Below the pieces are notes generated by a model, which was given only the letters and a program-made list of their open reading frames with translations, was not told the origin of the DNA and searched no databases. A stretch of DNA of 64,000 bases, taken from positions 1,116,001 through 1,180,000 of the forward strand of contig NZ_CP040986.1 of NCBI RefSeq assembly GCF_006364615.1. Reading direction: 5' to 3'. Source of the DNA: Candidatus Methylopumilus rimovensis (GTDB lineage Bacteria > Pseudomonadota > Gammaproteobacteria > Burkholderiales > Methylophilaceae). Positions within the stretch are counted from its first letter, which is position 1; the number at the start of each line of letters is the position of its first letter. This document shows positions 1 through 64,000 of this stretch, one piece after another. The position numbers were made by a program, and so were the translations under genes.

Positions 1-16
1 CTAACGCTTTAAACTT

Positions 17-325
17 TTACAACTTAATTTCTACATCAACCCCAGCAGCTAAATCCAGCTTCATTAAAGCATCCACTGTTTTATCTGTAGGATCTAAGAT
101 ATCCATCAATCTTTGATGAGTTCTTATTTCAAATTGATCGCGTGATGTCTTATTCACATGTGGCGATCTTAAAATATCGAATCTTTCAATTCGAGTAGGT
201 AGTGGGACAGGTCCTTTAACAACAGCACCTGTTCTTTTTGCGGTTTCAACGATTTCTTGAGCTGATTGATCGATTAAACGATAATCAAACGCTTTCAAAC
301 GTATGCGAATTTTCTGACTTTGCAT
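17..325 (-). CDS. rpsJ: 30S ribosomal protein S10
   Basis: Small-subunit protein S10, also the NusE partner of NusB in transcription antitermination. The 102-residue protein has the usual family length and begins [14 protein letters not shown], with the family region around THQRLMDI. It is the first gene of the S10 ribosomal operon in most bacteria, and here it follows tuf by 53 bases on the same strand, so the str and S10 operons are adjacent as in other proteobacteria. The rest of the S10 operon would lie beyond the left edge. ATG start with an AAAGG element about ten bases upstream. Confidence 0.98.
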
Positions 326-349
326 TTTTTACTACCTTTCCAAAGAGCG

Positions 350-365
350 AATACCTTGCGGTATT
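350..365 (-). other. Small hairpin between tuf and rpsJ
   Basis: A perfect 6-bp inverted repeat (AATACC and GGTATT) around a 4-base loop lies in the 53-base spacer between tuf and rpsJ. In the tuf-to-rpsJ transcript it would form a small hairpin without a U-tract, so it is not a terminator in that direction. It could be a processing or stability element; no function is established. Confidence 0.35.
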
Positions 366-378
366 AATTTTTAAAAAA

Positions 379-1569
379 CTATTCAATCACCTTAGCAACA
401 ACACCAGCACCTACTGTGCGGCCACCTTCACGAATCGCAAAGCGTAAGCCTTCTTCCATCGCGATTGGTGCAATGAGTGTTACTGTAATTGACACGTTGT
501 CACCTGGCATCACCATTTCTGTGCCTGCTGGTAAATCAACAGCGCCTGTGACGTCTGTTGTTCTGAAGTAGAACTGTGGACGGTAACCATTGAAGAATGG
601 TGTATGACGACCACCTTCATCTTTACCAAGCACATAGATCTCTGCAGTGAATTTTGTATGTGGTGTGATTGAACCTGATTTAGCTAATACTTGACCACGT
701 TCAACTTCTTCACGTTTTGTACCACGTAACAACACACCTACGTTGTCACCTGCTTGACCTTGGTCAAGTAACTTACGGAACATTTCAACGCCTGTACATG
801 TTGTTTTAAGTGTAGGTTTGATACCTACGATTTCAATTTCATCACCCACTTTAACAATACCGCGCTCAATACGACCTGTCACAACAGTACCGCGACCTGA
901 GATTGAGAATACGTCTTCAACTGGCATTAAGAATGCACCGTCGATTGCACGCTCTGGTGTTGGGATGTAGCTATCAAGTGCTTCAGCTAATTTAAAGATT
1001 GATGGTTCACCAATTTCAGATTGGTCACCTTCGAGTGCTAATTTTGCAGAACCCATCACGATCGGTGTTTTGTCGCCTGGGAAGTCATACTTCGTTAAAA
1101 GGTCACGCACTTCCATTTCAACGAGTTCTAATAATTCTTTGTCATCCACCATGTCTGCTTTGTTTAAGAAGACCACAATGTAAGGCACGCCCACTTGGCG
1201 AGCTAAAAGGATATGTTCACGTGTTTGAGGCATTGGGCCGTCAGCTGCTGAACATACTAGGATTGCGCCGTCCATCTGCGCTGCACCTGTAATCATATTT
1301 TTAACATAGTCAGCATGGCCTGGGCAGTCAACGTGCGCATAGTGGCGATTCGCTGTTTCGTATTCTACGTGTGCTGTATTAATTGTAATACCGCGTGCTT
1401 TTTCTTCTGGCGCCGCATCAATTTGATCGTAAGCTTTAGCTTCTCCACCAAATTTCTTAGCAAGAATCGTTGTGATTGCCGCTGTCAGTGTTGTCTTACC
1501 ATGGTCAACGTGACCAATTGTGCCGACGTTCACATGGGGTTTGGTACGTTCAAATTTGCCTTTTGCCAT
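379..1569 (-). CDS. tuf: Elongation factor Tu, copy 1
   Basis: GTPase that delivers aminoacyl-tRNA to the ribosomal A site. 396 residues, full length. The G1 motif GHVDHGKT is at residues 19-26, DCPGH at about 81-85 and NKAD at about 136-139, followed by the two beta-barrel domains. It sits 23 bases after fusA, as the fourth gene of the str operon (rpsL-rpsG-fusA-tuf). The protein is identical to that of the copy at 16655-17845, and the coding DNA also appears identical. The shared segment extends only a few bases beyond each end of the gene, which points to ongoing gene conversion. Confidence 0.99.
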
Positions 1570-1592
1570 AATGTTATCCTTAGATTTTTAAC

Positions 1593-3683
1593 TTATTTTT
1601 TATTAACAATTGCTTCTGCTACATTTCTTGGTGCTTCTGTGTAATGCTTAAATTCCATTGAGTATGTTGCTCTACCTTGAGATAAAGAACGCATCGTTGT
1701 TGAATATCCAAACATCTCTGCTAATGGAACTTCGGCGCGAATCACCTTGCCAGTTGCATTATCTTCCATACCTTGAATCATGCCGCGTCTAGATGAAAGG
1801 TCACCCATCACATCGCCCATATAATCTTCTGGAGTTTCTACTTCAACTGCCATCATAGGCTCAAGAAGGATAGGGTCCGCTTTACGCATTCCGTCTTTAA
1901 ATGCCATCGAAGCTGCCATTTTAAATGCATTTTCGTTTGAGTCAACATCATGGTAAGAGCCATCAAACAAAGTCACTTTGACATCTACCACTGGATAACC
2001 AGCAACTACACCTGCAGGAAGTGTTTCACGCAATCCTTTTTCAACGGCAGGAATGAATTCGCGTGGTACTGTTCCGCCTTTAATTGCATCAATAAATTCA
2101 AAACCTTTGCCGGCTTCGTTTGGCTCCATTTTGAGCCATACATGGCCATATTGACCTTTACCGCCAGATTGCTTAACAAATTTACCTTCAATTTCAACTG
2201 GTTTCTTGATTGCTTCTCTGTATGCCACTTGTGGTGCGCCTACATTAGCTTCAACACCAAATTCTCTTTTCATTCGGTCTACAAGAATTTCTAAGTGAAG
2301 TTCGCCCATACCTGAAATAATGGTTTGATTTGTTTCTTCATCTGTTTTAACTCTAAATGAAGGATCTTCTTGAGCAAGTCTATTCAAAGCTATACCCATT
2401 TTCTCTTGGTCAGCTTTTGTTTTAGGTTCAACTGCAACGTGAATTACAGGCTCAGGGAAAATCATTCTTTCAAGAACAACTTCATTATTGACATCGCATA
2501 ATGTGTCACCAGTCGTTGCTTCCTTAAGTCCTACAGCTGCTGCAATATCGCCAGCACGAACTTCTTTAAGCTCTTCACGCTGATTTGCATGCATTTGAAG
2601 AATACGACCAATACGTTCTTTACGGCCTTTGATTGGATTGTAAATTGTATCGCCTGAATTGATTACACCAGAATAAACACGGAAGAAAATTAATTGGCCC
2701 ACAAAAGGGTCAGTCATAATTTTAAATGCTAACGCTGCAAAAGGCTCTTCATCAGAAGCTTTGCGAGTTGTAGGTTGACCTTTAGCATCTTCACAAGGTA
2801 CTGGAGGGACATCCGTGGGTGCAGGTAAATACTCAATCACCGCATCCAACATGGCTTGTACGCCTTTGTTCTTAAAAGCTGAGCCGCATAACATCGGCAC
2901 AATTTCAAAACTAATTGTTCTGAGACGTAAGCCTTTTTTTATTTCATCTTCACTTAGATCGCCATTTTCTAAGTACTTATTCATTAATTCTTCATTGGCT
3001 TCAGCTGCTGCTTCAACCATTTTTTCGCGCCATTCTTTACATGTATCCATTAAATCAGCTGGAATATCGCGATAATCAAATTTCATGCCTTGAGATGAAT
3101 CATCCCAATAAATCGCTTTCATCTTAACGAGGTCAACAACCCCTTCAAATTTTTCTTCAGCGCCAATAGGCACTTGAAGTGCGATTGGATTTGCTTTTAA
3201 ACGTAAACGCATTTGATCGTAAACTTTAAAAAAGTTTGCGCCAGCTCTATCCATTTTATTTACAAATGCAAGGCGTGGGACTTTGTATTTATTTGCTTGA
3301 CGCCAAACAGTTTCTGACTGCGGTTGAACACCACCTACCGCACAGTAAACCATGCATGCACCATCAAGAACGCGCATTGATCGCTCTACTTCAATTGTAA
3401 AGTCAACGTGTCCTGGGGTATCAATAATATTAATACGATGTTGATCAAATTGTCCGGCCATGCCTTTCCAGAAACAAGTTGTTGCCGCTGAAGTAATAGT
3501 AATACCTCGCTCTTGCTCTTGTTCCATCCAGTCCATGGTTGCAGCGCCATCATGCACTTCACCAATTTTATGGTTTACCCCTGTATAAAAAAGAATACGC
3601 TCAGTTGTTGTAGTTTTACCTGCATCAATATGCGCGCTAATTCCTATATTTCTGTATCTATTAATGGGGGTTGTACGAGCCAC
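1593..3683 (-). CDS. fusA: Elongation factor G
   Basis: Translocase GTPase EF-G, which moves tRNAs and mRNA through the ribosome and helps recycle ribosomes. 696 residues, the typical length. The P-loop AHIDAGKTT is at residues 17-25, DTPGHVD near 89 and NKMD near 143, followed by domains II to V. The start codon is GTG ([11 protein letters not shown]), with an AAGG element about nine bases upstream; the N-terminus matches the family and leaves no better start. It lies between rpsG (26-base gap) and tuf (23-base gap) in the str operon. Confidence 0.98.
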
Positions 3684-3709
3684 TTTGAATTACCTTTTAA
3701 TTATTATGT

Positions 3710-4180
3710 TTAGAAACGGAAATGTGAGAACGCTTTATTAGCTTCTGCCATTCTATGAACTTCTTCACGTTTTTTCATTGCAGCGCCTTTATTTTCTGAA
3801 GCTTCTACAATTTCTGCTGCTAAACGTAAATCCATTGATTTTTCACCTCTTTTACGAGCTGCATCTCTTAGCCATCTCATAGCTAAAGCAACACGTCTTG
3901 AAGGTCTAACTTCGACAGGCACTTGGTAATTAGCACCGCCTACTCGTCGACTTTTTACTTCAACAACTGGTCTTAAATTCGTTAATGCGAGAGAAAATAC
4001 TTCAATAGGATCTTTACCACTTTTCGTTTTAATTTGATCGAATGCGCCGTAAATTAATCTTTCGGCAACAGATTTTTTTCCGCTCGTCATTAATACATTC
4101 ACAAATTTAGAAACCTCTTGGCTTCCGAATTTTGGATCCTGAAGGATAATTCTTTTGGGAACTTCTCTACGTCTTGGCAT
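3710..4180 (-). CDS. rpsG: 30S ribosomal protein S7
   Basis: Primary 16S rRNA-binding protein that organises the 3' major domain and contacts the E site. 156 residues, normal length, beginning [10 protein letters not shown], with the conserved [16 protein letters not shown] region at the C-terminus. It lies 33 bases after rpsL and 26 before fusA. In E. coli S7 represses translation of its own operon from the rpsL-rpsG spacer; the short spacer here could carry such a site, but I cannot identify the structure by eye. Confidence 0.98.
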
Positions 4181-4213
4181 ATTTTGTTTACCTTAATTTA
4201 GTATTCTAAAAAC

Positions 4214-4591
4214 TTAAGCTTCTTTAGGGCGTTTAGCGCCGTATTTAGATCGGGATTGTTTACGATCTTTAACACCAGCAGTATCCAAACTACCTCGAAC
4301 CATATGGTATCGAACACCTGGTAAGTCCTTTACACGACCACCTCTTAATAAAACTACAGAGTGCTCCTGTAAGTTATGGCCTTCACCGCCGATATAACTA
4401 ATCACTTCGTAACCGTTCGTCAGACGAACTTTAGCCACTTTACGCAAAGCAGAGTTTGGTTTTTTTGGAGTTGTTGTGTAAACACGCGTACACACACCTC
4501 TTTTTTGAGGTGAAGCTTCTAGAGCTGGAACTTTGCTCTTACTTTCAACTTTTTTTCGTGGTTTACGAATTAACTGATTAATTGTTGGCAT
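4214..4591 (-). CDS. rpsL: 30S ribosomal protein S12
   Basis: Decoding-centre protein S12. 125 residues, with the conserved [15 protein letters not shown] loop that contains the lysine altered in streptomycin-resistant mutants of other bacteria; the wild-type sequence is present here. First gene of the str operon. A near-consensus promoter and a leader hairpin lie in the 119 bases between rpoC and this ATG, so it is probably transcribed both by read-through from rpoC and from its own promoter. Confidence 0.98.
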
Positions 4592-4642
4592 CGCCTAAAT
4601 CCTTAAATTTCTAACTTACTATTGATGATGACTCTCTGAAAT

Positions 4643-4658
4643 CTCGCGACGAACGCGA
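4643..4658 (-). other. Hairpin in the rpsL leader
   Basis: In the str mRNA leader, TTCGCG and CGCGAG flank a 5-base loop and can pair (six pairs including one G-U), with further weaker pairing outward. No U-tract follows, so it is not an intrinsic terminator. It lies downstream of the predicted start of the str transcript. It may act in leader control or RNA processing; this is inference. Confidence 0.4.
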
Positions 4659-4677
4659 AGATTCCAAAAAGCCGCAA

Positions 4678-4706
4678 ATTGTATTTTGGTTCCTGCATAA
4701 TGTCAA
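4678..4706 (-). promoter_or_regulatory. Sigma-70-type promoter for the str operon
   Basis: Reading the minus strand, a perfect TTGACA (-35, plus positions 4701-4706) is separated by exactly 17 bases from TACAAT (-10, plus positions 4678-4683). The -35 box begins four bases after the rpoC stop codon, and the predicted start lies about 80 bases before the rpsL ATG. This is the best-matching promoter in the window and is placed where a str-operon promoter is expected. Confidence 0.8.
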
Positions 4707-4710
4707 CCTA

Positions 4711-7700
4711 TCATTCAGTTGGCGCTTCAATTTCAGGGCTAACTTGAGCCTCTTCAATTGGAGCTTCAATCTGATCGAGTGGGGCTTCAACAGAATTGAT
4801 ATCTTCCCCAGCAGCCGCAGCTTTTCTTGTTTCATGGTAAGCCAAGCCTGTACCTGCAGGAATTAATCGACCAACAATCACATTCTCTTTTAGTCCTCTT
4901 AGGTCATCACGCTTACCTAAAATTGCAGCTTCAGTGAGAACGCGGGTTGTTTCTTGGAACGAAGCAGCTGAAATGAATGAATCTGTCGATAATGATGCTT
5001 TAGTAATACCTAAAAGCACATACTCATATTCTGCTGGTTTTTTGTCTTGTGACAATACCAATTCATTTTCAGTTAATACTTCAGCTCTTTCGACTTGTTC
5101 GCCTTGAATAAATGAAGTATCACCTGCATCAGTAATACGAACACGTCTTAACATTTGTCTTACAATGACTTCGATGTGTTTATCGTTAATCTTGACGCCT
5201 TGCAATCTATAAACATCTTGAACTTCATCAATAATATATCTTGCTAAAGCTTCTCTACCTTGAAGGCGAAGAATATCTTGTGGATCTGCAGGTCCGTCAA
5301 CAATGACTTCACCTTTTGTTACCACTTGACCATCATGAGCTGTCACATGTTTGTCTTTAGGAATTAAAAATTCTTTTGAAACACCTTCAAGATCTGTAAT
5401 CACAAGTCTTTGTTTGCCCTTGGTGTCTTTACCAAATGAAACTGTACCTGTGCTTTCAGCTAACATACCTGCATCTTTTGGAGATCTCGCTTCAAATAAC
5501 TCAGCAACTCTTGGAAGACCGCCGGTAATATCTCTTGTCTTAGAAGATTCTTGTGGAATACGCGCAATCACATCGCCCACTTTAACTTCTTGAGAATCTT
5601 TAACTGTAATGATGTAACCAAGCTGGAAAGTTACGTTAACAGATATATCACTTCCTGCTAATTTAACTTCATTACCTGAAGTGTCTAAAATTTTAATTTG
5701 AGGTCTCAAGCCTTTTGATTGGCCTGCACGCTGCTTAGGATCGATTACAACTAAAGATGATAAGCCTGTGACATCATCAATTTGTTTTGCAACCGTAATA
5801 CCTTCTTCAACGTTTTCAAATTTAACTTGTCCAGCATATTCAGAAATAATTGGACGTGTATGTGGATCCCAAGTTGCAAGAACACCGCCAGCCTTAATTG
5901 GTTTGCCATCTTGAACAACAAGATTTGCACCATAAGGAACTTTATGACGTTCTCTTTCGCGACCACTTTCATCTTGAATAATTAATTCACCATTACGCGA
6001 AATAACTACCTGCTCATTTCGAGCGTTAGTTACATATCGCATTGTAGAAGTAAATTGAATAACGCCGTTTGATTTACTCTCAACTTGACTTACTGATGCT
6101 GCTCTAGAAACTGCGCCACCAATATGGAAGGTTCTCATCGTCAATTGTGTACCAGGCTCACCGATAGACTGAGCCGCAATCACACCAATAGACTCGCCTT
6201 GGCTAATTAATTTACCACGACCTAAATCACGACCATAACATTGAGAACAAATACCATGTCTTGTCTCGCAAGTCAGTGCAGTTCTTACTTTGACTTCATC
6301 AATACCAAGTGCATCAATTTTTTCAACGTGATCTTCTTCAAGTAATGTACCTTTTGGATAAACCACTTCTTGATTTTCTGGATTCATAATATCAAGTGCG
6401 TTTACACGGCCTAAAATACGATCTCGCAATGGCTCTACAACTTCACCGCCCTTAACAAGTGCTTTAGTAACTAAACCATCTTCTGTGCCGCAATCATGCT
6501 CAGTCACCACAAGATCCTGAGTCACATCAACTAAACGTCGTGTTAAATAACCTGAGTTAGCTGTTTTTAATGCAGTATCTGCAAGACCTTTTCGCGCACC
6601 GTGCGTAGAAATAAAGTATTGAAGAACATTTAAACCATCACGGAAGTTAGCTGTAATTGGTGTTTCAATAATTGATCCATCAGGTCTCGCCATCAAGCCT
6701 CGCATACCTGCAAGCTGTCTTACTTGAGCTGCAGATCCTCGCGCACCAGAATCAGCCATCATATAAATTGCATTAAATGATTCTTGATAAAGATCTTTAC
6801 CATCTTTACCCTTCACATTTTCACCGGCATCATTTTTAACAGGCTCTTCTTTAAGTTGTTTCATCATTGCATCAGCAACCTTGTCACCTGCACGACCCCA
6901 GATATCAACAACCTTGTTATATCTTTCGCCTTGTGTGACCAGACCTGAAATATATTGATCTTCAATTTCTTTAACTTCAGATTCAGCAGCTTCAATAAGC
7001 TGTTCTTTTTCTGGTGGAACAAGCATGTCATGAATACTGATTGAGATACCTGCTTTTGTAGCATAGGTGTAACCCATGTACATTAATTTATCAGCAAGAA
7101 TTACTGTCTCTCTAATACCAACACGTCTAAATCCTGCATTAATTAATTTTGAAATTTCTTTTTTCTTTAATGCTTTATTAATTAAATCAAAAGAAAGTCC
7201 TGCTGGAAGAATTTCAGAAAGTATTGCTCTACCAACTGTAGTTTCATATCGATTTACTTTGTCAGTAGTTGTGCCATCTAAACCTAATTCAGTTTCCTTA
7301 ATGCGAACTGTGACGCGTGCATGAATATCAACTAAACCACTATCAAAAGCACGATGAACTTCTGCCACATCAGTAAATTTCATACCTTCGCCACGTGCAG
7401 CAATTTTATCTCGTGTCATATAATAAAGACCAAGCACAATATCTTGTGATGGAACAATAATTGGTTCGCCATTCGCAGGAGATAAAACGTTATTAGATGC
7501 AAGCATTAAGGTTCTTGCTTCCATCTGAGCCTCTAGAGATAAAGGTACGTGAACTGCCATTTGGTCACCGTCAAAGTCGGCGTTAAATGCAGCACAAACT
7601 AGGGGATGTAATTGAATAGCTTTACCTTCAATCAGAATAGGTTCAAAAGCTTGAATACCTAAACGATGTAATGTTGGTGCTCTGTTTAATAAAACAGGGT

Positions 7701-8955
7701 GCTCTCTAATGACGTCCTCTAAGATATCCCAAACTTCTGGTCCTTCTTCTTCTACTTTTTTCTTTGCTGCTTTAATGGTTGTAGAAAGGCCTAAGACTTC
7801 TAATTTATGGAAAATAAATGGCTTGAATAATTCAAGCGCCATTTTCTTTGGTAAACCACATTGATGAAGTTTTAATTGTGGTCCAACAACAATCACTGAA
7901 CGACCAGAGTAATCAACGCGCTTACCCAGAAGGTTTTGTCTAAAACGACCGCCCTTACCTTTAATCATGTCGGCAAGAGATTTTAATGGTCGTTTATTAG
8001 CGCCCGTCATCACTTTGCCACGTCTACCATTATCAAGAAGTGAGTCAACTGCTTCTTGCAACATACGTTTTTCATTTCTAACAATAATTTCTGGTGCTTT
8101 AAGATCTAATAGTCTTCTTAAACGATTATTTCTGTTAATCACTCGACGATACAAATCGTTAAGGTCTGATGTAGCAAATCTTCCGCCATCGAGAGGAACC
8201 AAAGGTCTTAATTCAGGAGGCAGTACAGGAAGAATTTCTAAAATCATCCATTCAGGTTTGATACCTGATTTTTGGAACGCTTCAAGCACTTTTAAGCGCT
8301 TAGCAATTTTTTTAATTTTTGCTTCTGAACCTGTTTCAGCTAATTCAGTTCTTAATTTTTCAATTTCACTATTGATATCAAGTGATTTAAGTAATTCTTT
8401 AATTGCTTCTGCACCCATCACTGCTGAGAATTCGTCACCAAACTCTTCTACTTTTGCAAGGTAATCATCTTCCGTAAGAAGCTGTCCTCTTGTTAAAGGA
8501 GTCATGCCAGGATCAACAACAATAAATGCTTCAAAATAAAGAACACGTTCAATATCTCTTAAAGCAATATCGAGTACCATACCTAAACGACTTGGTAGAC
8601 TCTTTAAAAACCAAATATGTGCAACTGGACTTGCTAAGTCAATGTGACCCATGCGCTCACGACGCACCTTAGACAAGGTAACTTCAACACCGCATTTTTC
8701 ACAAATTACACCACGATGTTTAAGTCGTTTATATTTACCGCAAAGACATTCATAGTCTTTAATAGGTCCAAATATTTTTGCACAAAACAAACCATCTCTT
8801 TCAGGTTTAAATGTTCTGTAATTAATCGTTTCTGGCTTCTTAACTTCACCATAAGACCATGAACGAATTTTTTCTGGAGATGCTAATGCAATCTTAATTG
8901 CATCAAACTCTTCTTCTTGTGTAACCTGTTTAAATAGGTCTAATAAAGCTTTCAT
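4711..8955 (-). CDS. rpoC: RNA polymerase subunit beta'
   Basis: Largest RNA polymerase subunit, forming the active-site cleft with beta. 1414 residues, typical for betaproteobacteria. The N-terminal zinc site uses Cys70, Cys72, Cys85 and Cys88. The catalytic magnesium motif NADFDGDQM is near residue 460, and the second cysteine cluster ([16 protein letters not shown]) lies in the C-terminal half. The tail is rich in Glu and Ala. It is separated from rpoB by 11 bases; the str promoter starts immediately after its stop. Confidence 0.99.
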
Positions 8956-8966
8956 TTGTGATCTCC

Positions 8967-11900
8967 TTAGTTTCTATCGAGGTCAATATCAATAGCTAGT
9001 GAACGAATTTCTTTAACCAACACGTTGAATGATTCAGGCATGCCCGCATCAATCTTATGCTCACCCTTCACTATGTTTTCGTATACTTTAGTTCTACCAG
9101 CAACGTCGTCTGATTTAACAGTCAACATTTCTTGTAGGGTGTAAGCGGCACCATATGCTTCGAGTGCCCAAACTTCCATCTCACCAAAACGTTGTCCACC
9201 AAATTGGGCTTTACCGCCAAGAGGTTGTTGCGTTACAAGAGAGTATGGTCCTGTTGAACGAGCATGCATTTTGTCATCAACTAGATGATGTAATTTAAGT
9301 ACATGCATATAACCTACTGTGACAGGCCTTTCAAATGCCTCACCTGTGCGACCATCAAACAATTTTACTTGCGTTTTATTTGCTGAGAATTGCAAGAGTT
9401 CTGTTTTTGGATCGTTATCTGGGTAAGCAAGATCTAACATATATTTAATGTCAGACTCAGATGCGCCATCGAATACAGAAGTAGCGAATGGAACACCATT
9501 TTTTAAGTGTTGAGCAAGCTCTACAACTTCATCATCGTTCAATGACTTAATATCTTCTTTTTTACCAGAAGCATCGTTGTAAATTTGATCTAAGAATTTA
9601 CGAACCTCAGTTACCTTCGCTTCTTCTTTTAACATTTCGCCAATACGAACGCCTAATCCTTTAGCTGCCCATCCAAGATGAGTTTCTAAGATTTGACCGA
9701 TGTTCATTCGGGAAGGAACGCCTAATGGATTTAAAACAATATCCAAAGGTGTGCCATCAGCCATATGTGGCATATCTTCTACAGGAGCGATTTTTGAAAC
9801 TACCCCTTTATTACCGTGACGTCCGGCCATTTTGTCGCCAGGTTGGATTCTACGTTTCACAGCTAAGTAAACCTTAACCATTTTTTGAACACCTGGTGGA
9901 AGTTCGTCGCCTTGTGTTAATTTGCGTTTTTTCTCTTCAAAGCGTTTATCGAATTGCTCTTTAGCAACCGCTAAATTATCTTTCAATGTTTCTAATTGTT
10001 TTGAAGCATCGTCATTACCTAAACGAATATCGAACCAATCATATCTATTAATTGAAGCTAGAAAATCTTTAGAGATTTTTTCACCTTTTTTCAAACCTTT
10101 TGGGCCGCCGGTTGCTACTTTGTTTATAAGTAATCTTTCGATTCTTCCAAAAGTATCATCTTCTACAATTCTTAATTGATCAGCCAAATCTTGTTTGAAG
10201 TGTTTTAATTGATCATCAATGATTTGTTGCGCTCTTGAATCTCTATCAATACCTTCTCTAGTAAATACTTGAACGTCAATAATTGTTCCAGACATACCTG
10301 ATGGCACTCTCAAACTTGTATCTTTTACATCAGAAGCTTTTTCACCAAAGATTGCTCGTAAGAGTTTTTCTTCAGGTGTAAGTTGTGTTTCACCTTTTGG
10401 TGTCACCTTACCTACCAGTACATCACCTGATTCAACTTCAGCACCAATATAAATAATGCCGGACTCATCAAGTCTTCCAAGCATTCTTTCTGAAAGGTTT
10501 GAAATATCTCGTGTAATTTCTTCAGGGCCTAATTTTGTATCTCTAGATACAACAGATAACTCTTCAATATGAATTGATGTATATCGATCTTCGGCTACTA
10601 CGCGTTCTGAAATTAGAATCGAATCCTCGAAGTTATAACCATTCCATGGCATAAATCCAACAAGCATATTTTGACCAAGCGCTAATTCACCTACATCAGT
10701 TGATGCGCCGTCAGCTATCACATCACCTCTTGCAATTTTGTTGCCAATTCTTACGAGGGGCCTTTGATTGATATTGGTATTTTGATTTGATCTTGTGTAT
10801 TTAGTTAGATTGTAAATATCAACGCCAACTTCTCCATCTGCAGCTTCATCGTCGTTTACGCGAATCACAATACGTCTTGAATCAACATAATCAACAACAC
10901 CGCCTCGTTTGGCTTGAACTGTTGTGCCAGAGTCAGTGGCTACTGTTCTTTCAATACCTGTACCTACCACAGCTTTCTCTGCTCTTAAACAAGGCACTGC
11001 TTGACGTTGCATGTTTGCACCCATAAGCGCACGGTTTGCATCGTCATGTTCTAGGAACGGAATAAGTGCAGCTGCTACAGAAACAATTTGTCCAGGCGCC
11101 ACATCCATATATTGAATAGGATCTACTGACGACATCGTAAATTCATTACGGTGACGACATGAAATTAAATCGTCTTGAAAGTGTCCTTTATTATCAAGTT
11201 CAGTATTAGCTTGAGCGATTACAAATTCACTTTCTTCGATTGCAGAAAGGTAATCTATCTTCGCAGTGACCTTGCCATTTTCAACGCGTCTATAAGGCGT
11301 TTCTAAGAATCCGTATTGATTTGTTCTTGCATAAAGTGCGAGCGAATTAATCAATCCAATATTTGGACCTTCCGGTGTTTCAATAGGGCAAACACGGCCA
11401 TAATGCGTTGAGTGAACGTCACGCACTTCAAAGCCAGCACGCTCTCTTGTTAAACCACCAGGGCCTAATGCTGATACTCTACGTTTATGTGTAATCTCAG
11501 ATAATGGATTAGTTTGATCCATGAATTGAGATAATTGTGACGAACCAAAAAATTCTCTAATAGCACTTGAGATAGGTTTTGAATTAATTAAATCGTGCGG
11601 CATTAGATTATCTGCCTCAGCTTGGCTTAATCTTTCTTTAACAGCTCGTTCAACACGAACAAGTCCTGTTCTAAATTGATTCTCTACAAGCTCACCCACT
11701 GAACGAATTCTTCGATTACCTAAATGATCGATATCATCTATCTCACCGCGACCATTGCGCAACTCGATCAGCACACCAATCACAGCCAAGATATCATCGT
11801 TTGATAAAATGTTTGCACCAGTTTCACCTTGAGGGCCAACACGCTTATAGAATCTTTGTAACCAATTTGCATGTTGCTCATAAACTTTTGGATGCGCTCT

Positions 11901-13136
11901 TCGATTAAATTTCATTCGACCTACATTAGATAGGTCATATCGATCTTCATTAAAGAACAGCCCTTTAAATAAAGCCTCAACTGCATCTTCAGTTGGTGGC
12001 TCACCAGGTCGCATCATTCGATAAATAGCAACTTTAGCGCTATATTGATCAGGCACTTCATCTGAGGTAAGTGTTTGAGAAATATAATCACCATGATCTA
12101 AATCATTTGAATATAGTGTATGAATTTGTCCTACACCTACTTCAATGAATTTATCTAATACTGATTCTGTGATTTCATCATTTGCATTAGCTATAACTTC
12201 GCCTGTATTTTTATCTACGATTGCTTTTGAAAGCTTACGGCCTAAAATAAAATCTTTATCTACTATAATTTTATTTACGCCTGCTTTTTCCATGTCGCGA
12301 ATGTGTTTAACAGTAATGCGTTTGTCTTTTTGAACAATTACATTTCCTCTTTTATCAGCAATATCAAATTTAGCAATTTCACCTCTTAAGCGATCAGGAA
12401 CTAATTCAAACTCAATTGATTTTGCAGTCACATGGAATGAATCAAAATCATAATATGTTTCTAGGATTTGTTCTGGTGAATAACCTAAAGCTTTTAACAA
12501 TATTGTGACCGGCATTTTTCTGCGACGATCCACGCGGAAATATAAATAATCTTTAGGGTCAAATTCGAAATCTAACCAAGAACCACGATAAGGGATGATT
12601 CTTGCAGAGAATAATAATTTGCCAGAGCTATGCGTTTTACCTCGATCATGCTCAAAGAATACACCGGGGCTTCTATGAAGTTGAGATACGATAACTCGCT
12701 CAGTACCGTTAATAACAAATGAGCCGTTATCTGTCATAAGCGGAATCTCACCCATATAAACTTCTTGCTCTTTAATTTCTTTAACTGTTGGTTTTGATGC
12801 TTCTTTATCCATAAGAGTTAAACGAACTTTGACTCTTAATGGCACACCGTATGTTAATCCGCGTTGTTGACATTCTTTAACATCAAATGCTTCTTCACCT
12901 AAATTGTAAGTGACGAAATCAAGCCGGGCGTTACCAGAATGACTTACGATAGGAAATACTGAATTGAATGTAGACTGTAAACCTTCACTTAGTCTCTGTT
13001 CAGGATGCGTATTTTTTTGTAAAAAAGCTGCGTAAGATTCAAGCTGCATGGTGAGCAAATATGGAATATCTTGCACACGCTCTCTTTTAGCGAAACTTTT
13101 TCTAATACGTTTTTTTTCAGTAAAGGAATAGCTCAT
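8967..13136 (-). CDS. rpoB: RNA polymerase subunit beta
   Basis: Beta subunit, which with beta' forms the catalytic centre and binds sigma and nascent RNA. I chose the ATG at 13136 ([15 protein letters not shown], 1389 residues) over an in-frame start eight codons upstream. AGGAGA lies six bases before this ATG, and other betaproteobacterial RpoB proteins begin here. The rifampicin pocket region ([31 protein letters not shown]) shows the common sensitive-type residues. The gene lies 149 bases downstream of rplL, and that spacer carries a strong hairpin. Confidence 0.99.
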
Positions 13137-13158
13137 TGCGTCTCCTGGTGTAATTTTC

Positions 13159-13199
13159 ATAAAACAATAAACTTTTAATATTGAAGAATATTGTTTTAT
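13159..13199 (-). repeat. Long-range inverted repeat in the rpoB leader
   Basis: An 11-bp perfect inverted repeat (ATAAAACAATA at 13159-13169, TATTGTTTTAT at 13189-13199) encloses 19 bases just upstream of the rpoB ribosome-binding site. In RNA it would make an AT-only stem-loop. In E. coli the rplL-rpoB spacer has an RNase III processing site; a similar role here is possible but only inferred. Confidence 0.4.
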
Positions 13200-13234
13200 A
13201 AATTTTTATAAGTTTTAACCTATTAATTAACTAA

Positions 13235-13272
13235 AACAAAAAATAGCAAAGGCTGACAGCAAGCTGTCAGCC
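13235..13272 (-). terminator. Attenuator-type hairpin between rplL and rpoB
   Basis: On the minus strand a perfect 9-bp stem (GGCTGACAG / CTGTCAGCC, plus positions 13251-13272, 4-base loop) is followed by a T-rich tail (TTTGCTATTTTTTG). It begins 14 bases after the rplL stop. This matches the place of the partial terminator that in E. coli lets only a fraction of rplJL transcription continue into rpoBC, setting the ratio of L7/L12 to polymerase. The interrupted U-tract fits partial rather than complete termination. Confidence 0.8.
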
Positions 13273-13285
13273 ATGCTAATTAGCA

Positions 13286-13666
13286 TTACTTAAGTTCTGC
13301 TGTAGCGCCAGCTTCTTTTAATTTAGCTAGTGCTTCATCAGCTGCAGCTTTTGCAACACCTTCTTTAATTGGCTTAGGTGCGCCATCTACTAAATCTTTA
13401 GCTTCTTTTAAGCCAAGACCTGTAATTTCGCGAACAGCTTTAATTACGTTTACTTTGTTGTCGCCTGAAGCATTCAACATTACTGTAAACTCAGTTTTTT
13501 CTGCAGCAGCAGCGCCGCCAGCAGCAGCAGGCGCAGCAGCAACAGCAACAGCAGCTGCAGCAGCTGAAACACCAAATTTTTCTTCCATATCTTTAATAAG
13601 TTCTGACAAGTCGAGAACTGACATTGCACTTACTGCATCTAAAATTTCAGCTTTAGAGATAGCCAT
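13286..13666 (-). CDS. rplL: 50S ribosomal protein L7/L12
   Basis: Stalk protein present in several copies per ribosome; it recruits translational GTPases. 126 residues: an N-terminal dimerisation domain, an Ala-rich hinge at about residues 35-57, and the conserved C-terminal domain containing [14 protein letters not shown]. It is preceded by rplJ (41-base gap) and followed by the strong hairpin that probably limits read-through into rpoB. The stop codon lies at the edge of a 14-bp palindrome at 13273-13286. Confidence 0.98.
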
Positions 13667-13707
13667 TTAATACTCCTAATAAAAAATTTAAATTAATCGT
13701 TTAAAAA

Positions 13708-14229
13708 TTACGCGGGTTTTTGATCGCGAACTGCTGCTAAACCACGCACAAATTTTGTTGGTACCTCATTAAGCGTACGAACAAATTTCGCAATCGGTGC
13801 TTGCATTGTTCCCAATAATTTTGCGAGTAATTCTTCACGACTTGGTAATGATGCTAATGCTTCAATATTTGAAGCGCTCATTACCTTGTTAGGCATTGCT
13901 CCTGATTTAATAACAAACTTATCGTTTGATTTGGCAAATTCATTTAGTACTTTAGCAACAGCAACCGGATCAGTTGAGATGCCATAAACTATTGGACCTA
14001 CCATTTCATTGGCTAAGTCAGAGAATGCAGTTCCATCTACGGCTCTTCGAACTAATGTGTTCTTTAAGACGCGAAGATAAACTCCTGATTTTCTGGCTTG
14101 AACTCGTAATGCTGTCATTTCGCTTACACCGATACCTCGGTTTTCAGCTAAAACAACCGCTTGAGCGCCCGCGATTTGCTTATTAACTTCAGCAACCACT
14201 GCCTTTTTTTGTTCAAGATTAAGACTCAA
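13708..14229 (-). CDS. rplJ: 50S ribosomal protein L10
   Basis: Base of the ribosomal stalk; it binds 23S rRNA and L7/L12 dimers. 173 residues. The start is a TTG codon ([15 protein letters not shown]). It is supported by AAGGAG with a six-base spacer and by alignment with the common MxLNxxxK N-terminus of L10 proteins; the next methionine would remove conserved sequence. A rare start codon on a highly expressed gene fits its known translational autoregulation. The L10 leader structure lies upstream. Confidence 0.97.
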
Positions 14230-14251
14230 GGTCTTCTCCTTCCGTTAAATT

Positions 14252-14272
14252 AAGTATTAAGTAAACTTAATA
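14252..14272 (-). other. Small hairpin before the rplJ ribosome-binding site
   Basis: TATTAAG and CTTAATA (plus 14255-14261 and 14266-14272) form a 7-bp inverted repeat with a 4-base loop. It lies about 15 bases upstream of the rplJ Shine-Dalgarno sequence. It may take part in the translational control of rplJ together with the L10 leader; that role is inference. Confidence 0.35.
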
Positions 14273-14289
14273 CCAACATTACGGCGACC

Positions 14290-14385
14290 TCTATCAGGAT
14301 GCTATCCTTCAGGGGGTACCGCCATCTGCGTAGGCTCTAGCAAAAGATCACTAGAATTAGACTTGTTAGCACCTACGGTCTTTGA
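14290..14385 (-). promoter_or_regulatory. L10 leader RNA (rplJ autoregulatory leader)
   Basis: The transcript upstream of rplJ contains CCGTAGGTG and GCCTACGCAGATGGCG. The 6-base strands CGTAGG and CCTACG (plus 14329-14334 and 14372-14377) close a structured domain that includes a TCTAG/CTAGA inner helix. Sequence and position match the L10-leader family, in which the L10-L7/L12 complex binds the mRNA and represses rplJL translation. I recognise the motif by eye; a covariance-model search would confirm it. Confidence 0.75.
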
Positions 14386-14389
14386 AAGC

Positions 14390-14415
14390 TTCACTGATAT
14401 TTTTATATCAGTGAA
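14390..14415. promoter_or_regulatory. 11-bp dyad with candidate rplJ promoter -10
   Basis: A perfect inverted repeat (TTCACTGATAT / ATATCAGTGAA) has a 4-base loop. On the minus strand it contains TGATATAAA, an extended -10 element (TGn plus TATAAA, plus positions 14402-14410), where an L10 promoter would be expected. No good -35 box is visible. The dyad could be an operator, an RNA hairpin, or both. The rest of the 230-base rplA-rplJ spacer is occupied by the hairpin at 14431-14453 and the L10 leader. Confidence 0.4.
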
Positions 14416-14430
14416 CCCAAAGTTCTTTTT

Positions 14431-14453
14431 AAAAAAAGCTTTCGCTTTCTTTT
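14431..14453 (-). terminator. Terminator-like hairpin after rplA
   Basis: Starting seven bases after the rplA stop, the minus strand reads AAAGAAAGC, then the tetraloop GAAA, then GCTTTTTTT. This gives a nine-pair stem (one G-U) with a GNRA-type loop whose 3' side runs into a T-tract. It resembles a weak intrinsic terminator separating rplKA from rplJL-rpoBC transcription. The A/T-rich stem suggests partial efficiency. Confidence 0.5.
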
Positions 14454-14459
14454 AATTCT

Positions 14460-15149
14460 TTACACTAAACTTGCTGAATCGATTCTTACACCAGCACCCA
14501 TCGTGCTAGAAACCGATAATTTTTTTACAAAAATACCTTTTGTTGTTGGTGGTTTAGCTTTATTAATTGCATCAATTAATGCTGCTAAATTACCTTTTAA
14601 TTGATCAACAGAAAATGATGCTCGGCCAATAGTGCAATGCACGATACCGCCCTTGTCAGTTCTATATTGAACTTGCCCACCTTTTGCATTTTTAACTGCT
14701 GCAGCTGTATCCGGGGTTACCGTGCCCACTTTTGGATTTGGCATTAAACCTCTTGGGCCTAATACTTGTCCTAATGCTCCTACAACTTTCATAGCATCTG
14801 GCGTTGCAATTACTACGTCAAAATCCATCATGCCGCCTTTAATTTTTTCAGCGAGATCATCAAATCCAACAATATCTGCACCTGCTGCTTTTGCAGCTTC
14901 GGCTGCAGCGCCTTGAGCAAATACTGCAACACGTGTTGTTTTGCCTGTACCGTTTGGAAGTACCAATGCACCACGAATAAGTTGATCAGATTTTTTAGCA
15001 TCAATACCTAGATTGATAACTGCATCTACTGATTCATCAAATTTTGCTGTTGCTGTTTCTTTAACAAGTTGAAGACCTTCTTGCGCGGGATAAGATTTAT
15101 CACGGTCAACTTTAGATCTTAATGTTGTAATTCTTTTATTTAATGGCAT
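14460..15149 (-). CDS. rplA: 50S ribosomal protein L1
   Basis: L1 stalk protein, involved in release of E-site tRNA, and in E. coli the translational repressor of rplKA. I use the ATG at 15149 ([15 protein letters not shown], 229 residues, the usual length). GGAGGG lies eight bases upstream; the in-frame GTG three codons earlier has poor spacing. The conserved PNGTGKT and the GLMPNPKxGTVT region are present. The ATG lies one base after the rplK stop, so translation is probably coupled. Confidence 0.98.
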
Positions 15150-15150
15150 C

Positions 15151-15582
15151 TTATACACCCTCCACTTCTATACCCATGCTTCGTGCGCTACCTGCGATTG
15201 TTCGCACTGCAGCATCCATATCAGCCGCTGTAAGATCTGCCATTTTTGTTTTAGCAATTTCTTCAGCTTGCGCTCTAGTAATTTTTCCAACTTTATCTGT
15301 ATGCGGTCTTGGTGAACCTTTTTCTAATTTCGCTGCTTTCTTAATTAGAATTGATGCAGGTGGCGTTTTCATAACAAAAGTAAAGCTCTTGTCTGCGAAA
15401 GCGGTAATCACCACAGGGATAGGTAATCCGGGTTCAAAAGTTTGTGTAGCAGCATTAAATGCTTTACAAAACTCCATAATGTTTAAGCCTCTTTGACCTA
15501 ACGCAGGTCCCACTGGTGGACTCGGGTTAGCTTTGCCGGCTGGGATTTGTAGCTTTATATAGCCAACGATTTTCTTTGCCAT
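15151..15582 (-). CDS. rplK: 50S ribosomal protein L11
   Basis: GTPase-centre protein L11, needed for RelA activation by stalled ribosomes and a target of thiopeptides. 143 residues, standard length. The N-terminal [20 protein letters not shown] segment with its proline-rich signature, and the C-terminal RNA-binding domain, are intact. It lies 70 bases after nusG; that leader holds a 16-bp palindrome at 15609-15624 and could carry the L1 autoregulatory site. Confidence 0.98.
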
Positions 15583-15608
15583 TTCATTCTCCTAAATTAG
15601 GTACAAGC

Positions 15609-15624
15609 GCTTTTTTAAAAAAGC
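15609..15624. repeat. 16-bp palindrome in the nusG-rplK spacer
   Basis: GCTTTTTTAAAAAAGC is perfectly self-complementary and lies between nusG and the rplK ribosome-binding site. As RNA its centre cannot form a tight loop, so it is a poor classical terminator. It may be a weak hairpin in the rplKA leader or a DNA-level element. Function unknown. Confidence 0.35.
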
Positions 15625-15652
15625 TCCCTAGTTAATTTTTACTGCTGTACTA

Positions 15653-16189
15653 CTAAACTTCTTTTTCTACTTGGCCAAACTCAAGCTCAACTGGCGTTGC
15701 TCTACCAAAAATAACCACTGATACTTTAAGTTTGCTTTTTTCGTAATTGATATCTTCAATCGTTCCTGAGAACTCTTTAAATGGTCCGTCAATAACGCGA
15801 ATCGATTCACCTTTTTCGAATGTAAGTTTTTGCGTTGGATTAGTTTTGCTTTCGTCCATGCGCTGTAAAATAATTTCTACTTCTTTATCTTTAATTGGTG
15901 TTGGTTTTAGTGCACTTCCACCAATAAATGCTGTTACCTTCGGCGTGCTTTTAACTAGATGCCAACTCTCGTCATTCATTTCCATTTGAACGAGAACATA
16001 ACCTGGGTATAGTTTTCTTTCGCTTAATGTTTTTTGGCCAGCCTTCATTTCAATAACCTCTTCTACAGGTACCAAAATATCGCCAAAAAGATTCTGAAGA
16101 TTTGATCGCTCAATTCTTTCAGAAAGTCCTTTTTGAACTAACTTTTCATATCCAGAAAAAGCTTGGACAGCATACCAACGCATCGTCAT
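15653..16189 (-). CDS. nusG: Transcription termination/antitermination factor NusG
   Basis: Binds RNA polymerase and couples it to Rho or, through S10, to the ribosome. 178 residues from the ATG at 16189 ([16 protein letters not shown]). An upstream in-frame start would overlap secE. A GGGG element lies about eight bases before this ATG, and the next methionine two codons on is also possible. The NGN domain is followed by the KOW motif region ([19 protein letters not shown]). It starts two bases after secE, the usual secE-nusG pair. Confidence 0.97.
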
Positions 16190-16191
16190 TA

Positions 16192-16536
16192 CTAACCCCG
16201 TCCCAATAACCAATTAATCATGTATGAAAAACTTATATCTACTAATGCCAGGAAAACTGCCATCACAGCAACAAGAATAAATACAGTAATTGTCATTTGT
16301 ATTGTTTCTTTTCTTGTTGGCCATACAACCCTTTTAGCTTCAACAATGGATTCATTAATAAATCCAAATGTCTTTTGACCAAGAGCCGTTTTCCAAAAAA
16401 CTAGACTTGCTAATGCAAGTCCAACAAGAATTGTTAGTATTCTTAATACTAAGGCTTGATCACTTAATAGATAAAACCCAACTATTCCTGCTACAAAAAG
16501 TAAGAATGAAAAAACAATTTTTAACTTATCCGTCAT
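16192..16536 (-). CDS. secE: Preprotein translocase subunit SecE
   Basis: Small essential subunit of the SecYEG channel. 114 residues with three predicted membrane segments (about residues 5-25, 30-48 and 83-108), the E. coli-like long form. The conserved amphipathic region precedes the last helix ([13 protein letters not shown] at about 65-77). It lies 19 bases after tRNA-Trp and two before nusG, so it is expressed from the tRNA-tuf transcript. Confidence 0.95.
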
Positions 16537-16555
16537 TAATACTTCTTTCTTTTAA

Positions 16556-16631
16556 TGGCAGGCCAGGAGGGTCTCGAACCCCCAACCCTCGGTTTTGGAG
16601 ACCGATACTCTACCAATTGAGCTACTGGCCT
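16556..16631 (-). tRNA. trpT: tRNA-Trp (anticodon CCA)
   Basis: 76 bases including the encoded CCA end. The acceptor stem AGGCCAG/CTGGCCT, the anticodon loop CTCCAAA (anticodon CCA) and the T-arm GGTTCGAGACC are all visible. It lies between tuf and secE, a position conserved in many proteobacteria. Confidence 0.98.
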
Positions 16632-16654
16632 AAATATAAAATTTATCTCTAAAA

Positions 16655-17845
16655 CTATTCAATCACCTTAGCAACAACACCAGCACCTACTGTGCGGCCA
16701 CCTTCACGAATCGCAAAGCGTAAGCCTTCTTCCATCGCGATTGGTGCAATGAGTGTTACTGTAATTGACACGTTGTCACCTGGCATCACCATTTCTGTGC
16801 CTGCTGGTAAATCAACAGCGCCTGTGACGTCTGTTGTTCTGAAGTAGAACTGTGGACGGTAACCATTGAAGAATGGTGTATGACGACCACCTTCATCTTT
16901 ACCAAGCACATAGATCTCTGCAGTGAATTTTGTATGTGGTGTGATTGAACCTGATTTAGCTAATACTTGACCACGTTCAACTTCTTCACGTTTTGTACCA
17001 CGTAACAACACACCTACGTTGTCACCTGCTTGACCTTGGTCAAGTAACTTACGGAACATTTCAACGCCTGTACATGTTGTTTTAAGTGTAGGTTTGATAC
17101 CTACGATTTCAATTTCATCACCCACTTTAACAATACCGCGCTCAATACGACCTGTCACAACAGTACCGCGACCTGAGATTGAGAATACGTCTTCAACTGG
17201 CATTAAGAATGCACCGTCGATTGCACGCTCTGGTGTTGGGATGTAGCTATCAAGTGCTTCAGCTAATTTAAAGATTGATGGTTCACCAATTTCAGATTGG
17301 TCACCTTCGAGTGCTAATTTTGCAGAACCCATCACGATCGGTGTTTTGTCGCCTGGGAAGTCATACTTCGTTAAAAGGTCACGCACTTCCATTTCAACGA
17401 GTTCTAATAATTCTTTGTCATCCACCATGTCTGCTTTGTTTAAGAAGACCACAATGTAAGGCACGCCCACTTGGCGAGCTAAAAGGATATGTTCACGTGT
17501 TTGAGGCATTGGGCCGTCAGCTGCTGAACATACTAGGATTGCGCCGTCCATCTGCGCTGCACCTGTAATCATATTTTTAACATAGTCAGCATGGCCTGGG
17601 CAGTCAACGTGCGCATAGTGGCGATTCGCTGTTTCGTATTCTACGTGTGCTGTATTAATTGTAATACCGCGTGCTTTTTCTTCTGGCGCCGCATCAATTT
17701 GATCGTAAGCTTTAGCTTCTCCACCAAATTTCTTAGCAAGAATCGTTGTGATTGCCGCTGTCAGTGTTGTCTTACCATGGTCAACGTGACCAATTGTGCC
17801 GACGTTCACATGGGGTTTGGTACGTTCAAATTTGCCTTTTGCCAT
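16655..17845 (-). CDS. tuf: Elongation factor Tu, copy 2
   Basis: Second EF-Tu gene, 396 residues, identical in protein to the copy at 379-1569. The DNA also matches base for base as far as I can read it, over 16651-17853 (offset 16276), including 4 bases past the stop and 8 before the start. It is the tufB-type copy, placed after four tRNA genes and before tRNA-Trp and secE. No promoter is seen in the 43 bases before it, so it is probably cotranscribed with the tRNAs and released by tRNA processing. Confidence 0.99.
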
Positions 17846-17888
17846 AATGTTATATCCTTAATTAATTACATTCTTCAAAATAATCTAC

Positions 17889-17963
<75 letters not shown>

Positions 17964-17985
17964 GTGTCCAAATTCTCAAAATATC

Positions 17986-18061
17986 TGGAGCGGGCGACGA
18001 GGTTCGAACTCGCGACATTTAGTTTGGAAAACTAATGCTCTACCAGCTGAGCTACACCCGC
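17986..18061 (-). tRNA. glyT: tRNA-Gly (anticodon TCC)
   Basis: 76 bases with encoded CCA. Acceptor stem GCGGGTG/CGCCCGC with one G-U pair; anticodon arm TTAGT-TTTCCAA-ACTAA gives anticodon TCC, which reads GGA and GGG. Third tRNA of the thrU-tyrU-glyT-thrT-tufB-type cluster. Confidence 0.98.
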
Positions 18062-18110
18062 ACACCCATGGATCTAATCTCCACGTCGCCTCTAAAGAGG
18101 CTTTTACTCA

Positions 18111-18195
18111 TGGTGGAGGGGGAAGGATTCGAACCTTCGTACTCAGAGAGAACGGATTTACAGTCCGTCGCCTTTAACCACTCGGCCACCCCTCC
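18111..18195 (-). tRNA. tyrU: tRNA-Tyr (anticodon GTA)
   Basis: 85-base class II tRNA with a long variable arm and encoded CCA. Acceptor stem begins GGAGGGG; anticodon arm CGGAC-TGTAAA-TCCG gives anticodon GTA. Second in the tRNA-tuf cluster. Confidence 0.98.
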
Positions 18196-18281
18196 AAACC
18201 GAACCCTAAATTATGTTGGTTTTTTAGACTTTTGTCAAACTAATGAGGGACTTATAGAAAGGGAATAAATACAAAATAAGA

Positions 18282-18357
18282 TGGTGCCGGATGTCGGAAT
18301 CGAACTGACGACCTTCGCATTACAAGTGCGCTGCTCTACCAACTGAGCTAATCCGGC
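18282..18357 (-). tRNA. thrU: tRNA-Thr (anticodon TGT)
   Basis: 76 bases with encoded CCA. Acceptor stem GCCGGAT/ATCCGGC; anticodon loop CTTGTAA gives anticodon TGT, which reads ACA and ACG. First gene of the tRNA-tuf transcript, starting about ten bases downstream of the predicted transcription start. The 86 bases between it and tRNA-Tyr contain no feature I can recognise. Confidence 0.98.
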
Positions 18358-18364
18358 GTTATCA

Positions 18365-18405
18365 GGAGGCGCTACTATACCAATTTATTTAAATTTGAAC
18401 TAGTT
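18365..18405 (-). promoter_or_regulatory. Promoter of the tRNA-tuf operon with GC-rich discriminator
   Basis: The minus strand carries an extended -10, TGGTATAGT (TATAGT at plus 18374-18379), with only a weak -35 (TAGTTC, 17-base spacer). It is followed by AGCGCCTCC at the expected start. A GC-rich stretch right after the -10 is typical of stringently controlled stable-RNA promoters. No terminator separates it from sspB, so some read-through from sspB is possible. Confidence 0.6.
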
Positions 18406-18407
18406 TT

Positions 18408-18794
18408 TTAGCTCTTAACTAGGGTTAATTTAGGTTTATTGGGTGATTTTTTTGTCTCTTTTGAGTCTATTTCTTGATCTTCTTTCACTTCAAAGAACAA
18501 TCCTTCGCCGTTTTCTTTGGCATAAATGCCCTCAACAGCCGAAATCGGCAAATATAAATTTTCAGGCGCACCATTAAACCTTGCTGTAAAGGTAATTGCC
18601 TCATCTCCCATTAACAAGTCTTTAATAGATTCAGGGCTTAAGTTAAGAAGAATTTTTCCATCTTTAATAAAAGCTCTGGGTGCTAGGGTATTTTGATCTA
18701 TTTTTACAAGCAAGTAAGGCGTGTATTGCTCAGCAACACACCATTCATATATCGCCCTTACAAGATAAGGTTTGGTCGAAGCTGATTTTGCCAT
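18408..18794 (-). CDS. sspB: ClpXP protease specificity-enhancing factor SspB
   Basis: Adaptor that delivers ssrA-tagged and other substrates to ClpXP. 128 residues: a folded substrate-binding domain at about 1-105 (MAKSASTKPYLVRAIYEW), then a flexible acidic linker. The extreme C-terminal LTLVK fits the short motif that docks on the ClpX zinc-binding domain. It is ten bases after sspA, the usual sspAB pair. Confidence 0.95.
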   Translation of the reverse strand: MAKSASTKPYLVRAIYEWCVAEQYTPYLLVKIDQNTLAPRAFIKDGKILLNLSPESIKDLLMGDEAITFTARFNGAPENLYLPISAVEGIYAKENGEGLFFEVKEDQEIDSKETKKSPNKPKLTLVKS

Positions 18795-18804
18795 TGATAC
18801 TAAA

Positions 18805-19404
18805 TTATTTTCTCATCGCTTTTTCTGAAGGAGTCATTGCGTCAGCATAAAGCGGTCTTGAAAATAATTTCTCTGCATACTTAAGTAATGGCGCTGCTTG
18901 ATTTGGAAGCTCAATACCGTAATGACCTAAACGCCATAATAAAGGAGCAATTGCAACATCTAACATTGAAAATTCATCGCTCAATAAATGTTGTTGTTTA
19001 GAAAAAATAGGGACAATCAAAAGTAAATTATCGCGCACATGTTTTCTTGCAATCTCTTTAGCTGATTCATCCGTTGATTCTAAAGCTGGGATATGGACAA
19101 ATAATTGTTTTTCAAAATCACTTAAAAATAAACGTGCACGCGCTCTCATAACTGGATCGGCTGGCATAAGCTGAGGATGAGGGAAGCGTTCGTCAATATA
19201 TTCATTAATAATATTAGCGTCAGTTAATACGAGATCTCTTTCCACTAATACTGGAACGGAGTTGTGCGGACTTAATATAGCTAAATCTTCCGGTTTATTT
19301 GCTAAATCAACATCAACAACCTCGAAATCCATACCCTTTTCAAATAAAACAATTCTGCAGCGATGGCTAAAAGGATCAATCGAACCTGAATATAATTTCA
19401 TCAT
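18805..19404 (-). CDS. sspA: Stringent starvation protein A (GST-fold)
   Basis: RNA polymerase-associated glutathione-S-transferase-like protein linked to starvation and acid tolerance in other bacteria. 199 residues: an N-terminal thioredoxin-like domain (about 1-80, with SVPVLVERDLVLTDANII) and an all-helical C-terminal domain. The active-site residues of true GSTs are not expected to be functional in this family. Two adjacent ATGs are present and the first is used. It lies two bases after petC, the conserved petABC-sspAB arrangement of betaproteobacteria. Confidence 0.95.
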   Translation of the reverse strand: MMKLYSGSIDPFSHRCRIVLFEKGMDFEVVDVDLANKPEDLAILSPHNSVPVLVERDLVLTDANIINEYIDERFPHPQLMPADPVMRARARLFLSDFEKQLFVHIPALESTDESAKEIARKHVRDNLLLIVPIFSKQQHLLSDEFSMLDVAIAPLLWRLGHYGIELPNQAAPLLKYAEKLFSRPLYADAMTPSEKAMRK

Positions 19405-19406
19405 AA

Positions 19407-20111
19407 TTATTTAATATCTTTCCAAAATTCTTTCTTGAGATTGATTGTTAAAACTAATAACAATCCGAGGAATAACAAAACATAATACCCCATATGGAGT
19501 CTTTTTAGCTTTGATGGCTCTGACATGAATGTAAGGTAATTTACAAGATCCCCTACAAGCGCATCATATTCTTTTACTGAAAGCGTGCCTGGTTTAACGA
19601 GCTCCAAAGTATGATGCTCTTCATTTAACTTTTGATCACCCTGTAATTTCCATAAAATATGAGGCATTGCTGTTTTATCAAAAACAGTATTATTCCATCC
19701 AGTCGGTCTAGATGAGTCACGATAATATCCTCTTAAGTAACTATATATCCAGTCCGCACCTCTTGCTCTTACTTCAACAGAAAGGTCAGGTGGGTTTGCA
19801 CCAAACCAATCCTTTGCATCTTTTTTAGTCATTGCAATTTTCATAGGCTCGCCAACTTTTTCTGCTGTGAAAAGTAAATTCTCTTTAATCAAGTTATCAG
19901 ATAAGCCGATATCTTTTAAACGGTTGTATCTCATGTAATTTGCACTATGGCAATTCAAACAATAATTGATAAATGTTTTTGCTCCTCTTTGAAGAGAAGC
20001 TTGATCATTTAAATCGATAGGTGCTTTATCTAATATGAGATGCTCATTCGCAAATCCAACGCTTGAATAAACAAAAATAATTATTAAAAATAATTTAGTT
20101 AAAATTTTCAT
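19407..20111 (-). CDS. petC: Cytochrome c1 of the bc1 complex
   Basis: Heme-bearing subunit that passes electrons from the Rieske centre to soluble cytochrome c. 234 residues: signal peptide at about 1-21, the heme motif CLNCH at residues 51-55, and one C-terminal membrane anchor (about 206-225). The heme is attached in the periplasm, which fits the System II maturation genes further upstream. Its ATG overlaps the petB stop by four bases (ATGA). Confidence 0.96.
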   Translation of the reverse strand: MKILTKLFLIIIFVYSSVGFANEHLILDKAPIDLNDQASLQRGAKTFINYCLNCHSANYMRYNRLKDIGLSDNLIKENLLFTAEKVGEPMKIAMTKKDAKDWFGANPPDLSVEVRARGADWIYSYLRGYYRDSSRPTGWNNTVFDKTAMPHILWKLQGDQKLNEEHHTLELVKPGTLSVKEYDALVGDLVNYLTFMSEPSKLKRLHMGYYVLLFLGLLLVLTINLKKEFWKDIK

Positions 20112-21412
20112 TTGTAACTGACCCTTGAAGGAACTGGTTTTGTTTTATCTTTTTTACTGTAATAAGGCATCAGTGCAAAAAATAAGAAATAAGTCATTGT
20201 AAAAATTCGAGCAACTACTGTGGCTTTATCAACACCGCCAATCAGTGGAATTGCATTGGAGAATTGGCCCCAAACGTTAGATGGCACCGTACCTAAGTAT
20301 CCAAGGACAAAGAAGCTCACAACAAATAATGCAATCCATCGTTTAAACAAATTGCCTTTGTAACGAATCGATTTAACTTTGCTTCTATCTAGCCAAGGTA
20401 AAAATGCAAATGCGAGCACAGATAATCCCATAGCAGCAACGCCTGGAAATTGAGAATTCAATACAGGTGGAACAGCTCGAAGAATTGAATAATATGGCGT
20501 GAAATACCAAACAGGTGCAATATGAGCAGGCGTTTTTAGTGGATCAGCAGGAATAAAATTATTTGCTTCTAAAAAGTAGCCTCCCATTTCTGGCAAGTAA
20601 AAAACAATAAGTGCAAAGACAATCAGAAATACTGAAACACCGATTAAATCCTTAACTGTGTAATAAGGGTGAAATGGAATGCCATCCAGTGGAATATTTG
20701 TTTTTTTATCAAGACTCTTTTTAATTTCGATGCCATCCGGATTGTTTGAACCAACCTCATGGAGAGCCACAAGATGTAAAAATACCAATCCACAAAGCGC
20801 CAAAGGAAGAGCAATCACATGAAATGCAAAGAAACGATTTAATGTTGCATCCGATACTAAATAATCTCCTCTTAACCATTCAGATAAATCTGGGCCTACA
20901 AATGGAATTGCTGAAAAAAGATTCACGATAACTTGAGCACCCCAGTATGACATTTGCCCCCAAGGCAATAGATATCCAAAAAAAGCTTCGCCCATCAAAC
21001 ATAGAAAAATAGCGACACCAAAAAGCCATAGTAGCTCTCTAGGATTTTTATAGGATCCATAAATTAAAGCTTTAAACATATGAAGATAAATAACAACAAA
21101 GAATAAAGACGCACCCGTAGAGTGCATATATCTTATTAGCCATCCGAATGAAACATCTCTCATGATGTACTCAACTGATCCAAATGCCAATTCTGCATCT
21201 GGCTTATAATGCATAGTCAACAGAAGGCCTGTAATCAATTGAAGTACTAGAGTTAATAGAGCAAGTGCTCCAAAGAAATACCAAAAATTAAAGTTTTTAG
21301 GTGCGTAATATTCTGTTAGATGATTAGTAATTAAAGATGACAATGGAAATCTTTCGTCTATCCATGCCATTAATCCACCTTTAGTTTTTTTTGTTTTGAT
21401 TTCTGTTTTCAT
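20108..21412 (-). CDS. petB: Cytochrome b of the bc1 complex
   Basis: Membrane core of ubiquinol:cytochrome c oxidoreductase. 434 residues, multi-spanning, longer than mitochondrial cytochrome b because of extra C-terminal helices as in other betaproteobacteria. The heme-binding helices with paired histidines and the Qo-site region (GYLLPWGQMSYWGAQV) are recognisable, and a PEWY-type loop appears altered to PVWYF. It lies 15 bases after petA and overlaps petC by four bases. Confidence 0.97.
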   Translation of the reverse strand: MKTEIKTKKTKGGLMAWIDERFPLSSLITNHLTEYYAPKNFNFWYFFGALALLTLVLQLITGLLLTMHYKPDAELAFGSVEYIMRDVSFGWLIRYMHSTGASLFFVVIYLHMFKALIYGSYKNPRELLWLFGVAIFLCLMGEAFFGYLLPWGQMSYWGAQVIVNLFSAIPFVGPDLSEWLRGDYLVSDATLNRFFAFHVIALPLALCGLVFLHLVALHEVGSNNPDGIEIKKSLDKKTNIPLDGIPFHPYYTVKDLIGVSVFLIVFALIVFYLPEMGGYFLEANNFIPADPLKTPAHIAPVWYFTPYYSILRAVPPVLNSQFPGVAAMGLSVLAFAFLPWLDRSKVKSIRYKGNLFKRWIALFVVSFFVLGYLGTVPSNVWGQFSNAIPLIGGVDKATVVARIFTMTYFLFFALMPYYSKKDKTKPVPSRVSYK

Positions 21413-21427
21413 ACTTTTAAGTCAGCC

Positions 21428-22027
21428 TTATCCTTTATTGTCTTCGCCAATCAAGAGAGTGTTTTCATTAATATATTTATGTGGGGGGACTACAAGATTA
21501 ATTGGGGCTGGAGAGCCTTTATATACTCGACCTGCCAAATCAAATTTAGAACCATGGCATGGACAGAAAAATCCACCATTCCAATTTTCACCCATGTCAC
21601 CTTGGGTTTGTAATTTAGCAGTCGGTGAACAACCTAAGTGAGTACAAATACCAACTAAGACAAGTAAATTAGGCTTTAGAGATCTTGTCGCATTCTTGCA
21701 ATAACTTGGCTGCTGAGAAATTACATCAAGATTGGGATCAGAGAGATTAGAGTCGTTTTTTTTCAAACTATCTAACATTGCTTTAGAGCGATTAATAATC
21801 CAAACTGGCTGACCTCTCCATTCAGTTGTAATCATAGCTCCCGCTTCAATTTTGCTTACATCAACTTCAACAGGCGCTCCAGCTGCTTTAGCGCGCTCAC
21901 TTGGTGTCATACTTGATAAAAAAGGAACAGTTATCGCTCCGGCACCAATCGCGCCAGTTACAGTGGTAGCTGCAATTAAAAAACTTCTTTTCTTTTTATC
22001 TATTTTATCGTCTTGATGATTTGCCAT
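21428..22027 (-). CDS. petA: Rieske iron-sulfur subunit of the bc1 complex
   Basis: Carries the [2Fe-2S] centre that accepts electrons from ubiquinol. I use the ATG at 22027 (MANHQDDKIDKKKRSF, 199 residues). The open frame extends 26 codons further only to a TTG, and that extension overlaps the predicted promoter. A twin-arginine-like KKKRSF precedes the single N-terminal membrane anchor. Cluster ligands are CTHLGC at about 128-133 and CPCHG at about 155-159. tatABC lie just upstream, and Tat export is known for this family. Confidence 0.95.
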   Translation of the reverse strand: MANHQDDKIDKKKRSFLIAATTVTGAIGAGAITVPFLSSMTPSERAKAAGAPVEVDVSKIEAGAMITTEWRGQPVWIINRSKAMLDSLKKNDSNLSDPNLDVISQQPSYCKNATRSLKPNLLVLVGICTHLGCSPTAKLQTQGDMGENWNGGFFCPCHGSKFDLAGRVYKGSPAPINLVVPPHKYINENTLLIGEDNKG

Positions 22028-22096
22028 GATCTTGTGTAAGTATGCTTTTATGAAATTAATATAATTGAGAGAATTTAACTTTGCGAAAGTTGCTTC

Positions 22097-22125
22097 ATTA
22101 TACAAAATTTCATTCGAAATCTAAA
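22097..22125 (-). promoter_or_regulatory. Promoter of petABC-sspAB
   Basis: The minus strand has TTTAGA (plus 22120-22125), a 17-base spacer and a consensus TATAAT (plus 22097-22102). It is in the 124-base spacer between tatC and petA, the only sizeable gap in this part of the minus strand. The predicted 5' leader is roughly 65 bases. Confidence 0.6.
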
Positions 22126-22151
22126 TAGGAGCAGTGCTAAATTACCGCTTA

Positions 22152-22868
22152 TCAAGCCTTTAAGTTAATTCGTTTGGATACAAATAGCCCTAATTCATAT
22201 AAAAGCCATAATGGAATAGCTAGGCAAAATTGTGAGATCACATCAGGCGGAGTTAAAATAGCGCCAATAACAAATGCAATAACGATCATATAAGGCCTTA
22301 CCTCTTCTAATGTTTTTACTTTTACCCATCCTAAGGTCACCAATATCAGAATAATCACAGGCACCTCGAATGCCAATCCAAACGAAATAAGCAAAGATAA
22401 AATGAGATCTAGATAGTTTGAAATATCAATCATCAAGCTCACATTTAAAGGTGTCATCAAAATAAAGAAATTAAATACAATTGGGAAAATTAGATAATAA
22501 GCGAAGGACATTCCTACAAAAAATAATATGAAGCCGCTTACGAATGAAAATAAAATTAATTTCTTTTCTTTTTTATAAAGGCCTGGAGAAATAAAACACC
22601 AAAATTGATAAAAAACAAAAGGAAGTGAGAGTAAAAAAGAAATAAAAGCTGTAATTTTAATTGGCACTAAAAAAGTTGAAGTGAGGCCCGTGCTCACTAA
22701 CTTATTGCCATCTGTTAATTTCTCTATGAGTGGCGCTGAAAAAAAACTATAAATATCATTTGCGTAAAAACTTAAACATACAAAAATGACAATAAAACCG
22801 ATCGCACTTCTAAAAAGAGTGTTTCTTAATTCAATGAGTTGCTGAATAAAAGGCTTAAAATGGGTCAC
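22152..22868 (-). CDS. tatC: Sec-independent translocase TatC
   Basis: Polytopic Tat component that recognises twin-arginine signal peptides. 238 residues with six predicted membrane segments; the N-terminal cytosolic FxxxxxELRN motif (IQQLIELRNTLFRS) is clear. The start is GTG, overlapping the tatB stop by one base (TAGTG). It is the last gene of the 25-gene run that begins at resB. Confidence 0.96.
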   Translation of the reverse strand: MTHFKPFIQQLIELRNTLFRSAIGFIVIFVCLSFYANDIYSFFSAPLIEKLTDGNKLVSTGLTSTFLVPIKITAFISFLLSLPFVFYQFWCFISPGLYKKEKKLILFSFVSGFILFFVGMSFAYYLIFPIVFNFFILMTPLNVSLMIDISNYLDLILSLLISFGLAFEVPVIILILVTLGWVKVKTLEEVRPYMIVIAFVIGAILTPPDVISQFCLAIPLWLLYELGLFVSKRINLKA

Positions 22869-23089
22869 TAAGATTTAATCGACTTTTTTTTAATTTCACG
22901 CTGAATTTTTTGAAGCTCTTTAAACTTTTCTTCTCGTTCAATTTCTTCTTTGAGTTTACTAATATAATTTTGTGCTTTTCCAGTCAGCTTACCTAAAACC
23001 TTAGCTACTTTAGGCAGCTTTTCTGGCCCAATCACCATAAGTGCTACAAAAAAGATAACAACTAACTCCGAAAAAGAAACATCAAACAT
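22868..23089 (-). CDS. tatB: Sec-independent translocase TatB (unusually short)
   Basis: Single-span Tat component that pairs with TatC in the receptor complex. Only 73 residues, where TatB is usually well over 100. The N-terminal helix with the TatB-type glutamate (SELVV, Glu8), the GPEKLP hinge and a charged amphipathic helix are present. The long variable C-terminal tail is missing, and the reading frame ends cleanly. Position between tatA and tatC and the GPEKLP motif support TatB rather than a second TatA. Confidence 0.85.
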   Translation of the reverse strand: MFDVSFSELVVIFFVALMVIGPEKLPKVAKVLGKLTGKAQNYISKLKEEIEREEKFKELQKIQREIKKKSIKS

Positions 23090-23094
23090 AAAAC

Positions 23095-23292
23095 TTATTT
23101 TTTAACGCGAGTTTTTGATACTCCACGACGCGCTGTTTTAACTTTAGATGTATTTTCATTTTTGACTGCATCTTTAAAATTTTTAACAGCCGCTCCTAAA
23201 TCACTTCCAATATTTCTCAATTTGCTTGTACCAAATATTAAAAAAACTATCAATAAAACTATTAACCAATGTGTGATGCTTGAAAATCCCAT
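23095..23292 (-). CDS. tatA: Sec-independent translocase TatA
   Basis: Pore-forming Tat subunit. 65 residues: a membrane helix at about 5-20, the FG hinge ([11 protein letters not shown]), an amphipathic helix with [13 protein letters not shown], and a Lys/Arg-rich tail. It begins 12 bases after hinT and five bases before tatB. The hisE-hinT-tatABC order is common in betaproteobacteria. Confidence 0.95.
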
Positions 23293-23304
23293 ATTAACTC
23301 CCTC

Positions 23305-23637
23305 TTAAATTTTTGCTAGTTTTGAACTTCCGCCATAGACATGGAAATGCATATGAAAAACTTCTTGGCCACCTTCGGCGCCAGAATTAATCATTGTGCG
23401 AAAGCCTTGCAATCCCTGTTCTTTTGCTAATTTGGGCGCCAAGAGAAGCATATTCGATATGATTTCTTTGTCAGCTTCGTTACAAGATATTAAATTTTCA
23501 ATATGTTTTTTAGGTGTGATTAGAAAATGAACTTTGTCGATCGGGTGTATATCATGAAAGGCAATTAATTCATCATTCTCAAATATTTTTTTGCTAGGTA
23601 TCGAACCCTCAATAATTTTACAAAAGATGCAGTTCAT
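23305..23637 (-). CDS. hinT: HIT-family purine nucleoside phosphoramidase
   Basis: Small hydrolase of the histidine-triad family that splits adenosine phosphoramidates. I use the ATG at 23637 (MNCIFCKIIEGSIPSKK, 111 residues), one base after the hisE stop; the longer open frame would run into hisE. The active-site triad motif HMHFHVYGG is near the C-terminus. Physiological substrates are poorly defined in this family. Confidence 0.93.
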   Translation of the reverse strand: MNCIFCKIIEGSIPSKKIFENDELIAFHDIHPIDKVHFLITPKKHIENLISCNEADKEIISNMLLLAPKLAKEQGLQGFRTMINSGAEGGQEVFHMHFHVYGGSSKLAKI

Positions 23638-23638
23638 A

Positions 23639-23965
23639 TTATTTGGCTTTCCAGGCCCGACTTTCTTTCTCTTCAATACCTGAGGTGCCTTCTCTCCTTG
23701 AAAGCTCATTCAAAATATCTTCTGCACTTAAATTTTTATGCGCCATTAATACTAAAGTATGAAACCATAAATCAGCAACTTCATGGACAAGCTCTTTGTT
23801 GTCTCCTTGTCGCGCAGCAATGATTGTTTCAAAAGCTTCTTCATTCACTTTTTTTAAAATAGCTTCCAATCCATCACGATATAAAGAGGCTGTATATGAT
23901 TTACTAGGATCATCTTTTTTTCTAGCCTCAAGCGTTTCGGTGAGTTTTTTTAAAATCGCATTCAT
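23639..23965 (-). CDS. hisE: Phosphoribosyl-ATP pyrophosphatase
   Basis: Second step of histidine synthesis: hydrolyses phosphoribosyl-ATP to phosphoribosyl-AMP. 108 residues, all-helical MazG-like fold, with the metal-binding NEEAFE and HEVADLWFH segments. It is a separate gene, not fused to hisI as in E. coli. It lies five bases after hisI and one before hinT. Confidence 0.96.
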   Translation of the reverse strand: MNAILKKLTETLEARKKDDPSKSYTASLYRDGLEAILKKVNEEAFETIIAARQGDNKELVHEVADLWFHTLVLMAHKNLSAEDILNELSRREGTSGIEEKESRAWKAK

Positions 23966-23970
23966 ATTGA

Positions 23971-24357
23971 TTATTTCTTATATATATCTTTAGGTTCTTT
24001 CATAACGGGATAATCAGTTACCCACATACCTTTATCATCCAACTTTTGATAAAAACAAGTTTCACGGCCTGTATGACAAGCAATGTTTTCAATTTGCTCA
24101 ATTTTAAGCAAGATGACATCACCATCGCAATCAAGTCTTATTTCATGAACATTTTGCAGGTGTCCAGATTCCTCGCCTTTTTCCCAAATTTTTTTTCTAG
24201 ATCTTGACCAATAAAAAGCTTTTTTGTTTTTTTGTGTGAGCTCTAATGCTTCTTGATTCATCCATGCAAACATAAGAACTTTATTTGTTCTATAGTCTTG
24301 GGCAATTACTGGCACAAGCCCATCTTTATCCCATTTAATGGAATGTATCCAACTCAT
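23971..24357 (-). CDS. hisI: Phosphoribosyl-AMP cyclohydrolase
   Basis: Third step of histidine synthesis: opens the purine ring of phosphoribosyl-AMP. 128 residues; [15 protein letters not shown], the metal-binding DCDGD and the CHTGRETCF cysteine/histidine motif are all present. It overlaps the hisF stop by four bases and is followed by the separate hisE. Confidence 0.96.
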
Positions 24358-25124
24358 TGACGAATCTCGATGTGATTAGATTTCATAAACGCTTTAGCTT
24401 CATTAATCGTATACTCTCCAAAATGAAATATACTGGCCGCTAAGACCGCATCGGCTCCCCCTATTTTTACACCATCTACAAGATGCTGAAGATCACCAAC
24501 ACCTCCGGAAGCAATAATAGGCACATCCACTTTATCAGATATTGCCTTAATCAATTCGAGATCAAAGCCTTTTTTTGTTCCGTCTCGATCCATGCTTGTA
24601 ATGAGTAATTCACCTGCTCCCAATGAAGCCATTTTCGCTGCCCATTCAACTGCATCTAATCCGGTGGCATTTCTTCCCCCATGAGTAAATACTTGCCAAA
24701 AAGACTTATTCTCGTCTACCGTTAACTTTGCATCAATTGCGACCACAATGCACTGAGATCCAAACCGAGATGAAGTTTGATAAACAATATCTGGATTAAC
24801 AATTGCAGAGGTATTAATACTGACTTTGTCAGCGCCTGCATTAAGTAAATTTCTTACGTCCTCGGGAGTTCGAACGCCACCGCCTACAGTGAGCGGTATA
24901 AAAACTTCTTTAGCAACATTTTCAATGATGTGAAGTATTAAACCTCGATTATCTGAACTTGCAGTGATATCTAAAAAAGCTAACTCATCCGCACCTTGCT
25001 CATTATATTTTTTTGCGACTTCTACAGGATCGCCTGCATCTTTTAATTCTAGAAAATTAATTCCTTTAACAACTCTGCCATCAGTCACATCTAGACAAGG
25101 GATAATTCTTTTAGCGAGTGACAT
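24354..25124 (-). CDS. hisF: Imidazole glycerol phosphate synthase, cyclase subunit
   Basis: With HisH it converts PRFAR to imidazole glycerol phosphate and AICAR. 256 residues, TIM-barrel; the catalytic aspartates lie in the N-terminal [13 protein letters not shown] and the later [13 protein letters not shown] motif. It follows hisA with no spacing; the two share ancestry and the half-barrel repeat. Confidence 0.97.
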
Positions 25125-25865
25125 TTATTTGATAAGCTCATCTGCGAGTGCTTGTGCTGCTTTAAAATCAAGCGTTCCCTCGTATATAGCTCTACCTGTA
25201 ATTGCTCCACTGACACCCGAATATGCGATTGAACATAAATTTTTAATATCATCTAGATTCGTTACTCCGCCACTAGCAATCACAGGGATAGTGAGTGCCT
25301 CAGCTAATTTTTCAGTTGCTTCAATATTCAATCCATTTAACATGCCATCACGTCCAATATCTGTATAAATGATAGCTTCAACACCATAACCTTCAAATTT
25401 CTTTGCGAGCTCAATCACATTGTGTCCGGTTAATTTGGCCCATCCATCAATAGCTACTTCCCCTTCTTTTGCATCAAGTCCCACAATGATTTGCCCAGGG
25501 AATGCATAACAAGCTTCGTGAAGAAAACCAGGATTTTTAACCGCGGCTGTTCCTATGATGATGTAGTCCACACCGTTATTAAGATATTTTTCAACGGTAT
25601 CGAGATTGCGAATGCCGCCGCCTAATTGAATCGGAATCGCACCATCCACTTCTTTAACAATAGCTTTAATTGCAGATTCATTCACTGGTTTGCCTGCAAA
25701 AGCGCCGTTTAGGTCAACTAGATGCAATCTTCGAGCTCCAAGGTCTTTCCATTGCTTCGCAACTTCTCCAGGATTTTCTGAAAAGATTGTTGATTCCTCC
25801 ATTAAGCCTTGTTTGAGCCTAACGCACTTACCATCTTTCAAATCAATTGCTGGAATGATTAACAT
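25125..25865 (-). CDS. hisA: ProFAR isomerase
   Basis: Amadori isomerase of the fourth step of histidine synthesis, converting ProFAR to PRFAR. 246 residues; catalytic aspartates in [15 protein letters not shown] and [12 protein letters not shown]. It lies ten bases after hisH and directly abuts hisF. I see no second substrate-binding feature that would suggest a bifunctional PriA type. Confidence 0.97.
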
Positions 25866-25875
25866 AAACTAAAAC

Positions 25876-26508
25876 CTATACTGACCATTGAACAAAGTTT
25901 TTGATAAGTTGTAAGCCAGCTATCGAACTTTTTTCTGGATGAAATTGCACTGCAAAAATATTTTCTTTAGCAATAGCACAACAAAATTTTTGCGCATATG
26001 AAGTTTCAGCTGACACAATATTTTTATCATTAGATTCTAAATAATAACTATGAACAAAATAAAATCGATCGTTATTATTAATGTTTTTCCATAAAGGATG
26101 ATGATTTGTCTGTGACACTTCATTCCATCCCATATGAGGAATTTTTAGCTTATGGCCACTTTCATCTGCTGTATTCTGATTATTAAATCGCTTAATAGTG
26201 CCTCCCAGCAATCCTAAGCCATCAACATTACCTTCTTCGCTTTTATCAAACAACATTTGCAAACCAATGCATATCCCTAAAAAAGGTTTTGTTTTTGCTG
26301 CCTCAATCACAGAGGATCTTAAATTTCTTTCATCAAGCTCTCTTATGCAGTCAGGCATAGCGCCTTGGCCAGGAAAAACTACATGATGTGCTTGTTTAAT
26401 ATCGGTAGGATTACTTGTAACTTTAATATCGGCTTCGGGTGCGACTTGTTTAAAGGCATTAAATACTGACTTTAAATTTCCCATTCCATAATCAATGATA
26501 GCGATCAT
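25876..26508 (-). CDS. hisH: Imidazole glycerol phosphate synthase, glutaminase subunit
   Basis: Class I glutamine amidotransferase that feeds ammonia to HisF. 210 residues; the nucleophile cysteine is in FLGICIGLQ, and the His/Glu pair in VQFHPEKS completes the triad. It is placed between hisB (21-base gap) and hisA (10-base gap), the usual order. Confidence 0.97.
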   Translation of the reverse strand: MIAIIDYGMGNLKSVFNAFKQVAPEADIKVTSNPTDIKQAHHVVFPGQGAMPDCIRELDERNLRSSVIEAAKTKPFLGICIGLQMLFDKSEEGNVDGLGLLGGTIKRFNNQNTADESGHKLKIPHMGWNEVSQTNHHPLWKNINNNDRFYFVHSYYLESNDKNIVSAETSYAQKFCCAIAKENIFAVQFHPEKSSIAGLQLIKNFVQWSV

Positions 26509-26529
26509 TATTATTTTGATGAAAAAGGT

Positions 26530-27120
26530 TTATAGACTGCCTTTGGTTGAGGGGGTTACGCCAGAAATTTTTGGATCAATGTAAACAGCCATTTTAATGG
26601 CTCTTCCAAATGCTTTATAAATTGTTTCTGCCTGATGATGAGCATTATCGCCTTTAAGATTATCGATGTGCATCGTAATATTTGCATGATTCACGAACCC
26701 TTGAAAAAATTCGTGTATTAAATCAACATCAAATTCACCTATAGCAGCCCTTTTAAATTCAACATCAAATTCAAGTCCAGGCCTACCTGATATATCAAGT
26801 ACAACTCTAGACAATGCCTCATCTAAAGGAATAATAGCTGACCCATACCTGGTAATACCTTTTTTATCTCCGATTGCTTTATTAAAGGCTTGTCCAAGGA
26901 CAATACCAACATCTTCAACAGTATGATGTGCATCAATATGAAGATCACCTTTTGCTGTAACTTCTAGATCAAACATTCCATGACGAGCAACCTGGTCTAA
27001 CATATGATCTAAAAAGCCGATGCCAGTATTGAGTTTTGCACTCCCCTGACCATCAAGATTAATGCTTACTTCAATTTTAGTTTCATTTGTATTTCTTGAA
27101 ACAGATGCTGATCTTGTCAT
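26530..27120 (-). CDS. hisB: Imidazoleglycerol-phosphate dehydratase
   Basis: Manganese enzyme converting imidazole glycerol phosphate to imidazole acetol phosphate. 196 residues, the monofunctional form. The HHTVEDVGI and [10 protein letters not shown] metal motifs are present. The phosphatase domain found at the N-terminus of E. coli HisB is absent, so histidinol-phosphate phosphatase must be encoded elsewhere. The 64-base gap to hisC is the largest inside the his cluster and shows no terminator. Confidence 0.97.
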
Positions 27121-27184
27121 ATTTTTTTACTTAAAGTAGATAAGATATTTTAACTCATTAAAAATGTAATTAACATCAATTATT

Positions 27185-28249
27185 TCATGTGCTTAGAATA
27201 AGTTTTAACGTCTCAAGCAATACTTGCATCTCTTCATCCGATCCAATTGTGAATCGAATGTAGGAAGAGATTCGTATTGGATTATCAAAGCGCCTCACTA
27301 CAATTCCGTAATCTCTTAATTTGCTTACGATGATTTTTCCATCAAGAGAGGTGTGTTGAGCAAAAACAAAATTGGCGCCTGAAGGAAGAACTGAAAAATT
27401 AAGAGCTTTCAATTTTTCAATAAAATTTAATTTTGTTTTAATAACTTTATGGCAGGTATTTTTAAAATAGGAATCATCTTTAAAGGATTCAATACCGGCA
27501 ATCAATCCTAATCGATCAATTGGATAAGAGTTAAAGCTATCTTTTACTCTAATTAAAGCTTCGATAAGATCTGGGTGGCCTATAGCGTAACCAAGTCTTA
27601 GTCCTGCCAATGATCTCGATTTAGAAAATGAATGTGTGACCAATAAATTTTTATATTTTTCTATAAGAGAAATAACGGACTCTGTGCCAAAATCTACATA
27701 CGCTTCATCTACGATCACTACAGAATCAATATTTTTATCAAGAAATGCTTCAATCTTTTTTAAGGTAAGTGGTATGCCCGTTGGCGCATTTGGATTTGGA
27801 AAAATAACGCCTCCATTAGGCATTAAATAGTCATTTAATACGATTTCAAATGAATCGTTAAGGGGAATAGTTTTAAAATCAATCTCGTAGAGTTTGCAAT
27901 ATACTGGGTAAAAGCTATAAGTAATATCAGGGAATAAAATAGGCGCGTGATGTTTCAAAAGTGCTTGAAATGCAATAGCTAAGACTTCATCAGAACCATT
28001 TCCCACAAAAACCTGGTTAGCTTTAACATTAAAATAATCTGCAATTGATTTCTTAAGCGCTTCTGAATTTGGATCTGGATAGAGCCTTAAATTGTCATCT
28101 GCAAATTCTTGAATGGCTGCAATTACCTTTGGGCTTGGTCCATAAGGATTCTCATTGGTATTTAACTTAATAAGATTATTGAGTTTAGGTTGCTCGCCGG
28201 GAATGTACGGCGTCAAGCCATGCACAACCTTGCTCCAGAATTTACTCAT
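27185..28249 (-). CDS. hisC: Histidinol-phosphate aminotransferase
   Basis: PLP-dependent transaminase producing histidinol phosphate. 354 residues, class II aminotransferase fold; [11 protein letters not shown] at the N-terminus, NPNAPTG, and the PLP lysine region [15 protein letters not shown]. It overlaps hisD by eight bases. The family also acts on aromatic amino acids, but its place in the his operon favours histidine. Confidence 0.96.
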
Positions 28250-29546
28250 TATCTATACGATATTCCGCTGATTTAGCATGGGCTTGAAGTCCTTCGCCAT
28301 GAGCTAAGACCGAGGCAATTTTTCCAAGTTTGTGAGCGCCTTGATTAGATAATTTAATTAGACTTGAGCGCTTTTGAAAATCATAAACACCAAGCGGCGA
28401 AGAAAATCTTGCTGTTCTTGATGTTGGCAATACGTGATTCGGGCCAGCACAATAATCGCCAACAGCTTCACATGTATTTCTTCCCATAAAGATGGCGCCT
28501 GCATGTTTAATATTGTTAACGAGTGAATCTGGATCATCTACTGAAAGCTCTAAATGTTCAGGTGAAATAAAATTTGAAATCTCGGCTGCTTCTTCTAATG
28601 TTTTTACTTTGATCATTGCACCTCGATTTGTCAAAGAAGTCTCAATGATTTTTTTTCTCGGCATAGTTTCAATTAATTTATCAATACTCTCTTGAACCTG
28701 ATTTAAAAACGATTCACTTGGGCTGATTAAAATTGACTGCGCTAGCTCATCATGCTCAGCCTGCGAAAATAAATCCATCGCAATCCAATCTGGATTCGAT
28801 TTTTCATCTGCAATAATAAGTATCTCTGAAGGTCCTGCGACCATATCAATACCAACCACACCGAATACTCTTCTTTTAGCCTCTGCAACATAAGCATTGC
28901 CAGGGCCTACAATTTTGTCCACTTGAGGTATGGTTTGTGTGCCATAAGCAAGTGCGCCGATTGCTTGAGCACCTCCAATTGCAAATACACGGTCCACTTT
29001 AACGAGCGCCGCGGCAGCCAAAACCAATTGATTTCGCTCTCCATGAGGCGATGGGACCACCATAATAATTTCTTTAACGCCTGCCACTTTTGCTGGAATT
29101 GCATTCATTAGTACTGAAGATGGGTATGCTGCTTTTCCTCCAGGAACATATAAACCAACTCGATCTAATGAAGTTACTTTTTGACCAAGCAAAGTTTGGT
29201 CATCTTCGGTATAGCTCCATGAACTCATGAGCTGTTTATTGTGATAATCAAATACTCTTTTAGCAGCTTCTTCGAGTGCTTCTCTTGACTTTTGAGGAAG
29301 GCTTTTCAAAGCCAAATTTAATTCTTCTTTGGAAATTTCAAACTCTTCCATGCGAGAAAAATCTACGTGATCAAATTTTTTTGTATATTCAATTACGGCT
29401 TGATCGCCTCTTTTTTTGACGTCACTCAAAATTTCTGCGACTGTTTTTTCAATCTGAGTATTTTCTTCAGCTTCAAAGAAAATGAGCTGACTTAACTGAT
29501 CTTTAAAATTTGAATCTTGGGTATTTAATTTTTTAATTTGAATCAT
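28242..29546 (-). CDS. hisD: Histidinol dehydrogenase
   Basis: Zinc enzyme that oxidises histidinol twice to histidine using NAD. 434 residues; the signature [12 protein letters not shown], the DMVAGPSE segment and the [12 protein letters not shown]-type motif ([11 protein letters not shown] here) identify it. It lies eight bases after hisG and overlaps hisC, so translation is probably coupled. Confidence 0.97.
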
Positions 29547-29554
29547 AAGTATGA

Positions 29555-30196
29555 TTATGCTTTAAGTGCTTTTTCAAATTGACTAAGAATAGGTTGCAAG
29601 AGTTCTCTCTTTAATTTTAAAGATGCCTGATTGATAATTAATCGCGAACTGATATCGGAAATATCTTCAACTGCAACAAGATTATTAGCTTTTAAAGTTT
29701 TACCTGTACTCACTAAATCGACGATCACATCTGCTAGACCTACAAGAGGCGCCAATTCCATAGAGCCATAGAGCTTAATTAAATCAATATGCATACCTTT
29801 TTTTGCGAAGTGTTCTTTAGCTACTTTTACATATTTTGTCGCTACCTTTAAGCGAACACCTTTTTGAATAGCGCCTAAATAATCAAAGTCTTCTTTGGCT
29901 GCTACCATCATTTTGCATCGACCAATATTAAGATCAATCGGCTGGTACAGTCCTTCTCCTATATATTCATCGAGAATGTCTTTACCTGTAATACCAATAT
30001 CAGCTGCGCCATATTCAACATAAGTTGGCACATCTGTAGCTCTTACAATAATAAGTTTTATATCTTTGTGATTGGTATCTAAAATAAGTTTTCTTGAAGT
30101 TTCAGGATCTTCGTTACAAGTAATGCCTACACCCTCTAAAAGAGGGATGGTTTGTTCAAATATTCTTCCTTTAGATAATGCGATTGTAATTTTCAT
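29555..30196 (-). CDS. hisG: ATP phosphoribosyltransferase, short form
   Basis: First and committed step of histidine synthesis: joins ATP and PRPP. I start it at the ATG at 30196 ([15 protein letters not shown], 213 residues), one base after the murA stop. The protein ends after the catalytic domains with no C-terminal histidine-binding domain, so it is the short type. Short HisG needs the regulatory subunit HisZ, which is not in this window. [15 protein letters not shown] forms the PRPP-binding loop. Confidence 0.96.
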
Positions 30197-30197
30197 C

Positions 30198-31463
30198 TTA
30201 ATGAATCCGTTTAATATTGGCACCTAGTTGATTGAGTTTATCTTCTAATTTTTCGTATCCGCGATCAAGATGATAAATACGCTCAATCGTAGTTTGTCCT
30301 CTAGCTGCTAAACTTGCAATAACCAGACTTGCAGAAGCTCTAAGATCTGTTGCCATTACAGAAGCCCCTTCCAAATATTCTTTGCCTCTAATAATTGCTG
30401 TATTTCCTCTAACGTCTATTTGTGCTCCCATACGAATGAGCTCTTGCACATGCATAAAACGATTTTCAAAGATCGTTTCGGTAACTTCTGATACCCCTTC
30501 TGCAATGGTATTTAACGCCATCATTTGTGCCTGCATATCTGTTGGGAAAGCAGGATAAGGTGCAGTTCTTATATTTACCGCTTTCAATTTTCCATCACTT
30601 TTAATATGAATTGAATTTTCATGCGATTCAATTTTAACGCCAGTTTCAATTAATTTTTGTGTAATTGCATCTAAACATTTGAGCTGTACATTTTTTAAAA
30701 GTACATCACCACCTGTCATCGCAACAGCAGCCAAATATGTTCCTGCTTCAATTCTATCAAAGATCACGTCATGACTTGCTTTATGCAGTGAATCCACTCC
30801 TTCAATTGTAATCACATCAGTCCCTAAGCCTTGTATTTTGGCGCCCATTTTATTTAAACATTCCCCAAGATCTAAAACTTCAGGTTCTTTGGCAGCATTT
30901 TCCAAAACGGTAATTCCATTAGCCAATGAAGCCGCCATCATTAAATTCTCAGTCCCTGTGACGGTAACAATATCCATATAAAATTTACAACCTTGTAACT
31001 TGGATTTCGGTAAGTGTTTCGTTGAAGCTTCAATATAACCATTATGAATATCTATTTTTGCTCCCATCGTTTGTAGGCCTTTGATATGAATATCGACAGG
31101 TCTTGATCCAATAGCACAGCCTCCCGGTAATGAAACTCGAGCCTCTCCAAATCTTGCAAGTAAGGGTCCTAATACAAGAATAGAAGCGCGCATTGTTTTT
31201 ACGCGTTCATAAGGTGCATTTTTATTGATAATTTCTTTTGCAGTTAATTCAGTCGAATCATTTTTGAACTCAATATCTACACCCATATACTTTAATAAAG
31301 ATTTGGTTGTATTTACGTCTTGAAGTTGAGGCACATGAGTTAATGACAGTGTGTCTTCAGTAAGAAGTGAGGCAATAAGTATAGGTAAGGCTGCATTTTT
31401 AGCGCCTGATATTTCAAGTTCACCGTGAAGAGGCGATTGTCCTTGAATAACTAATTTATCCAA
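30198..31463 (-). CDS. murA: UDP-N-acetylglucosamine 1-carboxyvinyltransferase
   Basis: First committed step of peptidoglycan synthesis: transfers enolpyruvate from PEP to UDP-GlcNAc. 421 residues; the catalytic cysteine is Cys116 in [10 protein letters not shown], so fosfomycin sensitivity at this residue is expected. The start codon is TTG ([15 protein letters not shown]), which matches the family N-terminus; no ATG is available nearby. It lies one base after grxD and one before hisG. The ibaG-murA neighbourhood matches E. coli. Confidence 0.97.
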
Positions 31464-31464
31464 G

Positions 31465-31776
31465 TTATGAATTAGCCTTTAATAACTTTACTAGTTCTCC
31501 AGTCTCATACATCTCTTTCATGATGTCGGCGCCACCGATAAATTCTCCATGAATATAAAGCTGAGGAATGGTTGGCCAATTTGCAAACACTTTGATGCCT
31601 TCTCTTATTTCTGGATCTTGAAGTACATCGATTGCATGAAAATCAGTATCACATGCATCTAAAATTTTAGTTGCTAAACTTGAAAAACCGCACTGAGGAA
31701 ATTTAGGACTTCCCTTCATGTATAAAACTACATTGTGTTCATTAATCGTTTTTTGAATCTTCTCTTGCGCACTCAT
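31465..31776 (-). CDS. grxD: Monothiol glutaredoxin, CGFS type
   Basis: Iron-sulfur cluster carrier/transfer protein of the Grx4 class. 103 residues with the single-cysteine motif CGFS at residues 29-32 and the [18 protein letters not shown] glutathione-binding segment. It is adjacent to a BolA-family gene (16 bases); CGFS glutaredoxins and BolA proteins form cluster-bridged heterodimers in other organisms, so the pairing is functionally sensible. Confidence 0.96.
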
Positions 31777-31792
31777 GCCTTACTCCTCAATA

Positions 31793-32035
31793 TTACGTTT
31801 TTAATTGATTCCATTCATGTGGTGTATAAGTCTTCATAGATAGAGCATGAATTTCACTTTTCATCTTATCGCCTAAAGCATTAAATACCATTTGATGTTG
31901 TTTAACCCGATTTAATCCTTCAAATAAACTACTTACAATCGTGCCCTCAAAATGGGTGCCATCCTCACCTAAAATTTCTATAAACTCACATTCAAGTTTT
32001 TCGAGAATCGATTGCCTAATATCGTCAGCTGTCAT
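31793..32035 (-). CDS. ibaG: BolA-family protein (IbaG-like)
   Basis: Small BolA-fold protein, likely a partner of the neighbouring CGFS glutaredoxin in iron-sulfur trafficking. 80 residues; the conserved HFEGTIVS segment and C-terminal [13 protein letters not shown] are present. In E. coli ibaG sits between mlaB and murA, as here apart from the inserted ABC transporter and grxD. The exact role is not settled in the family. Confidence 0.9.
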
Positions 32036-32038
32036 CTT

Positions 32039-32815
32039 TTAGCTTCTTAATTTATAGCCGGATTTTAGCATTCCTAAGGTGATGGAAGCCAACACAATGA
32101 AAAAGAAGGTTACGATTGAAAGGCTTAATAATGGAGCTACATCAGATTGCCCAAAAAAACCGTACCGGAAACCATCAATCATATAAAAGAAAGGGTTGAG
32201 CTGAGACACCTTTTGCCAAAAAGGCGGCAAGGAATGAATTGAATAAAACACGCCTGATAGGAAAGATAGAGGCATAATCACAAAGTTTTGGAATGCTGCC
32301 ATCTGATCAAATCGATGTGCCCATATACCTGCAATAATTCCAAATGTGCCAAGTAATGCACCGCCAATCATCGCAAATCCAAAAATAATCCATGGGTGCA
32401 ACATAGGCAAATCTACATACAAAAGTGCGAATAAATAAATGCAAGCACCGACAAAAATACCTCTCACAATTGAAGCGATTAAGAAAGCTAAGAAAAATTG
32501 AAGGTAAGTAATAGGTGTTAATAATATAAACACAATATTTCCCATGACTTTAGATTGAATAAGGCTTGATGAACTATTTGCAAAAGCATTTTGCAATAAA
32601 GACATCATGATTAGACCTGGAATAAGAAACGCGGTGTATTCAACATTATCATAGACTTTTACATGATTTGCTAAGACATGAGAAAAGATGAGCAAGTAAA
32701 GGACTGCAGTGATCACGGGTGCGGCTACCGTCTGAAAAACGACACGCCAAAATCTTAATAATTCTTTCTTAAGAAGTGTCCATGTCCCTATAAACTCAGT
32801 TTTAAAATTTATCAT
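32039..32815 (-). CDS. ABC-2 type transporter permease (YadH-like)
   Basis: Membrane subunit of an ABC-2 exporter. 258 residues with about six membrane segments and the ABC-2 domain; the N-terminus (LLKKELLRFWRVVFQTVAAP) resembles E. coli YadH. It overlaps the ATPase gene by four bases, forming a two-gene exporter. The substrate is unknown. Location between mla genes and murA suggests a cell-envelope substrate, but this is only context. Confidence 0.88.
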   Translation of the reverse strand: MINFKTEFIGTWTLLKKELLRFWRVVFQTVAAPVITAVLYLLIFSHVLANHVKVYDNVEYTAFLIPGLIMMSLLQNAFANSSSSLIQSKVMGNIVFILLTPITYLQFFLAFLIASIVRGIFVGACIYLFALLYVDLPMLHPWIIFGFAMIGGALLGTFGIIAGIWAHRFDQMAAFQNFVIMPLSFLSGVFYSIHSLPPFWQKVSQLNPFFYMIDGFRYGFFGQSDVAPLLSLSIVTFFFIVLASITLGMLKSGYKLRS

Positions 32816-33723
32816 TTTTTACTTCCAGTGAGCTTTAAAAAAACATTTTCTAAGTCGGAATTAGTCAGATCCATATCCAATATTTTAATTTTTGATTTTT
32901 TTAATTCACCTATAATAAATTCGACTTCTGCTATTTCTTCAATTAAAAAACTGATCGAGTGATGATCTAAATTTTGCATAAGATTCTGAATACTTGCAGG
33001 AATTTTTTTTCCTTTTAAGTCTAAGCGTAGATTTAAATTTTTTGCTGAGAATCGTTTTAATAGGTTTTTTGTTTTATCTAAAGCAACAACTTTGCCTTGG
33101 TCCATCATAGCAATTCGACTGCAAAGAGTTTCGGCTTCCTCTAGGTAATGTGTAGTCAAAACAATCGTATGGCCTTTTTGATTGAGTTTTTTGATGAACT
33201 GCCATAATCTTTTTCTAAGTTCTACATCCACGCCTGCTGTTGGCTCGTCTAAAACAATCACTGGAGGTTTATGCACAAGAGCTTGCGCTATTAATGCTCT
33301 TCTTTTCATACCACCAGAAAGCATTCTCATATTTGTATTGGCTTTATCTTTTAGATCAAGTCCTTCTATGACTTCATCAATCCAATCATCATTTTCGCGA
33401 CCTTTGCCAAAGTAGCCTGCTTGGAATTGAAGCATTTCACGTACATTAAAAAAAGGGTCAAATACTAATTCTTGAGGCACAATACCAAGCGATCTTCTTG
33501 CATATTGATAATCTTGAATGACATCATAGCCCATCACCTTAATTGAACCTGAAGAAGGTTTTGCAAGTCCTGCCAGAATATTAATAAGAGTTGATTTGCC
33601 AGCACCATTAGGGCCTAAGAGCCCAAAAAATTCGCCCTCTTCTATTGTGAGATCAATACCTTTAAGTGCTTCTAATTTACCGAAGTTCTTTTTAACATTC
33701 TTAAATACGATAGCTTTTTTCAT
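32812..33723 (-). CDS. ABC transporter ATP-binding protein (YadG-like)
   Basis: ATPase partner of the adjoining ABC-2 permease. 303 residues: Walker A GPNGAGKST near residue 38, signature LSGGMKRR near 138, Walker B VIVLDEPTAG near 158, then a C-terminal extension (about 225-303) typical of drug or polysaccharide exporter ATPases. It lies 48 bases after mlaB. Substrate unknown. Confidence 0.9.
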   Translation of the reverse strand: MKKAIVFKNVKKNFGKLEALKGIDLTIEEGEFFGLLGPNGAGKSTLINILAGLAKPSSGSIKVMGYDVIQDYQYARRSLGIVPQELVFDPFFNVREMLQFQAGYFGKGRENDDWIDEVIEGLDLKDKANTNMRMLSGGMKRRALIAQALVHKPPVIVLDEPTAGVDVELRKRLWQFIKKLNQKGHTIVLTTHYLEEAETLCSRIAMMDQGKVVALDKTKNLLKRFSAKNLNLRLDLKGKKIPASIQNLMQNLDHHSISFLIEEIAEVEFIIGELKKSKIKILDMDLTNSDLENVFLKLTGSKK

Positions 33724-33771
33724 TGGAATAAATGCAACAAGTTTCTTAAATGAAACTTAAGAATACAAAAC

Positions 33772-34056
33772 CTAATGAAGGGAAGATACTAAATCTTCCA
33801 CTCCATATAATTTTGCGAGGCTATTTAAATTTTTTGGTAAATTTTTAAAAACAAAATGTGATTTTGTTTTTTTAGCTTGTCTTTGTAATTCAAAAATCAG
33901 ACTTAATGTCGACGTATCTACAGAAGTTACTTTTGAGAAAGCAATCGTCGTTTTTTTGTCTAATTTTTGTTTATTAATTAAATCAATAATGGCTGGTATC
34001 TTTTCAATTGTAAGATCGCCACTTAACTGCCATTGATTTTTATCAAAAATAATCAT
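33772..34056 (-). CDS. mlaB: STAS-domain protein MlaB
   Basis: Cytoplasmic subunit of the MlaFEDB phospholipid transporter; it stabilises the ATPase dimer. 94 residues, a single STAS domain with the VDTSTLSLIFEL segment in which a threonine follows the conserved aspartate, as in MlaB. It overlaps the mlaC stop by four bases. Short and divergent, so assigned mainly by fold and position. Confidence 0.85.
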   Translation of the reverse strand: MIIFDKNQWQLSGDLTIEKIPAIIDLINKQKLDKKTTIAFSKVTSVDTSTLSLIFELQRQAKKTKSHFVFKNLPKNLNSLAKLYGVEDLVSSLH

Positions 34057-34667
34057 TTATTAGATTTTGCTTTATCAGAATCAGCATTCTTCTCTGCAAG
34101 TTTTGAAATAAGAGAAGCTATACCATTTTGCTTTATTTCATTACCAAATTGCCCGCGAAAGTTTGTAACTAGACTGACACCTTCAATAATAATATCAAAT
34201 ACTTTCCAAGAATCACCATCTTTCTCTAGCATGTAGTCTATCGGCAAAGGTGGCGCGCCAGACTTCAAAATTTCAGTCTTCACTAATACTTCTTCATCTG
34301 AGGGTTGAAATCGAGTTGGTTTATAATTTAAAGTCTGATCCTTAAATTTTAACAATGCACTACCATAAGTCTTAACAAGCATCGTTCTAAACTCTTTTTT
34401 GAAAGCTTCCTGCTCGTCTTTAGTTGCTGCTGGCCAAGCTTTTCCAAGAACAAGTTTTGAAATGCGATCGAAATCAAAATAAGGAAGTATTTTTTCTTCA
34501 GTAATTTTGTAGGCTTTTTCCTTATTGCCCGCTTTTAAATCTTTATCCGTTTTTAAAATTTCAAAAACTTCATCGGCAATTTTCCTAACGAAAAGGTCTG
34601 GAGCTTCCGCAGCAAATATGCTCATCGACATTAGTAAAGTTAAAATTAATAATAAAAACTTTTTCAT
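34053..34667 (-). CDS. mlaC: Periplasmic phospholipid-binding protein MlaC
   Basis: Shuttles phospholipid between the outer-membrane MlaA complex and the inner-membrane MlaFEDB. 204 residues: signal peptide at about 1-19 (ending near IFAAEA) and the Tol-Tol_Ttg2 domain with YFDFDRISKLVLGKAW. It lies 27 bases after mlaD. The Lys-rich C-terminal tail is unremarkable. Confidence 0.93.
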   Translation of the reverse strand: MKKFLLLILTLLMSMSIFAAEAPDLFVRKIADEVFEILKTDKDLKAGNKEKAYKITEEKILPYFDFDRISKLVLGKAWPAATKDEQEAFKKEFRTMLVKTYGSALLKFKDQTLNYKPTRFQPSDEEVLVKTEILKSGAPPLPIDYMLEKDGDSWKVFDIIIEGVSLVTNFRGQFGNEIKQNGIASLISKLAEKNADSDKAKSNK

Positions 34668-34694
34668 GACTTTAAAATACCTTTCTAGTAAAAA

Positions 34695-35162
34695 TTATTT
34701 TTTGGGCTCTTCAGAGGCTTTACTATATAAAAACTGACTGATAAGCTTTTCCAATACAACCGCATCTTGTGTTTTAGAGACCCGATCTCCTTCTTTTAGA
34801 AAGTGATCATCACCACCAGCCTCTAGGCTAATATATTGCTCGCCTAGCAATCCTGATGTGTAAATGTTTGCGAAGGTATCTTTTGGGAAAGGATATCTTT
34901 TATCTATTTTTAAGGTTACAACAGCTTGATAAGCTTTAGTATCAAATTGGATTTTATCAATACGGCCTACAACTACGCCTGAACTTTTAACTGGCGCTCT
35001 GGGTTTGAGTCCTCCAATATTTTCATAATTTGCGGTTATTGTATAAGTTTCCCCTAGCGTATTGCTTGTAAGGTTTCCCACCTTCATGGCTAAGCCCATA
35101 AGGGCTGCAATCCCTATTGCGACAAATAAACCCACCCAAATATCTAATGTTGTCTTATCCAT
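34695..35162 (-). CDS. mlaD: MCE-domain protein MlaD
   Basis: Membrane-anchored substrate-binding subunit of the Mla transporter; hexamers form a periplasmic channel. I use the ATG at 35162 (MDKTTLDIWVGLFV, 155 residues). GGAG lies seven bases upstream; the in-frame GTG five codons earlier overlaps that site. One N-terminal membrane helix (about 8-28), then the MCE domain (about 38-115) with the GLLGEQYISLE motif. Confidence 0.94.
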   Translation of the reverse strand: MDKTTLDIWVGLFVAIGIAALMGLAMKVGNLTSNTLGETYTITANYENIGGLKPRAPVKSSGVVVGRIDKIQFDTKAYQAVVTLKIDKRYPFPKDTFANIYTSGLLGEQYISLEAGGDDHFLKEGDRVSKTQDAVVLEKLISQFLYSKASEEPKK

Positions 35163-35180
35163 AATGGCTCCAATCACATA

Positions 35181-35969
35181 TTAATTCGACATCATAAACG
35201 AAGTTAAAATAAAATCTAATCCTAAAACAGTAAGTGAAGAAGTTACTACAGTCCGCGTGGTAGCTCGACTTACTCCTTCTGCCGTTGGAGGAGCATCATA
35301 ACCTTCATAGAGGGCAATAATCGTACATGCAACTCCAAATACGAAACTTTTGATAAGTCCATTTATCACATCAAATCTAAAATCAACATTCACATTCATT
35401 TGGGACCAAAATGCTCCGTGATCTACACCAATAATAGGGACCGCAACTAAGTAGCCTCCCATCACGCCTACCATTGAGAAAATGGAAGCAAGTATAGGCA
35501 TTGAAATAACACCAGCCCAAAATCTAGGGCCAATAATTCTGGCAATTGGACTTATGGCCATCATCTCCATGGCTGATAATTGCTCAGTGGCTTTCATTAA
35601 ACCAATTTCAGCGGTGATTGCAGTTCCGGCTCTTCCTGCAAATAAAAGCGCAGTAACCACTGGGCCAAGTTCTCTTAATAAAGCTAATGCAACTAAAACG
35701 CCAATGGATTCTGAAGAGCCATATTTTTGTAACGTGTAATATCCTTGTAAACCCAGCACCATGCCTACAAAGAATGCGGAGACCACGATAATAATTAAGG
35801 ACATGACACCGGTGAAATATATTTCACGGATGGTTAAGTGAATTCGTCTAAAGCTTTCACCTGAATAAATTAAGGTTAGTAAAAATAACCTCGTAGCTGA
35901 ACCTAAACGCCAAATTCTTGAAGTAACATGATTGCCTAGATTGCTTAAAATTTTGAAAATTGGATTCAT
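35181..35969 (-). CDS. mlaE: Phospholipid ABC transporter permease MlaE
   Basis: Inner-membrane permease of the Mla system. 262 residues with about five to six membrane segments; the conserved LRELGPVVTALLFAGRAG and EGVSRATTRTVV motifs identify the MlaE family. It is three bases after mlaF and 18 before mlaD. Confidence 0.96.
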   Translation of the reverse strand: MNPIFKILSNLGNHVTSRIWRLGSATRLFLLTLIYSGESFRRIHLTIREIYFTGVMSLIIIVVSAFFVGMVLGLQGYYTLQKYGSSESIGVLVALALLRELGPVVTALLFAGRAGTAITAEIGLMKATEQLSAMEMMAISPIARIIGPRFWAGVISMPILASIFSMVGVMGGYLVAVPIIGVDHGAFWSQMNVNVDFRFDVINGLIKSFVFGVACTIIALYEGYDAPPTAEGVSRATTRTVVTSSLTVLGLDFILTSFMMSN

Positions 35970-35972
35970 AAA

Positions 35973-36776
35973 TTAAACCGACTCATAAATATCTTTTTTA
36001 TAGCTAGGCGCATTGTAATGAAATGGAACAGGGCCGTCTTTCTCCCCATGCACAAATTGATGCACAAAAGGAAGTTTTGATTTTGACAATTCTTTAGGCG
36101 TTCCTTCAGCAGCAACTGATCCATCCGCAACAAAGTAAATATAGTCTGCAAAAGAAAAGGCTTCTTCTACATCGTGAGTCACGATAATTGAAGTTGCTCC
36201 CAATGCATCATTGAGCGTTCTGATAAGATCACAAATGACTGCCATAGAAATAGGATCTAATCCAGCAAAAGGCTCGTCATACATAATAATATCTGGGTCT
36301 AGTGCAATAGCTCTTGCAAGTGCTACTCGTCTTGCCATCCCGCCTGAGAGTTCAGTAGACATAAGTTTATGAGCGCCTCTTAAGCCAACCGCATTAAGCT
36401 TCATAAGAACTAAATCGCGAATCATGCTTTCTGGTAATTTTGTGTGTTCACGCATTGGAAATGCCACATTATCAAATACGGACAAGTCAGTAAAAAGAGC
36501 GCCGTGCTGGAAAAGCATGCCCATTTTTCTTCGCAATTCATAAATGCCCTGTCTATCTTGTTTGTGAACAATCTTGCCATCCACAGTTACTTGACCGGCT
36601 TTAGGTTTTATCTGACCGCCTATCAAACGAAGAATAGTCGTTTTACCGCAACCGCTTCCACCCATGATAGCTGTGACTTTACCGCGAGGAAAAACCATAC
36701 TGATATCTTTATGAAGCATAAGATTACCGTAGCCAAAAGATAGGTTTTTAATTTCGACTATATTTTTTTGGGTCAT
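35973..36776 (-). CDS. mlaF: Phospholipid ABC transporter ATPase MlaF
   Basis: ATPase of the MlaFEDB complex, which keeps phospholipids out of the outer leaflet of the outer membrane. 267 residues: Walker A GGSGCGKTT near 38-46, signature ELSGGMARR near 143, Walker B IIMYDEPFAGLDP near 163. First gene of mlaFEDCB, 38 bases after ccsA. Confidence 0.96.
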   Translation of the reverse strand: MTQKNIVEIKNLSFGYGNLMLHKDISMVFPRGKVTAIMGGSGCGKTTILRLIGGQIKPKAGQVTVDGKIVHKQDRQGIYELRRKMGMLFQHGALFTDLSVFDNVAFPMREHTKLPESMIRDLVLMKLNAVGLRGAHKLMSTELSGGMARRVALARAIALDPDIIMYDEPFAGLDPISMAVICDLIRTLNDALGATSIIVTHDVEEAFSFADYIYFVADGSVAAEGTPKELSKSKLPFVHQFVHGEKDGPVPFHYNAPSYKKDIYESV

Positions 36777-36814
36777 ATTTAAATGTAAATATTAAACGTA
36801 CATTCTACATGGAA

Positions 36815-37948
36815 TTAAAGTTCGCCATATGAATGCAGTCCCGATAAAAACATATTGACGCCTAAAAAAGCAAAGGTAGTAATAACAAGCCCAATCAGTG
36901 CCCACCAGGCCAAAATAGAGCCTCTTAGGCCTTTAACAATTCGATAATGTAGCCAAGCTGCATAATTTAACCAAACGATTAGTGCCCATGTTTCTTTTGG
37001 GTCCCATGACCAATAACCTCCCCAAGCTTCTGCTGCCCATATGGCACCTAATATCGTTGCGATTGTAAAAAAGATAAATCCGATTGCTATAGACTTATAA
37101 ATAAGGTCATCAAGGACAGCTAATTTTGGCAAATAAGAAGTTAGTATTTTTTTGCCTGAAAATAAGTAAGCAACCGATACCATAGCTGCTAATGAAAACG
37201 ATCCATATCCTATGAAATTGGCAGGCACATGTATTTTCATCCAGTAAGATTGAAGAGCGGGCACTAAAGGCTGAACACCATCTGCATGACGATCAAATGT
37301 GTACCATAAAATAAATCCCACAGCTGCATTAATAACAATCAATACAAAAGCACCTAATTTTTTTGTATTAAACCTTTCTTCGTAAAATAAATATAGAAGG
37401 GAGGTAATTAAACAAAATAAAATAAATACTTCGTATAAGTTACTGATTGGGATATGACCGATATCAAGACCCATTAAATAAGATTCATACCATCTCACAA
37501 GTAATCCAATGAAACCAAACAAAACTGCTACAAAAGTGAACGAGGAGGCAATATTGTCTATTAAATTATTTTTTGTAAGAAGGCCTAGCCAATAGAGTAA
37601 AAGTGAAAGCACGAAAAAAACATTCATCCACATAATTGCTGATTGACTTGCTATTAAATATTTCAATAAGAAGATTTGCTCATTATTGGCTAAGACGTCT
37701 TGATATAAATGAATCGCGAAAAGACTAATCACAAAAACCAAAATCGTAATTTTTTTAAAATTATTCCATTTCCAACCAAGCCATGAAAAAAATCCAACAC
37801 TTCCAAATAAAATTACTTTTTCATAAACATCCATATAACTATGAAATGTTTTTAGTGCATACAAGGCACCGCCTAATAAAAAAGCAAGATAAAAAACATT
37901 AAATGTTTGAAATGTCGCTTTAGAAGATTTAAATAATTTATTGAACAT
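36815..37948 (-). CDS. ccsA: Cytochrome c biogenesis protein CcsA/ResC (System II)
   Basis: Heme-handling component of System II cytochrome c maturation, which delivers heme to apocytochromes in the periplasm. 377 residues, polytopic, with the tryptophan-rich WGGYWSWDPKETWALI motif in the C-terminal half and several conserved histidines. It lies ten bases after resB; the two proteins form one heme transport and ligation complex. Substrates would include the cytochrome c1 and c4 encoded nearby. Confidence 0.95.
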   Translation of the reverse strand: MFNKLFKSSKATFQTFNVFYLAFLLGGALYALKTFHSYMDVYEKVILFGSVGFFSWLGWKWNNFKKITILVFVISLFAIHLYQDVLANNEQIFLLKYLIASQSAIMWMNVFFVLSLLLYWLGLLTKNNLIDNIASSFTFVAVLFGFIGLLVRWYESYLMGLDIGHIPISNLYEVFILFCLITSLLYLFYEERFNTKKLGAFVLIVINAAVGFILWYTFDRHADGVQPLVPALQSYWMKIHVPANFIGYGSFSLAAMVSVAYLFSGKKILTSYLPKLAVLDDLIYKSIAIGFIFFTIATILGAIWAAEAWGGYWSWDPKETWALIVWLNYAAWLHYRIVKGLRGSILAWWALIGLVITTFAFLGVNMFLSGLHSYGEL

Positions 37949-37958
37949 ATTTCACCTA

Positions 37959-39899
37959 TTATTGAATAATTTTCTTAATTTCTTGAATTAATTTTTTGAA
38001 GTCATTTTCAAAATCTATATTCTTACGATTAGAGCTTAAAGCTAGTATAACGCCGCCTTTTGCTTTTATAAGCAACCATAATTTTCTTTCATGTAAATAA
38101 ATCATTGAAAAAATACCAAGCACTAAACTTAAGGACCCAAGATAAACCCAAAATTGACCAGGCGACTTAGTCAATTGGAGTCCGCTTGCTTCTTTTTGTT
38201 CATAACTTGTTAATTCAAAGTAATAAGGAACTCCATAAAAAAATATATCACTATATGCATTTAATGCATCTTGTATAAATATGATTCGAGTTTGATTGAG
38301 ATCTTTATCTGCCAGATTAAATCTGGCTTTATAAATCTCACTTGATGCAATATCAATAATTTTTAAGTAAGTTTGAACTGCTTTTTCTTTTTCATTCGCT
38401 GGAATATTTTTATCTATATTTTCAGCAATATTTGAAAATCCTCCTTGCCCAAATAAAGCCATTAATTTATTAACGCTCTTTTCAAATGATTCTTTAACCT
38501 CATTATTTTTATCTATATTACTCGTCGATTGATTGGCTATTTTTTTTGCAACAGATTCAATCAGTGTTTTATTTTGAAGCGCATCTTTAAATAACATAAA
38601 TTCATCAATAGAGCCTTTTGCGTCTGCAGGAATTTTTAAGTATTTAAATTCTTCTTGCGGCGTTTCTCTCATGCCGCTTATATAGAATGAACGTCCCTCA
38701 ATTGGCATAGGATATTGATATGAAAGATATTCACGAGCCTGACCTGAGCTATTTCTAACCTTATAGGTGACACTTGGACCTACATTTCTGGGCTTTTCTT
38801 TTTCGCCCTCTTTTAAATGTAATACATTAAATTTTTTAAAATCATTAAACTCGTAAGTAATTTGATCTTTATCTAATTTGACTTTATCAAAAATCTTTCC
38901 ATCTATTTTTTGAGTAGAGTTAGAATTGAATAGGCTTCGCAATTTAATATTTAGCTTTGTGCCTCCATCTTGAAAATCTGATTGATATATTGCTATACCT
39001 TTATAGGTAAAAGGATGATTAACGCTAATTGTTTTTGTTATATCTTGAGAAAGTTCAGGATCGGAAATTACCAAATCGCTTTCAAAGGATTTTGGCATAC
39101 CTGTTGAATAATGATTAATTCTAAAATCTTTTAGAGTTATTTTAAAAGGCAAATCTTGTACAAGGTATCCATCTTTCATTCTGACAAATGCAACATTATC
39201 TGAAGAGCCCTCAGCAAGCGTCATATTTGCTCTAAATGAGGTATTGCTCAGACTTAATCTACTTGCTTCTGGAACCTTTGAAGCCGGCATATCTAATGTT
39301 TCAATTTTTTTATAACCTAGTAATTCTTGAGCTTTAAAAATCAGATTGCCATCCAATAACCCACCTAAGCAAATTATTACCACTCCAATATGCGTCAAAA
39401 TATACCCTATGCGCTGGTAGTTTCCCTTCTTGGCAACAATTAAAAAATCGCCATTTTCTTTCGATTTCTCTTTTACCTTATATTTAGATTGTTTTAAGTA
39501 ATGAAGAATTTTTGAAGTATTCACATACTTTTTATTTTTTATAACAAGATGATGTGTGAATGATAAAAGTGACTTTTCCTCTAAAGAATCTTTAAATACT
39601 GAAAAGTCCTTAAGAATTGCTGGTGTATTTTTAATAATACAAAGCGTTGTAGATAAAACCAAAAAAAGAAGAATTATTAAAAACCAAATGCTGTGATATA
39701 CATCATAAAGACCAATTTTTTCAAAATATACAAACCAAAATTCGCCTAATTTAATAATGTAGTTCTCATAGGGCTCATTCTGCTTAAGCATTGTTCCTAT
39801 GATTGATGCAATGCCCAAAAATACAAGCATCGACACCGCGAAGCTCATTGAACTTAGCAATTGATTTATTTTTTTGGAATTAATTGTTGAAGATTTCAA
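37959..39899 (-). CDS. resB: Cytochrome c biogenesis protein ResB (System II)
   Basis: Partner of CcsA in heme delivery and apocytochrome binding. 646 residues: three N-terminal membrane segments before residue about 190, a large periplasmic region, and a final membrane segment near 580-600 ([15 protein letters not shown]). The start appears to be TTG, with GAG five bases upstream; a later ATG at codon 18 would remove part of the first region. The 89-base spacer upstream contains a 16-bp palindrome at 39906-39921. Confidence 0.93.
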
Positions 39900-39905
39900 A
39901 ATAAC

Positions 39906-39921
39906 TCATTTTTAAAAATGA
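39906..39921. repeat. 16-bp palindrome upstream of resB
   Basis: TCATTTTTAAAAATGA is perfectly self-complementary and lies in the c4-resB spacer, close to the resB start. It could be an operator or simply AT-rich chance. No U-tract follows in the direction of transcription, so I do not call it a terminator. Confidence 0.3.
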
Positions 39922-39988
39922 AAAGTTTTGACTAGAAAAACTGCAAGGAAGTTGTAGTAATTAAGCTTAATACGAAAGTTAGAATGGC

Positions 39989-40603
39989 TTATCTTAAACC
40001 TTGGATGTAATCTGCTACTGCTTCCATTTCTTGATCAGTTAATTTAGCAGCAATGGTTCGCATTACTTTTGCTTCATCATTTGCTCGAGCACCGAGTCTA
40101 AACTGTCTTAATTGATTTAAAACATACTCTGAGTGTTGACCACCTAAGCGTGGATATTTAACAGGAAGACCATCGCCTGAAGGTCCATGGCAAGACGCAC
40201 ACGCTGGCAAGCCATTGACCTGGATACCTGCACGATAAATTTTTTCGCCTAAAGACCCCGCACCATTTGTTTTAGCTTGCCCTAAATTTAATGTTTGCTT
40301 TGAAAAGTATTCTGCCACCGCATGCATATCAGCATCTGATAACATTGCTGCCATTCCAGACATTACTGCGTTTGCGCGATCACCAGATTTAAAATTTATT
40401 AATTGTTTGTAAAGATATTCTGCGTGTTGCCCTGCTAATTTTGGATTGGCGCTAATAATACTATTGCCATCAATTGCGTGACACGCTGCGCATACAGTCC
40501 CAACTGCTTGAGGTGGGTTTTTATTATCAATCGTTGCAGAAATTGCTGTACTTGCAATTAAAAATGACAAGATGAGAATAAAAAAAACATTTCGACCACT
40601 CAT
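39989..40603 (-). CDS. Diheme cytochrome c4
   Basis: Periplasmic electron carrier with two class I cytochrome c domains, probably linking the bc1 complex to a terminal oxidase. I prefer the ATG at 40603 (MSGRNVFFILILSFL, 204 residues), preceded by GGAG at nine bases; an ATG five codons upstream has no ribosome-binding site. Signal peptide, then heme motifs CAACH and CASCH (about residues 38-42 and 135-139) with GQHxEY repeats in both halves. The engB / cytochrome c4 / resB-ccsA arrangement is common in betaproteobacteria. Confidence 0.94.
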   Translation of the reverse strand: MSGRNVFFILILSFLIASTAISATIDNKNPPQAVGTVCAACHAIDGNSIISANPKLAGQHAEYLYKQLINFKSGDRANAVMSGMAAMLSDADMHAVAEYFSKQTLNLGQAKTNGAGSLGEKIYRAGIQVNGLPACASCHGPSGDGLPVKYPRLGGQHSEYVLNQLRQFRLGARANDEAKVMRTIAAKLTDQEMEAVADYIQGLR

Positions 40604-40627
40604 TGCAGAAAGCTCCATATATAAAGT

Positions 40628-40644
40628 ATGTACAAGTTGTACAT
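40628..40644. promoter_or_regulatory. 17-bp palindrome at the cytochrome c4 promoter
   Basis: ATGTACAAGTTGTACAT is a perfect palindrome around a central G, in the 105-base divergent spacer between cytochrome c4 and engB. It lies 25 bases upstream of the chosen c4 start, where a promoter or start of transcription is expected. The shape (TGTACAA-n-TTGTACA) is that of a dimeric repressor or activator site. No regulator can be named from sequence alone. Confidence 0.5.
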
Positions 40645-40708
40645 TTTATCTAAAATCCTATTCTCGTGATAGCATTTTGATTGGATTGAACAGGTTTAGG
40701 TAAAGCGC

Positions 40709-41347
40709 ATGGCTATTTTTAAAAACGCATCATATTTTATATCTGCTCACCATTTAAGTGATTTGCCTCCCCCTACTGGGATTGAGATTGCCTTTGCAGG
40801 AAGATCAAACGCGGGAAAATCTAGCGCTATTAATGCGCTTGCAAATCATAATCGCCTTGCTTTTGTAAGTAAGCAGCCTGGGCGAACCCAGCTTATTAAT
40901 TTCTTTTCTCTTGGCGAGAATCGTTTCTTGGTGGATTTGCCAGGTTATGGTTATGCCAAAGTACCCCAAGCGATTAAAGATCATTGGCAAAAAACTTTAG
41001 CCACTTATCTATCTGAGCGTTCTTGTCTCTTTGGCCTTGTTTTAGTTATGGATATTAGACATCCGCTCACGCCTCTTGATCAACAAATGTTAAAGTGGTT
41101 CTCGTTAAATAAAAAACCTATTCATATTTTATTAACTAAAGCAGATAAGCTTTCTCGTGAGGCTTCTCATAAAACACTTCATGCTGTTCAAAAAGAAATT
41201 GATGAAAAGTGGGGATCAGCTCTTGGGATTGAATGCACAGTTCAGCTTTTTTCTAGCTTAAAAAAACAGGGTGCCGATGATGCTGAAACTATCATTGGAA
41301 AATGGCTAAATACGCCTATAGAGCATATCCCAAACTCTATAGCCTAA
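40709..41347 (+). CDS. engB: Ribosome biogenesis GTPase EngB/YsxC
   Basis: Essential GTPase implicated in late 50S subunit assembly. 212 residues: G1 GRSNAGKSS at 31-39, the switch region KQPGRTQLINFF, G3 DLPGYGYA, and G4 TKAD. It is divergent from cytochrome c4. The last 42 bases overlap the end of trmB on the opposite strand. Confidence 0.96.
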   Translation: MAIFKNASYFISAHHLSDLPPPTGIEIAFAGRSNAGKSSAINALANHNRLAFVSKQPGRTQLINFFSLGENRFLVDLPGYGYAKVPQAIKDHWQKTLATYLSERSCLFGLVLVMDIRHPLTPLDQQMLKWFSLNKKPIHILLTKADKLSREASHKTLHAVQKEIDEKWGSALGIECTVQLFSSLKKQGADDAETIIGKWLNTPIEHIPNSIA

Positions 41348-42001
41348 TTTAATCCCTCGATTTTCATATTTTGTGAAAGGGCGATAATCAGGTTTTTTAA
41401 AAAAATCGTCGGACGTTTTTTGAAGTAATTCTTCTTTATCCAAAAGATCAATAATCCATACAGCATAATCTTCCCAGTCTGTTGCAATATGAAGATAACC
41501 CGTTTTTTTAATTTTCTGGGCGATAAGCTTTAATAAATTTGATTGTATAAGTCTTCTTTTGTGATGTCTTTTTTTAGGCCAAGGATCGGGGAAAAAAATA
41601 TGAATCCCATCCAAAGAATCGTTACTTATCATTAAATTAAGAACTTCTACCGCATCATGTTGAATAATTTTTAAGTTAGAAATGTCATCTTCCTGAATTA
41701 ACTTAAGTAAGTTGCCTACACCGGGTGAATGAACTTCAATTGCAATATAATTTTTATTTAAATTAGATTTTGCAATTTCTGCGGTTGAAGCTCCCATACC
41801 AAATCCAATTTCTAGTATAAGGTCACTATTTTTATTTTTAAAAATATCACCAAAATTTATTATTTTATTTTCAAAAATAACAGCATGTTTTTGAAAGTTA
41901 TCTTGAATAGCTTTTGTCTGGGCAGCAGTAATTCGCCCCTGCCTTAAAATATAAGTTCTTATAGGTCGCTTCTTAATCTCTTCTTTATTTTGTTCCGTCA
42001 T
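41306..42001 (-). CDS. trmB: tRNA (guanine-N7-)-methyltransferase
   Basis: Methylates G46 in the tRNA variable loop using SAM. 231 residues; SAM-binding LEIGFGMGAS near 65-75, and the family signature IFFPDPWPKKRHHKRR near 140-155. It overlaps the upstream methyltransferase gene by four bases (ATGA) and the convergent engB by 42 bases at the 3' end. In the overlap the C-terminal residues of the two proteins constrain each other. Confidence 0.95.
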   Translation of the reverse strand: MTEQNKEEIKKRPIRTYILRQGRITAAQTKAIQDNFQKHAVIFENKIINFGDIFKNKNSDLILEIGFGMGASTAEIAKSNLNKNYIAIEVHSPGVGNLLKLIQEDDISNLKIIQHDAVEVLNLMISNDSLDGIHIFFPDPWPKKRHHKRRLIQSNLLKLIAQKIKKTGYLHIATDWEDYAVWIIDLLDKEELLQKTSDDFFKKPDYRPFTKYENRGIKLGYRVWDMLYRRI

Positions 42002-43152
42002 AGTCTTGTGACTCTATTATTTTGTTTAAGCCCTAAAAGATCTATATCCATATTTTTTTCTAGGATCATGACTTTAAATAAATCTCCCATTTCTGAGGGA
42101 GATAACAATTTTTGGACTTCTGATACTGATTTGATATACAAAGCCCTGTCCTCTAAATTTAATGTTTCAAGTAAGTTTAATATGCCGCAATTAATAAGAA
42201 AATTTGCTTGAGATATATAGCCAGTAATATTTAATCCTAATTTTGAAGCTTCCCTTGCAACATAACTGAAATTTATATGAGTTGTAATATCTTGAATGCC
42301 TATCTGAATAAGAGGATTGTCATGGGCATAATGCTTAAAATGGCACATCAATGTTCCTTGAGATCGCTGCTCATGAAAATATTCTGTTTGATTAAAACCA
42401 TAATCAATAATTAGGACAATGCCTTTACTAAGAGATTGGGTTATTTTATTAAGCCAATTTTTAATATGAAGCGAATGTTCAATAAGATAGTTATCTGGTA
42501 AATCCTCTAAAACAACTTGGTCGTAACTAGATATATCTTCTATAGGTTTATCTTTCCAAACGAATAAATCATTTTCTACACCAACTCCTTTTCGATAATA
42601 CTTGCCTGATTCTTTTTTTATTAAATCTACAGGCAGTGCATCTAAAAATTCATTACAAAAAATGATGCCTTCGAATTCTTTGGGTATTTCTTCAATCCAT
42701 TGAATCTTACTAAATAGATGTGAAGGCAAATGATTTATTAATAATTCGTATTGTTGTCTTCGTAATGAATGGCTTATTTCTAGAATAAAATAATGATTTA
42801 TATCTTCATTATCACTGCTCAATGATTGGATCACTTGAAGCGCAAACTCCCCAGATCCAGCACCAATTTCAATGATACTTCTCGCTACTGATTGGAAGAT
42901 CTCTTTAAATTGAATACATAATGTTTTTGAAAAAAAACTCGATATATCAGATGCTGTAATAAAATCACCTTTTTCTCCAAATTTTCTTAAAGTTCCAGTG
43001 TAATAACCTAATTCCGGGTCATAAAGCGCATGCTCCATATAACGATCAAAACTTATCCATCCATGGTTTGATTGAATAGATTGAATGATTTTTGTTTTTA
43101 ATTGCTCACTTATTTGAATTTCATTTTGAGGAGCTGTAGGCATTGAAGGCAT
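41998..43152 (-). CDS. MidA/NDUFAF7-family SAM-dependent methyltransferase
   Basis: Member of the COG1565 family, whose mitochondrial relative methylates an arginine of complex I. 384 residues; the N-terminal FDRYMEHALYDPELGYY motif, SAM-binding IIEIGAGSGEFALQV near 95-110, and FCNEFLDALPVD are diagnostic. The bacterial substrate is unknown. A -10 (TATAAT) lies only nine bases before the first ATG, so the mRNA may be nearly leaderless; a second ATG three codons on is also possible. It is co-transcribed with trmB. Confidence 0.88.
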   Translation of the reverse strand: MPSMPTAPQNEIQISEQLKTKIIQSIQSNHGWISFDRYMEHALYDPELGYYTGTLRKFGEKGDFITASDISSFFSKTLCIQFKEIFQSVARSIIEIGAGSGEFALQVIQSLSSDNEDINHYFILEISHSLRRQQYELLINHLPSHLFSKIQWIEEIPKEFEGIIFCNEFLDALPVDLIKKESGKYYRKGVGVENDLFVWKDKPIEDISSYDQVVLEDLPDNYLIEHSLHIKNWLNKITQSLSKGIVLIIDYGFNQTEYFHEQRSQGTLMCHFKHYAHDNPLIQIGIQDITTHINFSYVAREASKLGLNITGYISQANFLINCGILNLLETLNLEDRALYIKSVSEVQKLLSPSEMGDLFKVMILEKNMDIDLLGLKQNNRVTRL

Positions 43153-43161
43153 AGGTATTAG

Positions 43162-43169
43162 ATTATAAT
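43162..43169. promoter_or_regulatory. Shared bidirectional -10 between the MidA-like gene and the SDR gene
   Basis: The palindromic octamer ATTATAAT gives a consensus TATAAT on both strands (minus at 43162-43167, plus at 43164-43169) inside a 44-base divergent spacer. Neither side has a good -35 box. On the minus strand the implied transcript has about three bases before the ATG. The assignment rests on -10 match and position only. Confidence 0.4.
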
Positions 43170-43196
43170 AGAGTCAACTCATTTATAGATAAAGCT

Positions 43197-43943
43197 ATGA
43201 AATCTAATCGAAAAATTGCTCTTGTGACTGGTGGCGCCAAAAGAATTGGACAGGCAATTTGTAGGTTACTTCATGAATCTGGTATCGATTTAATGATTCA
43301 TTATCGACATTCAGCCGACGAAGCAAAAAAACTTCAAGAAGATTTAAATAAAATCCGCAATGACTCTGCAAATATCATTCAAGCTGATCTTGTAGATACA
43401 AATATATTGCCAAATCTTATTGAGAAGACAATCAAAACCTACGGTAGATTAGATATTCTTATAAATAATGCTTCTAGCTATTATCCAACTAAAATCGGAA
43501 AAATGAATGAGGAAAATTGGAATGATCTTATCGGAAGCAATTTAAAAGCGCCCTTATTTTTATCTCAACTTGCAGCAGATGAGCTTATTAAAACTAAAGG
43601 CTGCATTATCAATATCACAGATACCCATATAGATAAACCGAAAAAAAATTACATTATTTATAGCATTGCTAAATCCGGACTTACCGCGCTTACAAAATCA
43701 CTTGCCCAAGAATTAAGTCCGGAAGTCAGAGTTAACGCTGTTGCGCCAGGTCCAGTTTTATGGCCTGAAAATAATGAAGAATTTAACGACATTTACAAAC
43801 AACGAGTTATTTCTCAAACACTATTAAAAAAAATGGGTACGCCTGAAGATATTGCGATAGCTGTGAAATTTTTGGTATTAGATGCTCCATTTATTACAGG
43901 TCATATTCTAGCCGTCGATGGAGGAAGGTCGCTCTCACTATGA
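43197..43943 (+). CDS. Pteridine reductase-like short-chain dehydrogenase
   Basis: NADPH-dependent SDR resembling FolM/PTR1, which reduce dihydromonapterin, biopterin or dihydrofolate. 248 residues: cofactor motif TGGAKRIG at 11-18 with the Arg typical of NADPH use, NNAS near 90, and catalytic YSIAK with Tyr155 and Lys159. An aspartate (ITDTH near 142) stands where most SDRs have serine, as in pteridine reductases. It overlaps ttcA by four bases (ATGA). Folate/pterin chemistry would suit a C1-metabolising organism, but that link is inference. Confidence 0.85.
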
Positions 43944-44839
43944 GTTCTCAAATTCCAATAGATGCAACAAATAACTTTCTGAAGTTACGCAATAAACTGA
44001 TAGGGTTAACTGGTAAAGCAATCACTGATTTTAATATGATTGAAAATAATGACCGAGTTTTGGTATGCATGAGCGGGGGTAAAGATTCATATTCATTGTT
44101 AATGTTTTTATTAGCTCTTAAAGAAAGGGCTCCTATTCACTTTGATATTGTTGCAATGAATCTAGATCAAAAACAGCCAGGATTCCCCGCGGATGTATTG
44201 CCTAATTTTTTGAAGGATTTAGGAATTGAATATCAGATTGTTACGGAAGATACCTACTCAATTGTTAAAGAAAAAATTCCGAGCGGCAAAACAACCTGCT
44301 CTTTATGCTCTCGGCTAAGGCGAGGAATAATTTACAGAACAGCAAAAGAACTCAATATAAATAAAATTGCTTTAGGTCATCATCGTGATGATATTGTTGA
44401 AACACTTTTTCTTAACATGTTTTTTGGCTCCAAATTAAAAGCTATGCCCCCTAAATTAGTCTCTAATGATAATAAAAATATTATCATTAGACCTTTAGCA
44501 TACTGCTCTGAAAAAGAGATCTCAAGCTATGCATCACGCATGAATTTTCCAATTATTCCTTGCAATCTATGTGGCTCACAAGAAAATCTTCAAAGAAAAA
44601 AAATAAAAGAAATGTTAACGGTATGGGAAAGAGAACAGCCAGGCCGCATTAACAATATATATAAAGCTATCTCAAATATTGAGCTCTCACATTTAGGAGA
44701 TCGACGACTTTATGATTTCGTAAATCTTAATCAATCAAACAAAGAAGAAGATGAGCCCATTTTTACCGAAGATTTAATTAGAAACCTTAACGCTGACCTA
44801 AGCAATATCTCGTTATTCGCTGAAAATATCGCTTCTTAA
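43940..44839 (+). CDS. ttcA: tRNA 2-thiocytidine biosynthesis protein TtcA
   Basis: Iron-sulfur, ATP-dependent enzyme that thiolates C32 of certain tRNAs. 299 residues: PP-loop SGGKDS at 45-50; cluster cysteines CSLC at 120-123 and a CNLC motif at 208-211. The ATG overlaps the stop of the upstream SDR gene. The 116 bases after it hold no clear terminator, only an 11-bp AT-rich palindrome (44877-44887) in the topA upstream region. Confidence 0.95.
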
Positions 44840-44955
44840 AAATCATTATTTAAATTTAATTAACGTAATTTATTTAACTAAGTTAGTATAGACACCTTGT
44901 ATATATCAAGATTTAAATTTATTATTCTTCAAAATTTTTGATCTAAAACCACCTA

Positions 44956-47517
44956 ATGTCTAAACTTTTAATTGTTGAATCCCCATCTAAAGCCAAAACC
45001 CTTAAAAAGTATCTTGGTAGTAAATTTGAAGTTTTAGCATCATATGGCCATGTTCGCGATCTCATTCCAAAGACAGGTGCTGTTGAAACAGACAATAATT
45101 TCAAAATGAATTATGCAATTATTGAAAGAAATTCGAGACACGTTGATGAGATTGCAAGGGCTGTAAAAAAATCAGATGAAGTTTATCTAGCTACCGATCC
45201 AGATCGTGAAGGAGAGGCTATTTCATGGCATATCCTAGAGATACTGAATGAAAAAAAATTAACTAAAGATAAATTAATCAAACGCGTCATTTTTCAGGAA
45301 ATTACTAAATCAGCTATTGAGCATGCTATTGAGCATCCAAGAGATATATCAATGCCCCTTGTCAATGCGCAACAAGCGAGGAGAGCGCTCGATTATCTTG
45401 TGGGATTTAATTTATCACCTCTGTTGTGGAAAAAAATAAGAAGGGGCTTATCAGCAGGTAGAGTTCAGAGTCCGGCACTAAGACTTATTATTGAGAGAGA
45501 AATTGAAATTGAAAAATTTATCAGTCAGGAATATTGGACGATTCATTTAGATTCTTTAAAAGCTAAACACAAATTTCAAGCAAAACTTATTCAGCTCGAT
45601 AATAAAAAAGTTGAACAATTTACTATTACCTCAAAAGAAAATCATGAGTCTATTGTCGGAAAATTACTTTTAGAAAGTGCTGGCAAAACTAAAGTAACTC
45701 GTGTTGAAAAGAAACAAAGAACACGAAATCCTGCGCCTCCTTTCACTACATCAACACTTCAACAAGAGTCGGTGCGTAAACTTGGCTTTACAACAAGTCG
45801 AGCGATGAGAATTGCTCAACAGCTTTATGAGGGTATTGATATTGGAAGTGGTACTGTAGGTTTAATTACTTATATGAGAACAGATTCACTCACGCTCTCA
45901 AATGAAGCAATGAATCAAATTAGAGGTTACATTCAAACAAATTTTGATGCAGATTACTTACCTAAAGCACCTATTTTTTATAAAACTAAATCAAAAAATG
46001 CGCAAGAGGCACATGAGGCAATTAGACCGACAGATATCAGCCGAACACCTCAAAGCCTTATTGGTAAATTATCTCCTGAACAATTTAAGCTGTATGAAAT
46101 GATTTGGAAGCGTTCTTTAGCAAGTCAAATGACACCGGCTAAATTTGATGCTGTAAGTGTAGATCTTTCTATTGGATCTGAAGCAAACTTATTTAGGGCT
46201 ACTGGTCAAACACTTATATTCCCTGGATTTATTGCTATTTATACTGAGAGCTTGGACGATGCTTCAAATGAAGATGAAGACTCTCTTAAATTACCTCCCC
46301 TTGAAACTGGTGAAATTCTGACGGTCGATAAAATTTATGGTGATCAACATTTTACCGAACCTCCTCCAAGATACTCTGAAGCTAGCTTAGTAAAATCTCT
46401 AGAGGAATACGGTATTGGTAGACCTTCTACCTATGCAAGCATTATTTCAACACTCCAAGATCGTGAATATGTGATTCTTGATAAAAAGAGATTTATGCCT
46501 ACTGATGTAGGTCGTGTAGTTAACAAATTTCTAACTGAACATTTTACTCGTTATGTTGATTATGATTTTACTGCTGGTCTTGAAAGTTCTTTAGACGAAA
46601 TTGCAGAAAACAATAAAGAATGGGTACCACTTCTTAAAAGCTTTTGGGATGATTTCAATAAAACAATTCTTGAAAAATCAAATATAGATCGAGCTGAAAT
46701 TACTCAAGAAGCTATTCATGAAGACTGTCCTAAATGTAGCAAGCCTTTATTTTCGAGATTAGGCAGAAGAGGTAAATTTATTGGTTGTTCCGGTTATCCT
46801 GATTGTGATTACACAAGAAATGTAAATGGTGACTCAAGCACTCCTAATGAACCCGTACTTGTTTGTAAAGATCCTGAAACTGGAAAAGATGTTCTTTTAT
46901 TAGTCGGTCCCTATGGACCTTATCTTCAAGTTGGCGTTCAAGAGGAAGATAGTAAAAAGAAACCTAAGCGGGTAAGTGTTCCTAAAGAGATATCACTAAG
47001 TGATCTAAATGAAGATATCGCATTAAATCTTTTATCACTTCCTAAGGAGCTAGGTCTTCACCCAGATACAGGCAAGAAAGTCATTGTAAATATTGGGCGT
47101 TTTGGGCCTTATGTAAATTATGATGGAAAATTTAAATCTATTCCGAGGTCAGAATCCATTTTTGATGTAACGCTCGAACGAGGACTTGAGCTCATTGCGG
47201 AAGCTATTGCTAAAAATGCACCTTTAAGAAACCTGGGTAATGACCCCGAAACAAATCTTTCAGTTGAAATCTTTAATGGTCGCTATGGCATATACCTTCA
47301 AAAAGGCTCAACCAAAGTCACCCTTCCAAAAGATCAAGATATTGAAAAAATTACCTTTGAAGAAGCTTTAGTTCTTATTAGCAATAAAGAAGCTTCGGGT
47401 AAAGGTAAAAAGAAAGCGGCAGTTAAAAAAACAACCGTCAAGAAAACGTCTGAGAAAAAACTGGTTACTAAGAAACCTGCAGCAAAAAAGAAGATCGTAA
47501 AAACTAAAAAAGCTTAG
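44956..47517 (+). CDS. topA: DNA topoisomerase I
   Basis: Type IA topoisomerase that relaxes negative supercoils. 853 residues: TOPRIM domain at the N-terminus (LLIVESPSKAKT; ATDPDREGEAI), active-site Tyr306 in GLITYMRTDS, and one clear four-cysteine zinc finger (CPKC...CSGYPDC) near 594-620. A second topoisomerase repeat region follows, then a Lys-rich tail of about 35 residues resembling histone H1-like tails of related bacteria. The stop codon interlocks with that of the convergent pbpG-like gene. Confidence 0.97.
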   Translation: MSKLLIVESPSKAKTLKKYLGSKFEVLASYGHVRDLIPKTGAVETDNNFKMNYAIIERNSRHVDEIARAVKKSDEVYLATDPDREGEAISWHILEILNEKKLTKDKLIKRVIFQEITKSAIEHAIEHPRDISMPLVNAQQARRALDYLVGFNLSPLLWKKIRRGLSAGRVQSPALRLIIEREIEIEKFISQEYWTIHLDSLKAKHKFQAKLIQLDNKKVEQFTITSKENHESIVGKLLLESAGKTKVTRVEKKQRTRNPAPPFTTSTLQQESVRKLGFTTSRAMRIAQQLYEGIDIGSGTVGLITYMRTDSLTLSNEAMNQIRGYIQTNFDADYLPKAPIFYKTKSKNAQEAHEAIRPTDISRTPQSLIGKLSPEQFKLYEMIWKRSLASQMTPAKFDAVSVDLSIGSEANLFRATGQTLIFPGFIAIYTESLDDASNEDEDSLKLPPLETGEILTVDKIYGDQHFTEPPPRYSEASLVKSLEEYGIGRPSTYASIISTLQDREYVILDKKRFMPTDVGRVVNKFLTEHFTRYVDYDFTAGLESSLDEIAENNKEWVPLLKSFWDDFNKTILEKSNIDRAEITQEAIHEDCPKCSKPLFSRLGRRGKFIGCSGYPDCDYTRNVNGDSSTPNEPVLVCKDPETGKDVLLLVGPYGPYLQVGVQEEDSKKKPKRVSVPKEISLSDLNEDIALNLLSLPKELGLHPDTGKKVIVNIGRFGPYVNYDGKFKSIPRSESIFDVTLERGLELIAEAIAKNAPLRNLGNDPETNLSVEIFNGRYGIYLQKGSTKVTLPKDQDIEKITFEEALVLISNKEASGKGKKKAAVKKTTVKKTSEKKLVTKKPAAKKKIVKTKKA

Positions 47518-48446
47518 CTATTTCTTTTAGATTGGTCCGAAAAAGAAATTGAAGATGTTTTTTCAATCCATTTTCGAATTCTATTCGCATCTGCAATTCG
47601 AGTGGCACTTCCATAAGATTTGAGTAATACGATAATCATCGGCTGTCCGCTAATCATGGCTTGCATAACAAGGCATTTTCCAGCTTCTTGAATAAAACCA
47701 GTCTTTGACAAACCAATCACCCAATCACTTTTTCTAACCAATCCATTCGTATTATTAAAGTTCACTGGCGCACGGTGGCCTTTAACATAGGCTTCATATG
47801 AAGCTGTAGTTGTAATTTCACGAATTTCAGGATATTGATAAGCAGCCTTTACCATCTTTACAAGATCTTCTGCTGTCGACATATTATGATTATTGAGGCC
47901 TGTAGGATCTGCAAACTCGCTTCGTGTCATATCAAGCTGCAATGCTTTAATGTTCATTGCATTTATAAAACCAGTTTTTCCGGTCGGGTAATTTCTGCCT
48001 AATGCTGATGCTGCACGATTATCTGAAGCGATTAAAGCGATTTTAAGAAGTTCTGAACGAGGCAATACTGTTCCAACAGGTAATTTTGAACTTGAATTTT
48101 TTAAGGTATCTACATCTTCTTCAGTAATAGCAATCTCTTCATCCATCGGGAGCTTTGCATCCAATGTGACCATAGCCGTCATAAGTTTAGTTACAGACGC
48201 AATAGAGGTTTGTGCGTCTGTATCTTTTGCATACAAAACTTCACCTGTATTTTGATTGACAATAAGTGCGTTAGAAGAAGCCACTCTTAGAAGGCCATCT
48301 TTATTTGTCTTATTATCTGCTGCAGATATGCGAGCTAATTCTGCTTTTGTTGGTTTTTTAGATCTTGGTTGGTTTGCTTCGGCTGATATTGAGGCTAAGA
48401 AAAAGGTTAAGCTTAGGATGAAAAAAAGTCTGATACGTTCTTTCAC
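47514..48446 (-). CDS. pbpG: D-alanyl-D-alanine endopeptidase (PBP7-type)
   Basis: Penicillin-binding peptidoglycan hydrolase that cuts peptide cross-links in the periplasm. 310 residues: signal peptide about 1-24; catalytic motifs SVTK (Ser84, Lys87), SDN (141-143) and KTG (248-250) in the expected order. GTG start, supported by AGGAG eight bases upstream. Its 3' end overlaps topA by four bases on the opposite strand. A PBP5-like carboxypeptidase is a possible alternative, but length and lack of a C-terminal anchor favour PbpG. Confidence 0.88.
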   Translation of the reverse strand: MKERIRLFFILSLTFFLASISAEANQPRSKKPTKAELARISAADNKTNKDGLLRVASSNALIVNQNTGEVLYAKDTDAQTSIASVTKLMTAMVTLDAKLPMDEEIAITEEDVDTLKNSSSKLPVGTVLPRSELLKIALIASDNRAASALGRNYPTGKTGFINAMNIKALQLDMTRSEFADPTGLNNHNMSTAEDLVKMVKAAYQYPEIREITTTASYEAYVKGHRAPVNFNNTNGLVRKSDWVIGLSKTGFIQEAGKCLVMQAMISGQPMIIVLLKSYGSATRIADANRIRKWIEKTSSISFSDQSKRNS

Positions 48447-48479
48447 TAGGTAATCTCCTATTCTTACTAAATTTACGCG

Positions 48480-48508
48480 ATAATAAACAAAAAAATCATA
48501 TTTGTCAT
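48480..48508 (-). promoter_or_regulatory. Promoter of the pbpG-like gene
   Basis: On the minus strand ATGACA (plus 48503-48508), a 17-base spacer and TATTAT (plus 48480-48485), each one mismatch from consensus. It lies in the 107-base divergent spacer with gcvH; a TTGTCA on the plus strand overlaps the same -35 and may serve gcvH, though its -10 is poor. Confidence 0.55.
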
Positions 48509-48553
48509 TAACTTAATGTATTTAAAGATAAAATTCCTATTAGCTAATTTATT

Positions 48554-48934
48554 ATGAATATTCCTAATACACTTATTTATACACCTGAGCACTTATGGAT
48601 TAAATCTATTAGTGAGAGCACTTACGAAGTTGGTGTCACTGATTACGCACAAAATCTTTTGGGTGATATTGTTTTTGTAGATTTACCCGAATTACAAAGT
48701 CAAATTTTAAGAAATGTAGCCTTTGGAGTGATTGAATCTGTCAAAACTGCTTCTGATTTAGTCGGCCCACTCAATGGTGTGATGATTGAAATTAATTCCA
48801 ACATTCAAAAAACGCCAGAACTAATTAATGACAAACCCTATGAAACTTGGATTTGTAAAATAACATCTCATGACAATATTGATAACAAAGAACTTTTTTT
48901 AGACTCTACTCGGTATAGCGAACTTACTCGCTAA
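48554..48934 (+). CDS. gcvH: Glycine cleavage system H protein
   Basis: Lipoyl carrier that shuttles the aminomethyl group in the glycine cleavage complex. 126 residues; the lipoylated lysine is Lys64 in ESVKTASD, with the usual flanking turn. Other gcv genes (T and P) are not in this window. No clear Shine-Dalgarno precedes the ATG. It ends one base before the convergent holC. It could also serve as a lipoate relay, as H proteins do in some organisms. Confidence 0.93.
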   Translation: MNIPNTLIYTPEHLWIKSISESTYEVGVTDYAQNLLGDIVFVDLPELQSQILRNVAFGVIESVKTASDLVGPLNGVMIEINSNIQKTPELINDKPYETWICKITSHDNIDNKELFLDSTRYSELTR

Positions 48935-49351
48935 TTACATCTCTTTTTTGGCATCAATTAACTGAATTTCATACCCGCGATCGCGATAAAATTTTAAACG
49001 ATCCCTCGCTGTTTTTTTATCTTCCTCATTTTGCGACACAATCTCAATTAACCTTAAGTATCTTGAAAAAGAAGGCAAAATCTCTGACTTTAAATTAATC
49101 ATAAAATCATCACTCACAAATTTATGATCCCAGTCGATATGGATAGGGGTCATTTCTTCATAATGTCCTACAGAATGAGGAAGGAATGAAGCAAGTGAAG
49201 CTGTATAAAGAAAATCACTTAATGCTTTTGCACTATTTAAATCATCTACATGAATAAATATTTTTCTTTTGCGAACAATTTCTCTTTCTATGATTTCATG
49301 AATTTTATTGAATTTATTTTCTACATTAAAATAAAAGTCGATATAAGTCAT
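48935..49351 (-). CDS. holC: DNA polymerase III subunit chi
   Basis: Clamp-loader-associated subunit that binds SSB. 138 residues, matching the chi family in its N-terminal IDFYFNVENKF, the central FIHVDDLNSAKALSDFLY and LPHSVGHYEEMTPIHIDWD. It lies six bases after pepA, a common pepA-holC pair. The C-terminal third (KKTARDRLKFYRDRGYEI) is also typical. Confidence 0.9.
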   Translation of the reverse strand: MTYIDFYFNVENKFNKIHEIIEREIVRKRKIFIHVDDLNSAKALSDFLYTASLASFLPHSVGHYEEMTPIHIDWDHKFVSDDFMINLKSEILPSFSRYLRLIEIVSQNEEDKKTARDRLKFYRDRGYEIQLIDAKKEM

Positions 49352-49357
49352 AAAGAC

Positions 49358-50839
49358 TTAATACAACTTACTTAAAATATATTGGGTTAATAATCCAACA
49401 GGTCGTCCCGTCGCTCCCTTGGCTTTTCCAGATTTCCATGCGGTACCTGCAATATCTAAATGAGCCCATTTATATTTTTTTGCAAATCTAGATAAAAAGC
49501 ATGCTGCAGTAATACTGCCTCCTGCTCTTCCGCCAATATTAGCCATATCTGCAAAATTACTGTCTAGTTGTGATTGATAGTCTTCCCAAAGTGGCATACG
49601 CCATGCTCGATCCATAGATACTTGTCCTGCTGATTCTAAATCTTTCGCTAACTTGTCGTCATTACTATATAAACCTGAAGCATGATGTCCTAATGCAATC
49701 ACACATGCGCCAGTGAGGGTGGCAATGTCAATCACTACATCAGGATTAAATCTTTCTGCATAAGTTAATGCATCACATAGAATCAATCGGCCCTCAGCGT
49801 CAGTATTTAGCACCTCGATTGTTTGGCCTGACATACTAGTTAAAATATCTCCTGGCTTCAAAGCTAATCCATCTGGCAAATTCTCACATGTTGGAATTAT
49901 GCCAATGACATTCATAGGAAGTTTTAATAAGCCAATCGTCTTAAACGTTCCTAATACACTAGCTGCTCCACACATATCATATTTCATTTCGTCCATATCA
50001 CCTGCAGGTTTAATTGATATACCTCCCGCATCAAAAGTAATTCCTTTACCAACCAAAACAATAGGTTTTTGCGTTTTTTTACCTTTATTATGTTGAAGCA
50101 CTATAAATTTAGGTGGCTGTCTACTCCCTTTGGCAACACCAAGAAAAGAACCCATTTTTAATTTTTCAATTTGCTTCTGATCTAAAACATCAATTTTCAT
50201 ACCATGTTCTTTTCCAATTTCTTGAGCTTTTTTGCCAAGATAGGTTGGTGTACAGATATTCGGAGGAAGATTGCCGAGTGTTTTTGTAAGCTCAATTCCT
50301 TTTGCCAAAGCAAACGATTTCTTTAGCGCCTCCTCTGCGATCTTTTGACTTTTCTTATCTACCACTACAAAAAAATCAAAGAATTTTTTGGTTTTTTTAT
50401 TAATAGTTTTAAGCTCAGTAAATTCATAACTTGCATCCATAACTTCATTAATAAAATGCTCAACATTCCAGGCTATATCGCCTTCTTCTACTGGAGCAAT
50501 TTGCAGCTGCGATGTGACTGATTTAACATCCATTTTCTTAAGTGCATAAACCATAGATCTCACTGCAGCATGGTATTTTTTCCCATCAAACTCTTTTTCT
50601 TTGCCTAAGCCTATTAGAAGTATTTTTGGAATTTTTATTCCGGGAACGTTATACAAAATAAGAGAGGAACCAACTTTGCCACTCATATCGCCCTGTTTCA
50701 ATGCAGAGGCAATATGACCATTAGCGCTAGGGCTTAAAGACAATTTTTCACAAACAACCTTGAGGGATTCATAAACTCCAATGACCAATACATCTGAGAG
50801 TTGTTTATCCAGCTGATCGGTTTTTATGCTAAATTTCAT
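49358..50839 (-). CDS. pepA: Leucyl aminopeptidase PepA (M17)
   Basis: Two-metal cytosolic aminopeptidase. 493 residues: an N-terminal macro-like domain and a C-terminal catalytic domain with VGKGITFDAGGISIKP, the family signature NTDAEGRL and the WRMPLWEDY segment. AAGGAA is six bases upstream of the ATG. It is divergent from lptF with a 44-base gap and followed by holC. In E. coli PepA also binds DNA (XerCD); that role cannot be judged here. Confidence 0.96.
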   Translation of the reverse strand: MKFSIKTDQLDKQLSDVLVIGVYESLKVVCEKLSLSPSANGHIASALKQGDMSGKVGSSLILYNVPGIKIPKILLIGLGKEKEFDGKKYHAAVRSMVYALKKMDVKSVTSQLQIAPVEEGDIAWNVEHFINEVMDASYEFTELKTINKKTKKFFDFFVVVDKKSQKIAEEALKKSFALAKGIELTKTLGNLPPNICTPTYLGKKAQEIGKEHGMKIDVLDQKQIEKLKMGSFLGVAKGSRQPPKFIVLQHNKGKKTQKPIVLVGKGITFDAGGISIKPAGDMDEMKYDMCGAASVLGTFKTIGLLKLPMNVIGIIPTCENLPDGLALKPGDILTSMSGQTIEVLNTDAEGRLILCDALTYAERFNPDVVIDIATLTGACVIALGHHASGLYSNDDKLAKDLESAGQVSMDRAWRMPLWEDYQSQLDSNFADMANIGGRAGGSITAACFLSRFAKKYKWAHLDIAGTAWKSGKAKGATGRPVGLLTQYILSKLY

Positions 50840-50883
50840 ATATATTCCTTAAGTATTCTCGAATTTAAAAACGGGAAAAATCA

Positions 50884-51969
50884 ATGTTATTTAAAACTTC
50901 GTTAAAAAAAGAACTTCTTACCAATTCAATTACGGCACTTTTAATACTTATAAGTATTGTGATGGCCCAAAGAATTTCATTCTATCTTAGATTCGCAAGT
51001 AAGGGCTATATCCCCAATGACTCTATAAAAACAATTCTTGGTCTTAACCTTATCAAATATTCACCACTTCTATTATCTCTTTCTATTTTCTTAGCAGTGC
51101 TTCTTACACTATCTCGTTGGTATCGAGATCATGAAATGATCATTTGGCTTAGTTCGGGCATGAGCCTGGCAAAAATTATTAAGCCTATTTCTTCATTTGC
51201 GCTGCCAGCCGTATTTATGGTGGGCTTTCTTTCTCTTTTTTTAAATCCTTGGGCGGTGAGAACAGCTGATCAATATAAAAGTCAATTAAAGAGTCGTGAT
51301 GAAATGGCTAGTATTAATCCAGGGACATTTAAAGAATCAAAAAGTTCTGATCGGATATTTTATGTTGAGAGTTTTGATGAGTTAGGAAGTGCTGTAAAAA
51401 ATATATTTGTTCAGACAAAACAACATAACAAACTTGGCGTTGTTGTTGCTAACAATGCTCACCGAGAAATTTCAAGCAAAGGTGACAACTATATCATTTT
51501 ACAGAAAGGTCGAAGATATGAGGGCGTTCCTAACACAAAAGAGTTCTCTACGACTGAGTTTGATCAGTATGGTATTTTAACAGCCCAACAGTCAGTTGAA
51601 CCTTACACAGAAAGTATTGACAGCAAAAACCTTTCCGATGTAATTAAATCTAGCTCATTTGAGGATCGCCTAGAATTGCAATGGAGAATTGCCTCTCCCA
51701 TCGCATGCATTTTATTAGTTTTTTTAGCCATTCCTCTAAGCTTTACAAATCCTCGAGCAGGACGATCTCTTAATATCATTTTTGCTGTACTTATTTTTAT
51801 AATCTACAACAATCTCTTAGCCGTTATGAACACATTAATTACTTTAAAAAAAGTTAATATTGTTATTGGCTTCTGGCCAATTCACCTAATCTTTCTTCTC
51901 GCAGCTATTTATTTAACCTATAGGCGATCAATGAATCAGCCATTATTCAGTTTTAGGAAAGCGTCTTAA
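50884..51969 (+). CDS. lptF: LPS export ABC transporter permease LptF
   Basis: One of two permeases of LptB2FG, which extracts lipopolysaccharide from the inner membrane and feeds it to the Lpt bridge. 361 residues: an N-terminal group of membrane segments, a periplasmic beta-jellyroll (about 130-260), and C-terminal segments. The YjgP/YjgQ fold is clear from the pattern. It lies divergent from pepA and seven bases before lptG, the standard order. Confidence 0.93.
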   Translation: MLFKTSLKKELLTNSITALLILISIVMAQRISFYLRFASKGYIPNDSIKTILGLNLIKYSPLLLSLSIFLAVLLTLSRWYRDHEMIIWLSSGMSLAKIIKPISSFALPAVFMVGFLSLFLNPWAVRTADQYKSQLKSRDEMASINPGTFKESKSSDRIFYVESFDELGSAVKNIFVQTKQHNKLGVVVANNAHREISSKGDNYIILQKGRRYEGVPNTKEFSTTEFDQYGILTAQQSVEPYTESIDSKNLSDVIKSSSFEDRLELQWRIASPIACILLVFLAIPLSFTNPRAGRSLNIIFAVLIFIIYNNLLAVMNTLITLKKVNIVIGFWPIHLIFLLAAIYLTYRRSMNQPLFSFRKAS

Positions 51970-51976
51970 ATACAAG

Positions 51977-53047
51977 GTGAAAATTTTAAATCGCTACCTT
52001 AATCTAGAATTAGCCATTCCTATTTTCTGGGTCATGATAGGTATCATAGGCATATTAAGTTTTTTCGACTTCATTCAGGAAATTAATGATTTAGGAAAAG
52101 GCACATACAATATGCTTACCATTTTTAGTTATGTTGCTCTTAGTATTCCTGGACATGTTTATGAAATTGTTCCCATTGCGGTGCTTATTGGATCGATGTA
52201 TACCATGGGGCAGCTTTCTGAAAATTCTGAATTGACTGTCATTCGATCTAGCGGATTTTCAATAAAACGTATTGCATATACTTTATCTCTTACAGGATTA
52301 TTTTTTACATTATTTACATTTGCTGTAGGGGATCTTGTAACTCCAGTAACAGAAAAAAAAGCGCAGCAAATAAAAATTACCTCTAAAGATGCAATTGTTT
52401 CGCAAGAATTTAAATCTGGTCTATGGATAAAAGATAATAATAGTTTTATTAATATAGAGCATGTTTTGCCTGACTCAAGCCTATCTGAAATTCACATTTA
52501 TGAATTTGATAAAACTTTTCGTTTAAGAACAATTACAAATGCCAAAAAAGGAAGTTTTAAAAACTCCGAATGGAAGCTTGATGATATTAATCAAACAATC
52601 TTTGATAAAGATAAGGTTTCAACTAATTCACTTAAAAGCGCAATTTGGAAATCACTTATCAAACCTGAAATGATGAATGTACTTCTTGTTTCGCCAGAAA
52701 AAATGTCATCAATCAACCTTATTAATTTTATTAAATACCTGAAAAATAATAAGCAAAAAGTTACAAGGTATGAAGTGGCTTTATGGGGAAAATTAATTTA
52801 TCCCCTGGCTTCTATTGTAATGGTTTTATTTGCTATTCCATTTGGATTTTTTCAAGAGCGCTCAGGTGGTAAAAATCTAAAAATTTTCTTAGGTATTTTA
52901 ATAGGTATCTTTTATCAAATTATGAATTCATCTTTTAGATATATTGGGCTTCTAAATGACTGGCAGCCTCTAGCTTGCGCGATTATACCCACGCTTATTT
53001 TCTTCTCTGTTGGGATGGTGATGATTTATAAAATCGAACATCAATAA
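51977..53047 (+). CDS. lptG: LPS export ABC transporter permease LptG
   Basis: Second permease of the LPS exporter. 356 residues with the same layout as LptF: three membrane segments, periplasmic domain about 130-265, three more segments (FGFFQERSGGKNLKIF loop). GTG start seven bases after lptF. Its last 53 bases overlap the 3' end of an RDD gene on the other strand. The ATPase LptB is not in the window. Confidence 0.93.
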   Translation: MKILNRYLNLELAIPIFWVMIGIIGILSFFDFIQEINDLGKGTYNMLTIFSYVALSIPGHVYEIVPIAVLIGSMYTMGQLSENSELTVIRSSGFSIKRIAYTLSLTGLFFTLFTFAVGDLVTPVTEKKAQQIKITSKDAIVSQEFKSGLWIKDNNSFINIEHVLPDSSLSEIHIYEFDKTFRLRTITNAKKGSFKNSEWKLDDINQTIFDKDKVSTNSLKSAIWKSLIKPEMMNVLLVSPEKMSSINLINFIKYLKNNKQKVTRYEVALWGKLIYPLASIVMVLFAIPFGFFQERSGGKNLKIFLGILIGIFYQIMNSSFRYIGLLNDWQPLACAIIPTLIFFSVGMVMIYKIEHQ

Positions 53048-53441
53048 AATAATAATTCAAAATTTGATCATGAAGATATAAATTTTTTTTATTGGTTAGT
53101 GCCCATAAAAAACTTATGCCTCCCATGAGGGTGCCTAAAGTTGCATATATATAGCGCCTCCATGCTAACTTTCTTGTTAAAGATCCGTGAGGGGATATAA
53201 TTTTTAATTTCCACACCATCATTGCAAGAGTCTGGCCTGATTTTGTCCAACAATAAGTAAAATAAACTCCAGCGATAAACCATAAATAAATTTGAAATAT
53301 TAATTTTTGATATGATCCAAAAAATGTGTCAAAAAAAAATATAAAAATAAATCCTGCGATCATCCATATTGGTACAAGAGCAAATAATTCATAAACTAAA
53401 GAACCATAAACTCTCTTGAGTGGGGGATTTTTTGTATTCAC
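52995..53441 (-). CDS. RDD-family membrane protein
   Basis: Small membrane protein with three predicted spans and an RDD-type domain (about residues 5-135). 148 residues; GTG start. Family function is largely unknown, with some members linked to cation transport. It overlaps the end of lptG by 53 bases in convergent orientation and lies 14 bases after the antiporter gene, so the two may be co-transcribed. The WTKSGQTLAMMVWKLKI segment is typical of the family. Confidence 0.8.
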   Translation of the reverse strand: MNTKNPPLKRVYGSLVYELFALVPIWMIAGFIFIFFFDTFFGSYQKLIFQIYLWFIAGVYFTYCWTKSGQTLAMMVWKLKIISPHGSLTRKLAWRRYIYATLGTLMGGISFLWALTNKKNLYLHDQILNYYFIDVRFYKSSPSQQRRK

Positions 53442-53455
53442 AAATAGAAACTATA

Positions 53456-54457
53456 TCAATGAAGTGCAAAATAAAGGTATAAGGAATAAAAAATTCCATT
53501 TATGCCCAGATGCCATACTTTTATATTTGATTTCTGGATAAGAGCTCTAATCCATAAGGAAGATATTAGTGTTATAAGAATACATAAATACACTTCTTGT
53601 CTCGGCTCCCAAGGCGTTAAGAGGATGCCTATTGCAGGTAAGAGTGTTCCTTGAAATACCATGGCACCAGTTATATTTCCAAAAGCGAGGGTATCTTTAC
53701 CTTTTCGTATCCAAAAAATACTATTCACTTTTTCTGGAAGCTCGGTAGCTATCGGAATAATTAACATAGATAAAATAAGAGCAGAAATTCCTAAAACAGA
53801 TGAAGCTTCTTCAACTCCATAAATAAAACCCTTCGCTCCGAATATCAACAAAGCCAAGCCAACAAATAGCTGTATAGCAATAACTAGAAAATTATTTGGG
53901 CATCCAATTCTTTCCATAAACATTGGACTTGATGCTTCCGTAGCGTGACCATCGCTTACAAGTTTTTTTGACGCTCTTATTGTCATTAAAATATAAATGA
54001 AATAAGAAAAAACCATTAAAAAGGCTATCAGCCCTCTAGTGAGCTCAGATGTATGAGGAATAAATAAAGCTATTCCAGCAAAGACAAATGAGATTATAAA
54101 AAAATTTAGATCTCTAATTAATCCAGTTTTTTCAGGCTTTAAATGTCCCTCAAAACCTCGATGCCCAATTACAGATGCAGCCATAATAAACATTGTTAGG
54201 GTAGAGAGCATGAGCGGAGCGCCTAAAATTGCGCCTACCCCAACTTGATGATTAGTTTCGATATCTCCATGTGGCGACAAAAGTGCTAATAGTGGGACCA
54301 ATGTCTCAGGAAGCGCAGTTCCTATCGCTGCAAAAACTGAACCTGTCACACCCTCAGAAATTTTTAATTTCTCACCCAAATGCTCAAGCGCATTGGTAAA
54401 TATCTCAGCTGAGACTAGAATAACTAATAACATGAAAGATAACTTTAAGAAGATCAT
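53456..54457 (-). CDS. CaCA-family calcium/cation antiporter
   Basis: Integral membrane exchanger with two inverted alpha-repeats: FAAIGTALPETLVPL near 43-58 and LIIPIATELPEKVNS near 235-250, the ion-coordinating acidic motifs of sodium/calcium exchangers. 333 residues and about ten membrane segments. Substrate could be Ca2+ exchanged for Na+ or H+. It is divergent from ampD (37 bases) and followed by the RDD gene. Confidence 0.85.
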   Translation of the reverse strand: MIFLKLSFMLLVILVSAEIFTNALEHLGEKLKISEGVTGSVFAAIGTALPETLVPLLALLSPHGDIETNHQVGVGAILGAPLMLSTLTMFIMAASVIGHRGFEGHLKPEKTGLIRDLNFFIISFVFAGIALFIPHTSELTRGLIAFLMVFSYFIYILMTIRASKKLVSDGHATEASSPMFMERIGCPNNFLVIAIQLFVGLALLIFGAKGFIYGVEEASSVLGISALILSMLIIPIATELPEKVNSIFWIRKGKDTLAFGNITGAMVFQGTLLPAIGILLTPWEPRQEVYLCILITLISSLWIRALIQKSNIKVWHLGINGIFYSLYLYFALH

Positions 54458-54494
54458 TTCAATCCTTTAATTTTAATACTTCAATAGATTAACG

Positions 54495-55061
54495 ATGCTT
54501 GAACCTGTAATAATAAATGATGCTGGATTTGCAAATAAAGCAAAAATTATATTATCGCCCAATTTTGATAGCCGGCCGAATAAGTTCAATGTGAGTTTAA
54601 TTGTAATTCATAATATTAGTCTTCCGCCTGGAATTTACGGGGGGAATAATATTTTTGATTTGTTTACAAATAAACTGAACCCTGATGATCATGAATACTT
54701 TAGATCTATTGCGAATCTAAAAGTATCCTCTCACTTCTTGATTAGGCGGGATGGTTCGCTTTTTCAGTTTGTGTCTTGTCTAGAACGAGCTTGGCATGCT
54801 GGTGAATCTAGCTGGAATCAAATTAATAATTGTAATGATTTTTCAATTGGTATTGAGCTAGAAGGAAGCGATTATGATGCCTTTGAAGCGAAACAATATG
54901 ACTGTCTTAACGAATTAATCGAATCCTTAATTAAAGAATATCCTATTAAAGACATTAAAGGACATTCTGACATTGCACCATCTAGGAAAACGGATCCAGG
55001 CCCTTATTTTGAATGGAGTAAAATAAAAACCTACTTTAATCAATTGCCAAATAAAGATTAA
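54495..55061 (+). CDS. ampD: 1,6-anhydro-MurNAc-L-alanine amidase AmpD
   Basis: Cytosolic zinc amidase that recycles anhydromuropeptides. 188 residues; zinc ligands predicted at His39, His157 and Asp167 (VIHNISLPPG; KGHSDIAP; KTDPGP), and RAWHAGESSW as in AmpD. No signal peptide, which separates it from periplasmic AmiD types. It overlaps the convergent symporter gene by four bases. Confidence 0.94.
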   Translation: MLEPVIINDAGFANKAKIILSPNFDSRPNKFNVSLIVIHNISLPPGIYGGNNIFDLFTNKLNPDDHEYFRSIANLKVSSHFLIRRDGSLFQFVSCLERAWHAGESSWNQINNCNDFSIGIELEGSDYDAFEAKQYDCLNELIESLIKEYPIKDIKGHSDIAPSRKTDPGPYFEWSKIKTYFNQLPNKD

Positions 55062-56287
55062 TTCTTACGTACTAATTTCTGCACAATTAAACTTACGACG
55101 ATATCCCCCTCTACATTTACTGCGGTTCTAAATGTGTCAAGTAAACGATCGATTGGCAATAAAATAGCAAGCGCTTCCAAAGGAAGTCCAACAGACTGTA
55201 ATACCATAGCCATGGTTACCATTCCAGCACTTGGTATGCCCGGCGCGCCAATCGCACCTATCATCGCTGTAAAGAAAACGATAATTTGCTGCCCTATACT
55301 TAAGTCGATACCAGAGAGATTTGCAATAAATAAAGCGGCGGAAGCCTCATAAAGGGCCGTACCATCCATGTTCATGGTTGCCCCTATGGGTATAACAAAT
55401 CCAGCAATATCAGATTTAACTTTTAAATTTTTTTCAACAGCCCTTAAAGTAATTGGAATTGTCGCGCTGCTAGAGCTGGTTGCAAAGGCGGTCATAATTG
55501 CCTCTCGGGCACCTTGCCACAATATAAATAAATTTATTTTTGTAAAAAAATAAAGCAGCAAAGGCAAAATAACTATTCCATGAAAAAGCGTCATGCCAAT
55601 AATTACTATTATAAATTTTGATAGTGTAATAAATAAATCGGGCGATTGTTGAGAGACTAATTTAATAATAAGAGCCGAAACGCCGTAAGGAGAAAATTTT
55701 ACAATCCAAGATACTATCTTCATAGTGATCCCTAATAAACCATTGAATATCTTTTTTACCTCAAAAAACTCTTTTCCACCTTTTGCAATTGCAAATCCTA
55801 CTAATATCGAAAATGTAATAACCCCTAAAATATTTCCTTCAGTCATTGCTTTGAATGGATTAACAAAAATACTACTAAGAAATTGTTTAATGAATCCAGA
55901 CAGGGGAATTGAAGTTAGGTGAAAATTATTTAATTGCTCACTAAAGATAGACAAAGATATACCTCGTCCTGGCTCAAATAAGTTCATTGATCCAAGTCCC
56001 AATATAATTGCAAGAGCCATGGAAATGAAAAAAAACGAAAATGTTAAAACCCAAATTCTTGATGACTGCTTATGTCCACTTAGATTAGCTATACCTACAG
56101 ATATGGAAAAGAATATTACTGGAATTAATACCATCTTTAGAGAAGAGACGAATATATCTGCAATAAGATCAGCCACATAAATAATTGAATCAGTCCCAAT
56201 AGCATAAGGATTGAGCTTGATATACAGGCCAATCAATAAACCAACGAAAACCCCAATTAAAATCTGATGATTTGTCGTATGCTTCAT
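55058..56287 (-). CDS. Dicarboxylate/glutamate:cation symporter (DAACS family)
   Basis: Secondary transporter of the GltP/DctA/GltPh family. 409 residues with eight membrane segments and two re-entrant loops; the serine-rich ATSSSSATIP hairpin near 265-275 and NMDGTALYE near 305-313 are the substrate/Na+ site. Glutamate, aspartate or C4-dicarboxylates are possible substrates; sequence alone does not decide. It is four bases after the RsmB-type methyltransferase gene. Confidence 0.92.
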   Translation of the reverse strand: MKHTTNHQILIGVFVGLLIGLYIKLNPYAIGTDSIIYVADLIADIFVSSLKMVLIPVIFFSISVGIANLSGHKQSSRIWVLTFSFFFISMALAIILGLGSMNLFEPGRGISLSIFSEQLNNFHLTSIPLSGFIKQFLSSIFVNPFKAMTEGNILGVITFSILVGFAIAKGGKEFFEVKKIFNGLLGITMKIVSWIVKFSPYGVSALIIKLVSQQSPDLFITLSKFIIVIIGMTLFHGIVILPLLLYFFTKINLFILWQGAREAIMTAFATSSSSATIPITLRAVEKNLKVKSDIAGFVIPIGATMNMDGTALYEASAALFIANLSGIDLSIGQQIIVFFTAMIGAIGAPGIPSAGMVTMAMVLQSVGLPLEALAILLPIDRLLDTFRTAVNVEGDIVVSLIVQKLVRKN

Positions 56288-56291
56288 CTGC

Positions 56292-57548
56292 TTAATCTAT
56301 ACGCTGAAGTACTGCAGCAAAAAAACCATCTGTTTTTTGATGAAGGGGAGTTAATTTTAAAAAATTACCTGTAGAAAGAGGTACTTGATTTTTTATTAAT
56401 ATTTCATCAACAGAAATAGATCTAAAATTCTTATTATTTTTTAAGAAACTCTCAACAATAGACTCATTCTCTCTCTTCAAAAGACTACATGTAGAATAAA
56501 TTAACCGACCCTCTTTTTTTACAAGCTTTTTAGCCTCTTCAAGAATAGCTAATTGTTTGACATTAAGCTCATCAAGATCTTGCATAGAATTTTTCCATTT
56601 TAAATCTGGGTTTCTTCTAAAAGTGCCGGTTCCACTGCATGGAACATCAGCAAGTACTCGATCAAACTTACCATTTAATTTTTTTAATTTGGCATCTTTT
56701 TCATTTTTTATTTTTTGCGCGAATAAGTTCGATAATCCAGATTTTTTTAATCGCTTACCTAAATTAATAATCCTTTTTTCAGAAATATCATAAGCATATA
56801 TCCGTCCAGTATTTTTCATAATTGCGCCTACTGCTAGACTCTTACCGCCTGCGCCAGCACAAAAATCTGCAACCATCATTCCTCTTTTTGCATCTATAAC
56901 AAAGCTTAATATTTGACTGCTTTCATCTTGAACCTCAATTTTTCCTTCAATGAACAATGGATTTCGGCTTAATGATGTTCCTCTGGGAATTCTGATTCCT
57001 GTGGGCGAGTATTTCATGACTTCAATATCAGTTACTTCTTTTGTAAGCAATTTAATTAGTTCATCTCTAGTCATTTTTATAGTATTTACTCTTATATCTA
57101 GTTTGGCTGGCTCAAGAAAACTTCTGCCCAAAAGTACTGCTTCTTCAATACCATACTGCTCAACTAATAAACCCCAAAGCCAATCAGGTAAACTCAATTT
57201 TTCTGGCCATGTATATTTTTCTGTATCTCTTGATTTTAATGATTTAGCCCATTCGATTTCTTCTTTACTTAACCCATGCTCTAAGTCACGAATACTTCTG
57301 CCTTCAATTTTTATTAGCCAAGCAATTACAAGCTTTTTGTAGTTAAGATCGTCTTCATTTAGTTTTTTTAAAAATCTGAGTCGCCTAATAATGCCATAGA
57401 TGCATTCAGCAATCTCTCCTCTGTCTTTCTGTCCAAGCTCGCCATGATCTCTATAATAGTTGCTTAATTTCATATCTGCAGGCCCATGAAAGTCTAATAT
57501 TTCTCCTAAAATATTTGCGCAATGTTGTATTAAATTTAGGTTAAGCAT
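56292..57548 (-). CDS. RsmB/NOP-family 16S rRNA cytosine-5 methyltransferase
   Basis: SAM-dependent RNA m5C methyltransferase. 418 residues: an N-terminal NusB-like helical region (about 1-130), a linking region, and the catalytic domain with DFCAGAGGKSLAV near 230-242, DVPCSGTGTFRRNPD near 298-312 and the nucleophile cysteine motif YSTCSLLKREN near 351-361. Likely to modify 16S rRNA, as RsmB or RsmF do; the precise target cytosine is not determinable. It is two bases after the first-listed DUF3108 gene. Confidence 0.88.
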   Translation of the reverse strand: MLNLNLIQHCANILGEILDFHGPADMKLSNYYRDHGELGQKDRGEIAECIYGIIRRLRFLKKLNEDDLNYKKLVIAWLIKIEGRSIRDLEHGLSKEEIEWAKSLKSRDTEKYTWPEKLSLPDWLWGLLVEQYGIEEAVLLGRSFLEPAKLDIRVNTIKMTRDELIKLLTKEVTDIEVMKYSPTGIRIPRGTSLSRNPLFIEGKIEVQDESSQILSFVIDAKRGMMVADFCAGAGGKSLAVGAIMKNTGRIYAYDISEKRIINLGKRLKKSGLSNLFAQKIKNEKDAKLKKLNGKFDRVLADVPCSGTGTFRRNPDLKWKNSMQDLDELNVKQLAILEEAKKLVKKEGRLIYSTCSLLKRENESIVESFLKNNKNFRSISVDEILIKNQVPLSTGNFLKLTPLHQKTDGFFAAVLQRID

Positions 57549-57550
57549 AT

Positions 57551-58549
57551 TTAAGGCTCTAAACTCTCGATTTCAATTTTTTTTGTAGACTGATCTAAAA
57601 TGCTTCCATCTTTTTCTGTCTTCCTTATTTTGATAGGAAGGTATTTGTAGTCCTTTGCAAGCCACAAATCTATTCTTTCTTCATTGTTGTAATTAAATTT
57701 TGCTATATGCAATGTTAGAATCTTATCAACGTCAGTTTCAATGAATTCCTCTCCAATATATGAATAATCGTATGGTTTATAATTTTTCCCGTTTGTAATA
57801 TAGATTTTCATTTTTGCTAGAGGAGGTTCAAACATAAATTGATACATGAAACTTAACATATCTTGTGAGCCTTCCAACATTTCAAATTCACTTATTTTTC
57901 CATTTGTTGTGGTAATTATTTTTTTAGACTCCCAATCAAAAGCTGCGAAATTATCAATTTTGCTGCCAAATTGATAATGATAATTTTTTGGCTTCAGGCC
58001 CTCTGGAGTTAGAATTCCATCACTTGTTTGCTTTAATTTATTCCAATAAAAAAGAGACACAAATCCTTTTGCTTCAACTTCATTTTTGATGGTGTATTGA
58101 TTATTCTCTCCTAAGAAATACATAGTTCTTGCAACACCTACAGGCGATCCATCCAAGCTTCTTCTTACATCATAATCAATAACTACTTTTTTATACTGAA
58201 TTTCTTTTTTATCAAAAGATTGAGTAGTGTCATTTAATTCATTATTTTGAATCTCTTGATTCAAATCTTTTGATGAACTGTCTTTTTTTTCATTTGAATT
58301 ATTATCTATCTGCTTATTTTTTTTAGGGGTAGATGATTTTTTCTTTGTTAATCCTTCTTCTTTTTTCAAAGGTGCTTCAAGGTGGCTTTCAATAACAATA
58401 TTAGGATTGTCGGAATTTTTTAAAAAAAATGGGTTGTATAAATCAATACCTCCCAATAAAAAAAGATGGGCTAAAATTGAGACAAAGATGGCCAACAAAA
58501 ATTTTACATGATTACTTTTCAGTAGTATTTTTATAAGATCAAAGTCCAT
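57551..58549 (-). CDS. Membrane-anchored DUF3108 protein
   Basis: No defined function. 332 residues: a single N-terminal membrane segment (about 15-35), a Lys/Asn/Ser/Glu-rich linker (about 55-115), then a DUF3108 domain to the end. The domain matches its neighbour at 58539-59267 in several places (TPEGLKPK, AFDWESKKI, LPIKIRKTEKDGSILDQ). The anchor-plus-linker plan is TonB-like in outline and points to a periplasmic domain. It overlaps the upstream paralogue by 11 bases and precedes the RsmB-type gene by two bases. Confidence 0.75.
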   Translation of the reverse strand: MDFDLIKILLKSNHVKFLLAIFVSILAHLFLLGGIDLYNPFFLKNSDNPNIVIESHLEAPLKKEEGLTKKKSSTPKKNKQIDNNSNEKKDSSSKDLNQEIQNNELNDTTQSFDKKEIQYKKVVIDYDVRRSLDGSPVGVARTMYFLGENNQYTIKNEVEAKGFVSLFYWNKLKQTSDGILTPEGLKPKNYHYQFGSKIDNFAAFDWESKKIITTTNGKISEFEMLEGSQDMLSFMYQFMFEPPLAKMKIYITNGKNYKPYDYSYIGEEFIETDVDKILTLHIAKFNYNNEERIDLWLAKDYKYLPIKIRKTEKDGSILDQSTKKIEIESLEP

Positions 58550-59267
58550 TGAGATCTATATTCGCCTGCACCAAATTTTGCTCTAATGTTGAACCATTTT
58601 TTTCTTGATAACGAATGCGAATTGGTAATTTATAGGATTTATTGTTTAGCCATATTTGAGTTTCTGGCTTTCCATCCTTTTCAGCTATGCTTTGCATGAA
58701 GATAGTCTCAAGATTTATATCTCCCAATGGAAGTATCACTTTCTTATCTACGATCTTAAACTGATATTTTTTATATTTTTTACCTGTTGCTGCTGAGAAC
58801 TCTATTATTGAAGCATCGTAATTTTCAAAATTTAATTGGTATAAGTAGCTAATTAAATCTTGTGTTTTATTTTCTATATTTTCTTTTATTTCTGCGCCTT
58901 TATAACGAGTGATTAGTATTTGGTTTTCCCAATCAAAATCTACAATTGCATCTTTACTTTGATTATTTCCTTGGTGAACTTCAAGGTGTTTTGGTTTCAA
59001 GCCTTCTGGTGAAATATTTCCTTCACTTATCACTACACGATCTCCAAATAAAGCATAGAGACCAATTCCTTTTGTCACACTTTCAATATGATATTTTCCT
59101 GTTTCGTCAGATATAAATTTTTCAACGACAGTGCCTAGCAATTCTCCATTTTGAGTTAGCTCATATTTCAACTCTATAATGTTTGGCAGCTCTTTTGAAA
59201 AAACTAATGTATTAAATATGAATAAAAAAAATGCTAGCCACATTTTAAATGGCACTAATTTTTTCAT
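58539..59267 (-). CDS. DUF3108 periplasmic protein
   Basis: No defined function. 242 residues: a signal peptide (about 1-24, MKKLVPFKMWLAFFLF) then one DUF3108 domain. Shared features with the next gene include SPEGLKPKH, VDFDWENQI, GKKYKKYQ and LPIRIRYQEKNGSTLEQ, so the two are paralogues, one soluble or lipid-free periplasmic and the other membrane-anchored. It begins seven bases after purM. A periplasmic envelope role is inferred from the export signals. Confidence 0.78.
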   Translation of the reverse strand: MKKLVPFKMWLAFFLFIFNTLVFSKELPNIIELKYELTQNGELLGTVVEKFISDETGKYHIESVTKGIGLYALFGDRVVISEGNISPEGLKPKHLEVHQGNNQSKDAIVDFDWENQILITRYKGAEIKENIENKTQDLISYLYQLNFENYDASIIEFSAATGKKYKKYQFKIVDKKVILPLGDINLETIFMQSIAEKDGKPETQIWLNNKSYKLPIRIRYQEKNGSTLEQNLVQANIDLNGL

Positions 59268-59274
59268 ATTTATA

Positions 59275-60330
59275 TTAAATCACCATAGTAGGATGCTCAT
59301 TAGCTAGGCGTTTTCTAATGATGCCTATTTCATAAACTGTCTCATTGGATTCTTGCAAGACTTGCTTTGCTTTGGCAACATCATTTTTATCAATGACTAT
59401 AGCCATACCTATTCCACAATTAAATGTACGGTAAAGCTCTGTATTTGAAATATTTCCTTTATCTTGTAGCCATTGAAAAAGTTTTGGTAATGGCCAGCTT
59501 GATGATTGAATTTCTGCCATTAAATCTTCGCCTAAAATACGTGGGATATTTTCAGTAATACCGCCCCCCGTAATATGAGCCATACCTTTAATTTTAATTG
59601 CCTCTTTGAGCTTAAGGACAGACTTTACATAGAGCTTGGTAGGCTCCATTACAACATCTCTTAATGTCCTTCCATCAAAAGAACCTGAGAAATCAGCCTT
59701 TTCATTACTGATAATTTTTCTAATTAAAGAATATCCGTTTGAATGCGCCCCGCTAGATGCAAGGCCAATGACTGCATCACCAGATTGTATTTTTTTACCA
59801 TTAATAATTTCACTTTTTTCTACAACGCCTACTGCGAATCCAGCTAAATCGTATTCACCTTCAGGGTACATACCAGGCATTTCTGCTGTTTCCCCACCTA
59901 CAAGAGCACAACCAGACTGTGCACAACCTTCCGCAATACCTTTAATAACCTGGGATGCTGTTTCTACATCAAGCTTCCCACATGCAAAATAGTCAAGAAA
60001 GAATAAGGGTTCAGCACCTTGCACTAATATATCGTTGACACTCATAGCAACCAAATCAATTCCAACAGTGTCATGTTTATTTAATTCAAATGCTAATTTA
60101 AGTTTTGTACCTACTCCGTCAGTGCCTGAAACCAGAACAGGTTCTTTGTATTTTTTAGGGACTTCAAATAATGAACCAAAACCTCCTATGCCTCCTAAAA
60201 CTTCGGCTCGCATGGTTTTTTTTGCAAAAGGCTTAATTCTTTCAACTAGTTGATCACCCGCCTCAATATCCACCCCTGCATCCCGATAAGTGATCGATTG
60301 GGTATCTTTTCTTGTGTCATCTTTATTCAA
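59275..60330 (-). CDS. purM: Phosphoribosylformylglycinamidine cyclo-ligase (AIR synthetase)
   Basis: Fifth step of purine synthesis: ATP-dependent closure of the imidazole ring. 351 residues; [22 protein letters not shown] and [13 protein letters not shown] are the family motifs. The start appears to be TTG ([25 protein letters not shown]) with GAGAG eight bases upstream; the N-terminus aligns with known PurM and no ATG is available before residue 40. purN, often next to purM, is not here. Confidence 0.96.
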
Positions 60331-60374
60331 AAGATTAACTCTCTTTCATTAAACATTTGGGTTAGTCGTTATAA

Positions 60375-60403
60375 TTGAAATTTTAACCGAAATATATTTT
60401 AAA
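60375..60403 (+). promoter_or_regulatory. Candidate hda promoter
   Basis: TTGAAA (60375-60380), a 17-base spacer and TTTAAA (60398-60403) in the 121-base divergent purM-hda spacer. The -35 is good, the -10 moderate. The rest of the spacer shows no other convincing element. Confidence 0.35.
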
Positions 60404-60451
60404 GATGTGCATAATTAAGGCTATCTTTATCTAAATAAACTTCCCATTGAT

Positions 60452-61054
60452 ATGAAACAAATGCTATTAGCCCTATCTCCAACGCCAAGACAATCTTTTG
60501 AAAATTTTGTAGTTGGTCAAAATATTGAAGCAGTTCACACCTTAAAGCAAATCATCTCTCATCAATTACCCATTCAATTTATATATCTATGGGGCAATGA
60601 AGGTTCGGGAAAATCTCATTTGGCTCATATTGCATCAGATCATGGATTTATCATTCATGATGATGTTCATTTGCTTGATGAGGCAGGTCAAATCGAATTG
60701 TTTAATACTTACAATCGATGCAAAGATTCCAAACAAAATATGTTGGTCACAGGACTCCACTCTCCCCTCCAAATGAAATTAAGAGAAGATTTAGCAACAA
60801 GACTTGCTTGGGGCGTTACTTACGAAGTGATAGGTCTATCCGATGAAGAAAAAAAACTGGCCCTACTAAAACATGCGGATGAAAGAGGTATGAAACTGGG
60901 TATGGATATTATTGATTATTGCCTAAAATATCTAAAACGGGATATGCCAAATTTATTTTCTATATTAGAGGCTTTGGATCAATGGTCTTTAACTTATAAA
61001 AGACCGATAACACTGCCATTACTTAAAGAAATTATAGAAGCTAATAAAATTTAG
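60452..61054 (+). CDS. hda: DnaA regulatory inactivator Hda
   Basis: DnaA-related AAA+ protein which, with the sliding clamp, promotes hydrolysis of DnaA-bound ATP after initiation. 200 residues, lacking the DNA-binding domain of DnaA. The clamp-binding motif QMLLAL is at residues 3-8 and Walker A GNEGSGKS at 48-55. The Walker B region is HDDVHLLDE. It is divergent from purM and ends one base before the convergent ahpF. Confidence 0.93.
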   Translation: MKQMLLALSPTPRQSFENFVVGQNIEAVHTLKQIISHQLPIQFIYLWGNEGSGKSHLAHIASDHGFIIHDDVHLLDEAGQIELFNTYNRCKDSKQNMLVTGLHSPLQMKLREDLATRLAWGVTYEVIGLSDEEKKLALLKHADERGMKLGMDIIDYCLKYLKRDMPNLFSILEALDQWSLTYKRPITLPLLKEIIEANKI

Positions 61055-61055
61055 C

Positions 61056-62609
61056 TTATTGACGAATAAGGTAATCAAAGGCACCAAGAGAAGCTTTGGC
61101 CCCCTCTCCCATTGCAATAATAATCTGCTTATAAGGTACGGTTGTTACATCGCCTGCAGCAAACAAACCTGGTAATGAAGACTGGTTGTGATTATCAATC
61201 ATAATTTCACCAAACTTTGAAAGATCTACAGTGTTTTTAACAAAGTCCGTATTTGGTAATAATCCAATCTGAATAAAAATACCCTCGAGCTCGATAGTTT
61301 TCTTCTCATTTGCTTTTCGATCTAGATAAATCATGCCGTTCACCTTATCTTTACCGATCACTTCGGTAGTTTGCGCATTTAATATGACATCTACATTGGA
61401 CAAACTATAAAGTCTTTTCTGAAGGATATCGTCAGCTTTGAGTTCCGATGCAAACTCAAAAAGAGTGACATGTCCTACGATATTCGCAAGATCAATTGCA
61501 GCCTCAACACCGGAGTTTCCTCCTCCAATTACTGCAACATGTTTTCCTTTGAACAAAGGACCATCACAGTGAGGGCAATATGCAACACCCTTACCTTTAA
61601 ATTCTTTTTCGCCGGGAACATTTAATTCTCTCCATCTTGCTCCAGTTGCAACAATCACTGATTTACTTTTAAGTTTCCCGCCATTTTCAAGTTCTATCTC
61701 AAATAATGAATCCAAATCATTTTTTTGAACGCTTTTTGCGCGTTGCAAATTCATAATATCAACTTCATATTCTTTTACATGCTCTTCAAGGGCTGCAACT
61801 AATTTTGGGCCTTCAGTCGCTTTTACAGAAATAAAATTTTCTATGCCTAAGGTGTCCATCACTTGTCCACCGAAACGCTCAGAAACAATACCCGTGCGAA
61901 TACCTTTTCGCGCACTGTAAATTGCAGCCGATGCGCCTGCTGGGCCTCCGCCAATAATTAAAACATCATAGGCTTCTTTTTTAGATAATTTTTCAGCTTC
62001 TTTTAAGCTTGCGCTTGAGTCAATCTTATTTACAATCTCATCAAGCTCCATTCTTCCTTGACCGAAAGTTTTTCCATTAAGGAAAATAGTTGGCACAGCC
62101 ATAATCTGTTTATCTTCAACTTCTTTTTGGAATAATGCGCCATCAATCATCACATGAGAAATATTTGGATTAATTATAGACATTGCATTTAATGCCTGAA
62201 CAACATCAGGACAATTATGGCAACTTAATGAAATATAAGTTTCAAAATGAAACTTGCCTTCAATATTTTTAATTTGTTCTATTTTTTCAGCTTCTATTTT
62301 TAGAGGATATCCACTGGCTTGAAGAAGCGCTAAAACGAAAGATGTAAATTCATGCCCTGATGGAATGCCTGCGAAAGTGATGCCAGAAACTTCCTTTTCT
62401 CTATTTACTTCAAAAGAAGGAATTCTTTTTGAAGTATCTACTTCTTTACTTAAAGTAATTTTTCCCGACAAAGACCCAACTTCTTCTAACATCTCTATCA
62501 TTTCTTTAGATGCAGGATTTTCGTCGACATAAGCCACAAGCTTAATTGGATTAACAAGCCTGGTCATATATTCTTGAAGTTGATTTTTGATTGCTGAGTC
62601 TAGAGCCAT
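61056..62609 (-). CDS. ahpF: Alkyl hydroperoxide reductase subunit F
   Basis: Flavoprotein disulfide reductase that regenerates AhpC with NADH. 517 residues: N-terminal double thioredoxin-fold domain with CHNC at 130-133, FAD motif GGGPAG near 220, the redox pair CPHC at 345-348, and the nucleotide-binding GGGNSG. Both cysteine pairs needed for electron transfer are present. It lies 72 bases after ahpC behind a strong hairpin. Confidence 0.97.
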
Positions 62610-62644
62610 TATATTTCCTTAAACATTAATCTAATTTAGAAATA

Positions 62645-62667
62645 CCCAGGCCAATGTATGGCCTGGG
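62645..62667 (-). other. Strong hairpin between ahpC and ahpF
   Basis: A perfect 8-bp GC-rich stem (CCCAGGCC / GGCCTGGG) with a 7-base loop sits 15 bases after the ahpC stop. Only a poor, interrupted T-stretch follows on the minus strand. It could be a partial terminator or a 3'-end stabiliser that lowers AhpF relative to AhpC, matching the excess of AhpC known in this system. Confidence 0.6.
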
Positions 62668-62681
62668 ATTCATTTTTCTAT

Positions 62682-63248
62682 TTAGATCTTACCTACAAGG
62701 TCTAATGATGGAGCAATTGTTTTAGCTCCTTCTTGCCATTTTGCTGGACATACTTGACCTGGATTGTTAGCTACATATTGTGCAGCTTTTAATTTACGCA
62801 ATGTTTCTTTAACGTCGCGCGCAATTGCATTGTCATGAACTTCCATTGTTTTAATTTCACCTTTTGGATTAATGATGAAAGTACCACGCAATGCTAAGCC
62901 TTCTTCTTCAATATGTACTTCAAATGCACGCGTTAGTTGATGCGTAGGATCTCCAATTAATGGAAATTTTGCCTTACCAACAGCAGGTGAAGTCTCGTGC
63001 CATACTTTATGTGAAAAATGTGTATCAGTTGTCACAATGTAAACTTCTGCGCCTGCTTTTTGGAATTCTGCATAATGATCAGCTGCATCTTCAACTTCTG
63101 TTGGGCAGTTAAATGTAAATGCGGCTGGCATAAAAATAAGAACTGACCATTTTCCTTTGAGATTAGCTTCTGTAACGTCAACAAACTTGCCATTGTGAAA
63201 TGCTGTTGCTTTAAACGGTTTTACTTCAGTATTAACTAATGAAGACAT
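62682..63248 (-). CDS. ahpC: Alkyl hydroperoxide reductase subunit C (peroxiredoxin)
   Basis: Typical 2-Cys peroxiredoxin that reduces organic peroxides and H2O2. 188 residues: peroxidatic Cys48 in FTFNCPTEVED and resolving Cys167 in GQVCPAKW. FNCP is slightly unusual; most AhpC have FVCP. A strong Shine-Dalgarno (GAAGGAG) lies before the ATG. Its upstream region has a consensus -10 and a dyad across the -35, consistent with activator control. Confidence 0.97.
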   Translation of the reverse strand: MSSLVNTEVKPFKATAFHNGKFVDVTEANLKGKWSVLIFMPAAFTFNCPTEVEDAADHYAEFQKAGAEVYIVTTDTHFSHKVWHETSPAVGKAKFPLIGDPTHQLTRAFEVHIEEEGLALRGTFIINPKGEIKTMEVHDNAIARDVKETLRKLKAAQYVANNPGQVCPAKWQEGAKTIAPSLDLVGKI

Positions 63249-63283
63249 CGTTTTCTCCTTCTTTGGTTGGTTAAAAAATAGAG

Positions 63284-63318
63284 ATTATAGGTAAGTCGTA
63301 TTGATATGTATAATCAAT
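63284..63318 (-). promoter_or_regulatory. ahpC promoter with dyad at the -35 region
   Basis: Minus-strand TATAAT (plus 63284-63289) with no consensus -35 at 17 bases (TATACA). A dyad ATTGAT-N7-ATCAAT (plus 63300-63318) covers the -35 position. A perfect -10 with a weak -35 under a dyad is the layout of an activator-dependent promoter; an OxyR/LysR-type regulator is a reasonable guess but not shown. The rest of the 141-base spacer (to 63389) is AT-rich with a weak AT hairpin at 63378-63397 next to the upstream gene's stop. Confidence 0.55.
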
Positions 63319-63389
63319 TGTTATTATATTAATGATTTATTTTACTTATCATTTAATATAATAAAGCTCAATTGATTAAAAATAGGGTC

Positions 63390-64000
63390 TTATTTTTTGT
63401 CTTTGATGTCTTCCAGACTATTTTCAAAAATCAATTGTTTCAAACGAGACTCTACAATTGATTTTTGATAAAAATTGCCATCTTTAGATTTCGCAGCAAA
63501 TTCCATTTGCTCTATTGCTCTAGGCAAATTAAATTTACGATAATAAGCTTCGGATTGCGCTTGGTATTGAAGTAATTCTTTCCCCTCTTTTGAATAAGCT
63601 TTGGAGAGCAATTCAAAGAAATAACTATCATCTGGATAAATATTCAACTTGTCATTAATTAATTTTATAGTTTTTTCTGGCTCATTTGTCATTAAATAAA
63701 GTTCTGCTAATCCGTAAATTAAGGCTCGATGATTAGGGTATAAATTTAGAGCTTTTAAATATAGGTTTAATGCTTGGACTGGATGATTGGTTGCGACCTC
63801 TAATTTACATGCAAGTGTTTCAATAAGCGCATCCTTTTTAGCATTTATTTTTAACCACTCGACCTCTTGTCTGGCTTTAACAAAATCATTTTTCCTCATA
63901 TATGCTGTTGCTAGGCCATATCGCTCGGCAGCTTCATTCATATAACGCTTATCTTTGATACTTCCTTCAAACTCATCAACTGCAGATTGTGGTGTACCGT
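63390..64000 (-). CDS. BepA-like periplasmic protease, C-terminal TPR part (partial)
   Basis: Partial gene: the frame is open to the right edge, so the true start lies beyond 64000. The 202 visible residues are helical TPR-like repeats (RYGLATAYMRKNDF, RALIYGLAELYLMTN, DDSYFFELLSKAYSKEGKE). They fit the C-terminal half of M48-family BepA/YfgC outer-membrane-assembly proteases, in which the HExxH protease domain comes first; that domain is outside the window. If the upstream half lacks HExxH, it would be a plain TPR protein. Confidence 0.7.
   Translation of the reverse strand, partial: GTPQSAVDEFEGSIKDKRYMNEAAERYGLATAYMRKNDFVKARQEVEWLKINAKKDALIETLACKLEVATNHPVQALNLYLKALNLYPNHRALIYGLAELYLMTNEPEKTIKLINDKLNIYPDDSYFFELLSKAYSKEGKELLQYQAQSEAYYRKFNLPRAIEQMEFAAKSKDGNFYQKSIVESRLKQLIFENSLEDIKDKK

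Follow-up and report, generated by a model that had tools for sequence, protein, structure and literature searches.

An anchored DUF3108 protein with a TonB/TolA-like N-terminus is probably an energy transducer with a LolA/EipB-like tip

Candidatus Methylopumilus rimovensis encodes two tandem paralogues of the domain DUF3108, one secreted (the short form) and one anchored in the membrane (the long form). We found that the N-terminus of the long form resembles those of TonB and TolA, and we propose that this protein is probably an energy transducer of the TonB/TolA type in which a LolA/EipB-like DUF3108 tip replaces the TonB_C or TolA C-terminal domain. That it is energized, and with which partners and on which ligand it would act, we infer.

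Both genes lie on the minus strand of the window, by which we mean the whole stretch of 64,000 nucleotides analysed here, and the coordinates given without a locus name are positions in it. The short gene (58539–59267, minus strand; 242 amino acids), supported by its open reading frame, Pfam and AlphaFold (model mc7424541a262, pLDDT 84.4), starts with a signal-peptide-like N-terminus at about residues 1–25 (59193–59267), seen as a hydrophobic stretch and a helix at residues 7–19 and followed by a predicted cleavage site. Its DUF3108 domain, defined by Pfam, AlphaFold and a LolA/EipB-like fold, covers residues 30–238 (58554–59180). The long gene (57551–58549, minus strand; 332 amino acids), supported by its open reading frame, Pfam, AlphaFold and profiles, encodes a putative TonB/TolA-type N-terminus, a linker and a DUF3108 domain. 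Its transmembrane helix, placed at about residues 17–35 (58445–58501) by hydrophobicity and AlphaFold, aligns in profiles with the helices of TolA and TonB, and contains Ser24-x3-His28 (SILAH; 58466–58480), which alignments equate with the Ser–His pair of the TonB/TolA SHLS motif. A periplasmic linker of low pLDDT follows at residues 40–117 (58199–58432), and the DUF3108 domain, identified by Pfam, AlphaFold and fold matches, occupies residues 118–330 (57560–58198). In the AlphaFold model, the long form consists of an N-terminal helix at residues 13–32, a low-confidence linker of about 80 residues and a confident, mainly beta domain; structure prediction, which had been suggested for each copy, gave such a domain in the short form as well.

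These results confirm the preliminary description in its account of two overlapping DUF3108 genes in tandem, with an overlap of 11 nucleotides (58539–58549) and Pfam matches in both, of which one lies behind a signal peptide and the other behind a membrane helix and a charged linker. The linker was described as rich in Lys, Glu, Asn and Ser, which holds within this genus; in many relatives it is rich in Pro instead (alignment A1). Both genes belong to a run on the minus strand in the order purM, short, long and rsmB, with gaps of 7 and 2 nucleotides and the one overlap of 11 nucleotides. The upstream neighbour (59275–60330), which we take from its sequence to be purM, is present in 112 of 245 DUF3108 loci as judged by phmmer with the window protein, and the downstream neighbour rsmB (56292–57548) is present in 138 of the 245; a Pfam RsmB/F match was obtained on one relative (L137). 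Of 115 adjacent pairs of short and long genes, counted without removing duplicates, 75 have the same overlap of 11 nucleotides, which argues for coupled expression where both genes are present. About 4.5 kb from the pair, on the plus strand (51977–53047), lies a gene for what is presumably, going by its sequence, an LptG/LptF-like permease.

Membership of both proteins in DUF3108 (Pfam PF11306, with a curated cut-off of 26 bits) is clear: the long protein scored 69.8 bits over residues 143–317 and the short protein 69.0 bits over residues 34–226. The two share 28% identity over 213 columns (E 2e-20), and the 1.28-Mb genome contains no other DUF3108 match. Other family assignments were weak or absent. 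Pfam gave weak matches to legume lectin in the window DUF3108 proteins, and to DUF2092 and DUF6134 among 30 long forms; in NCBIfam neither protein matched a family at a meaningful score. Searches of PDB sequences with the short protein or a short-form profile gave nothing useful, and a search of plasmids for annotated DUF3108 relatives gave no match. The domain is widespread, being present in all 100 Methylophilaceae genomes sampled, in 123 of 150 genomes at the level of the order, 40 of which have two or more matches by row count, and in 183 of 299 at the level of the phylum. The relatives fetched by name were mostly Candidatus Methylopumilus and other Methylophilaceae. In the loci read, the anchor is confined to long forms of the window's own order, and the copies from other orders look secreted.

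The preliminary description had suggested that the two copies either do different jobs or form a heteromeric complex that spans the periplasm. The second of these, in which the secreted and anchored copies make up one complex, would account for their tandem order and recurrent overlap and for the presence of at least two copies in most Methylophilaceae genomes (85 with two or more DUF3108 matches and 15 with one, by row count). Against it, the stretches that we read include cases of either form on its own. In four of the 15 single-match Methylophilaceae genomes (G002, G023, G040 and G067), rsmB comes immediately after the short gene, and the long gene that would separate them is missing. Among 18 distinct single-match loci at the level of the order, read as stretches of about 7.5 kb, a long form was present in 13 and a short form in 5. 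All these solo cases are defined by one Pfam match per genome and by the stretches read, which leaves room for a very diverged second copy. In another genome (G006), the short and long genes are about 46 kb apart, and the long gene adjoins genes for Hpre_diP_synt_I, NusG_II, ApbE and glutathione synthetase. The pair, whose co-occurrence across genomes had been suggested as a check, is not confined to this genome; single copies, one of the two findings (with a lack of predicted interaction) that had been named as evidence against the complex, were found as well. An obligate heteromer of the short and long forms is not supported, as each paralogue is also found alone, and because both occur alone we do not adopt the heteromer as our main reading, considering it rather improbable.

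A phylogenetic tree, built by a quick method and without L059–L088, L076, L161 and L168, separates the two forms within the family: 22 long forms of Methylophilaceae group together (SH-aLRT 99), as do 52 short forms (95). Five changes of the long or short label are needed in all, with deep branches poorly resolved, and every gammaproteobacterial copy in the tree that belongs to another order is short and lies apart. Given the grouping of the long and short forms, the duplication that produced them is probably older than the family.

The other suggestion, that the copies do different jobs, is supported by their N-termini, because the long form has one that appears to be of the TonB/TolA type and the short form does not. 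Ser-x3-His was present in the helix of 132 of 138 distinct long forms, with the His in all 138, as against a Ser-x3-His in the hydrophobic stretch of only 3 of 181 distinct short forms; here, a form counts as long if more than 75 residues separate a hydrophobic window from the domain that follows it. The 138 long forms are what remained of 143 rows after removing three that were mis-sorted (L076, L161 and L168), one that was truncated (L176) and one with runs of N (L213). Six long forms keep the His without the Ser (L109, L123, L144, L146, L147 and L148, from family groups f7, f30 and f47), possibly as a result of a change of stator or a loss of coupling in these groups. Counted by family group, the pair is present in 21 of 24 and the His in all 24, and this persistence argues for constraint. 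Among named loci, all 79 full-length long forms carry Ser-x3-His (two incomplete ones were dropped). The Ser and His are also the sole invariant columns before the DUF3108 domain in alignment A1, whose 30 rows were hand-picked and include no Ser-less form, whereas the count over 138 rows includes those forms. Both residues are likewise invariant in the 70 rows of alignment A4, in which most of the flanking helix residues vary; in the per-column table, where rows were anchored on Ser-x3-His, these two columns are full by construction.

In the literature on Ton and Tol, Ser-x3-His-x6-Leu-x3-Ser is described as common to TonB and TolA, with Ser16 and His20 of TonB contacting Ser34 and Trp38 of ExbB, and Ser18 and His22 of TolA contacting Ser28 and Trp32 of TolQ (PMC12215075, as far as its text was available). 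In the same text, the His of the motif is called essential and the Leu and final Ser are said to be less conserved in Ton. According to a further report, seen in part, TolA and TonB are each brought into contact with the stator of the other system when their motifs are swapped (PMC8928145). The window protein does not keep the last two places of the motif, having Ile35 for the Leu and Asn39 for the Ser.

It could be argued that the helix merely tethers a plain periplasmic protein, with Ser-x3-His serving as a packing motif or persisting as a relic of a TonB fusion and no energy coupling taking place. Such a protein would be consistent with the loss of the Ser in the six long forms mentioned above, with the absence of the long form from some relatives, and with the composition of the 245 DUF3108 loci, which contain no relative of exbB, exbD or tolQ and in which the lone 'TonB' match is itself a long DUF3108 protein. 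A simple tether, however, does not readily explain why the Ser and His stay invariant in the 70-row alignment while their neighbours vary, nor why the pair recurs in so many family groups. It also sits poorly with our control, in which the N-terminal hydrophobic helices of 353 genes outside DUF3108 included only 10 with Ser-x3-His: nine from TonB genes, all in the TonB loci that had been fetched on purpose, and one from an unrelated ubiA-like neighbour of tonB. We therefore regard a plain anchor as unlikely. Another N-terminal membrane helix with a His is found in the protein encoded at L157:953–1963 (minus strand) of a same-class genome (G404), where the gene for a secreted DUF3108 protein lies about 1.4 kb away; the L157 protein ranks low in a search with a profile of long-form N-termini (E 4.5).

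Consistent with a TonB/TolA-type N-terminus, profile searches that were given no information on the motif linked the long form to both proteins. When the A4 profile of 70 long forms was compared with 177,635 PDB sequences, the best match was TolA (E 0.0033) and the next was TonB (E 0.015), with the Ser and His of the helix in register in both alignments. The third match was a ribosomal protein (E 0.1) that aligned with the linker only, and part of the PDB score thus comes from the low-complexity composition of the linker. Searched against the whole genome in six frames, with E up to 10, the same profile returned only three matches, namely the long protein itself, the short protein (E 6.8e-34) and, at E 0.001, TonB over its N-terminal half; the genome's own TolA was not among them. 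Several of these E-values (0.003, 0.015 and 0.001) are modest. A profile of 91 long-form N-termini, run against 1,371 other proteins, placed five TonBs on top (E 5.8e-8, 0.007, 0.03, 0.06 and 0.16), only the first of them strongly, ahead of the first non-TonB at 0.45; it found the genome's own TolA at E 4.7, and 10 of the 21 TonBs were not listed even at E 1000.

The relationship was also recovered in the opposite direction. A profile of 21 TonB N-termini, the TonB group having been defined by phmmer with the C-terminal part of the genome's own TonB, was searched against 1,657 proteins. At E up to 0.001 it matched the 21 TonBs and 6 DUF3108 proteins alone. Raising the limit to 0.1 brought the DUF3108 proteins to 19, still with nothing else besides the 21 TonBs, and a limit of 1 gave the 21 TonBs, 42 DUF3108 proteins and 2 others, one of them (E 0.28) encoded in a locus that had been retrieved for TonB. 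With residues 1–70 of the genome's own TonB as the query, a Methylopumilus long form was found at E 0.0001, and the first 25 matches were all TonB or DUF3108; the long protein of the window was found at E 0.079. Finally, hhalign aligned the long form with the 21 TonB N-termini at a probability of 96.7% over 54 columns, extending past the helix to a post-membrane stretch of TonB that aligns with NIVIESHLEAP in the linker of the long form. Eleven other families with N-terminal helices gave 0.1 to 2.9%, the windows being cut around the motif or a His for the long form and TonB and around the hydrophobic peak for the controls; a twelfth family was dropped because it had too few usable windows.

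The likeness to TonB and TolA ends before the C-terminal domain. The TonB C-terminal domain (PF03544/PF13103) is absent from the window protein, which matched no TonB family in Pfam with E up to 1. Nor did Pfam recognize a TonB family among 30 long forms, or a TolA C-terminal domain in these or in the window protein. The silence of Pfam on the TonB-like N-terminus is uninformative, because the genome's own TonB also matches C-terminal models alone (E up to 0.01). On these sequence criteria, the long protein falls outside the usual definition of a TonB.

We then considered which stator could serve the long protein. The genome has TolQRA, ExbBD and TonB, with two ExbB/TolQ and two ExbD/TolR proteins. 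The first set lies in a cluster that we take from its sequence to be tolQ-tolR-tolA-tolB-pal. An exbB-exbD pair lies between genes that are presumably lolD and msbA-lpxK-kdsB, most of these names being our reading of the sequences, and Pfam supports the identity of its exbB. The genome's TonB gene (L174:5503–6153, plus strand) is found just before a ubiA-like gene and far from any exbBD. A Ser-x3-Trp acceptor site is present in the genome's own TolQ and in all 12 tonB-linked ExbBs of relatives, whereas the msbA-linked ExbB keeps the Ser and has Leu, Val, Ile or Phe in place of the Trp in 30 of 30 genomes. Because TolQ has the acceptor pair and the msbA-linked ExbB lacks the Trp, TolQR appears to be the likelier stator for the long protein in this genome, a preference that reflects two residues in one alignment.

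An ExbB–ExbD pair adjoins msbA in all 30 Methylophilaceae genomes compared (L173:7596–8628, minus strand, in this genome; L280–L309 in relatives), and no tonB was recognized in the stretches of about 3.4 kb around it. This ExbBD may be a stator for something other than TonB or TolA. We had considered a dedicated link between it and the long form; this link is weakened because the pair is kept in all 30 genomes, including the four in which only the short form was found, and because its ExbB lacks the acceptor Trp.

Another possibility is that the long form is a TonB paralogue dedicated to a particular TonB-dependent receptor, which its DUF3108 tip would contact in place of TonB_C, with lipid playing no part. 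HasB, described in the literature available to us as a receptor-dedicated TonB paralogue for heme uptake, is the model for such a protein. The TonB-type N-terminus of the long form and the five Plug-domain receptors of the genome would fit this model; a TonB that carries TonB_C is, however, already present in this genome, and the fold of the tip matches LolA and EipB. A dedicated TonB paralogue is thus quite unlikely.

When the AlphaFold models were compared with the PDB, the closest solved fold was that of EipB (DUF1849) of Brucella abortus (PDB 6ntr), with Z 15.6 for the long form and 14.7 for the short form, each over 204 residues at 3.7 Å. Identity over the alignment is only 8–9%, and DUF1849 was not reported by Pfam. 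EipB is described as a periplasmic protein whose loss sensitizes cells to envelope-disrupting compounds and whose mechanism is unknown; a membrane anchor goes unmentioned in the available part of this review (PMC10787603). The second-best match was a sperm axonemal doublet protein (9fqr_Xh; Z 14.6 for the long form and 13.2 for the short form). LolA chains reached Z 10.0 against the long form and 10.4 against the short form, and LolB reached about 8; these alignments cover the domain only in part (about 130–150 residues), and Pfam found no LolA family. LprG was among the Foldseek matches of both forms, and chains of RseB, VioE and LmcA appeared at Z about 9–10. BF2203 of Bacteroides fragilis (PDB 3fzx), which has a YmcC-like fold, matched at Z 10.2–10.3 over 165–170 residues with 5–6% identity. 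A paper seen in part names 3fzx/BF2203 for DUF3108 and calls DUF3108 proteins outer-membrane beta-barrels (PMC4364669); the single membrane helix and linker of the long form do not fit such a barrel. According to these models, the DUF3108 domains of both copies are predicted to have a fold of the LolA/EipB kind, which makes lipid binding a reasonable thing to test; a LolA-like fold by itself shows no ligand. It is very unlikely that the domains sense envelope stress as RseB and MucB do, with the anchor relaying a signal once mislocalized lipid or LPS is bound, since, although the fold comparison did return RseB and MucB (Z about 9) and 1 of 30 long forms has a weak Pfam match to MucB_RseB (E 0.092), the cytoplasmic part has only about 16 residues, the five neighbours of a solo long gene (L103) include no anti-sigma factor or protease, and the fold is common to many functions.

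We therefore return to the energy transducer as our preferred reading, which can be divided into four steps. In the first, the long form very probably presents a helix with a Ser-x3-His docking pair, after which come a stretch resembling the post-membrane part of TonB and a long flexible linker. In the second, it would likely dock on a proton-driven stator, either TolQR or ExbBD. In the third, the DUF3108 tip would bind a lipid, a lipoprotein, an acylated glycan or an outer-membrane protein carrying one, and force from the stator would drive loading, release or remodelling at the outer membrane; this step as a whole, with a ligand-binding tip on which the stator acts near the outer membrane, we put forward tentatively. 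In the fourth, which is somewhat more doubtful still, the same ligand might have the secreted short form as its soluble carrier or partner; the overlap would couple translation of the two forms, yet the short form could also work alone.

If this is true, the proton motive force would be linked directly to the handling of lipids or lipoproteins at the outer membrane; what powers several of the steps that take place there is unsettled. In its broadest form, the proposal would add to TonB and TolA a third class of trans-envelope transducer coupled to the proton motive force, found across betaproteobacteria and serving energized traffic of lipids, lipoproteins or glycolipids, with the short form as its soluble carrier; we offer this as a speculative possibility. 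DUF3108, a domain of unknown function, also gains concrete residues to test, Ser24 and His28. Among the titles and abstract openings of the papers searched, we found no description of a TonB-type anchor on a LolA-like or DUF3108 domain, and in the portions of the DUF3108 literature available to us we found no mention of TonB.

The known transducers of the Ton and Tol systems end in domains that touch receptors (TonB_C) or TolB–Pal (TolA), and it is at this end that the long form departs from both. With TonB it shares an N-terminal membrane helix with Ser-x3-His, a post-membrane stretch and a long flexible linker, and the profiles of the two match each other in both directions, but in place of TonB_C or TonB_2 the long form has a DUF3108 domain of about 210 residues. 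With TolA it shares a helix in register with the Ser–His motif, followed by a charged flexible region, but it lacks the TolA C-terminal domain and is encoded outside tol-pal, in loci without tolQ.
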